Positions 1 through 64,000 of a stretch of DNA of 64,000 bases are shown in pieces; position 1 is the stretch's first letter, and each line of letters opens with the position of its first letter. The DNA is taken from NCBI RefSeq assembly GCF_048128805.1, contig NC_135998.1:22156063-22220062 (forward strand), read 5' to 3'. Source of the DNA: Centroberyx gerrardi. Taxonomy: Eukaryota > Chordata > Actinopteri > Beryciformes > Berycidae. The position numbers and the translations under genes were made by a program. A model generated the notes under the pieces. It ran no database searches. It was given only the letters and a program-made list of their open reading frames with translations, and had not been told where the DNA came from.

Positions 1-217
1 GTATAGTCCTGTGACATTATCACCCCTTCTAACTTGCTTAAATGACCAACCTGCAGAATTCAAAACAAGTAGAAAAAAAGACTAAATGTGCTGCGCTTTC
101 TGTTCTCTTTCACTACTTCAACAGCATCTGAGGAGACTGAGATGGGCGCATCAGCGGCCCAGTCCACACACATGCAGGGCTGGGTCATCATCACTATGAT
201 GGATTTGAAACTTGTGT

Positions 218-227
<10 letters not shown>

Positions 228-309
<82 letters not shown>

Positions 310-312
310 TTT
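228..312. repeat. (CT)n microsatellite
   Basis: A nearly pure CT dinucleotide run of about 75 bases followed by a broken CT tail. It produces long Ser-Leu or Arg-Glu open frames on both strands that are not genes. A short CA run follows at about 568-586. Confidence 0.98.
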
Positions 313-770
313 TCTCAGAGGTGTTGTGCAGTCAGTCACGCTGGACAGGTACCTTTTCTTCCCATTTCTGGCAGGCTTCAGAGATCCGTCATCCAAGAAA
401 TTAACGGGACCGGTCCAATTTCCTGTCTCGTCCCCTTTGAGTCGGCTAAACTGTTGCGCACTAGTAAGAAAATGAGTCAGTTTATTTGGGATTTATTGTC
501 CTTATTGTGCAAACGTCAAACACGTACAACCAAACCCATTCATCCACTCACAAAACTCACGTGTGCGCACACACACACACACATACACATATACATCAAG
601 GGGGATCAGCTTTTGGCTCAAGAAAAACAGTCAAAGTATGACACCAAACATGGTTAGAATGACTTTTAGGTAATGACACCATGGTTAGAATGGTTATTTA
701 TGTTCTGCTGGGCTGTTGCCACTGTTCCGAGTCTGACAGACACATTAACACTCTGCAGTATGGGCCCAGT

Positions 771-860
771 GGCGGCGCGTGGGCGGGGCAGACAGGGCAA
801 CTGCCCAGGGCGCCACGCCACTAGGGGCGCCAAATTTGTCCACACTTGACTTAATTTGAT
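771..860. repeat. Mobile-element-like GC-rich segment
   Basis: The segment contains GTGGCGGCGCGTGGG and, 40 bases on, GGCGCCACGCCACTA, an imperfect inverted repeat. The GGCAACTGCCCAGGGCGCCA stretch resembles sequence I recall from dispersed fish DNA elements. I cannot set its ends or family from this copy alone. Confidence 0.3.
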
Positions 861-1334
861 TGTAACTGGGGTGACACTGGGTGACACAGCATAAATACAT
901 TTATCGCGATCTACAAAGAAAGAAAAAACAGAAATGAACCTACTATGCTTTAGGAACATTGTACTCCTTGTTTTACTGAGACTGAGTTACAGCAACAGGT
1001 TGAGTTCTACTCCCGGTCTATCTCCCGACCTGCTCCCGACGAGTAGCTTTGAGTAGCTTTAAGTCTCTGTCAGTAAAGTAATAATAAATATTACACTACG
1101 TGAGTTGATTTAAGTGACGTGAGACACAACTGGGGAGGATTTACTAAATTGTTTTGAATGTAGCGTAATGTACTAACCAATCAAGGGCGATGTGTGTGTG
1201 CGTCAGGTAGGCCTACGTTGTGCTTCGGGTGAAGGTAAGATGCCTTTGCAGTTTATTTTCATGACTTTTTGTTGGGCTGTGCTTTTTACATATTTACTGT
1301 GTTGTTTTTCTTGGTTGGAGGTTGCGTATTTAGC

Positions 1335-1465
1335 AATTGGCAATGTGTGATGATGGTTAACGGGACATGCACATTGCGCATTTGGCATTGCGTAATGGTG
1401 AGAGGGACACATAGTTTTTGCCATTTGGCATTGCGTAATGGTGACAGCATATGGCAATTTGGCAA
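1335..1465. repeat. Short tandem repeat, about 43-bp unit, three copies
   Basis: The core TTTGGCATTGCGTAATGGTGA occurs twice in near-identical form with a spacing of about 57 bases, and a more diverged copy (TTAGCAATTGGCAATGTGTGATGATGG) lies upstream. The open frames across this block follow from the repeat and do not look like genes. Confidence 0.6.
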
Positions 1466-1580
1466 CAAAATACATGTCAGGAATGAAGTAAAGTGCAAAA
1501 TTTCATAGTAGATTATCTTATTTTTCTAGTTTGATGCTATGGGTCATTGTCAACAATCATATATTTATATAAATTGTATA

Positions 1581-1598
1581 CCCCCCCCCCCCCCCCCC
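1581..1598. repeat. Poly-C tract
   Basis: Eighteen consecutive C on the plus strand, immediately followed by a small GGCATGCTTGCCGGCA palindromic patch. A shorter C tract lies at about 3777-3788. Confidence 0.95.
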
Positions 1599-4134
1599 GG
1601 CATGCTTGCCGGCACTGTATGGGCCTGCAGGAATGTCAGAATTATAATGCACTATGTTAAAATCACAAAAGGGGGACAATAATCGGTGCCAATGTTTAAA
1701 TTTACTGTGAATGTCAAATTACTTCTAAGTGATGTCTACACATTTGGTAGGTGTGGATAATACCATAAAAACTGTTGATTTAGAACATGTTTCATCCAAA
1801 TATTTGTGTTAGTAAATAAGATTAAAGGAGGTTAAATGCAGTTGGAGATCAAAGTGAATTTATCAAAAGAGGCCATCTGGTGCAGGTGGCTCATAGTCCT
1901 CAAAACGAGAGGAGGCCATTAAATGCCTTCTGCATAATATACCAGCCAACTCCGCGGAGATGTGGTGGGGAACACGTGCGTTCTGAGCATGTGCACAATA
2001 ACATATAAATAAGCCCTGCTTTGGGTGGATCTCCTCAAGTGAGATGAAGGGCCGAACTAAGGTTAAACTGCCAATATCAGGGTCTCATACTATTTAATCC
2101 TGAATTTAGTCCTGAATTTGAATTTAGAGTCGTTAGATCATAATTTGTGGAAACACTATTCACGTTCCATTGATGGACATCTAATTGGTTTGGCACTCTG
2201 AACCACACAAATGGTGTGCATACTTAATGTTTTAGAGACAGTGGCGTATAGCTCACCGTTCAGAGGTGCTGAGCAGACTCCAACTCCTTTTCTATTTGAA
2301 TTAAATAATAGTAATAACAGCTTTCCTAATATCTGTATTTGTGTATTATGTGTGGAGTCAAGGCTGAGTTTGATCATGAGCGTTAACATGTAGCAACACC
2401 TTCACTCAAAATGTGTAAATACAGCATAAGCGTTATTATTGACATTTTATGCAAATATCCCTGTGTGAGTCATTTCCACATGAGTGCACTGTGGGTGTGC
2501 TAAATGCAGCAGAGAGGCGCTGCTGGAGAGATTGTACCTTTCTAAGCACATTATGTGATAGAGCCCACATCTCTAAGGGACGGATGTCAGTACTGATCTG
2601 CAGGCCCATTTGGCTTCTCTGAGAGCCACTTCAGCATCTCAATAACACTCTGCCCCTGGCCACGCTGCAGAGCAGAATGGACTAAAGTCAGACACGGACT
2701 TCAGGCCTTTGGATCAGGACATGTGCCGAGAACAGGACAGCTGTCTGTTATATAAAATGTAAAGCTAACTAAAGCTGCATGTTTACGTCACTGATATCAT
2801 TAACTGCTTGTAACGCTGATCCTAAAACACTATGCATACTGAGGCTTGATTTCTATCTGAAATGTAATGGGTTGATCAGTGAGTCCAGTCCTCTAAAGTT
2901 TGCAAATTATCTCTACCACACAGAAGTCACACACTACTGATATTTTCCTATATTTTGGCCATCAAAGAACCTCTGTTTCATCTCTGGAGAGTTGATTGAT
3001 ACACCAATAAGGGTGTGATTAGCTCGGACTCAAAGATTAATGCAATGTCTTGAAACCCAATGTTTGGAGCCCATTCATCGCTCAGTTGTGGCCATAATTC
3101 AAACCATGATCTACCCATTAGATCAGACAAACAACAAGCACAAAGCTGCTCTGCAGTACGTAATGTTCTCTAATGCTGCCCTGGAGCAACATTAATTCAA
3201 CTATAGAGAACATCATGGACGTTTCCAATTGGATTCTGCTATCAGGGCTTTGAGGGTAGAACAGATATTGACTGAGATGTCCATTAATGTCCCGGGGTAA
3301 TTATCGCAACCAGTAAGGGTTCCTTAAGTGCTTATCCAAAGAGAAAATTCAACCAAACATTGTGGCCAAGCACATTATTTCTAAAGACTGATTTAACCAA
3401 GTTCCTCATATCTCGACCTTGTTTACTCTAGATTAACAGATCTGCAGGGAATCATTCATATACAGTATATGGTATAAGTTCTTTGACTCATAAATTATTG
3501 ACGATGGGCTCTATGTACCTTTGAAAGTCAACATGTTTATGTACAATCTGTCATCAGTATGATTTACATTATTTAACCAGATTGTAAAAAAAAAAACCTG
3601 ATAAAAGCACAGACAGCTACACAGAATTGGGGAGGTACAACCCACATAGATAAGACATCAAGAAGGGCTCATTTCTTCATCAAAGTCACATGCACATCCG
3701 GCCCACGGTTTCCCAAATTCCAAATCCATTAATTTTGGATGATTTAGTTCAGCCTATGTCTGCTGGGTTTCTCGTCCCCCCCCCCCCCAGGAGCCCTCGT
3801 TGCCACTTGTGCCAGCGGAGGGTATTTTTAGAAATCACCCTTTTCATGTCAAGTGGAGTTGAAGGAAGTTAATGTGCCTCCATCTACAAAAGTGGGTCAC
3901 TCGCTGTGTATTATTTAATAAGCTCCCCGCCATTTTACAGCCCTATAATCTCCGCTGCCTACATCTTTACCCTGAAGGATCACTGTTACCGTTGGACGCA
4001 TGTGACGCTAAACACCCCGTGGAAATTCAGGACCACATTAAATCAAACACAACAATGCTCATGACATTGTTCGACTGTAATGTGCATGTGGGCCTACATG
4101 TCAAACTGTCCTGTGCATCCTCATCCATCTAGAG

Positions 4135-4445
4135 CAGTGGTTCTCAACGTGGGGCCCGGGGACCACCAGGGGTCCTTGAGAGGGTTCCAGGGGGTCCCCA
4201 GCAAATTGATGAATTGTTAAACTTCACCATTATTTCATTTACAAGAAGTTAACACAATTGGACAATGTAGAAGAATGACCGTTTTGATCATAGTTTCACT
4301 GTTATCGCTCTACCTACAATACAGATAGTGATGGAATTCTGGATAAAATCACATCTGACAATAAAAATATTCGTAGATTTGGGTCCAAGATACAAAATTT
4401 CATCTAAATTGGGGTCGTTGATATGAAAAAGGCTGAGAATCACTG
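4135..4445. mobile_element. hAT-type miniature element with perfect 8-bp target duplication
   Basis: The element starts CAGTGGTTCTCAAC and ends GAGAATCACTG, which are imperfect terminal inverted repeats. The direct repeat ATCTAGAG flanks it exactly at 4127-4134 and 4446-4453. An 8-bp duplication plus CAG...CTG termini is diagnostic of the hAT superfamily. At 311 bp with no transposase frame it is non-autonomous. A diverged relative sits in rpl37 intron 3 (about 14312-14640). The intact duplication suggests a fairly recent insertion. Confidence 0.85.
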
Positions 4446-4845
4446 ATCTAGAGGAGGGAAAGTCGACCTCCGCTGTCGTCTTGGAAACACTGAACACACA
4501 AATCACCCAGGGCAAATCGAGTTCATGTAAGATTCATGAAACGTCTGAATTGTTACGCCCAACGGCCGTTCCCAAAACCCATCGTCCTGAGCACTGCTCG
4601 CCCCAAAATGTCTCCTCTACTGCCTCTCTAGCCCACTTGACTTCTGGTCATTTGCAGAGATGGTTTGGCTGTGATACCCTGAAGCGTAAGAGGATGTGAT
4701 AAATCCCCCGCCTGCATGGTCTCAGGCTGACAGTGTTTGGCAGGGGAAGAGTACGTTGGCTGGGTGTGGCTGCACCCATGGACTACGACTTCTGTTTATG
4801 CTTGGGGAGATATCATAAAGTGACATCATTTTAAAAGGCTTGGTC

Positions 4846-4990
4846 ATTCTCTCTCCCTCTCGCTCTCACACACGGACACACACACACGCACGCACACACG
4901 CACACGCACACACCGCCTTTCTCTATCACTCTTACTCTCAAGCTTTCTCATTCCTCTCTCTCTCTCGCTCCTTCTCACTCGCACTGAGGT
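4846..4990. repeat. Compound CT/CA microsatellite
   Basis: Alternating CT and CA/CGCA runs over about 145 bases. The open frames it creates (Thr-His or Glu-Arg rich) are low complexity. Confidence 0.9.
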
Positions 4991-6244
4991 GTGTGTGCAG
5001 ACAGATTGTAGCAAAATGGCTGCCGCTGAGCCCACTGGTTTCTGTTGTGTAGCTCGTTCCCCTCTCTCCTAGGTGGAGTGCTAGGAGTAAGGGCACAGGC
5101 AGAGGTGCGTCTTGGGGCTGAATTCATGCATCTCCCCAGAGAGGCCAGGATGCCATGAATGCACACAGTATATCGTTAGACCGGCCCAGCGGGGTGGCAG
5201 GGGAGGGGGAGCTGTGGGGAGCAGTTAGTTTGCAGCACATGTATGTTTGCCGTGAAGCAAAGCCATAATGCGCTATCTGTAAAAAAAAAAAAATATCTGG
5301 AGGTGGGGATCAAGTTTTCTGATTATTCCTTTTTGGAGTGAGATTTTTTTTCTTTTTTTCTTTTTAAACCACCTATAGATCAAACATCCCAGCTTCTCAG
5401 CATCTGCTCGTCTCACAATGAATTTTGTCTCAGAATGTGATAATGAAAAGGTTCGTAGGCCATTTGGTAAAAAAAAAAAAAGAGGTCTCATAAATAGGTT
5501 TAGTTGAATGCAGTAGTGTTGTACAGGGTTCAACTCAAGAGCCCTTATCAGAGAGATAAAATTGCTGATGCCTACCTAGTGTTGCAGAGGTATTACAAAA
5601 CATGGCTCTGCAGTGGCTTTGTGTGCAGCCTGGTAAAATGTTATATTTATCAGGGACCAATAAGAAATACACATCATCTTTAATATGTTGCTGATAAGAT
5701 GTTTGGTATAATCATCAGCTCTAACAGACGTCTGCTGTGTTGTGATAATCTGATACCCTTTGTAAGATGTAGGCTATGACCAGTCAAGAAGGCTGAAACG
5801 GAAAATCAAATAAAGATCTTTAAAAAGAAAGGGAAAACATTACCATACACAGCTCGAGCACTGTGTATGGCATGAATGTGATGCTTCATTTTCAGAAAAT
5901 ATCGAAAACAAATCTAATGAAAATTGTTTATATGCCACTGGGAAAAAATGGATGGTTAATTGCTATTGTTCTTTTCAGCCATTAAAGCTTGTTTTCCCCA
6001 TACAGTGCGCCCCAACCAAAAGGCTGTAAAACATCCAGACTACTCCTCCCTCATACTGAACAACTGTATTATTTACATTATTGTGATCAAATCTAAGTAG
6101 TAATCCTACTACAAAACGACTATTAGGCATGCTTTTAAAGGCTGAATATTATCCTTACAGTGTATGGCACTGTAATCTGCTATAAACAATAAGGCCTGCA
6201 CTTTGATTGTCTATTGCTGGAACACAGAATTAATCAACACTTAC

Positions 6245-6375
6245 CTCTTAATGTAGTTTTTTCCATAGAGAATCTGCTGCAATAGTGTGACGAGTCCAAA
6301 TGCGCAAATAAATATGAAACAAAGAGACCTATTGCCGAGTAAATCTTTACCCGACGTTGGGTCGGAGTATCCCAT
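6245..6375 (-). CDS. st8sia5: Alpha-2,8-sialyltransferase 8E, first coding exon (partial gene)
   Basis: ST8SIA5 is a Golgi type II membrane enzyme that adds alpha-2,8-linked sialic acid to gangliosides (products such as GD1c, GT1a, GQ1b and GT3). This exon encodes 43 full codons plus two bases: a short cytosolic tail with DLLGNRS, a hydrophobic anchor (FIFICAFGLVTLLQQ) and the start of the stem (ILYGKNYIK). It matches the mammalian ST8SIA5 amino terminus almost residue for residue, including the LLQQILYG-NYIK junction where the family exon ends. I chose the ATG at 6375 because it aligns with the family start; an in-frame ATG at 6390 would add five residues. The donor follows 6245. The catalytic sialylmotif exons are not in the window. 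Confidence 0.9.
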
Positions 6376-6803
6376 CCTTCGGCGCAGCATCCACGGGTCC
6401 CGGTAGCCCCAGGTTAGGACTCTCTCTCCGCTGCATTCAGGACCAGGACCGCAGGTTTCTTGTAACCGTTGGAGAGGACATTGTCCATCACTTCTAGGCT
6501 ATTGTACAGCTCTGTGCCCACAGCATCATTGGTCTTGGCTGAAAAGCATTGCTATTTAGCCTATCATCAATTGTGATCTCAATTGTAGTCAAGAAAGACC
6601 ATTAGGCCTATGTTCAATACTGTCTAATATAAATCGCCTACCTTCATATATTTTGCAAGCAGATGGCTTGTAAATCGTGAAATGTCCCGTAGGAAATTCT
6701 TGATCTCTATCGGAAATCCTGCGCTACTCGTCTGGACGAGGTGCAGTCGCTCGGTCGAAGGCAGGCACTGCAGATATGATCCAAATTTAAGCGCTCCATA
6801 TGT
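6376..6803 (-). other. st8sia5: Probable 5' leader exons of st8sia5, with an upstream open frame
   Basis: On the minus strand two further exon-like blocks precede the start codon. One is 6642-6803, bounded by TTCTAG and GTAGGC. The other continues the coding exon up to 6538, bounded by TTTTCAG. Joining the first block to a second possible acceptor (CCAAG, giving 6533) leaves one open frame of 96 codons that stops about 30 bases before the St8sia5 ATG. I do not recognise that product. It could be a chance frame in a spliced leader, an upstream ORF, or the end of another transcript. Confidence 0.4.
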
Positions 6804-7382
6804 CTAGAATAAAACACGAAATGTTAAATTAGTTCTAGCAAAGGCATCAATGTGAAGCGCTATAGGCTATTTTTAAATAATTGATATGAGCTATGTGCGG
6901 TAGGAGAAAAAAAATATATAGGCTATCCTTCATGCTTCATCTCAAATCTGAGCACAGTGGTGCGTGACTGAACTGCAAAAGGAGGAGGCGCCGTGGTGCT
7001 GATGATGCGCTTGTCTCAGCCTGGCAGGCAGGGGCGCGCGCCACGTTTCAGTAAAGATGCTCCACACTCAGCCAAAACCCAAGGTCACGGCGTCCTGCCC
7101 AAGGACACACCTATCTCAAGTCATGAAACACATTCATCCGTCTAAGTGTCCAGCTCTCCCCCTCCGGTTGGGGAAGGTTGTGTAAAGAGCCAGGCGCTAA
7201 ACTGGGCGAAGTGGCCTCTGGCCTTCTGTCAGATTATCTAATATTACATTTTCACTGTTGCATAATTTCTCCATTGTCAGAGTTGGCCTTGACAAAAGAA
7301 TATATTGACTTAAACCTAAAAACTAGATGTGTTTGTCTGCTGAAAACATGTTTTCATAGTGTATTGTAATAGGACAGAATGC

Positions 7383-7441
7383 AATACGATACAATACAAT
7401 AGCCTACAATACAATACAATACAACACAATACAATACAATC
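7383..7441. repeat. ACAAT pentanucleotide repeat
   Basis: About eleven imperfect copies of ACAAT/ACAAC in tandem. Smaller AAAT repeats follow at 8015-8037. Confidence 0.85.
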
Positions 7442-10400
7442 ATAATTTCATTTATGTAGACACAATTGACCTATCTCTTTCTGTGCTAGCCGGTGCTTGC
7501 CACCAAGGTTTTATTTCATGTTGAATGTAGAACTTGTTTGTTTTTTCTTTTGAGCTGAGATGTTTCAGTCCTTGCTCTTTTCTTACCCTAACAAATTCTT
7601 AATTTGTTTTTTTTCTTTATGTAGCCTAGTTTATTATATTGTATTACTTTTTTTATCATTTCACTTTTATATTTTATCACTGCAAATAAACTAAATAAAA
7701 CTAAATGTATCCACTCATAGTGTGGCACAATGGAACAACTTCCGTCTCAACAGGGCCAACCTGGAGCACAGAGTCACTCTGGCACTTCATGTCACTACGA
7801 AAGTTCAAACTCTGCCCATTGGGGTTAAGTATGCTGTGGATGTCCCAGGACCCTACATTAAGAAGGCAAATTTTGTAATGAATCATTGATTTATGCTAGC
7901 GAAATTCTTTATTCACAAAACAAAATGTGTGAGAGCCATGCTTCTGTTCTGTGTTTTATTGAACTATTGTGTAACCATTTCAGATCACTGAAATATATTA
8001 AGATGTAAAATGCAAAAATAAATAAATAAATAAATAAAATCCAGTGACTGATTCAGGAATTTGATCTTTGGAGGATCCCAAGACTGCCTTATTTGTTGAA
8101 GTTATTTTTTTATATCATGCATTGTTCTAAATGGAATAACCTGACTTTTGTGCTATGTAAAATTGTTCACAATAAAAAATAAACATTCTCCCAAATTCTG
8201 TAAAAATAGACAAACAGTGTCTGATATCACCCGAGGCGGATGACTGAACAAACAGAGGATGTAGCGCCCCCCCCTGGTGCAATCAGTGTACTTTTGTTGC
8301 AGACCTCAACATCCTGTACATCATTCCAAGTTTTGTCCAAATCGGTGCTGTCTGATGTGGAGCTACAGCTGTCCAGTTTTAATCATAACTCTGTTTTATA
8401 GAAAAATAGATGCCAAATTAGGTTCTATGGATTCATACGTTGCATCTCCTTCATTAACAGCTACAATTAATAAATCATGTCCACTGTACACTTACACACA
8501 ACAATATCAATCTGTAATCTCAAAGCAAATCGGCAAGGTGACCATTATAGCATTTACCAGTGACAGTAAACATACACTGGTTAAGCATCCGATCACATTC
8601 AAGCTACATGAATCTACAAATAACCATTAAACTGCAGCAATATATAAGAAAGGAATAGACTCATTTAAGTCACGCACAACCATAGGTGTGTATCTGAACA
8701 GAGACAGATGGGTTATATAGAGTAGGGAATCATTAGGAGTGAGCTCAGGTGAGAACGGGCAGATCCACACCATGGAAGTGGGTGGAGGATTGCTGAGTAG
8801 CATGGCTCTATTCTACAGAGCAGATACATTAAAACAGCCAAGAATGAAGAGAAGCATTTTCTGGCTCAAAGCAGCTTGGCTCAACATTACACAGCAGGGC
8901 ACATTTCTCACAGAGCACTATTACCCATGATCCTCTCTGACCGCCAGTATGTGTCTCTGCCAGCGGCTACAGATATTGGTAAGTGCCACAGCCCGTAGTG
9001 AAAGAACAATAGTGAAAAAACAATATAGAAAGAGTAGAAGAAAAAGATAAGATCAGAATCAAATACAGAATTCAGGTATTGCACTGTAAGTATTTGCACT
9101 GTCTTGAATATTGCACTGTGACTGAATGATGAATAATGCTTTGCCCACAGAGATGACTTTGACTTTATTAATTCATGCAGTGCAACAGTGCAGAATTCTA
9201 CATGAAAAACATTGAAATCGTAAATCATAAACATAAAAAGAGCACATTTGTACACATGAAACAAGACAAGTACAAAAATATATAAGATTAAAAGGAAATT
9301 AAAAGATCAGCAGAATGTATTATCTCTGTTTTATCTCTATGGCTTTGCCCACCTTCACCAACTGTGAGTAAATGTATGAACGCAAGGCCGGGTGATGCTG
9401 AAAAAGAGCGTGCATGTTCAGCATAACCCTTCCCTGGATAAATACAATTTTTAAAATGCTTGGAGGCAAGAGAAAGGGCTAACAGACCCTGAAGCAGTCG
9501 TAGGAGACGAGGTAAAAAAAAAAAAAAGCTGAAACTAAGCTTTAGACAAAAAATTAGAGCTGTTGGCAGGAGATCTACTGCTAACTCCTGTTTATGATAA
9601 TCACTCTGACACGGGCTGATCAATCAATAAAAACAGTGAAAAAGAACATTCAATCAATACAGGAGACAGATAATAAAATCAGGCACAGTCACAACACCAG
9701 ATACTGTCAAAACAAGCTCATGTGCAGTTATTATTGTTGCAAAGATCAGTGAGTCTTATTTTCCATAGTTTTTACTGCTGAGGGAATGAATGATTTTTTT
9801 TACTTTAGTGTGGCCTTGTGACTGACTGTGTATAGAGTATAATAAAAGGGTGAAAGGCAGCTTATCAGACCGTGTTACTTTTTCCACTGCTGAAGGATCC
9901 AGGTTTTCTGCTCCTTACACCAGTTTATGTGTCTTTGTGCGTTGGCCTTATGGTTTCAGAATAGCAGCCCTGCCTGCCAAGCCCAGCTTGGTGAAGCTCA
10001 TGACTGTGTCACAGAGGTAAAAATAGATAAAGCTTTGTGCACAGAGTATATCATTGGTCAAGAGTTGCTGGAGACTGCAAGGAGGTCATCAAAGCTAAAG
10101 TGAAAATATAAAAAAGGATCTTTACTGAAGACCGTCATGAGCTACACACGTTTCCCATACAGCTCTATCAGGCTCATATAAGGCACAAGAAGTCAGGTGT
10201 ATGAGTAGCAAATGTCATATCATTGCCTAATTAGCATACATAATTCAATTAACTAAATTACAATGACAAAATCCCACAAGTATTCAACCTCAGACAGCAA
10301 ACTGTGTACAAGATAAAAATGCATGTAGACACTACATTTGTATAATATTAGAGATTAAATAAATATCAATACATTAGACATTCCACAATGCAACAATACA

Positions 10401-10489
10401 GTAACGGGGAGGGATAGATAATTAATCTCTTACTGTTTTCCTCGTTATTGTTCTTACAGTTCTCATTACTTTTATTTGCTGTTGTTTTA

Positions 10490-10590
10490 TTGCCACTGTA
10501 TCATCTTGTTTGATTTTATGCTGGTCTGTAAAGCACTTTGTAAACCTTTTTTAGGAAAGTGCTCTATAAATAAAGTATTATTATTGTTAT
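10490..10590 (+). repeat. Retroposon 3' tail fossil
   Basis: The string TGTAAAGCACTTTGTAAACC followed by AAGTGCTCTATAAATAAAG and a TTATTATT tract is a typical 3' end of fish LINE/SINE retroposons. Only this tail is recognisable; no reverse transcriptase frame is attached. Confidence 0.55.
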
Positions 10591-11734
10591 TATCATCTAA
10601 TGGTCCCCTGAAAGTGTTCATCTTAAAGCTACTGCAGCATCATCATCAATAATGCATAACAAATATCAAAGGAAGCAGCAGCTAAGGTCCAATGTCTTCT
10701 TTCAGCCATGTGGTTCTCTGCTGTTCAGGGCAAAGATCCAGTAAGCCTCTCTTCTCTGGAGGAGTTTTTTGACCATATCGCCCCCTTTAGGACAGGGAGA
10801 GATTTTTTTTCAAGGCCCATGAATGTCAAAGTGGCTGCTGAGCCTCTGTGCTGAGCCACTGGACAAGTCAATGCATCACCTGCAGTGGAAAACTGTTTGG
10901 CGAGACTTGTCTGCGGCTGTTGTGGCCCATGTGATGCCTCTGTACTTTTATAGGTATGAGGATTTTTTATTTTTTTATGGATCTTGTGCCCTAATGATGG
11001 GGCAACTCAAAAAAATTCTGTACTTTTTCACTCAAGCTCATGTTGCTTTATTGGTCAGATGTATATAGAATAAAAATGAAAACTTTGCATTTAAACAGAA
11101 GGTTTGAGAATTTTTTTCTTCTATTTGTGAGTGAGTTGTGCTTGCACTGAACTTTAATTAAGGTTTACAAAAAATGGTTACTGAGGGGACAGAAGTGAGT
11201 ACTTGGCAAACTTTGCTACACCAATAAATGCACTACAGGACTATCCCGTGTGAACTGTATGCACATTTAGTTTCCTTTAGTTTCCTTTAGTCCAGTTTTA
11301 AGCAAAATCACAGGTTCATCCCATACCAAAAAGCAACATGTGGAAGGCGGTGTGTAGGCACAGGCTTATGTGTAGGCTGTGTATGGATCAGTTTTCCCAT
11401 ATTTAAAATAAATATTGAAAATTTGTGGATACATTTAATGTCATTAAGGGGAGAAAAGATATTACAATTAGGCTATATTCAGGTCAAAATTAACTCTAAA
11501 CTGAATATATTAAACACTTGTGTGTGTGCTGTTGAACCGAGATTCTAAATTCTTTATCTTTAAATAAGAAATATAAAAATATAAACAAGAAATCATTAAA
11601 TTCATATGCCCCCCATTCTCCTGGTTATTATATGATTTTACATTCCTAATGTCTTTATATCGATTAATAAACGTTTCCTTAAGACGGGGTCACATTTCTT
11701 TGTTACACAGGTAGTAGTACGGACGTCATTTAGT

Positions 11735-11784
11735 ACAACACAAACCCCGCTTCCGTCCTCTTTTCCCTCAGCCACCGGGCGAAA

Positions 11785-11787
<3 letters not shown>
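11735..11787 (+). promoter_or_regulatory. rpl37: rpl37 start region with 5' terminal pyrimidine tract
   Basis: The tract CTTCCGTCCTCTTTTCCCTC lies about 20 bases before the ATG. Ribosomal protein mRNAs begin with such a TOP sequence, which places them under mTOR/LARP1 translational control. The first exon is tiny: after the ATG at 11785-11787 the intron begins at once with GTAAGG, as in mammalian RPL37. The exact start site is inferred. Confidence 0.7.
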
Positions 11788-14937
<3,150 letters not shown>

Positions 14938-14955
14938 GACACACACTTTTGGTTA

Positions 14956-14961
14956 AATAAA
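14956..14961 (+). terminator. rpl37: rpl37 poly(A) signal
   Basis: AATAAA lies 18 bases after the rpl37 stop codon, giving a very short 3' UTR as is usual for ribosomal protein genes. TG/T-rich sequence follows. Confidence 0.85.
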
Positions 14962-17089
14962 TGTGCTGTTAAACTGAGTTTTTCTCCTGTCTGTTTTTTA
15001 AGCATTGTTGTCTGGTCAAAACTGGCCTGATTCTTTTTCCAGCAGAAGTGATGGCACACGTGGACAGTGATAATGATAATGTTGCTTGACTTTATGTACA
15101 CAGGGCATTTTACCTTTCCTTTCCACTGAAGGCATTTTGCCTATGCAGGGATTCTCGAAGCTGATCGTTAAAGCTTCATGCAGGAAATCTTAATGCCATT
15201 AAACCTATACACCATCCTTGGTAAACTCTGGTATGCAAAACAAGTTTTAAATATTTCAAAAAAACTAAAGGGACAAACTGAAATAGATGTTTTTTTCTCG
15301 AAAGATTGACCGGATCTGAGATTTATGATTGGGCCCATAGGCTTGCACCCATCAGTGGTGTAGAGCTAAACAAATGGCAAACTTTATTTTCTTGAAAAAT
15401 TCAGATGGTGTAGGTTACTACAAACAATACCGTTTATACATGGTACACTATGAATAATTAAGACATCTCAGAAAGGCAGGTGAACTGTATTTGATTAAAT
15501 GTAGGAGGCAGTCGGGCTTCAGACTCATTACACCCAATTTGAAGTCCTACCCCGTCTTTAAAAAACACTACAGACTTGATGAAACTGTAGACTGGACAAA
15601 AGTTTTTACTTTTTTACTTAGCTTAATGTTGATGGTCCAATAGCTGCTGTTCCTATTTGAATCTTCAGAAAGTGAATCTGGAGATTTTAAGACTACATTG
15701 TCTTGCAAAGTTCAGCTTTGTGAGGCTGAATTGGCAGAGTAGTTACACTGGCATTTCACTATGAGGAAACTTGGAAACAAAAATGAAACCAATGTGCAAC
15801 AAGTGTGTACGCAATTGTAGGTTTTCAGACCATGCAGTGTTATGAGGCTATCTGTTTTGTTTTTGTAGAAGGGTGAGCTGCAGGACTGCCACACATTCAG
15901 AAACACAGTGAAGATGAGCTCCATCAATACGTAGTGTTTTTCAAAAGATAACTGGCATTAGCTAAAAACCTTAAATTTGGTACAAAAAGCTAAAGTTGGC
16001 CAACTTTGGTATATTCCTTTATGTAATCAAGTATATCATTAATTACATAACTCTTTATATCTTCATAGAGCCTCAAGTTTCTCCACATGTACATATGAGC
16101 TATGATACATTGTGTGTCTACAATAGATACACATGCATACAACAAATCATTGCTTTGCATGGTAATAAAAGCACTTGACATTTTAAGCCTGAAACAGGTC
16201 AATACACGGTGACACTTTCATACAGAGGAAGGTATGAAATGAGAATTATGCAATAAAAATCCTAGATAAATACAAGACAAGAAATAAAAGAGAATGGGAT
16301 GGAATAGTGTTATTTTTACTAATCAATTGGAATCTATTTCCAATTGAATACAACTATTCCAATCCAAATTAATTATTCCAATCCAAACCTTCATCATTAA
16401 AAAGTAGGGCACCAACAAATCACTAGACAAACTGTAACTGCTTTTCTGCAAAATACTGCCAAGTACCACAACCTATTGCACAATATCCTGTGGTGTCAGT
16501 ACAAAGCAGCCACTCCTTCTGACTTCACCTCCTTTATGCTGTCCGGCTGTCTTTCAGAGTGTAAGGAGCAATGGCAAGAACCATAAAAGAATGCATTTGT
16601 TTCCATTTAAGTGCCTATACACTCTTGAAGCATTACATAGAATAGCAGTGCAGATGCATATTGACGTCACGGCTCAGCAAGAAATTGGGGTACACCCTTC
16701 ATTTCTACTGTCTTCCAAGGGGGGGTGGTAGAGACAAGGGTGAAGTCATTACTCAAAAATTTGTAGGACATACTATTTTATCGAGCCCTGTCCTTCTCAA
16801 GGTTTTCAGTCATCAGTCTTTGCTACTGAATGACTCCAAAACTGCAATGAGTGTGGAAGGCTTTAGCCTGGATATCTGTGTCTTTAAAACATGCAGCCAC
16901 TGTTTCATGAAAAACCCAAAGGTTTCAGAAAACGTCTTGTTCCAAAAGGTGTAGGGAATGCAGCAGTCATGCTTTTTCACTGACTTGAAAGAGTATATTT
17001 TGCCCACAATGTCTTTCAAAGCCATGTTTTCTCCTTCTTCTGGTTTAACTTTGATCTTCCAGCACCTGTCCCACTGTCAATAAATGCTG

Positions 17090-18010
17090 TGATCAGTTTT
17101 TCTGTTAGTTAGTTAGAAACTTTACTTTATTGTCCACAATGTGGAAATTTGTCTTTGGCTTCATCACAATCAACATGGATTTACAAACAAGACAACTGTA
17201 GAAAACACACAAACATAGAAACATAAGAAAACATAACTGAAAAAAGCTTATCACATAATTATGAAAAAGCCATGCTAGGTTACAATGTGAAACATTCTGG
17301 GAAAAGCACTTGGCACAAACAATTTACTATCAACATTTTTGGTAGATTATGGTTGCCTATAGCGCCTCCCTGAGGGCAGGAGTTCAAAGGGTGGAAAGGA
17401 TCACTTGTAATGTCAAGAGCTTTGTTCTTAGTGTTATAATACATATTGTTGCTTAATTGCACCTGTGTCTTCCCAGTGATTTTACTAGCCATGTTTACTC
17501 GACAGTTTCCCTTTATTTTTTACATTCAGGTTTCCATACCACATGACCATATTAAAAGATAAGATGCTTTCCACCAGGTTCTTGTGCACCATTTCTAAGA
17601 TATTTTTGCTCACCCCAAAGTCATTTAGCTTCCTGAGTAGATATAATCTCTGCATAGCTCTTTTACAAATACAATCTGTGTTATCTGTAAAATTTAGGTG
17701 GCTGTCTATGTAAATTCCCAGATATTTAAAATAACTGACTACAGGGTGCCCAATGACTGTTAAAAACTGGGATTGGTTTAAACCACGTTAAAGTTCTTTG
17801 GCTTTGCCTATATTGATTTCAAGCGCGTTCACTTGACACCAATGCTGGAGGGAATTTACATGATTAAAATATAAACTTTCTCTTGCAGCGTCCCCCTCAC
17901 GCAAAAGACCAATGAGGGCCATATCATCAGCATATTTAACTAGGCTAAAAGTCTGAATCTTTTTACCACAGATGTTCTTTCCAGAGGGAGAGTGAGCTTC
18001 AGTTACAGAT
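17090..18010 (-). mobile_element. L2/CR1-like LINE fragment with reverse transcriptase remnant
   Basis: Read on the minus strand, the block translates in pieces to LVKYADDMALIGLL (the YADD catalytic box of non-LTR reverse transcriptase), then a stretch like WCQVNALEINIGKAKEL, then YLGIYIDSHLNF and a family-typical downstream helix region. It ends near 17100 in a 3' tail with CACATTGTGGACAATAAAG, common in fish LINEs. It is 5'-truncated, lacks the endonuclease part and carries in-frame stops and frame changes (for example TAA straight after AKEL), so it is dead. Confidence 0.8.
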
Positions 18011-19569
18011 GAACCTGCTTAAAGGGTTTCACAGCTGTTTCTCAACATGTTCCTTGGTGTTGGGCCAGGGTTTCCTCCGGGACACCAAAATACCAGAACA
18101 ACGGGTCTCACTTCTCACGTCTCACTTGAAAAATTCAATCATTTCTTTATTAGCTTTATTCCACCTTTTATTTCTTTAGTCATATAGAAGTAAAATATAG
18201 CCTAACTCTGTAGCATAACAACTGCACTTGATTTGAATGAGTTTTTAAAATTTTAAAGTGTTTTTTGCAGCCCTACTTCCAGCAAATGTGTTTGTTTCCC
18301 GCCTTGTTGATAATGTTGCTATGGAAGCAGGGAACATGGGAACATTGTGAGTTCCATGTGAACATTCTGCGGTTTTCAGAAGTATAAAGTAAGTGTGTAG
18401 TTGGTCCAGTGTTTTCCTATTTTTTGTAGCACCAGCAGTTATATATTGATTTTGACTTGACATCCATCCATTTTTTGGCTCCAGTTTTGGTCATAGTGCA
18501 TATTTCCATGGAAAATCTGCTTTATTTGGATATATATCACTGGGATGAAAACTCAAATTGTAAATATTGACCCAACACTTGTTTATGTTTTACGGAGAAA
18601 TAACTAAAGAATATATTAAGTCAGATATTTTTCCTTATTTGCTCTAGTAGTGTTCTTAATGATCTGCGGCCACCATAACAGAAAGACTCTAGAGGAAACA
18701 TTCAGTCAGGAACACTCCGTCATAGATTTATTGCAACAAATGGAAATACAGTTATGCTTGGCACTGATGGCTCCGCTCTTTAGATGCTCCATGGATTAGC
18801 CAAGCAGCATGCTAAGCCAAAACAGGGAGCGCAATGCAGAAAACCCAAGGGTATACAAGAGTGGGCCCAAAGCAAGACATTGAATACAATTTTAACCTTT
18901 GAGCCATGTTAAGACTCTGAACTAGAAAGGTGGAGGCTGGGGTGGTGGAGACAAAGCTTTGCCAGCAGCAGCAACGGTGAGTGAGGCAGCATTGGTGTAG
19001 CAAGGATCAGTGTAGAAGGGAGTCATATTTAAATGGACCGCCTTGATGTGAGAATGGGCTGTGATTGGTGTATGGCTGATTAGAAACGCTGATTCGATCA
19101 GCAGGCTGTCAGCTGATTACAGCTGGGGTGTATGACTTTCGTGTCCTGCATGAACTAACGCGATGCTTCATTTAGTCAATGCAAAATTACGAAAACCCCT
19201 AAACTAAACTGTTTTAAAACCTGCAAGTGCGTACAAAAGAAAAAGGTTCTATAGTCAGGAAAACAACCAATTGCAACTCATCGTACCTCTTGGCCTTCTC
19301 AGTCTTGTAGATTTCAGAAGCACTTCTGGCCTTCCTAAACCCCATGGCCAGACGTTTCCCCATCCATCCATCCAGTCCTGACAGACCTCCTCTACTCCGG
19401 CCTTGTGACCACAGCTAGTGCTGATGTCATATTCAGTAGCTTCAGTGGGTTTCATATTCCTCAGTCACCATTAGAACCAGGATGTGATGTACAGTTGGAA
19501 GATCGGCCAAGCAACCGCCCCGACAGTCCTGAGGGACATGTTGTCCAGACGGGCCTGTGTTGCCTAGAG

Positions 19570-20380
19570 CAGCGGTGCTCAACGTTTTTGGCTTGTGAGG
19601 CCCTTTAAACAAAATGATGCCTTGCGACCTGCATCACAGGCTGCATATGCAGAGTGGTGTGAAAGAAGGTAGAGCCCACACTACAACTCTGTATCAATCT
19701 TCTTTTACTTTATTAGATTTTGACAACAATCCACAACATCCATTGTGGTGTGTGATGTCACTACCAGTGGAGACAAACAGGTGTGAGGTTGAAACTTAAT
19801 TAGTTGGTAAAAGTAGTATCAGAATAAACAATATTATCACAAAAACAATCTACTATCAGCAAAAACAGTCAACGGCAGTACCTTATAATTGTCTATAGTA
19901 CAGAATGAAACTCCTTCCTTATCTGGAACCAGTTTTAAAACGGTATCTTCAACCACTTTTCTTAAACGGTACCTCACAATTTGATCATCAGGCCATAAAC
20001 AATTTGTTTTAGAGTGCCATGATTACAGGAAATGTCTCAGTTAATTCTCTTGATTCATGCCTTGAGTGCTCATTCATGCTCCTGAGTAATAGGTTGTCTA
20101 TGTTTCCACCCCCTCTTGGCACTTTGACACGCTCTGTACCCGTGTATCTCAACGGGGAACAGTTCAACCAGAGGATGGTTTTCCCTTTTACGGTCGGTTT
20201 CATTTGATTAATCATGAGAACAGGCAGATAAGCTGAAAGCTATTTCACAAGAAAAAAACAAGATAATAAATTTGTATAGTAGATATGTGTTTTTTCCTAT
20301 CCCATAAACCATCTCGTGACCGCCCCAGCAGTTTCTCCTAACCCTCTGGGTGGTCCTGACCCCCAGGTTGAGAACCACCG
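19570..20380. mobile_element. hAT-type non-autonomous element, about 0.8 kb
   Basis: The left end CAGCGGTGCTCAACG pairs with the right end TTGAGAACCACCG as terminal inverted repeats, and the left interior (CTTGTGAGGCCCTTTAAACA) resembles a dispersed fish family as I remember it. The flanking 8-mers match only partly, so the insertion is older than the one at 4135. No transposase frame is left. Confidence 0.65.
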
Positions 20381-20830
20381 GCCGGACAGAGGGATGGAGT
20401 GGGGGGAGGAGAAAGGGAGGGAGCTGAGAAGAGGTGGTTGTTGTTGTTGCTGTGAGACTTTGGTTAAACATGAAATGACAAGACAGGCAAACAACGGCGT
20501 CATTAGACTATGCAACCAAGGGAGTGCACACACACACACAGAGAGAGAGAGACGCACACACGTCTCCCACGTTGTCAAACCAGCAGGGGGCGATAAAGAA
20601 TTGGAAAGTCCTACTTGAGTCACCGTCCCATTTTCTCCGAGGCGTCTCTCCTGACTCGCACAGGTAAAGACCGGAGGAACTGACCGCCGCTACTGACTGC
20701 TGCTTCACTTTCTGCCCACCGCAGCCTCTCGTCCACGCGCCTCTCCAGCTGCTGCGCGCCGCCCGCAAAGTCCAGATTCAAATCAGTTTCATGAGCTGGA
20801 ATGAATTTCCCCTGAACTGAGACTGCTGTA

Positions 20831-23800
20831 ATGAGATGTGAGTATATGTGTGACTGTTGTGTCTGTATTTAGTAGTCTTTTACTAGTTTGTTGCTGTGAT
20901 TTTATGTGTTAAGTTCAACCTGTGTTCCGCACTTGAAGCCTCTGTCCTGGGATCAGTTTGTGCGCTTCTCTTGCTGCTGCGGGAGCCTGCGTGCCGGTGT
21001 GATGAGGTTACCTCCAGCGCAGCAGGTAGGCAGCAACTCAATGACAAGAAAAGTGCTTTTGAATGTTACAAACACTGTCTGGACAATGTCATGCATGTCT
21101 CAGTGTAGCATGAATCTCATTTCATCAGTTCATCGTTGTATGTGGTGCTTTATGTTTCAATTCTGAATCAGACTGTGTAATCTATATGGTGCCATAGGTC
21201 AGATGCAGCAAACTGACAGTGTGTGTGTGCGTGAGTGTGCATGTATGTGCGTGTCTTCCCTTGTGTCTCAGTGGGCCATAGGTGTCATTCACACTGGGGA
21301 CGCTGGGGCCCACCACTTTTTGAAATGACCGATTTTGTCCCCATCACTTTTTAAAAGCATAATTTGTTAAAAATATTCTGAAAAATAGCTTGCACCAAAA
21401 AATGTTAACTAACAAATGACAACGCTTTGAGAAAGGTTTATTTGCACAATAAGAAAACATACAATGCAATGTAAATATAGAAGAAACAAATGCGCATCGT
21501 CCAAAAAAAGTAACATAAGCTAAAAAAAAAAAGAAAATCCCCCCAAGCCTACTGATTCTAAAATGACCCAAAAACGTGCATGCGCCGATCAGTAACTTTA
21601 ACAAATTCTTGACTTGTGTTGCAGCTGTGGATGTGATGCATATGGATGACTGTACTTGTGCGGTCGATGTCGTTGTGCGTTTTATGCTGAGTATGTTCGT
21701 ATTGTCGACTCAGTAGTAGCCTAGGCTATGCCCTTTTGATGCGCCGTTATGCAATTGTTTTCTCGCCGTAATTATAGATGACCTCATACCGATCCCCCCA
21801 TTACATTGCCTAAAATCATATCTGAAGACCGTTTAAAAAATGTTTTTTCATCTGAGTCCTTATGTCCCCACCACTTTTCAACACAAAGTGACGCCCTTGC
21901 AGTGGGCAAGCCTAATCTTGTGTCTGGCGTTTTGTTAAAGCTAAAGTTTCCCCTCATTACGGGGTTAAATTGGGATTCCTGGAAGCCTGAAAACAAAGAC
22001 AGGCCCGGGGCGGTGGGCGACTGTCCTGCTGTAATAACACGACTTGATCAGCCAGGGCGGGCACACTGCAGAAATCATCCAACTTAACGAGTCATTTAGT
22101 CTAGTATCATGTCTTGAGTCTCATTTTTATTAAAACAAGTCAAAAAATCTACAATTTAGGTGGCATAATTCCACTTGTTCTCAATGCATATCAACCTGTT
22201 TCAAGAATTTTCTTCATCCACATGACATCTTGATACTATACTGGAGAAAAATGCCTTATACAAGATAATGTCACTCCAAATAACATTCACAAAACAGGCG
22301 AAACTGCATTGGAAACACATTAAATTAGGCCTATTTCACAGTTGGCTGATTGTTTTTCCTCCTGTTTGAAGGAAAACAAGATTTTAAGCCTCAATGCTAA
22401 ACGACTTGCTGAGATTTTTTGCAGTGCAGCAGAACAGACTTTTCCTGCCTGACCTCTGGGCAGAGTAATCTCGTTGGACCTGTAGGCCCCATCCCCTCAC
22501 ATCCCCTCACATCCCCTCCCATCCCTTACATACACAGTATAGCATCCTGCTCTCATGCCAGCATGATCAGCCCCCACAGATGATTTACCGCCTCGTACGT
22601 CTGAATTCTGCCCAGGAATGTCTTTATGTTGTTCCACATCTTGTTGTTTCTGGATGAACTCCTGTGTGATGTAATGAGTGAATGAACTGCAGCCTTCTTT
22701 GTATGATGAACGAGAAACTAATGTAGTGTGACCGTTTTTCGCGCACTGCTGGGCCTCTGAATGTATGAGACAAATTGTCAGATAATAGTTTTTTTTTCCT
22801 TTACCCTTTACTTAATTTGCAAATTGATGATTGTGATTTGGAAGATCTGTGGTACTCTGGGGTGTGTAATGTGTATTTTGCTTTGACATTTTCCGCTAAA
22901 TCAGATTTCATTTTATTTACATAACCCAGTGGTACACCGCAAAGGAGAAACATGAGCAGAGAGAGAGATAGCCTACGGCACGATAAGGGGAAAAAAAGGT
23001 GGAATAGCATTCTTTGAGGGAGAAAGACTTTATCTTCACTTTCATAAGAATGGGGGCGGTGTGCACAGGGAAAGGCATGTCTTTGCATGTGTGAGGCTGT
23101 GTGTGTGTGAACTCTCCAAAGCAGTGTTTGTCGTCATGGAAACCTTACCTATTCCACAGATTTTACTTTAGCTGTAATAATCCCCAAAGTCATAGCTGGA
23201 TCATCATTTCGTGTCTTGCTTGCTACATCCTGATAGCACAAGTCAACACAATTCACATAACGTGCACATCTGTAACGCCACTCCCGCTTTTGAACGCTTT
23301 TGCAATATTATGAACTCACAAACTCACCATCACGGTACGGTAGAGGAATGTCTGACACAAACAAGCTAATCTCCCACCGTAAATAAAGAGGATTTAATAT
23401 TTCACCCTTAAACTAACATGTGAACTCTGCTTATCCCTGTTTGTATCTAGTCAGTACATCAGTTAGACAGCTCTCTCTCTCACTCTCTCTCTGCCCGCCC
23501 CACCTCACTTTCTTTCTCCCCGTCTCTCTCTCTTGTTCTCTCTCTCTTGTTCTCTCTCTCTCTCATTCTCTCTCTCATGTTAGAACAAAGGCCTTTTTAT
23601 GTGCCAGGACTTGGTGCTTGCAGGTTTCTAGAGTGGCTTGTACACTCAAGCTTGTTGAAACTGTAGAGCAGCCAAGTGTGAAAGATGCAAAACTGTCACA
23701 CAGATTACACACAGTTATTCATGTTTCCTTCTTAATGTGTACGCCTGTCAGTTTAAAATCCATAATCCAGATTATTCTTCTGATCTGGGGCCTAAATTCT

Positions 23801-26800
23801 TGCCCAGGAAATAAGGTTATGGTCATAGTTGTTAGTCAAGTCTAAGTTTAATTTCTTTTTGAATTGCTTATACTGCCAGAGCTTCATACATTATCTGAGT
23901 TTGTCTGCCTTAGTTTATGTTTCTCTTTGACATGAGCTCTTGTTCTTGTTTCCACAGTGAACCCATGTTGTCATTACCCCTGTCATCACTGGGGTGTTTG
24001 TGTAAGATATGGAGCAGACAAATACGAGTGTGACTGCACTCGCACTGGCTACTACGGAGAAAACTGCACCATCCGTGAGTCCAGTTATCTTTATGGGATC
24101 AAGTCTCATATCCTATTTTATTATTGAACATTTTGAGGAATGTTAAACATCTCTGCTATTTCCTTTTGCATTAGACAGAAAGGGATAGTTGGTAAGGTCA
24201 TGTAACTTCCGATTTTATTTGTTTTCGTGAAGTCAGGAAATACTGCAACATTGCTTGGCTCACAAAGTAGGTGTTCCCGTCTAGACCCAAATATTTGTGG
24301 GATTGAAAGGACGGGAAATCAACTGCCAGGAAAAGAAAAGTTGGACAGTGTTGCCTGATCTTTCCACTGTTGCGCTTGACTCTGAGGATCTACCTCTCAT
24401 GAACAAGTAACCATCAAACAATGCAGTTCATAATTTGATGTGAAGCAACTGGCTTCCAGTTATGCAGTTACATCACACTCACCGAGCATAAAAATAATAA
24501 TAATGGACCACTACTGTGACTAGTGAGCAGTGCATTAGAAAAGAATGTAGCATTATTATGAATAAAGGAACAGAAAGAAGAAAAGGAACAAAGAAACAAA
24601 GGAAGAAAAAGAAAGACAAGAGGGAGGAAAACTACTAGAATAACACTTTCACTTGTAACATAGCGTAGCATAGCCACATAGCTAGTTCATCAAGTTCTTC
24701 TTGTTGTTCTTGTTTTTTACATACCTGTTGACCTTAATAGAGCATCCTTAAGGAGCTTTCTTGAGCAGCTTGAGGCCAAGTGTCAAAGTTTGTGAGATGC
24801 AGAACAACCGGGCGAGCTCGCTGAGAGTTATTCCTAGCAGCTTCCTAACAGCCTGGTCGTAAATCACAATGACAGATATCATTTCGACATCAGTAGTTTC
24901 AACGCTATAAACTCTTACATAAATCTTGATGATGCAGCTATCACTTTGTCTTTGTAATACCGACATATCACATATCCCCGCTGCAAAATTTCGATATGGC
25001 TATATGATCTGTCATGTCTGCGATGTTTTGTCACGTATCGCCCAACCACAGCGGAGTTTTGGTCCAAAGTGCGGCAGTTCTTGAAGCCCAGCCCAGATGT
25101 GATCCACTACATCCTGACCCATTTCCACTGGCTGTGGGACATCATCAACTACACCTTCCTGCGGGATGTCCTGATGCGGACAGTTCTGACAGGTCCACCA
25201 TTCATTTCAAGTTATCTTGATGAAATTCTTACTGCTTCTTCAGTCTCTCATATATTTAGTATATACAGTTAACCTTTATTTTCATGTTATTTTTTGTATG
25301 TACAGTCAGAGCAAACTTAGTGCCCAGCCCTCCCACCTTCAACTCCAAGTATGGCTACCTTAGCTGGGAATCCTACTATAATGTGAGCTACTACACTCGT
25401 ATCCTGCCCCCGGTGCCGGAGGACTGCCCCACCCCTCAGGGGGTCAAAGGTTAGGCAATCATTTACACTCTGTCATTAAAATATAGAACCTTCTTTGTGC
25501 CTGATAATTGCAATATACGGTAATATTATGATAATACTGTGATAATATTGATATTACAATGCATCATGAGACACAAATGTAAGACAACATGAATAATATT
25601 AAATGCACAACCTGTCCTTTGCTGAGTGTTTTGCCAGTTAAATCTAAATCTTTCACTATGGTGACATCAATGCAGATTGTTGACCTTGAGGAGTTCAGCA
25701 GTACAGTGTGCTGTGTTAACTGTATCAGTCATGTTTTGTTTCGGTATTATGACTAGAGGTGTGGTGTATCTGTGTTTGTGCCTGCGCTGTGTGTGTGATG
25801 CTGTGAGTCTCTGCCCAGGCAAGGCTGTGCTGCCCGACCCTGAGCTGCTGGTGGAGAGGCTGCTGCAGAGGAGGACCTTCAGGCCCGACCCGCAGGGCAG
25901 CAACCTCATGTTCGCCTTCTTCGCACAGCACTTCACTCACCAGTTCTTTAAGACCTACAACCGCATGGGTCTGGGCTTCACCAAGGCTCTGGCACATGGG
26001 GTTAGTTTGTTTATTAAAGCTGTGTACAGCTGTGCGTTTCTCTTAAGGTGCTGGTGACTGCAGGAGTAAACAATGTCAATAAATGATAAGTTCACTGCAC
26101 ACTAACAAGTAATCCGACAATTTTCATTTTCAGCAGGTAAAATTTGCACAGAAGAAATATGTCAGTCGTATTACCTTTAGTTAATGTATTACTTTGGTTG
26201 TATTTGTACTCATACTTTTAAGCAAAAAAGAGGGAAAAATAGAAAAACATAATAGCCTGTAGTTCTCAAACACATGAGATGGTGACAGTCCTGCAACGTC
26301 TAGTTCATGATATCATTAACCAATATGTACTCTAGCCGTACCCCCATTGATTTGTTCTGATCATCTCACTTCTTTCTTTATCTCTGTCTCTCCCTGTCTC
26401 TCTGCAGGTGGATGCAGGACACATTTACGGAGACAACCTGGCTCGTCAGCTCCACCTTAGGCTTCACAAAGACGGGAAACTGAAGCATCAGGTGACAGAG
26501 AGGCAATGACCCAAACAGAGGCTGTCTCCACCAAGATTTATTGCAACAGAACAGTCAGGGTTGGCACAAAGGGGAGCCTTCAATCGTCCTTTTTTTTACT
26601 TTGGCTGTTGTGATTTACTTTAATTATTTTGCAATTTTATTGACCAATGCTGAGACTATATATTTCATTCATCAGGCAGGTATACACTCACCGAGCACTT
26701 TATTAGGAACATCTGTACACCTGCTTATTCATGCAATTATCCTATCAGCCAATCATGTGGCAGCAGTGCAATGCATACGATCATGCAGATACAGGTCAGC

Positions 26801-29800
26801 AGCTTCAGTTCATGTTCACATCAAACATCAAAAATTTGATCTCACTGACTTTGACCGTGGCATGGTTGTTGGTGCCAGACGGGCTGGTTTGAGTATTTCT
26901 GAAACTGCTGATCTCCTGGGATTTTCACACACAACAGTCTCTAGAGTTTACACAGAATGGTGCGAAAAACAAAAAACTGGAGAATGGCCAGACTGGTTAG
27001 AGCTGACAGAAAGGCTTCAGTAACTCAGTAACTCAGATAACCTCTTTACAACTGTGGTGAGCAGAAAAGCATCTCAGAATGCACAACACGTCCAACCTGG
27101 AGGTGGATGGCACTTTGCTAGCTGATACCTACCCAGTATTAGTACGGAGCACATTAGGAACACTGTGTTCCTAATAAAGTGCTCAGTGAGTGTATTAGGT
27201 GTCAAACAATAGCAGGATTGAACATGCTTCTTAATATGACTATGTTGCAGCTAGAGTGGAAAGAGAATATGGACAGATAATGTGGAGAGGGTTGGGAAAG
27301 ACATTGACGTTGATTTTGCATTAAGTTATATCCAACCATATATATATTAAGATGTATTTTTCTAACCATCTCTCCCATCAGTTAATAGACGGAGAGATGT
27401 ACCCTCCTACTGTAGTTGATGCCCCCATCAGGATGAACTACCCCCCTGGGGTCCCTCCTGAAGGCCAGCTGGCTATCGGTCAGGAAGTGTACGGACTCCT
27501 GCCTGGTTTGGGGCTGTACGCCACACTCTGGCTGCGGGAACATAACCGTGTGTGTGACGTCCTGAAGGCAGAGCATCCCACCTGGGATGATGAGCAGCTC
27601 TTCCAGACCACACGTCTTATCGTCATTGGTGAGCTGGCGCAGCGCTGTAATGCGCTGATTTGTTTATGATAATATTAATTGATTTAGTGCAGATGTATTC
27701 TGACTTATGTAATTACTACAGTCTAAGTAAGTAAGCACACTTCATCCTTAGCATGCAGACAAATATTTTATTTGAGCTGGGAAAGGTGAACAGAGCCAAC
27801 TTGAGTTTGAACCTGATCACTCTTCACTTATGCAATAAGTTTGTATAATTTTTACTTGGCTGACCTCACTCTTCTACTCTGCCCTCTCTTTTTGTCCCTC
27901 TGTGTGCTTCCCTCAGGTGAGACAATACGTATAGTGATAGAAGAGTATGTGCAGCACCTAAGTGGATACCTGCTGCAGTTAAAGTTTGACCCCACCATGC
28001 TGTTTAACTCCCAGTTCCAGTACGGGAACCGCATTGCTCTGGAGTTCAGCCACCTCTACCACTGGCACCCCTTGATGCCTGACAGCTTCTTTATTGATGG
28101 AGATGAACTATCCTACCAACAGTTCCTCTTCAATACTTCTGTTCTTACACACTATGGTGTCGAAAAGCTGGTGGATGCCTTCTCACGACAAGTTGCTGGC
28201 CAGGTAACCATGTCAACAGAAATATTACACACAACCGAAGCTCAATAACCAAACCTCAGACATTAGAACTGATTGTTTTTCATTTTTTTCCAAAGAGGCG
28301 TAATTAATATGCAGAAAAAATATATGAAAACTTTTTAACTGCCGATTAGCATTCTGGAATATGTGCACATGTATGTTTCATATAAAACATTGTAACATTT
28401 TATTTGAATTATTTATTGACCTGGTATTTCAATTAAGTCAACCAAACATCTTTTGAATTACCTCCATACATCTCGTAAGTAGAATCTTCATATATGACAT
28501 CGGAATTGGATTAATGGGGTCATTTTATATGATACTATACTTAGATATACTATATACTTAGATATTATACTATATGATATTATATACAGATACTTGCAAC
28601 GATATACCACATGTCAGTGTCCTTAGAGCTGTTTAGATAGAGGAAAAAGTGAATTCTTACAACTTGATTTCATTATTTTCATTTATTATTTCCATTATCA
28701 TGTAATGTCATGCAAAAGAAAAGTGATTTCTGCAGTAATCACCATAATTTCTGCTCTACAGATAGGCGGCGGCCATAACATCAATGCCGTGGTGACCAGA
28801 GTGGCCGTGGGGGCTATAAAGGAGTCCCGGCAGCTTCGGATGCAGCCGTTCAACGAGTACAGGAAGCGCTTCAACCTGGTGCCATACACATCTTTCACAC
28901 AGTTCACAGGTAGGGAAATAGTTCTACATACAGACCGCACAGCATGGAGTGCGAACCTCAAAAGATCTTATTTATGGCTTTAACAAGTGTGTGTGGGAAC
29001 CGCTGAACACACATTCTTGCAATACCTGGCCTCAACTCGTGTTTCAGGCATTTTTTTTAAAGAATGTTGTCCATAACCTTTCCAAGGTGGCAATGGATGG
29101 GAAGAATGAAAGTATTACTTGACTTGGACATTGACTTGGACAATAAGATGTGTTATTTTCCTTCCATGTTGGCTTCAGAATTGTGTAGTTCTCTGGCATT
29201 GCAATATGTGTGAAGAAAAACACATTCCTGAGGGGTTTGTTATGCTGTCATGCTACCAGGTGCACAACTCTGAGGCTGCTTGCATATCCTACAGCAGCAG
29301 GGATATTCAACCATGTCATGGAGGGCTGAGTGTACGCAGATTTTTATTCCAACCAAAGACCACATTGATGATGATGATTTCACTGATCAGCACATCTTCA
29401 AGCAGAGAGGAGGAACTAATCAGTGAAATGACCTGTTTTAGTCTTTGGTTGGAACGGACACCTGCAGACTTTCTGTGAATACCCCTTGTCCTATAACCTT
29501 TTTCTTTAAACATTGGTTCAAGCCCAGCTATGCCTATAGATTATACATTGGACCTTATGGGAAGTGGTCATGCACTGTACTGGTTGGCAGGTTTTTGGTG
29601 CGATACTGACAGTTACCTTTTGCAGGCGAGGAGGAGATGGCCCGCGAGCTTGAGGAGTTCTACGGCGATATCGACGCTCTCGAATTTTACCCTGGCCTGC
29701 TCCTGGAGAGAACGCGGCCAGGGACCATATTCGGAGAGAGCATGGTGGAGATGGGCGCCCCGTTCTCCCTGAAGGGCCTCTTGGGAAACCCCATATGTTC

Positions 29801-29987
29801 TCCAGAGTACTGGAAGCCCAGCACCTTTGGAGGCCAAGTCGGCTTTGACATAGTGAACTCTGCCACAATAAAGAAGCTGGTCTGCCTGAACACCAGGACG
29901 TGTCCTTATGTGGCTTTCAGAATACCAGCAGAGAAACAGCCACAGAACGGGAGAGATGAGAGTGGTGGAGGAAATGATGAGCTATGA
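20831..29987 (+). CDS. ptgs1: Prostaglandin G/H synthase 1 (cyclooxygenase 1), complete
   Basis: The enzyme turns arachidonate into PGG2 and PGH2 at the lumenal ER membrane. Eleven exons join in frame to 601 residues: 20831-20837, 20939-21025, 23958-24074, 25052-25192, 25306-25449, 25819-26000, 26408-26491, 27382-27628, 27917-28203, 28762-28909, 29626-29987. A signal peptide (ALLLLL core) is followed by the EGF module ([13 protein letters not shown] to GYYGENC), four membrane-binding helices and the haem peroxidase domain. Visible key residues (ovine numbering): Arg120 in LMRTVL, His207 in HFTHQFF, Tyr385/His388 in LYHWHP, Ser530 in APFSLKG. Glycosylation sites NYT, NVS and NTS are kept. It ends NDEL, like the STEL ER-retention signal. 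The split signal exon and the missing C-terminal insert mark COX-1 rather than COX-2. Positions 513 and 523 carry the COX-2-type Arg and Val. Confidence 0.97.
21279..21901. mobile_element. hAT-like non-autonomous element in ptgs1 intron 2
   Basis: Sub-terminal inverted repeats are visible: TAGGTGTCATTCACACTGGGG on the left and, reversed, AGGGCGTCACTTTGTGTTG on the right, each followed inward by a CCACCACTTTT motif. The flanks GTGGGCCA (21271-21278) and GTGGGCAA (21902-21909) match at 7 of 8 bases, fitting an aged 8-bp target duplication. No transposase frame remains. Confidence 0.7.
22487..22532. repeat. Short tandem repeat of a CATCCCCTCA unit
   Basis: Four imperfect 10-bp copies of CATCCCCTCA in ptgs1 intron 2. 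Confidence 0.75.
23466..23577. repeat. Interrupted (CT)n microsatellite in ptgs1 intron 2
   Basis: CT-rich low-complexity sequence with TTGTTCTCTCTCTC sub-repeats. It creates a Ser-Leu-rich open frame that is not a gene. Confidence 0.9.
26683..27194 (+). mobile_element. Tc1/mariner-family copy with internal deletions in ptgs1 intron 7
   Basis: Terminal inverted repeats TACACTCACCGAGCACTTTA (left) and TAAAGTGCTCAGTGAGTGTA (right) begin and end in TA, as expected for TA-targeting Tc1 elements. The interior keeps the paired-like helix-turn-helix of the transposase ([32 protein letters not shown]), then breaks off. Two internal deletions, one after EWCEKQKT and one before the right end, remove the DDE catalytic part. 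At 512 bp against about 1.3 kb for intact relatives it can no longer code for transposase. Confidence 0.9.
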
Positions 29988-30195
29988 CACTCTCCAGACA
30001 TGGACACTAGAAAGTTGGACCTGGTTTGGGATCCCTAGATGATGGTAGAATAGACTGCTGCTAAATAGGACAATGTTTACTGAGGACACCAGACGCCTGT
30101 GTGGAGGACACACTGCTTGTTCGAACAACACTGGAGAATCACAAAGGACTGAGAGCTCAATGTGAAATCAAACTCGCCCTTCTCCCTTCTCTCTC

Positions 30196-30203
30196 ACACA
30201 CAC

Positions 30204-30234
<31 letters not shown>

Positions 30235-30297
30235 TAATACCCAATTTCCCCTCGGGGATCAATAAAGTATTTCTGATTCTGATTCTGATTCTGATAA
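30196..30297 (+). repeat. (CA)n run plus LINE/SINE 3' tail with GATTCT repeats
   Basis: A CA dinucleotide run (about 30197-30231) is followed by AATTTCCCCTCGGGGATCAATAAAGT and three to four copies of a CTGATT unit. The second part is a common fish retroposon 3' terminus with its short terminal repeats. It lies in the ptgs1 3' UTR and carries an AATAAA. Confidence 0.75.
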
Positions 30298-30486
30298 ACA
30301 CACACTCATAAACACATTATTTTTGTTAAAATGCTATGTGCCTGAAGACTGAAATAATATCAAAATATTAAAAGGATTGATTTAGGTTTTGGAGTTTTCT
30401 TTGTTCATGCACTGCCCTGTATGACAGTTTTGTACTTTTGGTATGTAGAAGTATTTTATGAGGAATTCCATCCATTGAAGTAAAAT

Positions 30487-30492
30487 AATAAA
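30487..30492 (+). terminator. ptgs1: Likely ptgs1 poly(A) signal
   Basis: AATAAA lies 500 bases after the ptgs1 stop and is followed by T-rich sequence. An earlier AATAAA within the retroposon tail near 30261 is an alternative. Confidence 0.55.
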
Positions 30493-30834
30493 CAAATCTG
30501 ATTATTTTCCCTGTCATTGAAAGTAGCAATGGTTAAAGTCTGTTCTTTTTTTCTGGTTTTCTATTCTATCAAGTTAACAAACGCTTAGGATTTTTTAAAA
30601 GAATTTAAGGGAGGAACCATCCTTTGTTCTGTCCATCTGATATGAGTGTCCATTCCCACTCCTGTCCCACTGCTTCACAAAGGCCCGTGTTTCTTTTGGC
30701 GAGTTGCACAATCAACAGGATGCCCAGCAAGATTTAAAAAAAAATATGAAAAGGAAGTACTCTGAGCACCTCTGTATGGAGCAAATCTAGGTAAATTAGG
30801 ATTCATATTGGAATAGTTCTTTCACAGCCTAGAC

Positions 30835-31146
30835 CAGGGGTTCCAACACTTTTTCATGTAGGGACCCCCAAACAGACACACATAAGGCCACAGACCCTTT
30901 TAACAAGATGTTGTCCTACATGTGGCCTATTTGAGAAGATTTTTGTTGTTATGTTGTTGTGATTTAGAGAATTATTGCATTATATTAACAGCGGTGAGAG
31001 TGACACCTATGATCAAAGTAGTCATTCTTATATATTCTGTCATTATACGTTTCATGAAATAAATAGTAGTGATAGTGAAATCAAAATGTCTTATTTTGCT
31101 GAGGATCCCCTAGACTGTTTCAAGGACCCCATTTTGGAAACCACTG
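30835..31146. mobile_element. hAT-type miniature element with near-perfect 8-bp duplication
   Basis: The ends CAGGGGTTCCAACAC and GGAAACCACTG are imperfect inverted repeats. The flanks GCCTAGAC (30827-30834) and GCTTAGAC (31147-31154) match at 7 of 8 bases. It is 312 bp long and non-coding, about the size of the element at 4135-4445. Short left-end similarity to the other hAT-type copies here suggests they used related transposases. Confidence 0.82.
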
Positions 31147-31172
31147 GCTTAGACAAAGGTTTCTCGTGAGCC

Positions 31173-31217
31173 GCAGCAGTAGTAGAAGTAGTAGTAGTAA
31201 TAGAGAAAAACTACTGC

Positions 31218-31254
<37 letters not shown>

Positions 31255-31259
31255 GGTGA
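31173..31259. repeat. (AGT)n trinucleotide repeat
   Basis: Interrupted AGT/GTA repeats ending in a GGT run; low-complexity frames only. Confidence 0.95.
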
Positions 31260-31499
31260 ACAGTTGTTTACTATTGCCATCTAGTTGTGAAAGTGGTAGC
31301 TGCATTTAACAACACCTCCCATGTTACTGGCTCTGGGTTGGACCATGTTGTTGTGTTGCCTTAAAGTGCTCCTCGTAAGGTCCTACTTTCGAAATCAATG
31401 CTGCTTATCGCACTTCAAGTACTTTGGGTGGAAATAATAACAGTTTTGTTTTGGAAATCAGGCGGCACGGAGCTACTTAGTATAGTCTATGCTTAGTAC

Positions 31500-31795
31500 T
31501 ACAGTATCACAGTGAAGCGCAGAAAGTGCGCATTCGACATATAATTGATGTTTTAATTGGTGTATTAATTAAGAAATTGTTGTAAACTTCACTTTTACCA
31601 TGGTCTTTTCTATTCGTACTTACCACTCTCTCTCTCTCTCTCTGGGTCGTTGGTGTAATTACGACACTTCTAAGAGCACGTGAAGGCAGCATAATGCTCT
31701 GACAGGGAAGCAGTGAGGCGGCTAAAGATAGCAGATTGGAGTTGCATTGAGTTGGTGTCGGTCGGTTAACGCTAGCTGGTGATAACAGTGAAGGT
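31500..31795 (+). promoter_or_regulatory. pdcl: Probable pdcl promoter and non-coding first exon
   Basis: A good donor (GTGAAG then GTAAGATT) lies at about 31793, followed by a 1.4-kb intron and an acceptor (CCCTCAG) 13 bases before the pdcl start codon. That fits an untranslated first exon ending near 31793. A CT microsatellite lies just upstream (about 31627-31643). No TATA box is evident and the start site is not resolved. Confidence 0.45.
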
Positions 31796-31799
31796 AAGA

Positions 31800-33190
31800 T
31801 TAAAACCAAGCAAATTGATTAAATCGTCAATTTTACTATAAATGTATGTCGTCGGATAATACAGAAGTCAAATTAAATTTACCTATCGCTCTGTTGACGA
31901 TGGGTAATGCGACAGGAAGTTAGCATAAGAAGCTAGTTAGCAGTTCACAAACGCTAGCACTGCCTACTGGTATTCAGCCAGCTAACGTTAGCTTGCTAAC
32001 AATTGAGCTGTCAGCAGCTTCGTCCTCTTGGCCTACTTAATTAACCAGCAAATCGGATTGTCTGTATCCACTTCTAGTAGCGTCTCTTGACACTTGGGAA
32101 AATAACTAAGCTGTCTATCTCGCTAATAGCTGTTGTTACTGTAAGAGTTATTAAATTACGTTAGCTGTTAGCTAACTAACTCTGCTAACCGATAATCCGC
32201 GATAGCCAGCTAACGATACATTTTCCCAGCTCATATTGTTTTGTGAAACGTTATTTAACTGCTATTACATCGGCAGCAATTAGTTAGACGGGTGTAAACG
32301 GTAGGCTTTCACTACTCCTTTTTTTGAAATTGCGTTTGACAGGTGAACGATAGTGCAGGTGTTTTCCCTTGTTATTGTACCCAGACATTTAAAAACGAAA
32401 TGGAGAGTTCTAGGTAGTGCTGTCTATGATATCTTCCATTATGCTGTCAGTTCACTTTCAGGTTTTAAGTGAGAGGGATTGGGGTCCCCCTTTTGCTTTC
32501 TCTACATCTGTGCAGATGGATCGATTAACAAAGGGCTGAGTGCATCATTAAGGCTAACCCTAGGACCTTGGGATCATGTTTTCTAATTTGACACACTTAC
32601 TATACGCTATGTATGGTGTAGTTGTCCTATTTTTGAAATAAACCATTGCTTTCCTAGCCTATCACAGCTTGGATAGCCTGATTATCAGTATGCGTGACTG
32701 ACTAATGGGTTGTGTTGGACCATTCCGTGGGAAAACCGTGGTTAATCTGGGGGGATTGAATTTGGGTTAATCTGTGAGGCCTGCCAGTTTGCTAAAGATA
32801 AAGCAGATGGCTGTATCGGTGCATTATCAACTACTATGGATTTATGCAAATTATGATGCAAAGTACTCAGTCAAAACGTAGGCTGGTATGTTTACATAAA
32901 TGCGAGTAACAGTATTAGGCTAGGTCTTGTTGGGATGACAATACACAGGCTCTCCACTGCATGCAAAACAAACAATCAGAATTATATTACGGTGAGGAAG
33001 ATGAGTCCAAACTGGTATATACTCTAATGTTTAACTCATGTAACTATGAGGTTAGAGTAAACCTGTGGGTATAGCTGGGATAAATCAATACATATAAAGC
33101 TAACAATGCCACCTAAAGAGAGAGAGCCTAAAGCCAAAATGTGTGTGTGTAACAGAGGTCCTGTCTATGGCACTAACACCACCCACCCTC
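31800..33190 (+). other. pdcl: Inferred first intron of pdcl
   Basis: Unique sequence with several GCTAGC/GCTAAC motifs near its 5' end and no convincing open frame. I see no element or RNA gene in it. Confidence 0.4.
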
Positions 33191-33205
33191 AGGTGAGCAG
33201 TCGCC

Positions 33206-35800
33206 ATGACGACACTGGATGACAAGATTCTGGGAGAGAAGCTGCAGTACTACTACAGCAGCAGTGAGGACGAAGGCAGTGACAATGAGGATGACGAGGG
33301 GGAGCGCAAGACCATCCGCGACCCCAGCGTCGTGGAGGCTGAGATAGACTACAGCCCTGATGGAAGTGCTGTCAACACAGGTAGCTAACACAAGCATGTA
33401 CACACTGATACACACACACACACACACAAACACAAAAACATCGATAGGAGTCCCTTACTTGAATTTTCATTAAGCAACAGGCAGTGAGAGTGCGTGCTTT
33501 ACAGTGACTCTGCTTCACGTCATGCCTAACAATGCCTCTTGGCTCCTCTAAAATGACTGTGAACTACAGTGTTGAGTGGCTTATTGCTTTTGTAAAATGG
33601 TAGGAACACACCATTCTATTAAAAAAAAAAAAGAACACCAATGTTCAATAAATCTTTTTGTATTTAATCAGTAAGGTAATACTGTAAATCAGTAATAATA
33701 ATACATTTAATTTGAATTTTCTTCTGTCAAGCAATGAACTGTGGCTAAACATAAGTAGAGGTAATCGTGATTATTTTTGTTTAGCTCATGAATATTTAAA
33801 TCAATGGTTCTGCATTCATAGGCATCCATTTAGCCTATTGGGCATTTTACAATGGCTTTGAAAATGACTCAATCAGAACTGAGGACTGGAACGATCCATT
33901 TTGTTGGATAAATTATGTCACAGGCTCACAACACACACACACCCTAAACTTTTAATTGTAGGTATGTATTTATTTATGTGTTTGTCGAATTAAACAAAAA
34001 AAACAAACCATTTCATGCATGTGAGGAGAAATCGTCAAAGAGAATGCAAAAAAAGTCCTGGACTTTTCCATCATGGTCCTTGTTGTTCCTTCTTTGGGCT
34101 CTCTTTGCTGTTTACTTTCATCCATCATCCATCCATCATGTTTTAAGCACAAAGTGTACAGTCATTTCCTGGTGACCATGACACTGGCTATTTCTTCTCA
34201 GGACCAAAGGGTGTGATCAATGACTGGAGGAAGTACAAGCAGCTGGAGGTGGAGCAGAGGCAGGAGCAGAAGAAAGAGATGGAAAGATTGATCAAGAAGC
34301 TTTCCATGACCTGCCGCTCTGACCTGGACCTGGAAAAAGATCAGGACAAACAGAAAGAGCTGCAGGAGAAGATCAAAGGCAAAGTGAGCAGAATGGGGAC
34401 AAAAATACATACATACATAAATACATACACTGGGAAAGAAACCCATTTTAAAAGGCTGCATCTGAAAACCTGTGCTAAAGCCTCTGTTCATCTGCTGACA
34501 TTTATTTATGCATCAGTTTTTCATCTACATGCCTCCCTGTCATCAGGTATGAAAATATACCTTGCATTTACCTGAGAAGTCTTTGGATAGGCTAGAAACA
34601 GGTGGTGATCATTGTGCAGTCAATTGTAATGTAAATTCTAACCCTGAATTGAGTTTTACATGTGCACTTTAGGTGATCTTATTAGACGAGGGAATTGTTG
34701 CCCTAACCGTGTTGTTCCTCACACCATCCATGCAGTATATGGGCAATTCCCTCCTGAACCTGAGTCACAGTTGCCAATGAAACAATGGCTGAGAAAAGGG
34801 CTAACTATTGTGGAAAAAAGCTAAATACTGAGAATGTTTTCATGAAAAACGGATCAACACAGGGGAATCCCTGTACCTTAATCCTCTATTTTCTTACACC
34901 ATGTAAGTAAAACTTGGTGACACTCACAATTCATTTCACAATAGTTTAATGCACCTGCTAACTTTCTTGTCAAACACACACAGGGAGGCCACAGGGAATA
35001 AATTTGACCTTAGCACCTAAGCAACCAGTACAACAAAACCTACATTTTCTCCATGTGCAGCGAAATTGTATTGTAATTCTTGTCATATAATTAGCCACTG
35101 ATCTAACAGTGTAGAGTAAAAAACCTGATTATGATTGGCTGCATATCAATCAGAGGTTCCCTACACTGAGGTCATGAAAATAGAAGCAGCTCACTAGATT
35201 TACCTTTAATTAACTCTGTTTCCTCTTTGCCTCCAGATGACACTACAGGAATACAACATGCTCCAGGAGGATGAGGATGACGAAGACTTCCTCCAGCACT
35301 ACCGTATGCAGCGCATCGAAGAGATGCGGCGCCAGCTGTGCCGCGGCAAGCGCTTCGAGCAGGTCTATGAGCTGATGAGTGGAGAGGAGTTCCTGGAGGC
35401 CCTGGACAAGGAGGACAAAAGCACCCTGGTCATGATCCACATCTATGAGCCGGACGTCCCGGGCTGCGAGGCCATGAGTGGCAGCCTGCTGTGCCTGGCT
35501 CAGGAATACCCGCTGGTCAAGTTCTGCAGCGTACGCAGCTCGGCCATCAGCACCAGCGCGCTGTTCAGAGGCAGCGCTCTGCCGGCCCTGCTAGTTTACA
35601 AAGGAGGGGACCTGATCGGCAACTTTGTGCGGGTCACGGACCAGCTGGGGGAAGACTTCTTTGCTGTCGATCTGGAGGCCCTGCTGCAGGAGTACGGCCT
35701 GCTGCCAGACAAGCCCGTCCTCATCCCGAAGACCATTCGCAATGGAGCCATCATACAGCACACTCAGAGTGATGAGGACTCTGATCTCGATATAGACTAG
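33206..35800 (+). CDS. pdcl: Phosducin-like protein (PhLP1), complete
   Basis: PhLP1 is a cytosolic cofactor of the CCT chaperonin that releases G-protein beta subunits and lets G beta-gamma assemble. Three coding exons, 33206-33380, 34202-34383 and 35237-35800, give 306 residues against about 301 in mammals. The start MTTLDDKILGEKLQYYYSSS has the casein kinase 2 serines at 18-20, followed by an acidic stretch. The G beta-gamma-binding helix GPKGVINDWRKYKQLE opens exon 2 and MTLQEYNML opens exon 3, exactly where the mammalian gene is split. The thioredoxin-like domain contains the family block NFVRVTDQLGEDFFAVDLE and lacks a CxxC redox pair, as expected. The acidic tail ends DSDLDID. The start is supported by the family match and a purine-poor but usable GCCATGA context. 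Confidence 0.97.
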
Positions 35801-36347
35801 AGCCACGATGTGTCACATGCATCACATGCACAGGAAACACAAACACACACACACGCACACACAGTCTGCATGGACTATAGACCCTTTATATGTATGAAGG
35901 CCCCCTGTAGTGATGACTTTGCCAGGGTTGGAGCCGTGCATGTTGCTACTCACAGCATCATACAACCAACTATGAAACAGACCAGAGGCAAATGCACACA
36001 CGACAACCCAGAGGGCATTCATCATGACATTATCATTCCATAGTAAATATGAGTTATATTTAATAAGAGTAAATGTCAACCAATATCGATGACATTATGC
36101 AGGTGTTAAATAGGTTTAATGTTTTGTTTGAGCTATGTCTGAGTGTTATCTATTTATTCTGTGTTAAAACACATCATGTTTTCCTTTGCTTTTTGTTTCC
36201 TAGTCTTGTTTCATGTGCATGTTCATGGTAGTAATTGTGTTTCACTCTGTAGAGGATAAACCCTCCAGCCCAGACTGACTTTTAGTTAGTTTTATAACTT
36301 TTATATGTGTTGGACCATTTCAAACCTGTTGAGATAATAGTGGGGAA

Positions 36348-36353
36348 AATAAA
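36348..36353 (+). terminator. pdcl: pdcl poly(A) signal
   Basis: AATAAA lies 548 bases after the pdcl stop, with GTGTTTTGACTC and TTTTGTTTC downstream. It faces a minus-strand poly(A) signal at 36515. Confidence 0.75.
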
Positions 36354-36514
36354 CGAGGTGTTTTGACTCACTGTCTGGATTTTGTTTCTGGCCTTTGCAA
36401 GGTAAGGGTCTGGCTTCTAAGAGACAAACTAAAAAAAACAAAGTTGATAAACAGTATTTTAGCAATCAAATGTTGAGCACCTAGGCTACCCTGAATTCAT
36501 CACATTTGTAGCCT

Positions 36515-36520
36515 TTTATT
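36515..36520 (-). terminator. Possible poly(A) signal of the convergent minus-strand gene
   Basis: TTTATT on the plus strand reads AATAAA on the minus strand, about 800 bases past the stop at 37319. The pdcl and minus-strand transcripts would end about 160 bases apart. Confidence 0.4.
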
Positions 36521-37318
36521 TGATTCACAGATATATTTGTATGTGTGGAGACCAGAAGCGTGACGAACAGCATTGCTGCTCAGACATTACAACAATGTCA
36601 CAAGTATTTACAGAGACGTTACACCTTCGCTCCTTTCTGAGTCTTATGAACTGGACTACTTCTAGTGAACATGATAAAAGGGGACATCAATGTTCACAAC
36701 TAAACTTCAACAATCTATCCAATAGCCTTAATTTCTGGTTTACACTATAAAATTTGGATTTGAATACGAGTAGCAGCCAAAAATATAATGCAATGCAATA
36801 TCCTAGAGAAGAAATATCCTATCGTCCTATCCTAAAGAAAAAATATGGTTCCTCAAGCAACTATTAAGCAATTTAACAAAAAATAAAAATGCATTTGCCT
36901 AGATAACTTACAGTAGTAACCAGAAAGTAAGTAATTTAAACACCTGAGGAGTCACTGATTTCTCCCAGCGACAAGTCAACTTTCTCTCTGATGATGCAGC
37001 AGCATCAACAGGCTTCTTTCCATCTCAGTGGATTTCCCAGAGTTGAACTGTCCATCACAGACCGTGAATAGGTCAATTCATCCGATCTAGCCCAGTCAAT
37101 AACCACTCTCACACAACAAGGCTAAACAGGGATAGCCAGGGCTAGTGCTAATATATCTAACAGTATCAAAAACACTAATCACGTATGTGAAACTATGTAG
37201 CCCAGCACTTATCCCCATTGGCCACAAGATGCTGACTTTCTTTGGGTGAGAAATTGAGCGACACAGATAGTGACTTCAGCTCTGTGTGGCTGTGAAGTGG
37301 AAACCAGGCTAATGTAGC

Positions 37319-39227
37319 CTACAAACAGCTCAATAGCAGCAGGGTGAGATAGGGCAGTGCCAGCAGCAGGAGGGAGGATTCTTCATGGAGGGGACCGGCC
37401 GAGCTGTGCGGGTCGTTTCCGCACAGAGCGTGCTCCAACAGGAGATGGGTTTCTGCACTGATGCCTGCCAGAAAGTGAGAAATAAGAGCAACATCAGCTG
37501 ATGCAGGTTTTATTTATCAGCCTAAACCTGTCCATTTACCAAGTGAGGCTGATATGATGCTGCTAGAGGCAATAGTTAATTAGCAAAACATTTCATTATC
37601 CCTCTGGTGCTGACGTGACCTGAGCGACCCCAGCTGCAATCTACATGGCCGAGAAATCGATGACAACTAATGGTATGGCCTCTGCCACATCTTGTGTGCT
37701 CAATGCAGTGAAGCTGCTGAAGGCTATTCACAACTGGTGTCTGACCTCCATGAATTCAATAAAACGTTTCAGTTTGCAGTAGAGGCAAGAATTGACACCC
37801 ACCATGTTCCGACCATTCATCCCACAGGTGCTGAACGTCCCCGCCATGGTGCTCATGGTGATTGTGATGACCTGGGTCTGCATCGAACACACAAAATAGC
37901 TGTATAATAGCTGAACAAGGTTCTTTTCTCTGCATGTATACATCTGCACCAAGGCTAATGCATGAAACATATATTTTTACAATATAAAAAAAGTTACTAA
38001 TCCCAAATCAAAAAACCCCTCTATTGGGTGATGTGCTGTGTGACTAAAAAGAGAAAAGAAATACCAATAATATATTTGAGAACATGAATGAAACAGGTGA
38101 ATGTAGAAGAATGCGAAACAAAACACAGCAGGGAAAGGATTAAGAGAAAACAGACAGGACACAAACAGGAAATGAAAGCAAGGAAAGTGAAAAAAGAGAA
38201 AGGAGAGAGCTGTGTTGACCTTGTGGGGCCCAGCACTGTAAAAATGAAACGTTTCATAAAATCTGTTAAGTGCACAAAGTTAAACATATTTGGTGTTTTG
38301 AGACCCAATTCTGTCTAATCGCACAGATTTATTGGTTTGGTGGAACACTTGGAAACTGCCTGTTCATTGTTCTTTTACAAAACACTACATTGTCAGCAAA
38401 TGAATCATTGAAATATTTTTCTTGCCATTTAAGGTGCGGACTGTGCCAAAACAGAACTTTTCAAAAAATGTTCAAAAACAAAAAGTAAGGATTGTGAAAG
38501 TTGCACAAATGCCACTCAAGGAGGAGTGTAGACAGCTAAAAGGAAATTCTTTTTCACAGCCAGTACATGCAAAAAACATAACACCGTTACACACCCATTC
38601 ACAAAACAGTTACAACAGCCGTCCACAACAAACAGCAACATAGTAATTACAGAGGAGCCGTATCAACAGAAGAACAAGACCAACACAGAAACAAGATCAA
38701 AACAAAACAAAAAGGACTATACCGTAGCTATATTTACCAAATTATGCAGAAATGAACAATGTCAAAGGCATGTTTGATGTCCTCCACATACAAACAAGTC
38801 ATCTATTTACAACTGAAGCCCATTTGCTTCAGGGCTGTATGTGCATTTAAGGGTCATTTCTCTCTATGTAATGGAACAGTATTCACCCAAAAACGTCCAA
38901 CATGAAGCACTCTGAACACACAGAGATACAGAACATAAACATAAATATTAGAAATTAAACTTAGTCATTAAATGGCTAAAGCAAGCACTTTTTTTTACTC
39001 ATTTAGATCTGTGCTATTTACGGTAAAGAGGATTCAGTACCATTTGAGTGGTGCCAGAGCATTCGCTTGAGTTCCCTGAGGGCCTGGGTGAGGTTCTCCA
39101 GCTGGTCATGCAGGTGGATATTCTCCTCTATCAGTGCGTGGATGGTGTCCTGCAGTTCAAAGCTCCGACTTCGCAGGACCAGCAGAGCCAGGGGCAGGAG
39201 CAGCAGCGCCGGCCTGAGCCCCCTCAT
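37319..39227 (-). CDS. Unrecognised 110-aa secreted coiled-coil protein with GPI-like tail
   Basis: I do not recognise a family. Two minus-strand exons join in phase: 39041-39227 (62 codons plus one base) and 37319-37464. The start is MRGLRPALLLLPLALLVL, a clear signal peptide. Residues about 24-58 form a leucine/isoleucine heptad coiled coil (LQDTIHALIEENIHLHDQLE) with one glycosylation site, NLT. A small Gly/Asn/Ser region (CGNDPHSSAG) follows, and the protein ends at the stop with an 18-residue hydrophobic tail (SLLLLALPYLTLLLLSCL). The second exon has a strong acceptor (CTTTCTGGCAG). Exon 1 also has one upstream (CCCTCTTTTAG, start at 39248), implying a 5' UTR exon. The linking donor, GTACTG, is weak. 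Reading through it instead gives a 69-aa protein ending NGTESSLP. Confidence 0.5.
37804..37899 (+). CDS. Possible 31-aa single-pass membrane micropeptide
   Basis: A short plus-strand frame begins at ACCCACCATG, a favourable start context, and encodes 31 residues: a basic/polar head (MFRPFIPQVLNVPA), a hydrophobic helix (MVLMVIVMTWVCI) and a short polar end. Candidate acceptors lie just upstream (TTTGCAG, GGCAAG), as in genes where a 5' UTR exon precedes the coding exon. Length and layout resemble sarcolipin-class regulators, but the sequence is not a clear match and the frame lies antisense within the intron of the minus-strand gene. It could be chance. Confidence 0.2.
   Translation: MFRPFIPQVLNVPAMVLMVIVMTWVCIEHTK
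37900..39017. other. Intron of the 110-aa minus-strand gene
   Basis: AT-rich sequence with polypurine runs (38100-38210) and CA-rich patches (38570-38640). Low-complexity open frames are present on both strands; no exon, RNA gene or element could be supported. Confidence 0.4.
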
Positions 39228-39249
39228 AGCGACCGCAGCACACGACCTC

Positions 39250-40841
39250 TAAAAGAGGGGAAGAGCTTGCACATCTTCACAGAGACCAAATCATCCCTTC
39301 TAGGTGCGTTCAGATCCCACGTGAAAGAGCTTCACCACAGAAATGATTGGCACAGGATGCTTTATCAGCTTAACTCTAGGGGAGGTGACAACAGTATTTT
39401 CTTTTTTTTTCAAAGCTGGAAGTGGAAAGCTGCCAGTGGGCTACTTTAAAATAAATCTATCCAATCTTTCCACACCAGTGGGCACAGTTTGCAGATTGCA
39501 GCAATAGAGGCCCCATCTACTTGAACCTGATCTACATTAAATGTAAATGATATGCTTTCTGCATTTGCTGGGTGAACAAACAACACTGAGAAGTAACCGT
39601 TTAATGCTTCTCAAATCACTGTAAAATATTTACTCACAACATAGGGGTGTCAGAAAGAGGTAATGTGCACATCGGGGACATAGATAATCGATGCAGATTG
39701 GAACATGCATCCTCCTGGTATTTAATTAGCTGCAGTTCATTTCTGTCACGTGCAGCAGAACATGTTCATCAGAGGGACAACACCAGTTCCATGTCAGGAG
39801 GAAGGGACCAAAACCAGGTGGTTCAAAATCATATACAGAATTTGTAGAAGAAATGACAACTTCTGAAATTGTCCCAAGTATTTGACAGGTGCAAAAAAAA
39901 AAAGGGAAGCTACCAGCAGAGTCCTTGAAAATGAAATAAGTGCAACAAACAACCTCAACAAAAACAAAGACAGTTATTCGGGAGTCGGTCAGTTCTTTCA
40001 GCAGCGAACAGAACAGGAGACTGAGTGCAACTTCATTAGAAGTAGGTCGGCCAAAACAGACTAATTGCCCAATAAATTAGGTCCTAGCCACATTAGCAAA
40101 CCACTGACAGGTTTTGGGGTTAAATGTTGAGCGCATATGAAACAGCACTACAACTCTTAACAGCTGATGTCAACAAATTTACTCATTACATTCAAATGGT
40201 GGGATTACAGTAAATCTCTAGACTTTGATATCCAGTTTACCTTCAGGATGTGTTGGGGTAGATGCTTCCCCTTTCAAAATTAAGCCCGTCACAGAGTGGC
40301 TACATACGTTTTCTAATTCCATCACTCCTTGATGACATACTGGTCATACAAATTGTACTGCAGTTCTGTGTCTATGCTCAAATGTTACTTTTCTTTTACA
40401 GCCGTCTCTTGGGACTAAGGTCCCATGCCATCCTACCCTCCCAGACCCAACTAAATCAAAACAAAATCCCCAAACTTCTTGGGCATGTATAATTTCCCAA
40501 ATTTCTAGGACCAGAAAACAAAACTTTCTAATTCCATGTTTTACATGCCTGCTTCAGTGCTGATGAATAAGAACAAGCTGAATGTCATTAGGTAGATTGC
40601 TGTCATTATCACATAAGACTTATGAAATTTGGCTCATTTATGCTTTTCCTATAAAGATCAAATGTATTTATGAGTTCAAGACAATTACGCAACAACTTCA
40701 CCCATTTTCCTATCAAATATAACACCTCCGTTTTCAGTCATGCGGGGAATCCTGCAATCAAAACCTCTAGGTCCAACCAAAATCCACAGTCACATTATTG
40801 AAGACTCATGACAAAGCAGTGTGTTTTCCAAACAAAAAGCT
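39250..40841. other. Intergenic upstream of the 110-aa gene and downstream of rpl28
   Basis: Both neighbours are on the minus strand. This stretch should hold the promoter and 5' UTR exon of the 110-aa gene and the end of the rpl28 transcript. I could not locate that exon and see no other feature. Confidence 0.5.
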
Positions 40842-40851
40842 TTTATTTATT
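40842..40851 (-). terminator. rpl28: rpl28 poly(A) signals
   Basis: Two overlapping AATAAA hexamers on the minus strand (TTTATTTATT on plus) lie about 20 bases after the rpl28 stop codon, giving a very short 3' UTR. Confidence 0.88.
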
Positions 40852-40868
40852 ATATCACGCGCATCAGT

Positions 40869-42484
40869 TTATGCGGTCTTGGCAGCCCTGGTGCGCTTCT
40901 TCTTGACCACGACGGGCTTCTGGCTCTTCAGGATGGCACTGGCACGACGCAGGGCCGCCTGGGGGGAAATCAGACTCAAATTACTGCTCTCGAAAGCTTT
41001 ACAAGACAAAACGTCAACTTAGGTACTGGCTTTAGATGGATCACACAAACCAAGGTGGTTAGTAGATCTGAGAGTTTTCGGTGCGTGACAATATGAGTGA
41101 ACTCACCATGCGCAGGTCCTTCCTGTAGCTGTTCTTGCGGATAATGTGCCTCAGGCTGCTGAGGGTGGCACGGGAGTTCTTGTTGATAGTGATCTTCTCA
41201 TACAAGTTGACAGGTTTGCGCTGACCTGGGCAACAAAAACGAAACAGACAATGGGTATACCGGTGTGACTATATTAGCAGTAATTACCCAGAAGTAAAAC
41301 AATTAACCTTTCAGCGCATCTCCAAAAAAACAGACCACAAAATCATGCCGACGAGAAAGATGTTCTTAAGCAGCCCAACATCTTTTTTTCCTGTAAACGC
41401 TAAGTGGACGGTAGTTTACCCAACATTCACACAGAGACACACACAGCATTAAGACTGAGATTTCTTTAAGAAGCGGAGGTGTCTGCACTGTGGGCTTCTT
41501 GTCTTTACTGCAGTTCAGCATGCTAACGAATTCAAAAAAGGGACAATGATTCCAGTAATTTACAGCAAGTGTGGTGCTAAAATCTATTTGACCACTATCA
41601 TTTTAATTCCTGGTTGTTTGTCTTGATTGCACCATCCTTGAACTGCAATCTGTTTTTGCTGCTAACTAATAAAAAATAAAGAGCATGTGTACTTTGAATA
41701 ACTGGGTTTCAAGACAGTACTATTGGGTCTGTGCCACAAAAAATAGTTGCTGTCCATTAATAATGCCAATGATGTATGAGAAGTCATTTCTAAACAACTA
41801 CAGGTCAATTCTACCCATTTTCCATTAAAAAAACAATGCAATTTTTACTCACATCCTTTAAGAACAGCTGGTCGGTTTTACAATATCCAACTGTACAGGC
41901 TTTTCATTCAAATGATAAAAACCTTCTGGCGTTTGATAACGCCACCAAACACTACTCCACAGAGATGATACACACTGAATCATCGGTTTTGAGAATCTGA
42001 TGCTCACCTGCACGCTTCTTCAACACAACCACGATGCCCTTGCCATCAGCCGCAGGCTGCACACCAACAGTCTTCTTGTGCACCAACCCATTGAAGCGGA
42101 AAGAGTTCTTGGACTTCAGGTTGTTGGGCTCCTGTTACACAGAAGGATTCAAAACAAATTACACAACTGTATAGCTTGTGCTGTTTTCACAGTCCATGTT
42201 AACTTCAGAATATGTAACAAAAAATGTATACACTTTATGTATACTATCAAGAGCAGCCTTCACATAAGACAGAACAAACAGAATGTAGCTACATTGTCAG
42301 TAATTGCAGTATCACGCCGTCTTGTTCAATCTTCTAGTCAGGTGGTCTGAGTACAGGACGGACCTGCAGGACTTGACTGGTGCCGCACGGCTGCTGTACT
42401 TACAGTGCTGTAGGTCTGTCCGTTCCTCTTGATGAGGAAGCTGGAGCAGTTCCTGATGACCATCCACTGCAGATGAGACGACAT
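40869..42484 (-). CDS. rpl28: 60S ribosomal protein L28 (eL28), complete
   Basis: eL28 is a large-subunit ribosomal protein of animals. Four coding exons on the minus strand, 42404-42484, 42008-42131, 41107-41225 and 40869-40958, join to 137 residues, the same length as in mammals. It begins [20 protein letters not shown], continues with [20 protein letters not shown] and GQRKPVN, then [19 protein letters not shown], and ends AAKTA. Splice phases are consistent at every junction. An acceptor (TGTCCAG) lies seven bases before the ATG, so exon 1 is non-coding and sits at about 42978-43005. I looked for snoRNAs in the introns and found none convincing. Confidence 0.98.
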
Positions 42485-42977
42485 GGTGAACCTGGACACA
42501 ACCGGACAACTGTCACTGAAGTAACATGCAAGGCCAGCTGAAGTCAACTGACAAGAGTAGTTCAAAGTACCATAAACTATTAAAACAAATAGAGGCTATG
42601 TAAGGAAATAACGAGCCAAGGCCTACACACTATAAACCGAAATAAGCTATTAATCAAACATTTCATGGTTTCTGCACTCAATTTATTTAGAAAATGGTGT
42701 GCGGATGTTAACATTCAAGTATTGAACGTTTTCTAATTCAGTCCAGCCCAATGCAATGATACTCAATGCTAACAGCACAACGAGGCCTAACCGGGCTGAC
42801 ATGCTCACATAATTTACCGCTCCATTTCACGACTATAAATTGAAAATTATTGCCTCGTGACATGTGTAACAGTCTACACAACTAAAATATCTTAGCTTTG
42901 ACTCGCTAAGTAAGATACAGACGATGAAAAAGTCAACTTTTGTGATTAGGTGCTACCAGACGAAGCGACCACGTTAC

Positions 42978-43005
42978 CTTTCAGCGGAGGAAAAGGATCG
43001 AAGAG
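42978..43005 (-). promoter_or_regulatory. rpl28: rpl28 non-coding first exon with pyrimidine tract
   Basis: On the minus strand CCTTTTCCTCCGCTGAAAG is followed by the donor GTAACG. A pyrimidine-rich 5' end is the TOP element of ribosomal protein mRNAs. The exact first base is inferred. Confidence 0.7.
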
Positions 43006-43598
43006 GGCGGAAGCCGCTTTACGGTAGCTATTTCATAAATCCCTGCGCGTTGACAACTGCATTTTTATAAAATAATTACAGTCGAGACCACGTTTTCACA
43101 CATATCATACTTTTTTAGCGTTATAATAGTATTTATAGTAGTATTTTAATGATAATAAATTTTTTTGAATGTCTTTTCACGGAGTACTATTTATTCATAA
43201 ACACAGCGGAGGAACATCCCCACACCACTCTGGGCGATGAGCCTCAACGTCATTATTCCGCGCCTCGTGTTTACAGCAGAACGTCAAATTCAGTTTTCAA
43301 ACACTAGCTATTTTAACATTAGTGCATGTCGGGGAACAATATAAACCAAAACCAGACGAGACAGGAGAAAACGGTCTTATTGGACTCGTAGCAGATGTGA
43401 TGTCGAGCCTGTCTGGATGTGCGCGCTCCAGGACCAAGGAGGTTTTATCCAGGATGCTGTTGACGCTGACTGGTTGGCTGCTGATGCTTTCAACCTAAAA
43501 GTTGTCGGTGGTGAAGCCAGCTAGAAAGCAGCCAATCTTGTATTCAGTTCAAAGGAATAGTCTAGTGCAGGTTGTAACCTAATGTGAGGAGTCAAGGC
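43006..43598 (+). promoter_or_regulatory. Shared divergent promoter of rpl28 and the triple-MLLE gene
   Basis: The rpl28 first exon (minus) and the MLLE start codon (plus) lie about 600 bases apart. The middle (about 43215-43400) is GC- and CpG-richer than its surroundings and probably drives both genes. The MLLE leader contains a 32-codon upstream frame at 43400-43498 (start MSSLSGCARS) that ends 100 bases before the main ATG and could dampen translation. A spliced leader cannot be excluded. Confidence 0.5.
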
Positions 43599-44523
43599 AT
43601 GGATGAGGAAGAAGACCTGGAGGCAGTTGGTGAGCAGCTGTATAATCTGATTTACCCCAAACACGCAGAGATCGCTGGGAAACTCACAGGTGAGCTGACC
43701 CGCAGGAACCAGTGGCATGTTGTTGTTGTTATTGTTGTTGGTTTGGTGACTTTATCAGTTTGTTGCCACAAGTAAACCTACAAAAACGGAACAATTAGAA
43801 AACAATCATGTTATCATTAGCAATTCTGCATAATAATAACTTTGAAAATACTACAGACAAAGTTGCGAAGCCCCCTGTGTTCCAGGCATGTTGCTGGAGC
43901 TGCCGGGTCCTGTACTGACTCAGATGCTGCAGGATGAGGCCATGCTGACCGGAGCCTTGGAGAAAGCCCTCCGAGCCCTTCACCTGACCCAGGGGCCCAG
44001 GTAGGCCTGAGCATCCTCACTAGAGGGGTTTGAGGCATTCACAGTCCCATCTGAGGGTCTTTTTAGTTTTTTTGTTATATATACGTATGTTAGAATATTT
44101 TTCCATTCATAATTGATCTAAAGTAGTTCAGCTTTGTTGCCAGTAAAGCTGATAAGAAGTCCTTTCAATAAAGATTCAAAGAGGTTTTAGGGTGTAGGAA
44201 AGACTAATTCTGTAAAAGTGGTGTAGCATGGAATTTATGCATTTGTGTAACTTTTTGAAGAGTGTATCCTCACAGCACTGTGTATTTTTGGCAGCAAGGG
44301 AACTTGTAAGGATGAGGATGACGTGTCGGTGTCCTCTGACTCTCTGGGGGAGCAGCTGTTTGAGCTGGTGGACGTCTACAACACCGGACACTCTCAGAAA
44401 ATCACCGGTAAGCAACCAGCCCACTCACTCAGTAACACACTGATAATATTCAGCTGCTAATTTCCCACTACAGACGGAGCAGCTAACCTGCAAAATCATT
44501 TGCAAGTGCTGGATCCAACTTCT

Positions 44524-44579
<56 letters not shown>

Positions 44580-45420
44580 GTACTAGTAAGTATTGAGCTA
44601 TATTTTTTGTTTGCTCATCATTTTAAGTTAATGACAGTTTATTCCATTCATTGTAAAACTACATAAAACTTTCTTTCTTTCTTTCTTTTTCTTACTTGAT
44701 TTTTACTCAGATAATGAGCAAAATCTATTTTGTCGAGTTACTTTTTTACAACCTTTTTGGGTAATTTTGAACAACGGTACCAACAGTTCTGTCAGTGTGT
44801 ACCATACTAAGAGTTGCACCCTCCCTTCCTCTGCAGGCATGCTTCTGGAGCAGCACAAAGAAGCAGTGTTAAACCTGCTTTCAGAGCCCACACTCCTGGA
44901 AGAGCAGGTGAACCTCGCTGTGAAGACACTAAAGGAGTAGGTGACTAGTTACTGTGTATATTCATATTCTCATATTCTGTGTAGCATATTCTTGCCATTT
45001 CCCTGCTTATTCTCAAAGTGCATCTTCTTAATCTTCTCTCTGGACTTTTAACCTGCCTTCCAGCTCATTTGCAATTCAAATGTATAAAAACAAAAAAGAT
45101 TTAATTCATACCTAATAATATGCATGCTGCTCCCCTTCAGGCAGAATGTGGAGACGGACATCAGCGACTCGTCGGACACCGATGACACAGAGAGACTCGG
45201 AGAGAAGCTGTTCTCACTGGTGGAGGAGCTGGATCCAGTACATGCAAATGATATTACAGGTTGGCTGACACTCTGTCTCTAGTGGATCTTCATAAAAAAT
45301 ATCATTCCTTAATGTCCTATCTTTGAGAGCTTATGGTTTTTTGCTTTATAGACCACATAACGTCTGGTTTAAGGCCAAGTGATATTTCTGTTAAAGCATA
45401 TCAAAGCATTCTTGTGAAGT

Positions 45421-45453
<33 letters not shown>

Positions 45454-45576
45454 ACCCTCTCTCTAGGTATGCTACTGGAGATGGACCAAGCCACTGTCCT
45501 ACAGATGCTCAGTGACCACACCATGCTGGAGGTTGCTGTTCACAAAGCACAGGCAGCACTGGAAACCTTTAAGTGA
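43599..45576 (+). CDS. Triple-MLLE (PABC) domain protein without RNA-binding domains
   Basis: Six exons join in frame to 215 residues: 43599-43689, 43886-44000, 44295-44407, 44837-44936, 45141-45259, 45467-45576. The product is three tandem MLLE domains. Each begins GEQLYNLI, LGEQLFELV or LGEKLFSLV, then has the signature KLTGMLLE, KITGMLLE or DITGMLLE, then an L-x-x-(M/L)L helix as in the C-terminus of poly(A)-binding protein. MLLE domains bind PAM2 peptides of partners such as PAIP1, PAIP2, eRF3 and TOB. No RRM is present. Each domain is split by a phase-1 intron directly before the GMLLE motif, so the gene grew by repeating a two-exon unit. Acidic linkers (KDEDDVSVSSDS, ISDSSDTDDTE) separate the domains. 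I know no named vertebrate gene of this form. Confidence 0.85.
44527..44577. repeat. (AC)n microsatellite in intron 3 of the MLLE gene
   Basis: About 25 uninterrupted AC repeats. Confidence 0.98.
45420..45466. repeat. (CT)n tract forming the acceptor of the last MLLE exon
   Basis: A CT microsatellite runs straight into the CTCTCTCTAG acceptor of exon 6, so a length-variable repeat serves as the polypyrimidine tract. Confidence 0.9.
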
Positions 45577-46580
45577 ACCTTCTTAATGATGAAATGACAT
45601 CAGAAGTATTTGGACAGAAGAGGACAGCGGAATCTTGCATCCGGAGTAACATTTCCATGAATGACTGGAAGAACAATGTGCCATTATCCCAGACGAGCAT
45701 GATAATATAATAACAGTCAGCCATTGTTATCCCGATAGAAGTATTTTGATTTAATTTGCCCTAAGCAACTATGGTTATCTTTGTTTTATATTGATCTTTC
45801 TACGGACTGTGGAGAGTGTAAGCTTGGCCGGCCCAAATCATAGTCTATGGAGAGCGTCTGGGAAACCTCTTTGTAGCCAACAATGTGGAATAATTAAAGA
45901 TGGAGTTGATTATGCTCAGGTTGGAGCGCCCCTTTTTAAAACAAACAGTCATGGGGTCACTTTGCTAATATTGCTGGATTGTTTCTCTCCCTTGGATAAA
46001 TGGACTGGACACCAATTGCCACTGTAGAATGAAAAATATTTACCCACCAGTTTTGCTCCAGCTGGGAGCAGGACTTCCACAACGAGAGATCAAGATCCTC
46101 CAATATGGGACGATGTTGCCAACAGTCTTGCTATGGACACCAACGTATTTGTAGTTTTTGATTTTGTATTTGTACAGCGCACTCATACTGATGTAAATGT
46201 AACTCAGTGAAATGTCTTGGCTCATGGAAAATATAATTATATGATTATCTGCTGTAATGGAGCTCCACAAACCGAAGTCCACTTTCTGCCAAACCTATCA
46301 TAATAAGGATTAATAACAGATATGTGATTTATCTTACACCTTATGTCTATCTGATCATTGAAGAATGAGGTGCATCCAAATGAAGACGGTGTGAAGCTCC
46401 TGGCCAAGGAACTGAGAGATCAGGAGCTTAAGGGCAGAGTTGCCATACAGCATAACATGAGGAGTTATGAAGGTCAAGAGGATCTTATATTACCACCAGG
46501 CTTCACAGCTCTGAGATGAATTAATCCTCTTTTAGACTAAGACTGCCAAGACTTCAACTTGCAAGTCAGGACCCCCCTAC

Positions 46581-47043
46581 CAGAGGTGGGACTCAAGTCA
46601 CATGAGTTAGACTCAAGTCAGACTGGAGTCACAATTTTAATTGCTTGAGACTTGACTTGACTTGGGTTCTGGTGACTTGGGACTTGACTTTGACTTGTAC
46701 TTTGATGACTTGAAAAGGTTTCTAAAGTCTCGACAAAAGATCTTGTGTTTGTGTAAATGACTTGGATTGAAAGTGATGAGAGTGAATTTAAATTCTGTTT
46801 TATGAATTTGTATGTAATGATTTTGAAGTTGAAACTGATTATAGAAATCAAACCCATGATGCTCTTATCAGGTTTTTATCCTATTAAAACAATATTGCAT
46901 TGACAAGTCCTAGATATTTAGTTTTCTTTAAGATATTACATTGATACTGGATTCTTGATTTGTTCGGACTTGACATTTAGACTTCAGACTTGACTTGGTA
47001 ATCTACTGTTAGACTTGGGATTTGACTTGAGACTGACTTGGGA
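46581..47043. mobile_element. hAT-like miniature element rich in GACTTG repeats
   Basis: The element begins CAGAGGTGGGACTCAAGTCA and ends with inverted ACTTGAGACTGACTTGGGA. It is flanked by the direct repeat CCCCCTAC at 46573-46580 and 47044-47051. The interior near both ends is built from GACTTG/CAAGTC hexamers. It is non-coding. Confidence 0.7.
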
Positions 47044-47463
47044 CCCCCTACAGACCTCTCCATGAGAAGTCAATGACATTTTTCACATCCTTCACAGAGA
47101 GATCAGGGCTTTCTTCCATTCCTTCTAAAAATGTTTACATTTACCTCCACTCTTCTCCCAGAGACATCATGGCTGCCTTCTTCCTTTCCTTTAGAGACAC
47201 CAGATCCCTCTGCCTCCCCTCATTCAGACTTCCCACACCTCACACACCTCCTGAGTTTCTAGGTCCCCTCCACCCAACTTTCAGCTCTCCTTCCCTTACT
47301 ATTCAGAGTCAGTATTATCCCCATCCTGATTCAACATCACAACACATTCAGAGGGGGCAACTCCCGATACCAAACTGCAGTTGACCCCCTTCCCACACTG
47401 CCCCGCTGTATCTCGCTTGTCTGCATCCTGAACATGGAGCTGACATTTCCTTCTTCACATTCA

Positions 47464-47935
47464 GGGGCGAATTCACAAAGAATGGATTGCGGCCGCTAAT
47501 AGCACCATGAATTGCGCATCATTTGCACCCGCTATTTGCTCCGTCTCAAGGACCGATTCACAAAAGATATTGCGCTAATGATATGCCAGCGCAAACACGC
47601 CCATAACGTGTTGCAGCTGAGCGCAATTTGCCCCTGTTTTGCGTCTGATTGCAATTACCAATGTGGCAAAGTATAAACGTTGCCTTTGCGCGAAGAACAC
47701 AGTAGGCAGGACAATGGCAGAGAGAAAGAGAAAAATGAAATTTTTAGACCGCGAGCTGCAAGTCCTGACGGACAAGGTGCAGAGGCATTCCTCAAAACTT
47801 CAGGCAAGAGATTTAACCGGGACTGCGAGAAACCATATTTGGGATTTAATATCCCAGTCTGTCAGTGCTGTTGGTGTTTCCAAACGCACCTTCAGACTGC
47901 AAAAGAAGATGGCATGATTTGAAGCGGAGAACAAA
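47464..47935 (+). mobile_element. PIF/Harbinger-type fragment with Myb/SANT-like gene remnant
   Basis: A terminal-like GGGCGAATTCACAAAGAATG precedes a frame at 47714-47917 beginning MAERKRKMKFLDRELQVL. The basic RKRK start, the ELQVL helix and the later SVSAVGVSKRTF segment resemble the Myb/SANT-like DNA-binding protein that accompanies Harbinger transposases. The frame stops after 67 codons (LQKKMA), short of the usual domain end, and no DDE transposase is seen. The right end was not found. Confidence 0.6.
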
Positions 47936-48034
47936 GGAGAATGTATTCATTTATTTTTCATGACACAATTGCATCATGTCACTGCATCCTTTGTTTGTCA
48001 TTGCATCTCACTGCATCCCAAAAAAAACTAGAAG

Positions 48035-48200
48035 GGCACTCGCGAGCGCAGACCTCCGCCAAGGCCAATCCAGTCTTCTATGATATGCAAATGTGGAAGC
48101 GCAACCAATATACGGATCCGCTCCAAAATTTAATGGGTTCTTCCTTGGCCCATGCTACACCCTTCCACGAAGTTTCATGAAAATCGGGCCAGTAGTCTTG
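48035..48200. repeat. Dispersed repeat fragment (retroposon-like)
   Basis: The string GACCTCCGCCAAGGC, then TTCTTCCTTGGCCCATGCTA, then CCACGAAGTTTCATGAAAAT is a block I recall as widespread in fish and other animal genomes, often attached to non-LTR retroposon 3' ends. No coding remnant is attached here. Confidence 0.5.
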
Positions 48201-49238
48201 GACTTATGATTGATTATTGAACAAGAAGTCTCTCTTTTAATAGTCTATTTTCGTTCGACAGGGACCTGGTGATTTTTGGGAATAAAGGAATAACTGGGAA
48301 CTTAACTTTTGGGAATAACTATTCCCTAAATCTAATTTATCTTCCTTTCAGAAGTACAGGCTCACTCACTGTGGTAGTGGTGTGACTGACATTTTGGGGA
48401 ATTTTCAGTTTAGGTAAAAAACAACCTATTCTACGTATCAGTCTATAAAACAGTGACTGCATCTCATAGCAATGTTCTTAACTTTGATAATGTCTATCAA
48501 TCACTTATTGACAATAATAGTATATTACTATTTTGTGTCAACCCTGCAACTGCAGGTACTTTTCTCATGTACAGATGCTTGCCAAAAGGAGATGAAACAT
48601 ATTTCTAATGTCATGTCATTTAATGATACACTTCCATTGTATTCTAAAATCACAGTTTCTGATATTGATCACATAATTATTCTCACAAATAAGTATTTCA
48701 CAAAATTCAATAATGAATAAAACCCATAGACATATCTTTCAAAGTGCTAAAGAGCGCAAAAATATCTTTATTACCATGATTTTTTTCCTTTTTAATTTTT
48801 TTTGTCAAGAATTTTACATGAGGAATTCTAAACACTGGGAAAATCAATCGTTTTTCTCAAATGAAAGGGGGACCTTTGAAAATCATAACCTGGTGGTCTA
48901 CACAAACACTTATCAGGAACCAAGTAGAAGCGAGGGATTTGGGATAACAAATGGTTCATTCTCTCTGGGAGAGACAAAACAAATCACGTCAGCAAAGTAA
49001 AATGACAAGGAAGTAGTTTGGGTACAATTAGCTCTCATTTCACAATTTAGATGGTCTATTTATCTGCAGAAGCGGCCAATACAAATGATCAAAATGTGAA
49101 TCCAAGACATCATCCCTAATGAATCATAACTGCATTTCATCAAAGCTAATCAGAAAAAAAATTAGTTGCTCTCCACACACACTTTTATGACTACAGCTCA
49201 TAAATACAATCAATCAGATATACAAATATTTGGATAAA

Positions 49239-50280
49239 TTTATTTTTTTAGCGACATTTAAAATGATGTTTTAGTCCTGAATCCTGCGGTTCTGAAGACC
49301 ACTCCTGGTTTCTCTGATATCGTCAGACTTCTCAGAGAGGAGGGAAAGACCACGAGCCTAACTTGGAGTAGAGACCCCGACGCATCTTGAAAGTGAAGAG
49401 TTGCTGATGGGCAGGACAGTTAAATAAATATCGGAAACAAGCAACATTCTAACACTGCAAAACTTCTACAACTCGTCGGGTTGTGAAGCCAGGACAGTCT
49501 TTCCCGTGTCTCTAACCGAGACGCCAACGTCCTTCCTGAGTGGAGGGCGACTGAGGAGAAGGGAACAACACAGCAGACACTGCACTACTGACACTCAATT
49601 CATTCGCACACGAAATGCTATCTCCAGTTGACGTGGGGGAGTTGGGGAAGAACCACAAATGCACATACAAAATTTTACAAGATGAAGTTCAGAGGTGCCA
49701 CTTTCGTTCCATCCCTCACACATACACACGATCGATCAGACAATGACACCAGGGCCTTGGACACACCAAAGGGAAAGTGAAAACAGGAGCTGGGAAGGTT
49801 GTTCTCTGCTGCTGCTGACGGTGTTGAATTTGAGGGAAAACTGCAACTAATGATTCCGGTCAGCGATCAAAGACAGATTAGAGGAGCAAAATATTTATTG
49901 TACACTACTTATGTCTATATGAACACACAGTTTGTGTATAAATGCATCCATGCGTAAGCCTTTGTATGTGTGTTGAGACCCACTGTACAATTGTCTGTTT
50001 CAGTTTGGATGCAGGAAAAAGCCCTTCAAGAAAACACCTTGCCTATAAAAAAAAAACAAGACAATATTTCAATGAAAAATATTGAACTAAAGAAAAAGAT
50101 GAAAGAGTGGTTTAGCGGTTTGACTGATGATGGTAATGATGGTGATTATGCTTTTCAGGTGGGGGCAAAAAAGAAGGATCCTTCAGACAGAAAGCAGTAT
50201 GTCCATGTGCTTCAGTTACTCCCAGTCAGGATATCACTCCATCAAACGAGTCTGTTTACAATCTCTCTGCAAGATAATGT
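49239..50280 (-). other. sec16a: Probable 3' UTR of sec16a
   Basis: After the stop at 50281 the minus strand has AATAAA signals overlapping the stop itself, at 49894-49899 and at 49239-49244. The last two would give 3' UTRs of about 0.4 and 1.0 kb. Open frames on the plus strand here (for example 49970-50308) are low complexity and lack splice context. Confidence 0.5.
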
Positions 50281-53200
50281 TTATTTCAACACTGGATACT
50301 GCCGCTGACCGCCCAGACGACCCGAGCGGAGTCCGCCTCCTGATGGTGCACTTGACTGGGAAGAGGGGGGGGGGGGAAACAGCAATGAGAAAAGATTAAG
50401 GTGCGAAAAGGAATACTTTGAGATGATGCTTTCTGTTTATGTCTATGTGCTTGACAGAAGAAAAATGAGAGGACATTGTCACTACTCACAAGGCCCAAGA
50501 ATTGGGGCATGAGACCAGCAGAAATTAATACATTCAACTGCACAAGATACTTGGTCATACTCCCAGTTCAGGGCACCTGCGATGTCCCATAATGATGCAG
50601 TCTTTTTTTGTTAATCCTCACCTGTGGAAACTGGGCAGGGTTATAAAAGGTTATGCCTCCAGCGGGTGGATTTCCCTGGGCGGGATGACCCTGCAAAGGA
50701 CAGGCAGAGTTACTCCAGTGAATGCACTTTACCATCCCAGTACTTCTATGGGCAGAGACAGTGCTGGCTTCGTGTGAGACCCCGGATCACCTTCGCCCCA
50801 TTCTGCCCATGAAGGCCGAAATGTGAGACTGAAGAGAGGATGCACCCTCTCACTTTCTGGTGTCACATCATTATAATACACATCATCCTGAAGCCAAGGA
50901 GGATTGGATAAGTAATGACAAGGAGCTGTTGGATCCACAGTGAGGGAGCATTACAAACCACTGGTTTCACTTGTTTTAGTAACCATGCAAAGCATTGTGG
51001 AGGGTTAATGTCAGCTTGTGCTCCCATGGGAACAGGCAAGGGAGTGAACCTGCAACAGTCTCCAGCATGCTTCACTCTCTGATCTATGACTGACCAGTTA
51101 TCCAGTGGCCTTCGTGTGTCGTTGGTTTATCTGTGTACAAAAAATTGAATCTTCAATGTAGTCACTGTCTACAACTCTGATTCGTTTTAATTTGTTGGGT
51201 TGTATTAAACAGATACAGAGTTAAGTGAGTAATGCTGGAGAGAGCAAGCAGACGGCAAGCCGGGCTGCAGGCAGGCATCTTGGGCTGGATGGGCGGCGAG
51301 GCTTAAGGGGCAAATGGTGAAGCGTGCGACTTGTGATGTGACGAGCTAGGTGGGTGGCAAAGGGGTGTGGTTGGCAGGTGGGTGTGAGAGCGGACGTGGG
51401 GCGTTGAGGCCCAGCTAGAGGTACCTGGTTTAAATGCTGACTCACTTCGCGTGATAAAGAACTCATTGAGCTAGAACGTGAGAGCTAAAGACAGCAGGGG
51501 GGGAAATAAAGAACGGACAAAAACACAAACCACAAACCCAGATTAATCATCTCCCATGCATTGGATTAGATTTGCCTCCACTCTCCACCAGTTCAGAATG
51601 AAAATAATGAAATCAGCATTAGAAAATTATGATTCTTGATAAAAAAAATGGACAGAGATGGAGAGAATTAGACTTTAACAGCCAATGGAACTGAGATTTT
51701 ACATTTTGTCCTGGCCACGCATATTGCATGATTATGAGGAAAGATTTTAAGTGGACCGTGCATGCATCCTCACCTTGTTTCACACTCACTCACATACATA
51801 CATACATACTTACATACATACAAGCACACTGCACATACTGGCTGTTAGGAGTAGAGCATCATGTTTCAATGGTGGCATGATGGTACTATGGTAGCTAGAG
51901 TAGCAGACTGCTGCGCTGCCAGCTGACGGAACAAGGTTGTCTTACCTCCCCTGACTGCGACCCATCAGGCATGGGAGGACCCTCTGAACCAGGTGGTAAC
52001 AACGTCGGGTTGAACATCTGGGCAGATTAATGACAAGAGCAACAGAAGAGAATCTGCATGAATAGAGTTTCCAACTTTATACGTCATGTAGGTTGGCTAA
52101 GGATATCCATTTTATAATTGCAGACTTAATTATTCTCAGCAAGTAAACAGTGAAGCATCTGGCTAAAATTGCAGAAAGAATAGGTTAGGCTAAGGATGCA
52201 TATATGTTGCACTACACAGTTCCCATTCAAATAGGAAAGGAAAAGTCTTTCAATCAGTGATGGCCAGTATTCAATCATGACTCTCAGTATAATCAAATTA
52301 CCAGAGCCTAGATTGGAGCTTAAAACTTTTGACACCTAACAGGATATTAGTATTTTTGTGATGTGATGGAAAAGATTGCAGTAAAATTCAACTTTTTTCA
52401 TTAAAGTAAGCCCACACCTCTTTAAAAAGCAGGTCAAAACCTCGCTCATGGATCATTTGAAAATAAAGTTAGCCTAGGAATAATCCAGATTCAATTTGTT
52501 GTGGTATTGTGTTGTTTGGTTGTATTAATTGGGTTTTGTTGCTTGAACCTGTTTTGCCATATGTGCTTTTAGTTTGTAATGGTTTGTTGTCAAGATCACT
52601 GCCTGCCTTGATTTTTCTATCTGCGCCATCTTACCATTAACACATCAAGGACCACAATGGAAATAAGTTTGTCGGCTTTATTGTGATATCCTTGTCAAAT
52701 TAAGCTGAGATGCATTTTCCTTTATTGTTGAATAAACTAAACAAAAAAAATTCACAAGTGCAACAGAGGCAATGTGAAAAGTCTTCCCCTCATATTCTTG
52801 CCTCAACATCACCTGACAGGGTGTACCAGAAAAAGAGTAAAGGAATACCTGTGGTACAGCGCTGGGGTTTGGTGAATTCTGCTCCTGGTTTCCTCCTTCA
52901 CTGCCCTCCATAGGCTGCTGATCATCAGGAGCTGATGAGACAGGAGACAATGAACAATACTTTATTGAAAAGTCTAAAACTTCGTTATCGTACAGCACCT
53001 CCTGTTCAAACTGCCCCAATTCATAGTATTCCCTTGATGTCACATGCATTTCCTACCAATACGGTGTCTTACAATATAGACAGTTCATTGGCTGTGGCTG
53101 TCGTTTGATTATAATCATCTGTTAATTTATAACAATCGCCTGTTATTTTCCTACCAAGATGGCCGTGTGGTGATATAACAGAATACTATGAATACTGGCT

Positions 53201-56200
53201 TTGTTTACATAATGATTGCAAAAAGTTTTTTTTGTGTGACAGCTAAACATGTTTTATGTAATGTGGTAAACCTTGGAATACAACAATCATGTATTTTAGT
53301 TGCGATGGATTAAGAAAATTCTTTAAAGTTTATCTCCCATCTGCAGAACACACACACACACACATGCATGTATATACAAACATATAGTCACACATACTCA
53401 GCAGCGTATTTTACAAACTTACATCACTTAGGGATATTAGTTTTATACATGATACACACCTGAACTAGGCACAAACAGGTTGGTTGGCATGGGCATGGGT
53501 GCCAGAGGGGCAAAGATGTCTGCTGGGGCAGGGGCTAATCCGCCTGGTTTAGCAGTTCTGCTGGGGTTCAGGACGTCCACATATCTGCTCTTAGTGCCTG
53601 AGAACGAAGAAACACAGTTAAGAGGCAGGAAATAGGGGAAATAACAAATGCCAACACTATATTTAATATATAATTTCATTTTGGTTGCTTTTTCAGCACT
53701 TTCAAATTATTTTTGTCCTACTAATAATTCAAATTCTCTAACAATACTTGTTTTTATGCAAGGTCAAAACACAGTATTTGTGAAGCCACAGGCCATAATG
53801 CAGACTCCAGATCTCACCTGCCTTCCTGGAGAACATGTTGACAGGAGGCCCACCACTCGGGGGCATGGCAGGCCCTCCAGGGCCAGGCATGTGAGCCATC
53901 TTGGGGAAGCCAGAGGGAGGTGGTGGAGGGGGCTTACTCTAACGGATGATAATAAAAATTATAACATTAGAATTGGTTGATCTATGAAGATCGGGTTTGC
54001 TCAGTTTAGACAAACAACAAAAGCCAGTGTGCCTAAAATAAACGTCAAAAAGTAAATCTGCCCAGTATCACAGACCTCCTCTTCAGGCTCATTCATGTCG
54101 ACCCATCTCTGCTTCGTCTCATCCCACACAATCTGACAATAAAAAAAAAAGCATACATATTCTCTCATAAGTTGAATTCATACATGACAAACCTGTGAAA
54201 AAATGTGAGACTGAATATAGGAGACCGATGAGGTTAGAACTTGTATGAAGAACGGTTCTAACTTACAGATTTTTTTTCGTCATCTGGCAAGTGAGCCTCA
54301 TTCTTCATCTTCCCAGAGAGCCAGTTTAGCCAGCCACCACCCTGTGAGAATGATGGAAAGAAAATCAAAGTGACCACCAGTGATGAAACATTATTGGAGT
54401 GCTGATAGAAGATCTGAACGCATGTGTGTATATGAACCTTTCTAGGCGAGACTTTCTTGGCCTTCTTGGCCTCCTCCTTGCGGGGCTGTTCAGGAATGGA
54501 GGGTGGAGGTGGTGAGGCCTGCTTGGCAGCCGAGTTGCTCCGCTCTCTTCCCCCAGAGTGAGTGGAAGACTCAGAAGTGTTGCGAGAGCGACGTCCGGAA
54601 GCCTATAAACCACATAAGGACAGATATGAATAATATATACAACATATATAATCCTTCTGAATATCTAATCCTTTTGAGTCTCATGTAGCAGGAGCGTTTT
54701 TGTACTGGGAGGCAGCTTGATGTATAAGTATGCTGCCTTGACAGGGCACAGTCTGTCACAAGGGCTTACTCACAAGTCCTATATAATTGCTCAATGTCAT
54801 CCCAAACAGAAATGAAATGGAAATTTTCAATGTTGCCAAATTCTGCAATTATTATCAGACATACCTCAACCGTTTGAGTGAGACACACAAAAACTCACCA
54901 AGTGCATTGAAGACTGTGACGCAGTCCTCGATCTCCTCCCCGGACCCTGCAGGGCAAGGAAAGACAACATGGTTAACTATTCCCTATATATTATTATGCA
55001 TGGACACAAAAAGATATACGACTGTATGGACGGACATAAAATTGTACATCGCTGGTTAACTGAAAGAAGATAAAAAGAGTCTGGCAAGGGAGGTAAAGCC
55101 CAGCAGATATCCAGCCAGATGGATACTGACCATGTGAGCCATTTGGTCATAGAAGTCCATCTGAGGTGTGAGGGCGCTCCTGGGTGGGGAGGAAGATATT
55201 GGCTGAGCAGTCTGCATCTCCGGTGGGGCGTGGGACAGCTGCTCTACTGGGGGGAAGCCTATATGCCCAGGAGAAGGGGGCATGTGCATCTGGGGTGGTG
55301 GGTGGTTCATCTGTAGAGGGGGCTGCTGCATCTGAGGGGGCATGTGAGGTGACATGTGAGGTGACATGTGGCCCATCTGAGGAGGTGGGGCACCAGGCTG
55401 CTGCAGGGCTCCTGGATACATGTCTGGCTGCTCAGGCTGGGGCTGAGGCTGGAAGGGAGGAGGGGCAAAGCCAGGAGGCTGAGGAGGGTAGCCTGAGACT
55501 GGCATCTGGCCTGGGGGTCCAGGCATGCTGGGGGGCACTGGGTAGAACTGGGGTACATCAGTGGTGGGCATGGGCTGTGGTGGGACCATCCCATCTTGGA
55601 GGATGGTGGTGGGAGCTAAAAGACAGAGAGAGAGAAATTAGATCTGATGAATTCCGAATGTGGCTCATTACAACGGGAGAGATTAAAAAACCACAAGAGC
55701 ACAAGCACACACTCACACACACACACACCTGGAGGCATTAGCTGTACTCCCTGCGGTGGCGGCCCAGGCAGTAAAGAGCTCATCAGAGGATTGTCAGGGG
55801 TGGGGCCATCTAACTCCAGGGGCATGGCGTAAGGCTCAGGCGGACTACCCGGGTCCAACTCAGAGCTGGGCGTGCTGCAGTCGTACTGTGTCGGAGTTGC
55901 TCTGTCTGCATTGTAGGCTATCACCCCCGTCTAAGAGAACAGTGGAAACAACCAACAGTTACAATTACACAGAAAAACTACAACCTTGTGTGTACAAGTT
56001 CCAATTTCACATCACAGTCTACCTCAACATTAAAAAATAAACTTGCATATCCATAGCCATTTTTAATTGATTTCAAAAGGCCTGAATTTTCTAATTTTTC
56101 ATTTTTTTCATCGATCTAGTTCCTTCATATGTATTGTTATAATCCCTCAAGCATACGACTATAAATACTTTTGCACTGTCATGTCAATTTGCAGTTTCCA

Positions 56201-59200
56201 TGAGGTTTCTCCTCCTCACCCTGATCTGTCCATCCAGCTGTTTCAGGTGGATCAGCCACCCAGGCTCAATGAACAGCTCCTGCTCCGGCTTCTCCTTCAG
56301 CTGGGGGTCGAAGAACCGCAGCTTTTCAGACATCTGTGGACAAACACCAGATAAATACATTTGTTAGAATGCCAAAACCGTTATGCATATATATTAAAAG
56401 AACAGAGAGAAAGAGCTCAAAACAGAAGTATTGTCTCTGTGTACCTGTATGAGCTGACTAATGAAAACAGGGGAGTGATAGGACGGCTGCATGAGGACAG
56501 TCTTGGAGATAACTTCACAGTAGTGGAAGGCCTGGGCGCTCAGCCCGGCTTCAGCCAGGCGACATGCATAGATCAACTTGAACACCTAATAAGGGATGAT
56601 AAAGAGCAGAGAACAGTGTTATTCCTTATTATTAGCATCACCAGGGGTGAACATATCACAAAATTATGTGCTATGCCATTGGGCTAGGGAAATGCTAAAT
56701 CAAAGACACGACCAGATCTTTAGTAGTCCACATAAGTCTACTTAGTCTGTCCAATGGAATAAAATTGAACTGAATGAATGAATACATTAATTCATATTAT
56801 GTGCTTGGGAGCTCCTCTACAAGAGTCAGGCTGTGTGTTCGTTGTTTCATTCATTTGTGTGTAAAGCTTTTTGCAATGCGCAGTGCTTAGGGGAATTGCG
56901 GTATGCACTGTTAAGGCTGCTGCACAAAGCCCCAACAGCCCAGTGATTTTCTAACTGTACCGGCTAAGGCAAGGCATTAATTAAATATTCTGTTCAGCGA
57001 TTCTCTCAGTTAGCTTCCACAGCACCTTGGTGATAACAGGTGGAGTTTTTAAAGTAACATAGTTTCGCTCACTTCAAACATGTATCATCTGTCAAGTTTG
57101 GATGTGTTGAAGTCTGGGAGCCCTGGCAGAAAATATGAACGCCCTATACCATAACAGATTTATTAGAAAATAAATATCACAGATTCTCTATGAAAGGTTT
57201 CTCTTGTTTGATGTCCAGGACATAAGAAAGGGAAACCTCTTATTCAGTAAGTACCAAGGAACTTACCTGGAAATTGGGCAGTGAGCAGCACTGGGAGCCC
57301 AGAGACAGGGCATATTCATAGGCCTCAGTCCTCTGGATCGCTTCATTGGTCGCAAATTGGCAGAAGGACAAACTGAAGTGAAGAGACACAGTGATAAGGT
57401 CATATGTGGGTGTATTCTGGGCAAACTGTATCATGGTCTAGTAAGGCCCCTTACAACTCTTTGTGTGTGTGTATGTGTGTGTGTGTGTGTGTGCCTCTGT
57501 GTCTAACCTGTGGTTAGAGCCAACCAGAACCATCTTAGTGCTCTTCTTTGTGAACACTCCCAATCCAACCTGGGCCATCAAGTAACAGAAGTGGGCAGCA
57601 TCAATCAGCCCCTTCGAAGCTGCCACAACACAAAATGATTGCATTAGACCGAGTGCAGGGGAAAAGGTCTGATTTTGTCAGCCTATAGAAACAGTGGAAA
57701 GTGGTAAATAAGAATGCAAACACTATTTGGCTCTGGTGTCTTTTTGATGTGATCCTACCTAAAGTGTCACCCATGGTGGTGATAGTGCGTGTATCCAGGT
57801 CCAGGGTGTGTGTGAGGTTAGACAGCACCATGGCCAGGTGAGGGCGCCAGTCGCCCCACTTCTCCTCTCCGCAGCACTAGAGACACGAAGAGGAGAGAGA
57901 TCTTTAAGAGACACTTACAAGGCAATAAAGGCATACAATACTACAAACTTATTGTCAATGTAATTTCTTCAGCATAAATGTGGAAAAAAGAATTAGGTGT
58001 GAAGGAGAAGAGGCCAAAGCAATACATACAGTGGCTGATGCAGGCATCCGCCCCGACATCAGCTGGTACACTGTCTGGAGAGGGTCATTGATGGGCAAAC
58101 TGTTGGCAAACCTAACAAAGACAACCAGCATATAGCTCTTATCATGTTTCACTTTGGAAAAAATAATCACAGGATAAAAGCACACACAAGTTTACATGTC
58201 ACATCCTTTTATGCCACTGCTACGCTCTACCTGGTCATGACACGCGCATGTGTCCTGTTGTCCATCTTACTGGCCAAAAGCAAGGCGTGGCCCCAGAGAC
58301 CTCCCTTCATGGCTGCTTCCAGTGCATCCTATTATACAAAAAAGTGGATCACATTACATATTTCACAATAAGGTGACATCACTCCAGTACAGATAAAGAA
58401 GGTATTTCTTACCTTCTTGCGGCCAAACAGTAGCAGCTCCCTGAAGCGTTCGGTTTCCTTGCCAACGTTTTCTGGGACGGTCATGAAGGTGTCAGATAGG
58501 AGGGATAGTGGTCCCGCCCCCGGCTCCTCCTCAGCTCGTGCCAGTGGCTCATTGTTAAAGTCAATCAGGTTGGCTTCATTAGGACTCTTGCCCGGTAACC
58601 AGACAGAGCGATGCTCCTTCAGCAAGAGGTCAGCAATGTCTGTGCCGACCACAGTCTTGAGAAACAGAGTGTGACAGTGAGAAAGACGTTTCAAGACAAA
58701 TATGACAAAGTCCCATACCCGCTTTCAATTTCATGTCTCACAGACCCCCATTGCCATCTGCTCATTCTTACCCCATTCTGTCTACAGAGCAGCACAATGA
58801 AGTCCCAAAGTAGGCAGGCAGAGTCCCTGTCCAACAGGTCGTTGTTGCGGGAACACTCCAGGGCTTTGTTCTGGGAGAACTTGATCACATCCACCTTGTG
58901 GGTCTCCTCCCTGATGGACAGGACACACAGAATTTAGGACAGGGCAGCAATAACTGGTGAAATAGCTTCTGCCTATAATACATTTTGATATTAGACACTG
59001 GATTGCAGCAAAAAAAAAAAAGATATATTTTATATGTATTTATATATGGAGTGGAAAACAATTGTGGTATTATGACAGAGGTGAGTGTAATTTGATCCAG
59101 TCTCTGTGCCTGTGCTTTGGTTTGGAGCAGAATATGCAGAACCCTGGGAAAGTGTCATGGGTTAGGGACTGGAAGCTAAGGATGGCGGCTGAAAAGGCCC

Positions 59201-62200
59201 TTACTTGACAAGAGGTCCAGGGAAGGATCGCAGTTCTGCCTGATCAGGGGTATCCTGCAGCATGGTCTGCAGACAGAAAGACATGGTCAAAAATTTTCCT
59301 TTATTCTGCCTTAAGGTTGTGATTCAAACTGTTGAATTGCTTGACTGAAGTCACATGTGCAAGTTCCTCAGAGAAGGCAGGAGATACACGAGGAAAGCTA
59401 TTGTGTTCAGGCTTTCAACTGTTTGTAGTGCCCCCTGGGGTGTCAGGTTTTGTCAAGTTTATGGGGAATGGAGTGTTCAATGTCTCGCTCCCTTTAAAAA
59501 AGTACATTTCTTTTGATTGCTTGTGATGATATAAGAATTTAAGCTTCTTCTATGGCAAACAGCAGCTGAATGGCTAAAATGTGAATGCACCTTGCCACAA
59601 CACAATGCACACAAACTCCCCACACTAAGCTGCTGGAACTTTATCAGTTTAAAATGTTACCTCCATGTTGTAGATAGCAACAAGAGCGGGCTGTCCAGCT
59701 GAGGGTAGATTGGGCAGAACTTGGACCAGATGACCACCAGGCCCAAAGCGAGCACAACGGTGGGGTATGGTGAACTTCTCTGGGGTCGCGGGACGAGGAG
59801 GCGCTAGGAGGAAAATAGAGGTAGGTAAAGAGAGAGGGACAGAGAGAGGAAGAAACCAGGGCATAATGTCCCAGCTGAATTTATTGGTTTAATTACTACC
59901 TGGTTGAACTAAACCTAAACCTGGTGGGGATACGGCTGACTCTTTTAGAGCATGACCAATCACTAAATGCAAACTGCCTTCATATTAAGGATTGTGTCCT
60001 TACGTTGCTCAGGGGCGATCCAGGTGCTGTCTGCAGTGTACTCGGAGGGATAGGGGTACTGGCTGTAATTTTGGGTAGCATCAGTCTGGTCTTGGTACTG
60101 TCTACAGGAGTAGTCCACAGGCAGGGTGGATCCTGTGGTGTCATAGACCGCTGACACCAAGTCAGGCTGGCTCCTGTAAACCTGGCTCTGTACAATGGAC
60201 AGGCAGGACAGAGGGCGTTATCAGAAATGATATAAAAGACATAAATAAAAGACATAAAAGCAAATATGCACACACACACACACACACAAATGCACAGAAG
60301 TGATTCAGGCCAATAACTACCACTTAATAAACTTAAAATCTGACTACAAGCCAGCAGGGTCAGCCATCTGTTAAGTGTATGATAGCTGGTACAATTAAGT
60401 TTCTGAACCGCTGAGCGGACTGTTTAAAGCCAGGTAGTCATATCTGTATCAGTAGCCTATTCCTGCTGAGACCTACAGTGAGGTTGGAAATTATTGGGTG
60501 TAATGTTGTGAACTTGGTGTAAGCCTAAGTGTAGGTTCAGTGTCAGGACAGTGTAGGTGTAGGGAAGATGAAAGCAGTTCTGATCAGGCGTTTAGAGCAG
60601 GTGTGGAGGCAGGCGGGTCTGGGATGCCATAACGTATTGATCACCCTTTTGGAGATGTCATGGCCCTAATGCAACAAAATATCTGTGATGGGAGGTGCTC
60701 ACTTCATAACACCAATGACAAAGCCACACTCCTCTATCTCTCTTTCCTCAAACATCAAAGCTATATTTCTACCGGTGCGCACCCAAAAATAGCACAAGTG
60801 ATGGTTACATCAGATCCTGTCTCAAAACTCGATTCATCAAGCACCTACTGTGAATAGAGCAGCTGACAACTAGTGAATGACCGTGTGACTGCTTGGAAAG
60901 ATAGCTGATGGGAGAGTAGATACCACTGTGGCTGTCATGGGATAGCAACCAATGGCAGCAGTAACCAAGGCAGGTACAGTGTGTTGGTTACACCCCCCAA
61001 AAGCTATGGTAAGGCATAGAAGAAGAATACCCCTTGAGTCGGGACATTAAAATACACCTTGGAAAAACAAGGTGCTTGATAGTGAGAGTGCAGGAACTCC
61101 ACATTGATTAGTACAACTTGAGAGGTCAGTCAAGTCAATTGGGTACAGTCCAGTGACAAGATCACAGGATATCAGCAGCTCTGTCACTGAGGGGGCATTA
61201 GCACTTAAACACAGGGTCTGGAGGTCAGAGAGGTCAGGCAGCAAAAAAAGGAAGGAGATCTGTGGGCAGAGACCTTGAGTGAAATGGCGCAAGGCTAGTT
61301 AAAGGAGAATTTGTTGCAAGTGATTTCAAAATAAAAACAACACAGACTAAAAGGAAAAGATAAGAATAAAAAACTGTGGAAAGATTTTGAGTTTGTGTGA
61401 AAGAGAGAAGGCAGTTTCAGAACTGCGCGACAGCAAGAAATTGAACAGCCAGTACAGCAAGGCAAGACAACTCAAAAAAAGCAGTAGAGGAAGCTGTCTG
61501 AAAATGAGGAAGACGGCAGTGTATCAGTGAGTATCAGTTTGATAACACTGAGTAGCAGCAGAGAATCTTACGAAGAAACAGAAACAAAAGAGTGAGGACA
61601 ACTAGGCAAACATTTTACAAGGATCCCTCTTTGTTTCACAAATCACTGCAAGTCTGAGAACAACAAAGCAAGTCCTATAAAAACATCCACAGGACACAGA
61701 TAGGAAAAGGCATAGCAAGGTACAGCTTCATCCCTCCAATTTAAGAGTGCATTAAGTAAGATTTTTACTGCCCCATAGCACAAAATGTTCTTAACGTATG
61801 GCAGCCTTTAGAAATAGGCCTATTGCAGTCCATTTCAGCATACTTAATGTAGAGGGAAAAATACCTTCTCAAGCTTGATTTGGCACAAAATTCCATCAAA
61901 CAACATAAAAGAGATCTACATGTTGTGTTTCTAAACCTCAGCACCACACCGCTTTCCATTGCATTTGAATAACAAATTTCAAACAAAACAAATTTAATCT
62001 AAAATCTGATTACATTTAAAAAAAACAAAAACATTCATTTTCAAAAACTTTCAAGGCCTTATCAAACCCACATACTTGTTTTCAAGGCCCATGGGAACCC
62101 TGTAATTACTTACAGCATCACTGTGGGCTGTGGGTGGGAAAAGGCGGCAGAGAGGGATTCACCTCCCACCCATCAGGGCAAATATGGACGGTATGACAAC

Positions 62201-63936
62201 TCTAACCAGAGCAACACCCTGTACAAAAAAGCTGCTTGCCATGTTTAATGATGATCTAAAATATGCTAAGATGCAAGTAAAGTAAAGCAAATAAAAGTAG
62301 CATCTCTATTGTCAAGGGGAAACTGTCCTATAGAAGATTCCACACTAACAAAGGAACAATTCCACCAATATCAGAGAAGCTTGTCAAACGTTTAGGAAGA
62401 TGGTATAACCCAAAGCTCATAGACAAAGAGCAGATTCAGGAGTTGAGACAGGATGTGATTACAGACTTAGAGGGCATAGAGAGGTCAATGTTACCAAGCA
62501 GGCTCAAGTTGTGGATATAGACTTCAGACTGATGCCCTGGCTGATATGGCCATTGATGGTGTGTGAGAAATAATCAAGGTAGATAAGGTAGAGAGAATGA
62601 TATGTTAGGAAATGGCTAGGAGTCCCATGCTGTGTCAACAGTGTATGGTATGGGAAGGGGGTCCTTGAGTTACCTCTATCCAGCCTAACAGAGGATCAAT
62701 TATAAGTTCAATGTCAGGTTAGTGCGGATGTAATGTAGCAGACAGTGTTGTGGGCGTACTTCAACAAGAACTCTGTGATGGGAGGTGTCCATTTAATAAT
62801 TCCAACTACATACTCACTGTCAATCTCCAACATTCAAGCTAGATTGCTAGATAGATCCTCATCCAAGAATAGCACAAGGGAAGTTAAATCAGGTGACCAG
62901 AGGTAAAATCACACATGCATACACTTAAAAAAAAAAAAAGCATACCGGTTGTGACCGGGAGCTGAAGCTGCTTCGCCTGCTGTGGTGGCTGTTGGAGCTG
63001 CGCAGACTGTGGGCCGACTGCTCACTGTGGATGCTGCGTCGGTCAAACTCATCCCCGTATGGGTCTCCACGCCGACGATAATCATCATCAAAACTGGCAT
63101 CATAACCAGGATAGTAGCGCCACTGGTCATCATAGCCTTCTCTCCTTTACACGGAGGGTACAGTGTTTGAGAAAGGCGAACAGCACTGCATTATTTTAGA
63201 GCTATTAGGCTAAACCATCTGTTGCATTTCATAATGTAAATGTGCAAGAGAAATATTTTAAAAAGTATGTATTAAAAGTCGCACAAATCGCTAGCAAAGC
63301 TGAAAGTAACTATCATCTTAGATTCCAATACATTAGATAAGCTTAAACTTCGAAGCCTATTTTCAGTTGGACACATATGCACCATCATACACCATCAAAA
63401 GCACATTTGCTACAACAGCAGCAACTTTCTTATACAGCTCAGCCCACTGTCAATAGCATTTGGTGCTATGGGAGTATTTGCATTGTTGTGGGGATAAAGT
63501 TGCCCCTGTCCCTCTTGGCTATATACTTATATACTTTGCTATCTTAATGTGTGCAAATAGTTTTCTCTGCATACCTGGCAGGATATGGCTGTTGGTTATA
63601 GTAGGGGTCTCTACCTCTATAGGCCTCATCATAGTTATACCAGTAGGACTGATCATAGTATCCTCTGTAGCGAGGGTCATATGTTCCAGGATTGTAGCCT
63701 TCCCACCGGACACATGCAAAGAGGAAAAGAGGGAAATTTGTAATAAAAACTATTAATATACACGGAAAGAGAAATGTATTTTGTAAACTAATTATACAAC
63801 AATAGCTGCAAGTAATCACAGCTGGAAACTACTGTGGCTCGTACCTCCATAATCATACTGTTTCTTGTAGTAATCTGCATAATATTCATCATAGGCACTT
63901 CGGTTAGCTCTCTGGAAGTCGTCAGGATAGCCTTGC
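50281..63936 (-). CDS. sec16a: Protein transport protein Sec16A, central domain to C-terminus (5' end outside window)
   Basis: Sec16A scaffolds ER exit sites and organises COPII coats. Twenty-eight minus-strand exons in phase give about 1200 codons: 63845-63936, 63575-63698, 62946-63144, 60004-60187, 59661-59803, 59205-59266, 58772-58910, 58413-58655, 58231-58328, 58030-58111, 57759-57876, 57508-57619, 57267-57372, 56445-56585, 56220-56333, 55729-55930, 55131-55615, 54899-54946, 54438-54602, 54267-54341, 54076-54132, 53818-53938, 53460-53597, 52849-52931, 51946-52017, 51425-51484, 50622-50690, 50281-50355. First comes a Tyr/Arg-rich stretch ([10 protein letters not shown]), then the alpha-solenoid central domain that binds Sec13 ([55 protein letters not shown]). 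A Pro/Met/Gln-rich region (exon 55131-55615), [28 protein letters not shown], the [17 protein letters not shown] serine motif and the tail FYNPAQ...GRLGGQRQ follow. The outermost acceptor (63936 or 63931) is uncertain. Confidence 0.95.
51792..51832. repeat. (CATA)n repeat in a sec16a intron
   Basis: About nine tetranucleotide CATA copies with one CTTA interruption. Confidence 0.85.
57462..57493. repeat. (GT)n microsatellite in a sec16a intron
   Basis: About 15 GT units with one AT interruption, 15 bases below the sec16a exon at 57508. Confidence 0.95.
60532..60815. repeat. Intronic direct repeat, copy A
   Basis: Shares AGGTTCAGTGTCAGG, TCTGTGATGGGAGGTG and AAAATAGCACAAG in the same order with copy B at 62702-62900. 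Copy A has extra sequence between the first two blocks. No family was recognised. Confidence 0.65.
62702..62900. repeat. Intronic direct repeat, copy B
   Basis: Contains AAGTTCAATGTCAGG, CTCTGTGATGGGAGGTGTCC and AAGAATAGCACAAG, collinear with copy A. It may be a segmental duplication in the intron or two copies of an unknown dispersed repeat. Confidence 0.65.
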
Positions 63937-64000
63937 CTATATGGGTGGAAGCAAACAAAAGTTGAGATTTACAGGACAAGTACAAGAACCATCTAAGCCT

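What the first reader, a model, noticed from the sequence alone, without database searches (positions are those of the whole stretch)
43599..45576. A protein made only of three tandem MLLE domains, in a gene built from a triplicated two-exon unit
Seen: six exons encode three domains carrying KLTGMLLE, KITGMLLE and DITGMLLE, each interrupted by a phase-1 intron just before GMLLE, and no RRM. Known: MLLE domains occur singly at the end of PABPC and in UBR5/HYD and bind PAM2 peptides; a multi-MLLE protein is known in fungi (Rrm4), where it also has RRMs. Inference: an array of PAM2-binding modules with no RNA-binding part could cluster or compete for PAM2 partners (PAIP2, TOB, GW182, eRF3) and so modulate translation or deadenylation. 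I recall no described vertebrate protein of this form.
Basis: partly seen in the sequence, partly recalled or inferred. Interest (0 to 1): 0.85.

Follow-up and report, generated by a model that had tools for sequence, protein, structure and literature searches.

The report
Stand-alone triple MLLE protein gene
An animal genome (probably a fish) carries a small intact gene for a protein made only of three peptide-gripping domains of the kind normally found once, at the end of poly(A)-binding protein, which may let it compete for or tie together that protein's partners.

Summary
Six exons (43599-45576, +) join at GT-AG sites into a 648-nt frame. The 215-aa product has three MLLE domains, each well over Pfam's cut-off on its own. 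PABPC1's RRMs found no match in the window.

Searching the 779-Mb genome with the product found these six exons and otherwise only weak MLLE-gene matches. The phase-1 intron inside the glycine codon before MLLE is in all three units and in none of the six other MLLE loci found (four PABPC-like, one UBR5-like, one fragment). One two-exon unit was probably triplicated long ago.

All three domains keep the PAM2-phenylalanine pocket but differ at Gly579, Lys580 and helix 5. The best explanation is a soluble, multivalent PAM2-binding decoy or adaptor; this is inferred. The closest described protein is fungal Rrm4, which has three MLLE domains plus RRMs.

Orthologues and transcripts could not be checked: no other vertebrate genome is searchable here. 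Verdict: a real-looking, unusual gene; new variant of a known kind.

The parts
42750..43499 (.). CpG-rich block between the 5' end of rpl28 (- strand) and this gene (+ strand): candidate shared promoter
   Evidence: CpG observed/expected 1.04, 1.39 and 0.91 in three 250-base bins; window mean 0.39, 95th percentile 0.81. Promoter function is inferred.
43599..43689 (+). exon 1, first half of MLLE domain 1, starts with ATG (GGCATGG)
   Evidence: found as G000:C2:22199661-22199762
43886..44000 (+). exon 2, second half of domain 1 from (G)MLLE
   Evidence: domain 1: 54.4 bits
44295..44407 (+). exon 3, acidic Ser-rich linker 1 and first half of domain 2
44837..44936 (+). exon 4, second half of domain 2
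   Evidence: domain 2: 54.1 bits
45141..45259 (+). exon 5, acidic Ser-rich linker 2 and first half of domain 3
45467..45576 (+). exon 6, second half of domain 3 and stop codon
   Evidence: domain 3: 67.8 bits
45893..45898 (+). ATTAAA, possible poly(A) signal
   Evidence: by consensus only

Best explanation
An intact gene for a small, acidic, soluble protein that is an array of three MLLE domains joined by short acidic linkers, with no RNA-binding part. Each domain keeps the pocket that takes the Phe of PAM2 peptides. I propose that the protein binds PAM2 or PAM2-like peptides of PABPC partners multivalently, and so takes them away from poly(A)-bound PABPC (decoy) or holds several of them together (adaptor), tuning translation or deadenylation. 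Domain 1 looks most canonical; domains 2 and 3 probably have shifted peptide preferences. Shown: gene structure, domain identity, pocket residues, no second copy among matches. Inferred: expression, binding, partners, effect.
For: Three Pfam MLLE matches over cut-off; nearest solved relatives are PABP MLLE domains. Contacts of PABPC1 with PAM2 read in passages of PMC2854688: at Gly563, Glu564, Phe567 (F or Y), Thr582, Met584, Leu585, Leu586, Glu587, Ala610 and Leu614, 3 of 3 domains agree with PABPC. The Gly that Rrm4's MLLE1 and MLLE2 lack (Ser, Arg) and its MLLE3 keeps for the PAM2 Phe (PMC9249222) is, by my reading, Gly563; it is present in 3 of 3 here. The frame is open and the splice phases match across units. 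In two of three domain pairs pN (0.44, 0.36) is well below pS (0.70, 0.71, the shuffled level), so protein sequence was held while silent sites saturated. No RRM match in the window. No PAM2-like match in its own sequence by a loose pattern.
Against: Domains 1 and 2 do not show the contrast (pS 0.51, pN 0.50). Gly579 is G/Q/N and Lys580 K/K/D in domains 1/2/3; Lys606, Glu609, Val613 and His617 differ from PABPC in all three, so classical PAM2 binding may be weak or lost; although UBR5, which binds PAM2 (stated in PMC9249222), also has Ser at 579. Long branches (1.31-2.61 changes per site). No transcript, orthologue, binding or structure result. PABPC is abundant in cells (general knowledge), so a decoy would need high level, local action or avidity.
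Confidence: 0.5

Rival explanations
1. A multi-MLLE scaffold with its own non-PABPC partners, working like the MLLE platform of Rrm4: the domains bind diverged, PAM2-like peptides of proteins not shared with PABPC.
For: Specificity-side residues (579, 580, 606, 609, 613, 617) differ from PABPC and among the domains. Rrm4's MLLE3 binds PAM2-like but not PAM2 sequences, and its MLLE1 and MLLE2 bind neither (PMC9249222, Discussion).
Against: The Phe pocket and TGMLLE are unchanged in 3 of 3 domains, unlike two of Rrm4's three.
Confidence: 0.3
2. A decayed or dispensable gene, or one never expressed.
For: Two middling donors, long branches, pS about equal to pN between domains 1 and 2, no expression data.
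Against: Six exons open, phases consistent, start and stop present, 14 columns invariant among three diverged domains, contrast of pN and pS in two of three pairs.
Confidence: 0.1
3. The exons are the 3' part of a longer PABPC-like gene with RRMs, or an annotation-like artefact of chance matches.
For: MLLE is normally C-terminal in PABPC.
Against: In-frame stop at 43575 before the ATG; rpl28 lies on the other strand about 0.6 kb upstream; no PABPC1 RRM match in 64 kb. Three independent Pfam matches exclude chance.
Confidence: 0.03

Closest known systems
Rrm4 of Ustilago maydis (three C-terminal MLLE domains, endosomal mRNA transport; PMC9249222)
   Same: Three MLLE domains in tandem with flexible links; domains differ in pocket residues.
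   Different: Rrm4 has three N-terminal RRMs and a clear hierarchy in which only MLLE3 keeps the canonical Gly. Here no RRM was found, and 3 of 3 domains keep that Gly as I align it. Homology of the arrays was not tested; independent origin is likely.
PABPC1 and relatives (single C-terminal MLLE/PABC domain)
   Same: Same domain family and best-scoring solved relatives; same Phe pocket.
   Different: PABPC has RRMs and one MLLE. In the four PABPC-like loci of this genome KITGMLLE is inside one exon.
UBR5/HYD (single MLLE in a HECT ubiquitin ligase)
   Same: Same domain; MLLE of UBR5 also lacks Gly579.
   Different: Huge ligase; its intron lies before AFASKITG, not in the Gly codon before MLLE.
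PAIP2 (recalled: PABPC inhibitor carrying a PAM2 motif)
   Same: What the proposed decoy would work like: breaking PABPC-partner contacts.
   Different: PAIP2 blocks PABPC from the peptide side; this protein would act from the MLLE side. Not a relative.

Membership tests
MLLE/PABC domain family (PF00658) | Profile match over the curated cut-off for each domain | tested here: met
   54.4, 54.1 and 67.8 bits, cut-off 27
MLLE/PABC domain family (PF00658) | (K)xTGMLLE signature | tested here: met
   TGMLLE in 3 of 3 domains; Lys before it in 2 of 3
MLLE/PABC domain family (PF00658) | Residues of the PAM2 Phe pocket (563, 564, 567, 582, 586) | tested here: met
   3 of 3 domains (contacts from passages of PMC2854688)
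MLLE/PABC domain family (PF00658) | Other PAM2 contacts (579, 580, 606, 609, 613, 617) | tested here: inconclusive
   579 and 580 kept only in domain 1 (580 also in 2); the other four differ from PABPC in all three
MLLE/PABC domain family (PF00658) | Binding to PAM2 peptides | not testable with these tools
   needs binding assays
[quoted passage not shown]
   No match of PABPC1 RRM1-4 in the window at E<=1; in-frame stop before the ATG
UBR5/HYD | HECT domain | tested here: not met
   Product is 215 aa and Pfam lists only MLLE over cut-off
Rrm4-type protein | Three MLLE domains | tested here: met
Rrm4-type protein | Three RRMs before the MLLE array | tested here: not met
   Pfam finds no RRM in the product; PABPC1 RRMs find none in the window

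The most novel reading that the evidence does not exclude
A vertebrate protein family made only of MLLE domains: a natural three-site PAM2 trap, transcribed with a ribosomal protein gene from one shared promoter, that sets how many PAM2 partners are left free for poly(A)-bound PABPC.
Probability: 0.25. Interest if true: 0.8.

Novelty: new variant of a known kind. Interest (0 to 1): 0.55.

Why it matters
PABPC's MLLE domain is a hub for translation, termination and deadenylation factors, and its natural regulators known to me act from the peptide side. A protein that is only MLLE domains would act from the receptor side and by avidity, and could be used to test how much partner competition for MLLE matters in vivo. 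[quoted passage not shown] this would be a second architecture, in an animal.

Tried and rejected
Longer PABPC gene with RRMs: rejected on the in-frame stop and no RRM match. Recent duplicate of a PABPC or UBR5 3' end: disfavoured because neither intron pattern is shared. Domain tree to find the parent family: no supported branch (0 of 6 starred). The data reject none of the three groupings tested (domains together p-AU 0.306; with UBR5 0.212; with the PABPCs 0.118), so origin is open. Relatives in viral contigs: 18 pattern matches, none confirmed. In prokaryote genomes: 70 pattern matches, none confirmed. Papers: seven answered searches gave no multi-MLLE protein other than Rrm4 in what the listings showed; many listings were capped, and the library holds open-access papers only. 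PMC10132805 (passages) shows viral peptides competing at PABPC1's MLLE; it bears only on the general idea of peptide competition. Structure prediction was not run: the tool takes proteins that the DNA gives letter for letter, and a spliced product is not that.

Full report
What was checked. The stretch 43599-45576 was read and a six-exon model was built: 91, 115, 113, 100, 119 and 110 nt, joined at GT-AG sites with phases 1,2,1,2,1, giving 648 nt and 215 aa. An in-frame stop at 43575 precedes the ATG, which has a GGCATGG context. An ATTAAA lies about 0.3 kb after the stop codon. Units 1, 2 and 3 are exons 1+2, 3+4 and 5+6. In each unit the intron splits the Gly codon of TG|MLLE after its first base. 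The two introns between units are both phase 2, so the middle unit is a symmetrical block that can be duplicated without loss of frame.

Domains. Pfam finds MLLE three times in the product (E 1.7e-46), and once in each domain given alone (54.4, 54.1, 67.8 bits; cut-off 27); no other family passes its cut-off. The solved sequences closest to the product and to domain 1 are PABPC1 MLLE domains; for domain 2 they are a trypanosomatid PABP (1nmr; name recalled) and a plant PABP (2dyd; name recalled), then PABPC1. UBR5 and HYD score lower in all three searches. The domains are 30, 41 and 46% identical to one another over 54 codons, and 14 alignment columns are invariant.

Genome context. The tool places the window at G000:C2:22156063-22220062 in a genome of 778,876,752 bases and 278 contigs. 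A ray-finned fish is an inference from genome size and gene content, not a test. A search with the MLLE profile found six places over the cut-off: C19, C12 (two), C17, C14 and C16 (18 candidates, all scored). It did not list this gene's own half-domain exons, so split MLLE genes can escape it. A search with the 215-aa product at E<=10 found all six exons of this gene (E 1e-17 to 2.7e-11), four PABPC-like exons (E 0.003 to 0.02) and the C16 fragment (E 6); 12 candidates were scored. Within those limits the gene has no second copy.

Introns. In the four PABPC-like loci (C19, C12 minus, C17, C14) KITGMLLE lies inside one exon. The exon begins in the Gly563 codon (human PABPC1 numbering) and ends after Lys606. 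These loci are called PABPC from the MLLE exon and, in three of four, the exon before it ([24 protein letters not shown]); their RRMs were not looked for. In the UBR5-like locus (C12 plus) the exon begins at AFASKITGMLLE. The C16 fragment is unbroken there too. So 0 of 6 other MLLE loci have the intron that is in 3 of 3 units here. The simplest reading is that one MLLE unit already had this intron and was duplicated twice in tandem, and that the gene is not a recent copy of the 3' end of PABPC or UBR5. The tree cannot say which it came from: no branch is supported, and the tests reject none of three groupings.

Age and constraint. Between domains 1-3 and 2-3, pS is 0.70 and 0.71, equal to codon-shuffled controls (0.71, 0.70), while pN is 0.44 and 0.36 against shuffled 0.71 and 0.70. 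Between domains 1 and 2, pS is 0.51 and pN 0.50, which shows no contrast. This points to an old triplication with the protein held in shape. It is weak evidence, from 54 codons, without orthologues. Branches to the three domains are long (2.61, 1.97 and 1.31 changes per site for domains 2, 1 and 3, against 0.92 for UBR5).

Binding surface. PAM2 contacts of PABPC1 were taken from passages of PMC2854688 and mapped by alignment. In all three domains Gly563, Glu564, Phe/Tyr567, Thr582, Gly583, Met584, Leu585, Leu586, Glu587, Ala610 and Leu614 are as in PABPC. Gly579 is G, Q, N and Lys580 is K, K, D in domains 1, 2, 3. Gln560, Lys606, Glu609, Val613 and His617 differ from PABPC in all three; Ile588 is L, Q, M. 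The pocket for the PAM2 Phe is therefore intact, while the parts that hold the other half of the peptide are changed. In Rrm4 only MLLE3 keeps the Gly that admits the Phe, and MLLE1 and MLLE2 (Ser, Arg) bind no PAM2 sequence tested (PMC9249222: abstract and section list, Discussion, passages). I take that Gly to be Gly563 of PABPC1; the paper's passages do not give that number.

Whole protein. It is acidic (pI 4.27, charge about -29 at pH 7.2). The two linkers are short and acidic (GPSKGTCKDEDDVSVS and NVETDISDSSDTDD), and no PAM2-like match was found by a loose pattern. PABPC1's RRMs give no match in the 64 kb.

Neighbours. rpl28 is on the minus strand just upstream (Pfam Ribosomal_L28e, 60.2 bits), head to head with this gene, with a CpG-rich block between them. 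Upstream are a haem peroxidase gene (ptgs2 by recall) and phosducin. A shared promoter with rpl28 is an inference.

Mechanism. Shown: an intact gene model with three MLLE domains, no RNA-binding part, and intact Phe pockets. Inferred from the family: peptide binding. Inferred further: three sites on flexible links give avidity for partners with more than one PAM2, so that the protein either draws PAM2 proteins off PABPC or bridges them. I give this decoy-or-adaptor reading 0.5, a Rrm4-like scaffold with its own partners 0.3, and a non-functional gene 0.1.

Novelty. The Rrm4 authors state that Rrm4 is, to the best of their knowledge, the first protein with multiple MLLE domains forming a binding platform. 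The open-access searches listed no other. Sequence databases may well hold unnamed predicted entries for this gene; I could not search them. I therefore call it a new variant of a known kind, with interest 0.55: surprising to the PABP field, but without orthologues, transcripts or binding data.

Noticed in passing
window 42000-43500: rpl28 (minus) and the MLLE gene (plus) are head to head across a CpG-rich block; the rpl28 leader shows a pyrimidine-rich start typical (recalled) of ribosomal protein genes.
   Followed up: partly
window 45417-45466: A CT-rich microsatellite lies directly before exon 6 and serves as its polypyrimidine tract; a CA repeat lies in intron 3 (about 44527-44577).
   Followed up: no
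L006 / L018 (G000:C16, near 6819095-6819220, minus): A lone, degenerate PABPC 3'-end piece (MLLE 36 bits), continuous across the PABPC intron site, with no PABPC1 RRM match in 9 kb at E<=0.01: looks like a retrocopy remnant.
   Followed up: partly
G000:C12, 22.20 Mb and 22.85 Mb (L005, L002): The UBR5-like gene and one PABPC-like gene lie about 0.65 Mb apart; I recall human UBR5 and PABPC1 also being neighbours on chromosome 8.
   Followed up: no
L004 (G000:C14): The PABPC-like exon there seems to end before GC (AAG|GCATGA), a possible GC donor.
   Followed up: no
window 47621-47914 (+) and 26496-27020 (+): Open frames with a Myb/SANT-like domain (28.3 bits) and a helix-turn-helix (25.3 bits), probably transposon-derived.
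   Followed up: no
window 63457-63753 (+): A 99-aa open frame matches the DUF1418 profile just over its cut-off (26.1 against 22 bits); probably a chance match of a hydrophobic stretch.
   Followed up: no
window 54261-55930 (-): Pieces that look by eye like SEC16; Pfam found nothing in two of them, so this is recall only.
   Followed up: partly
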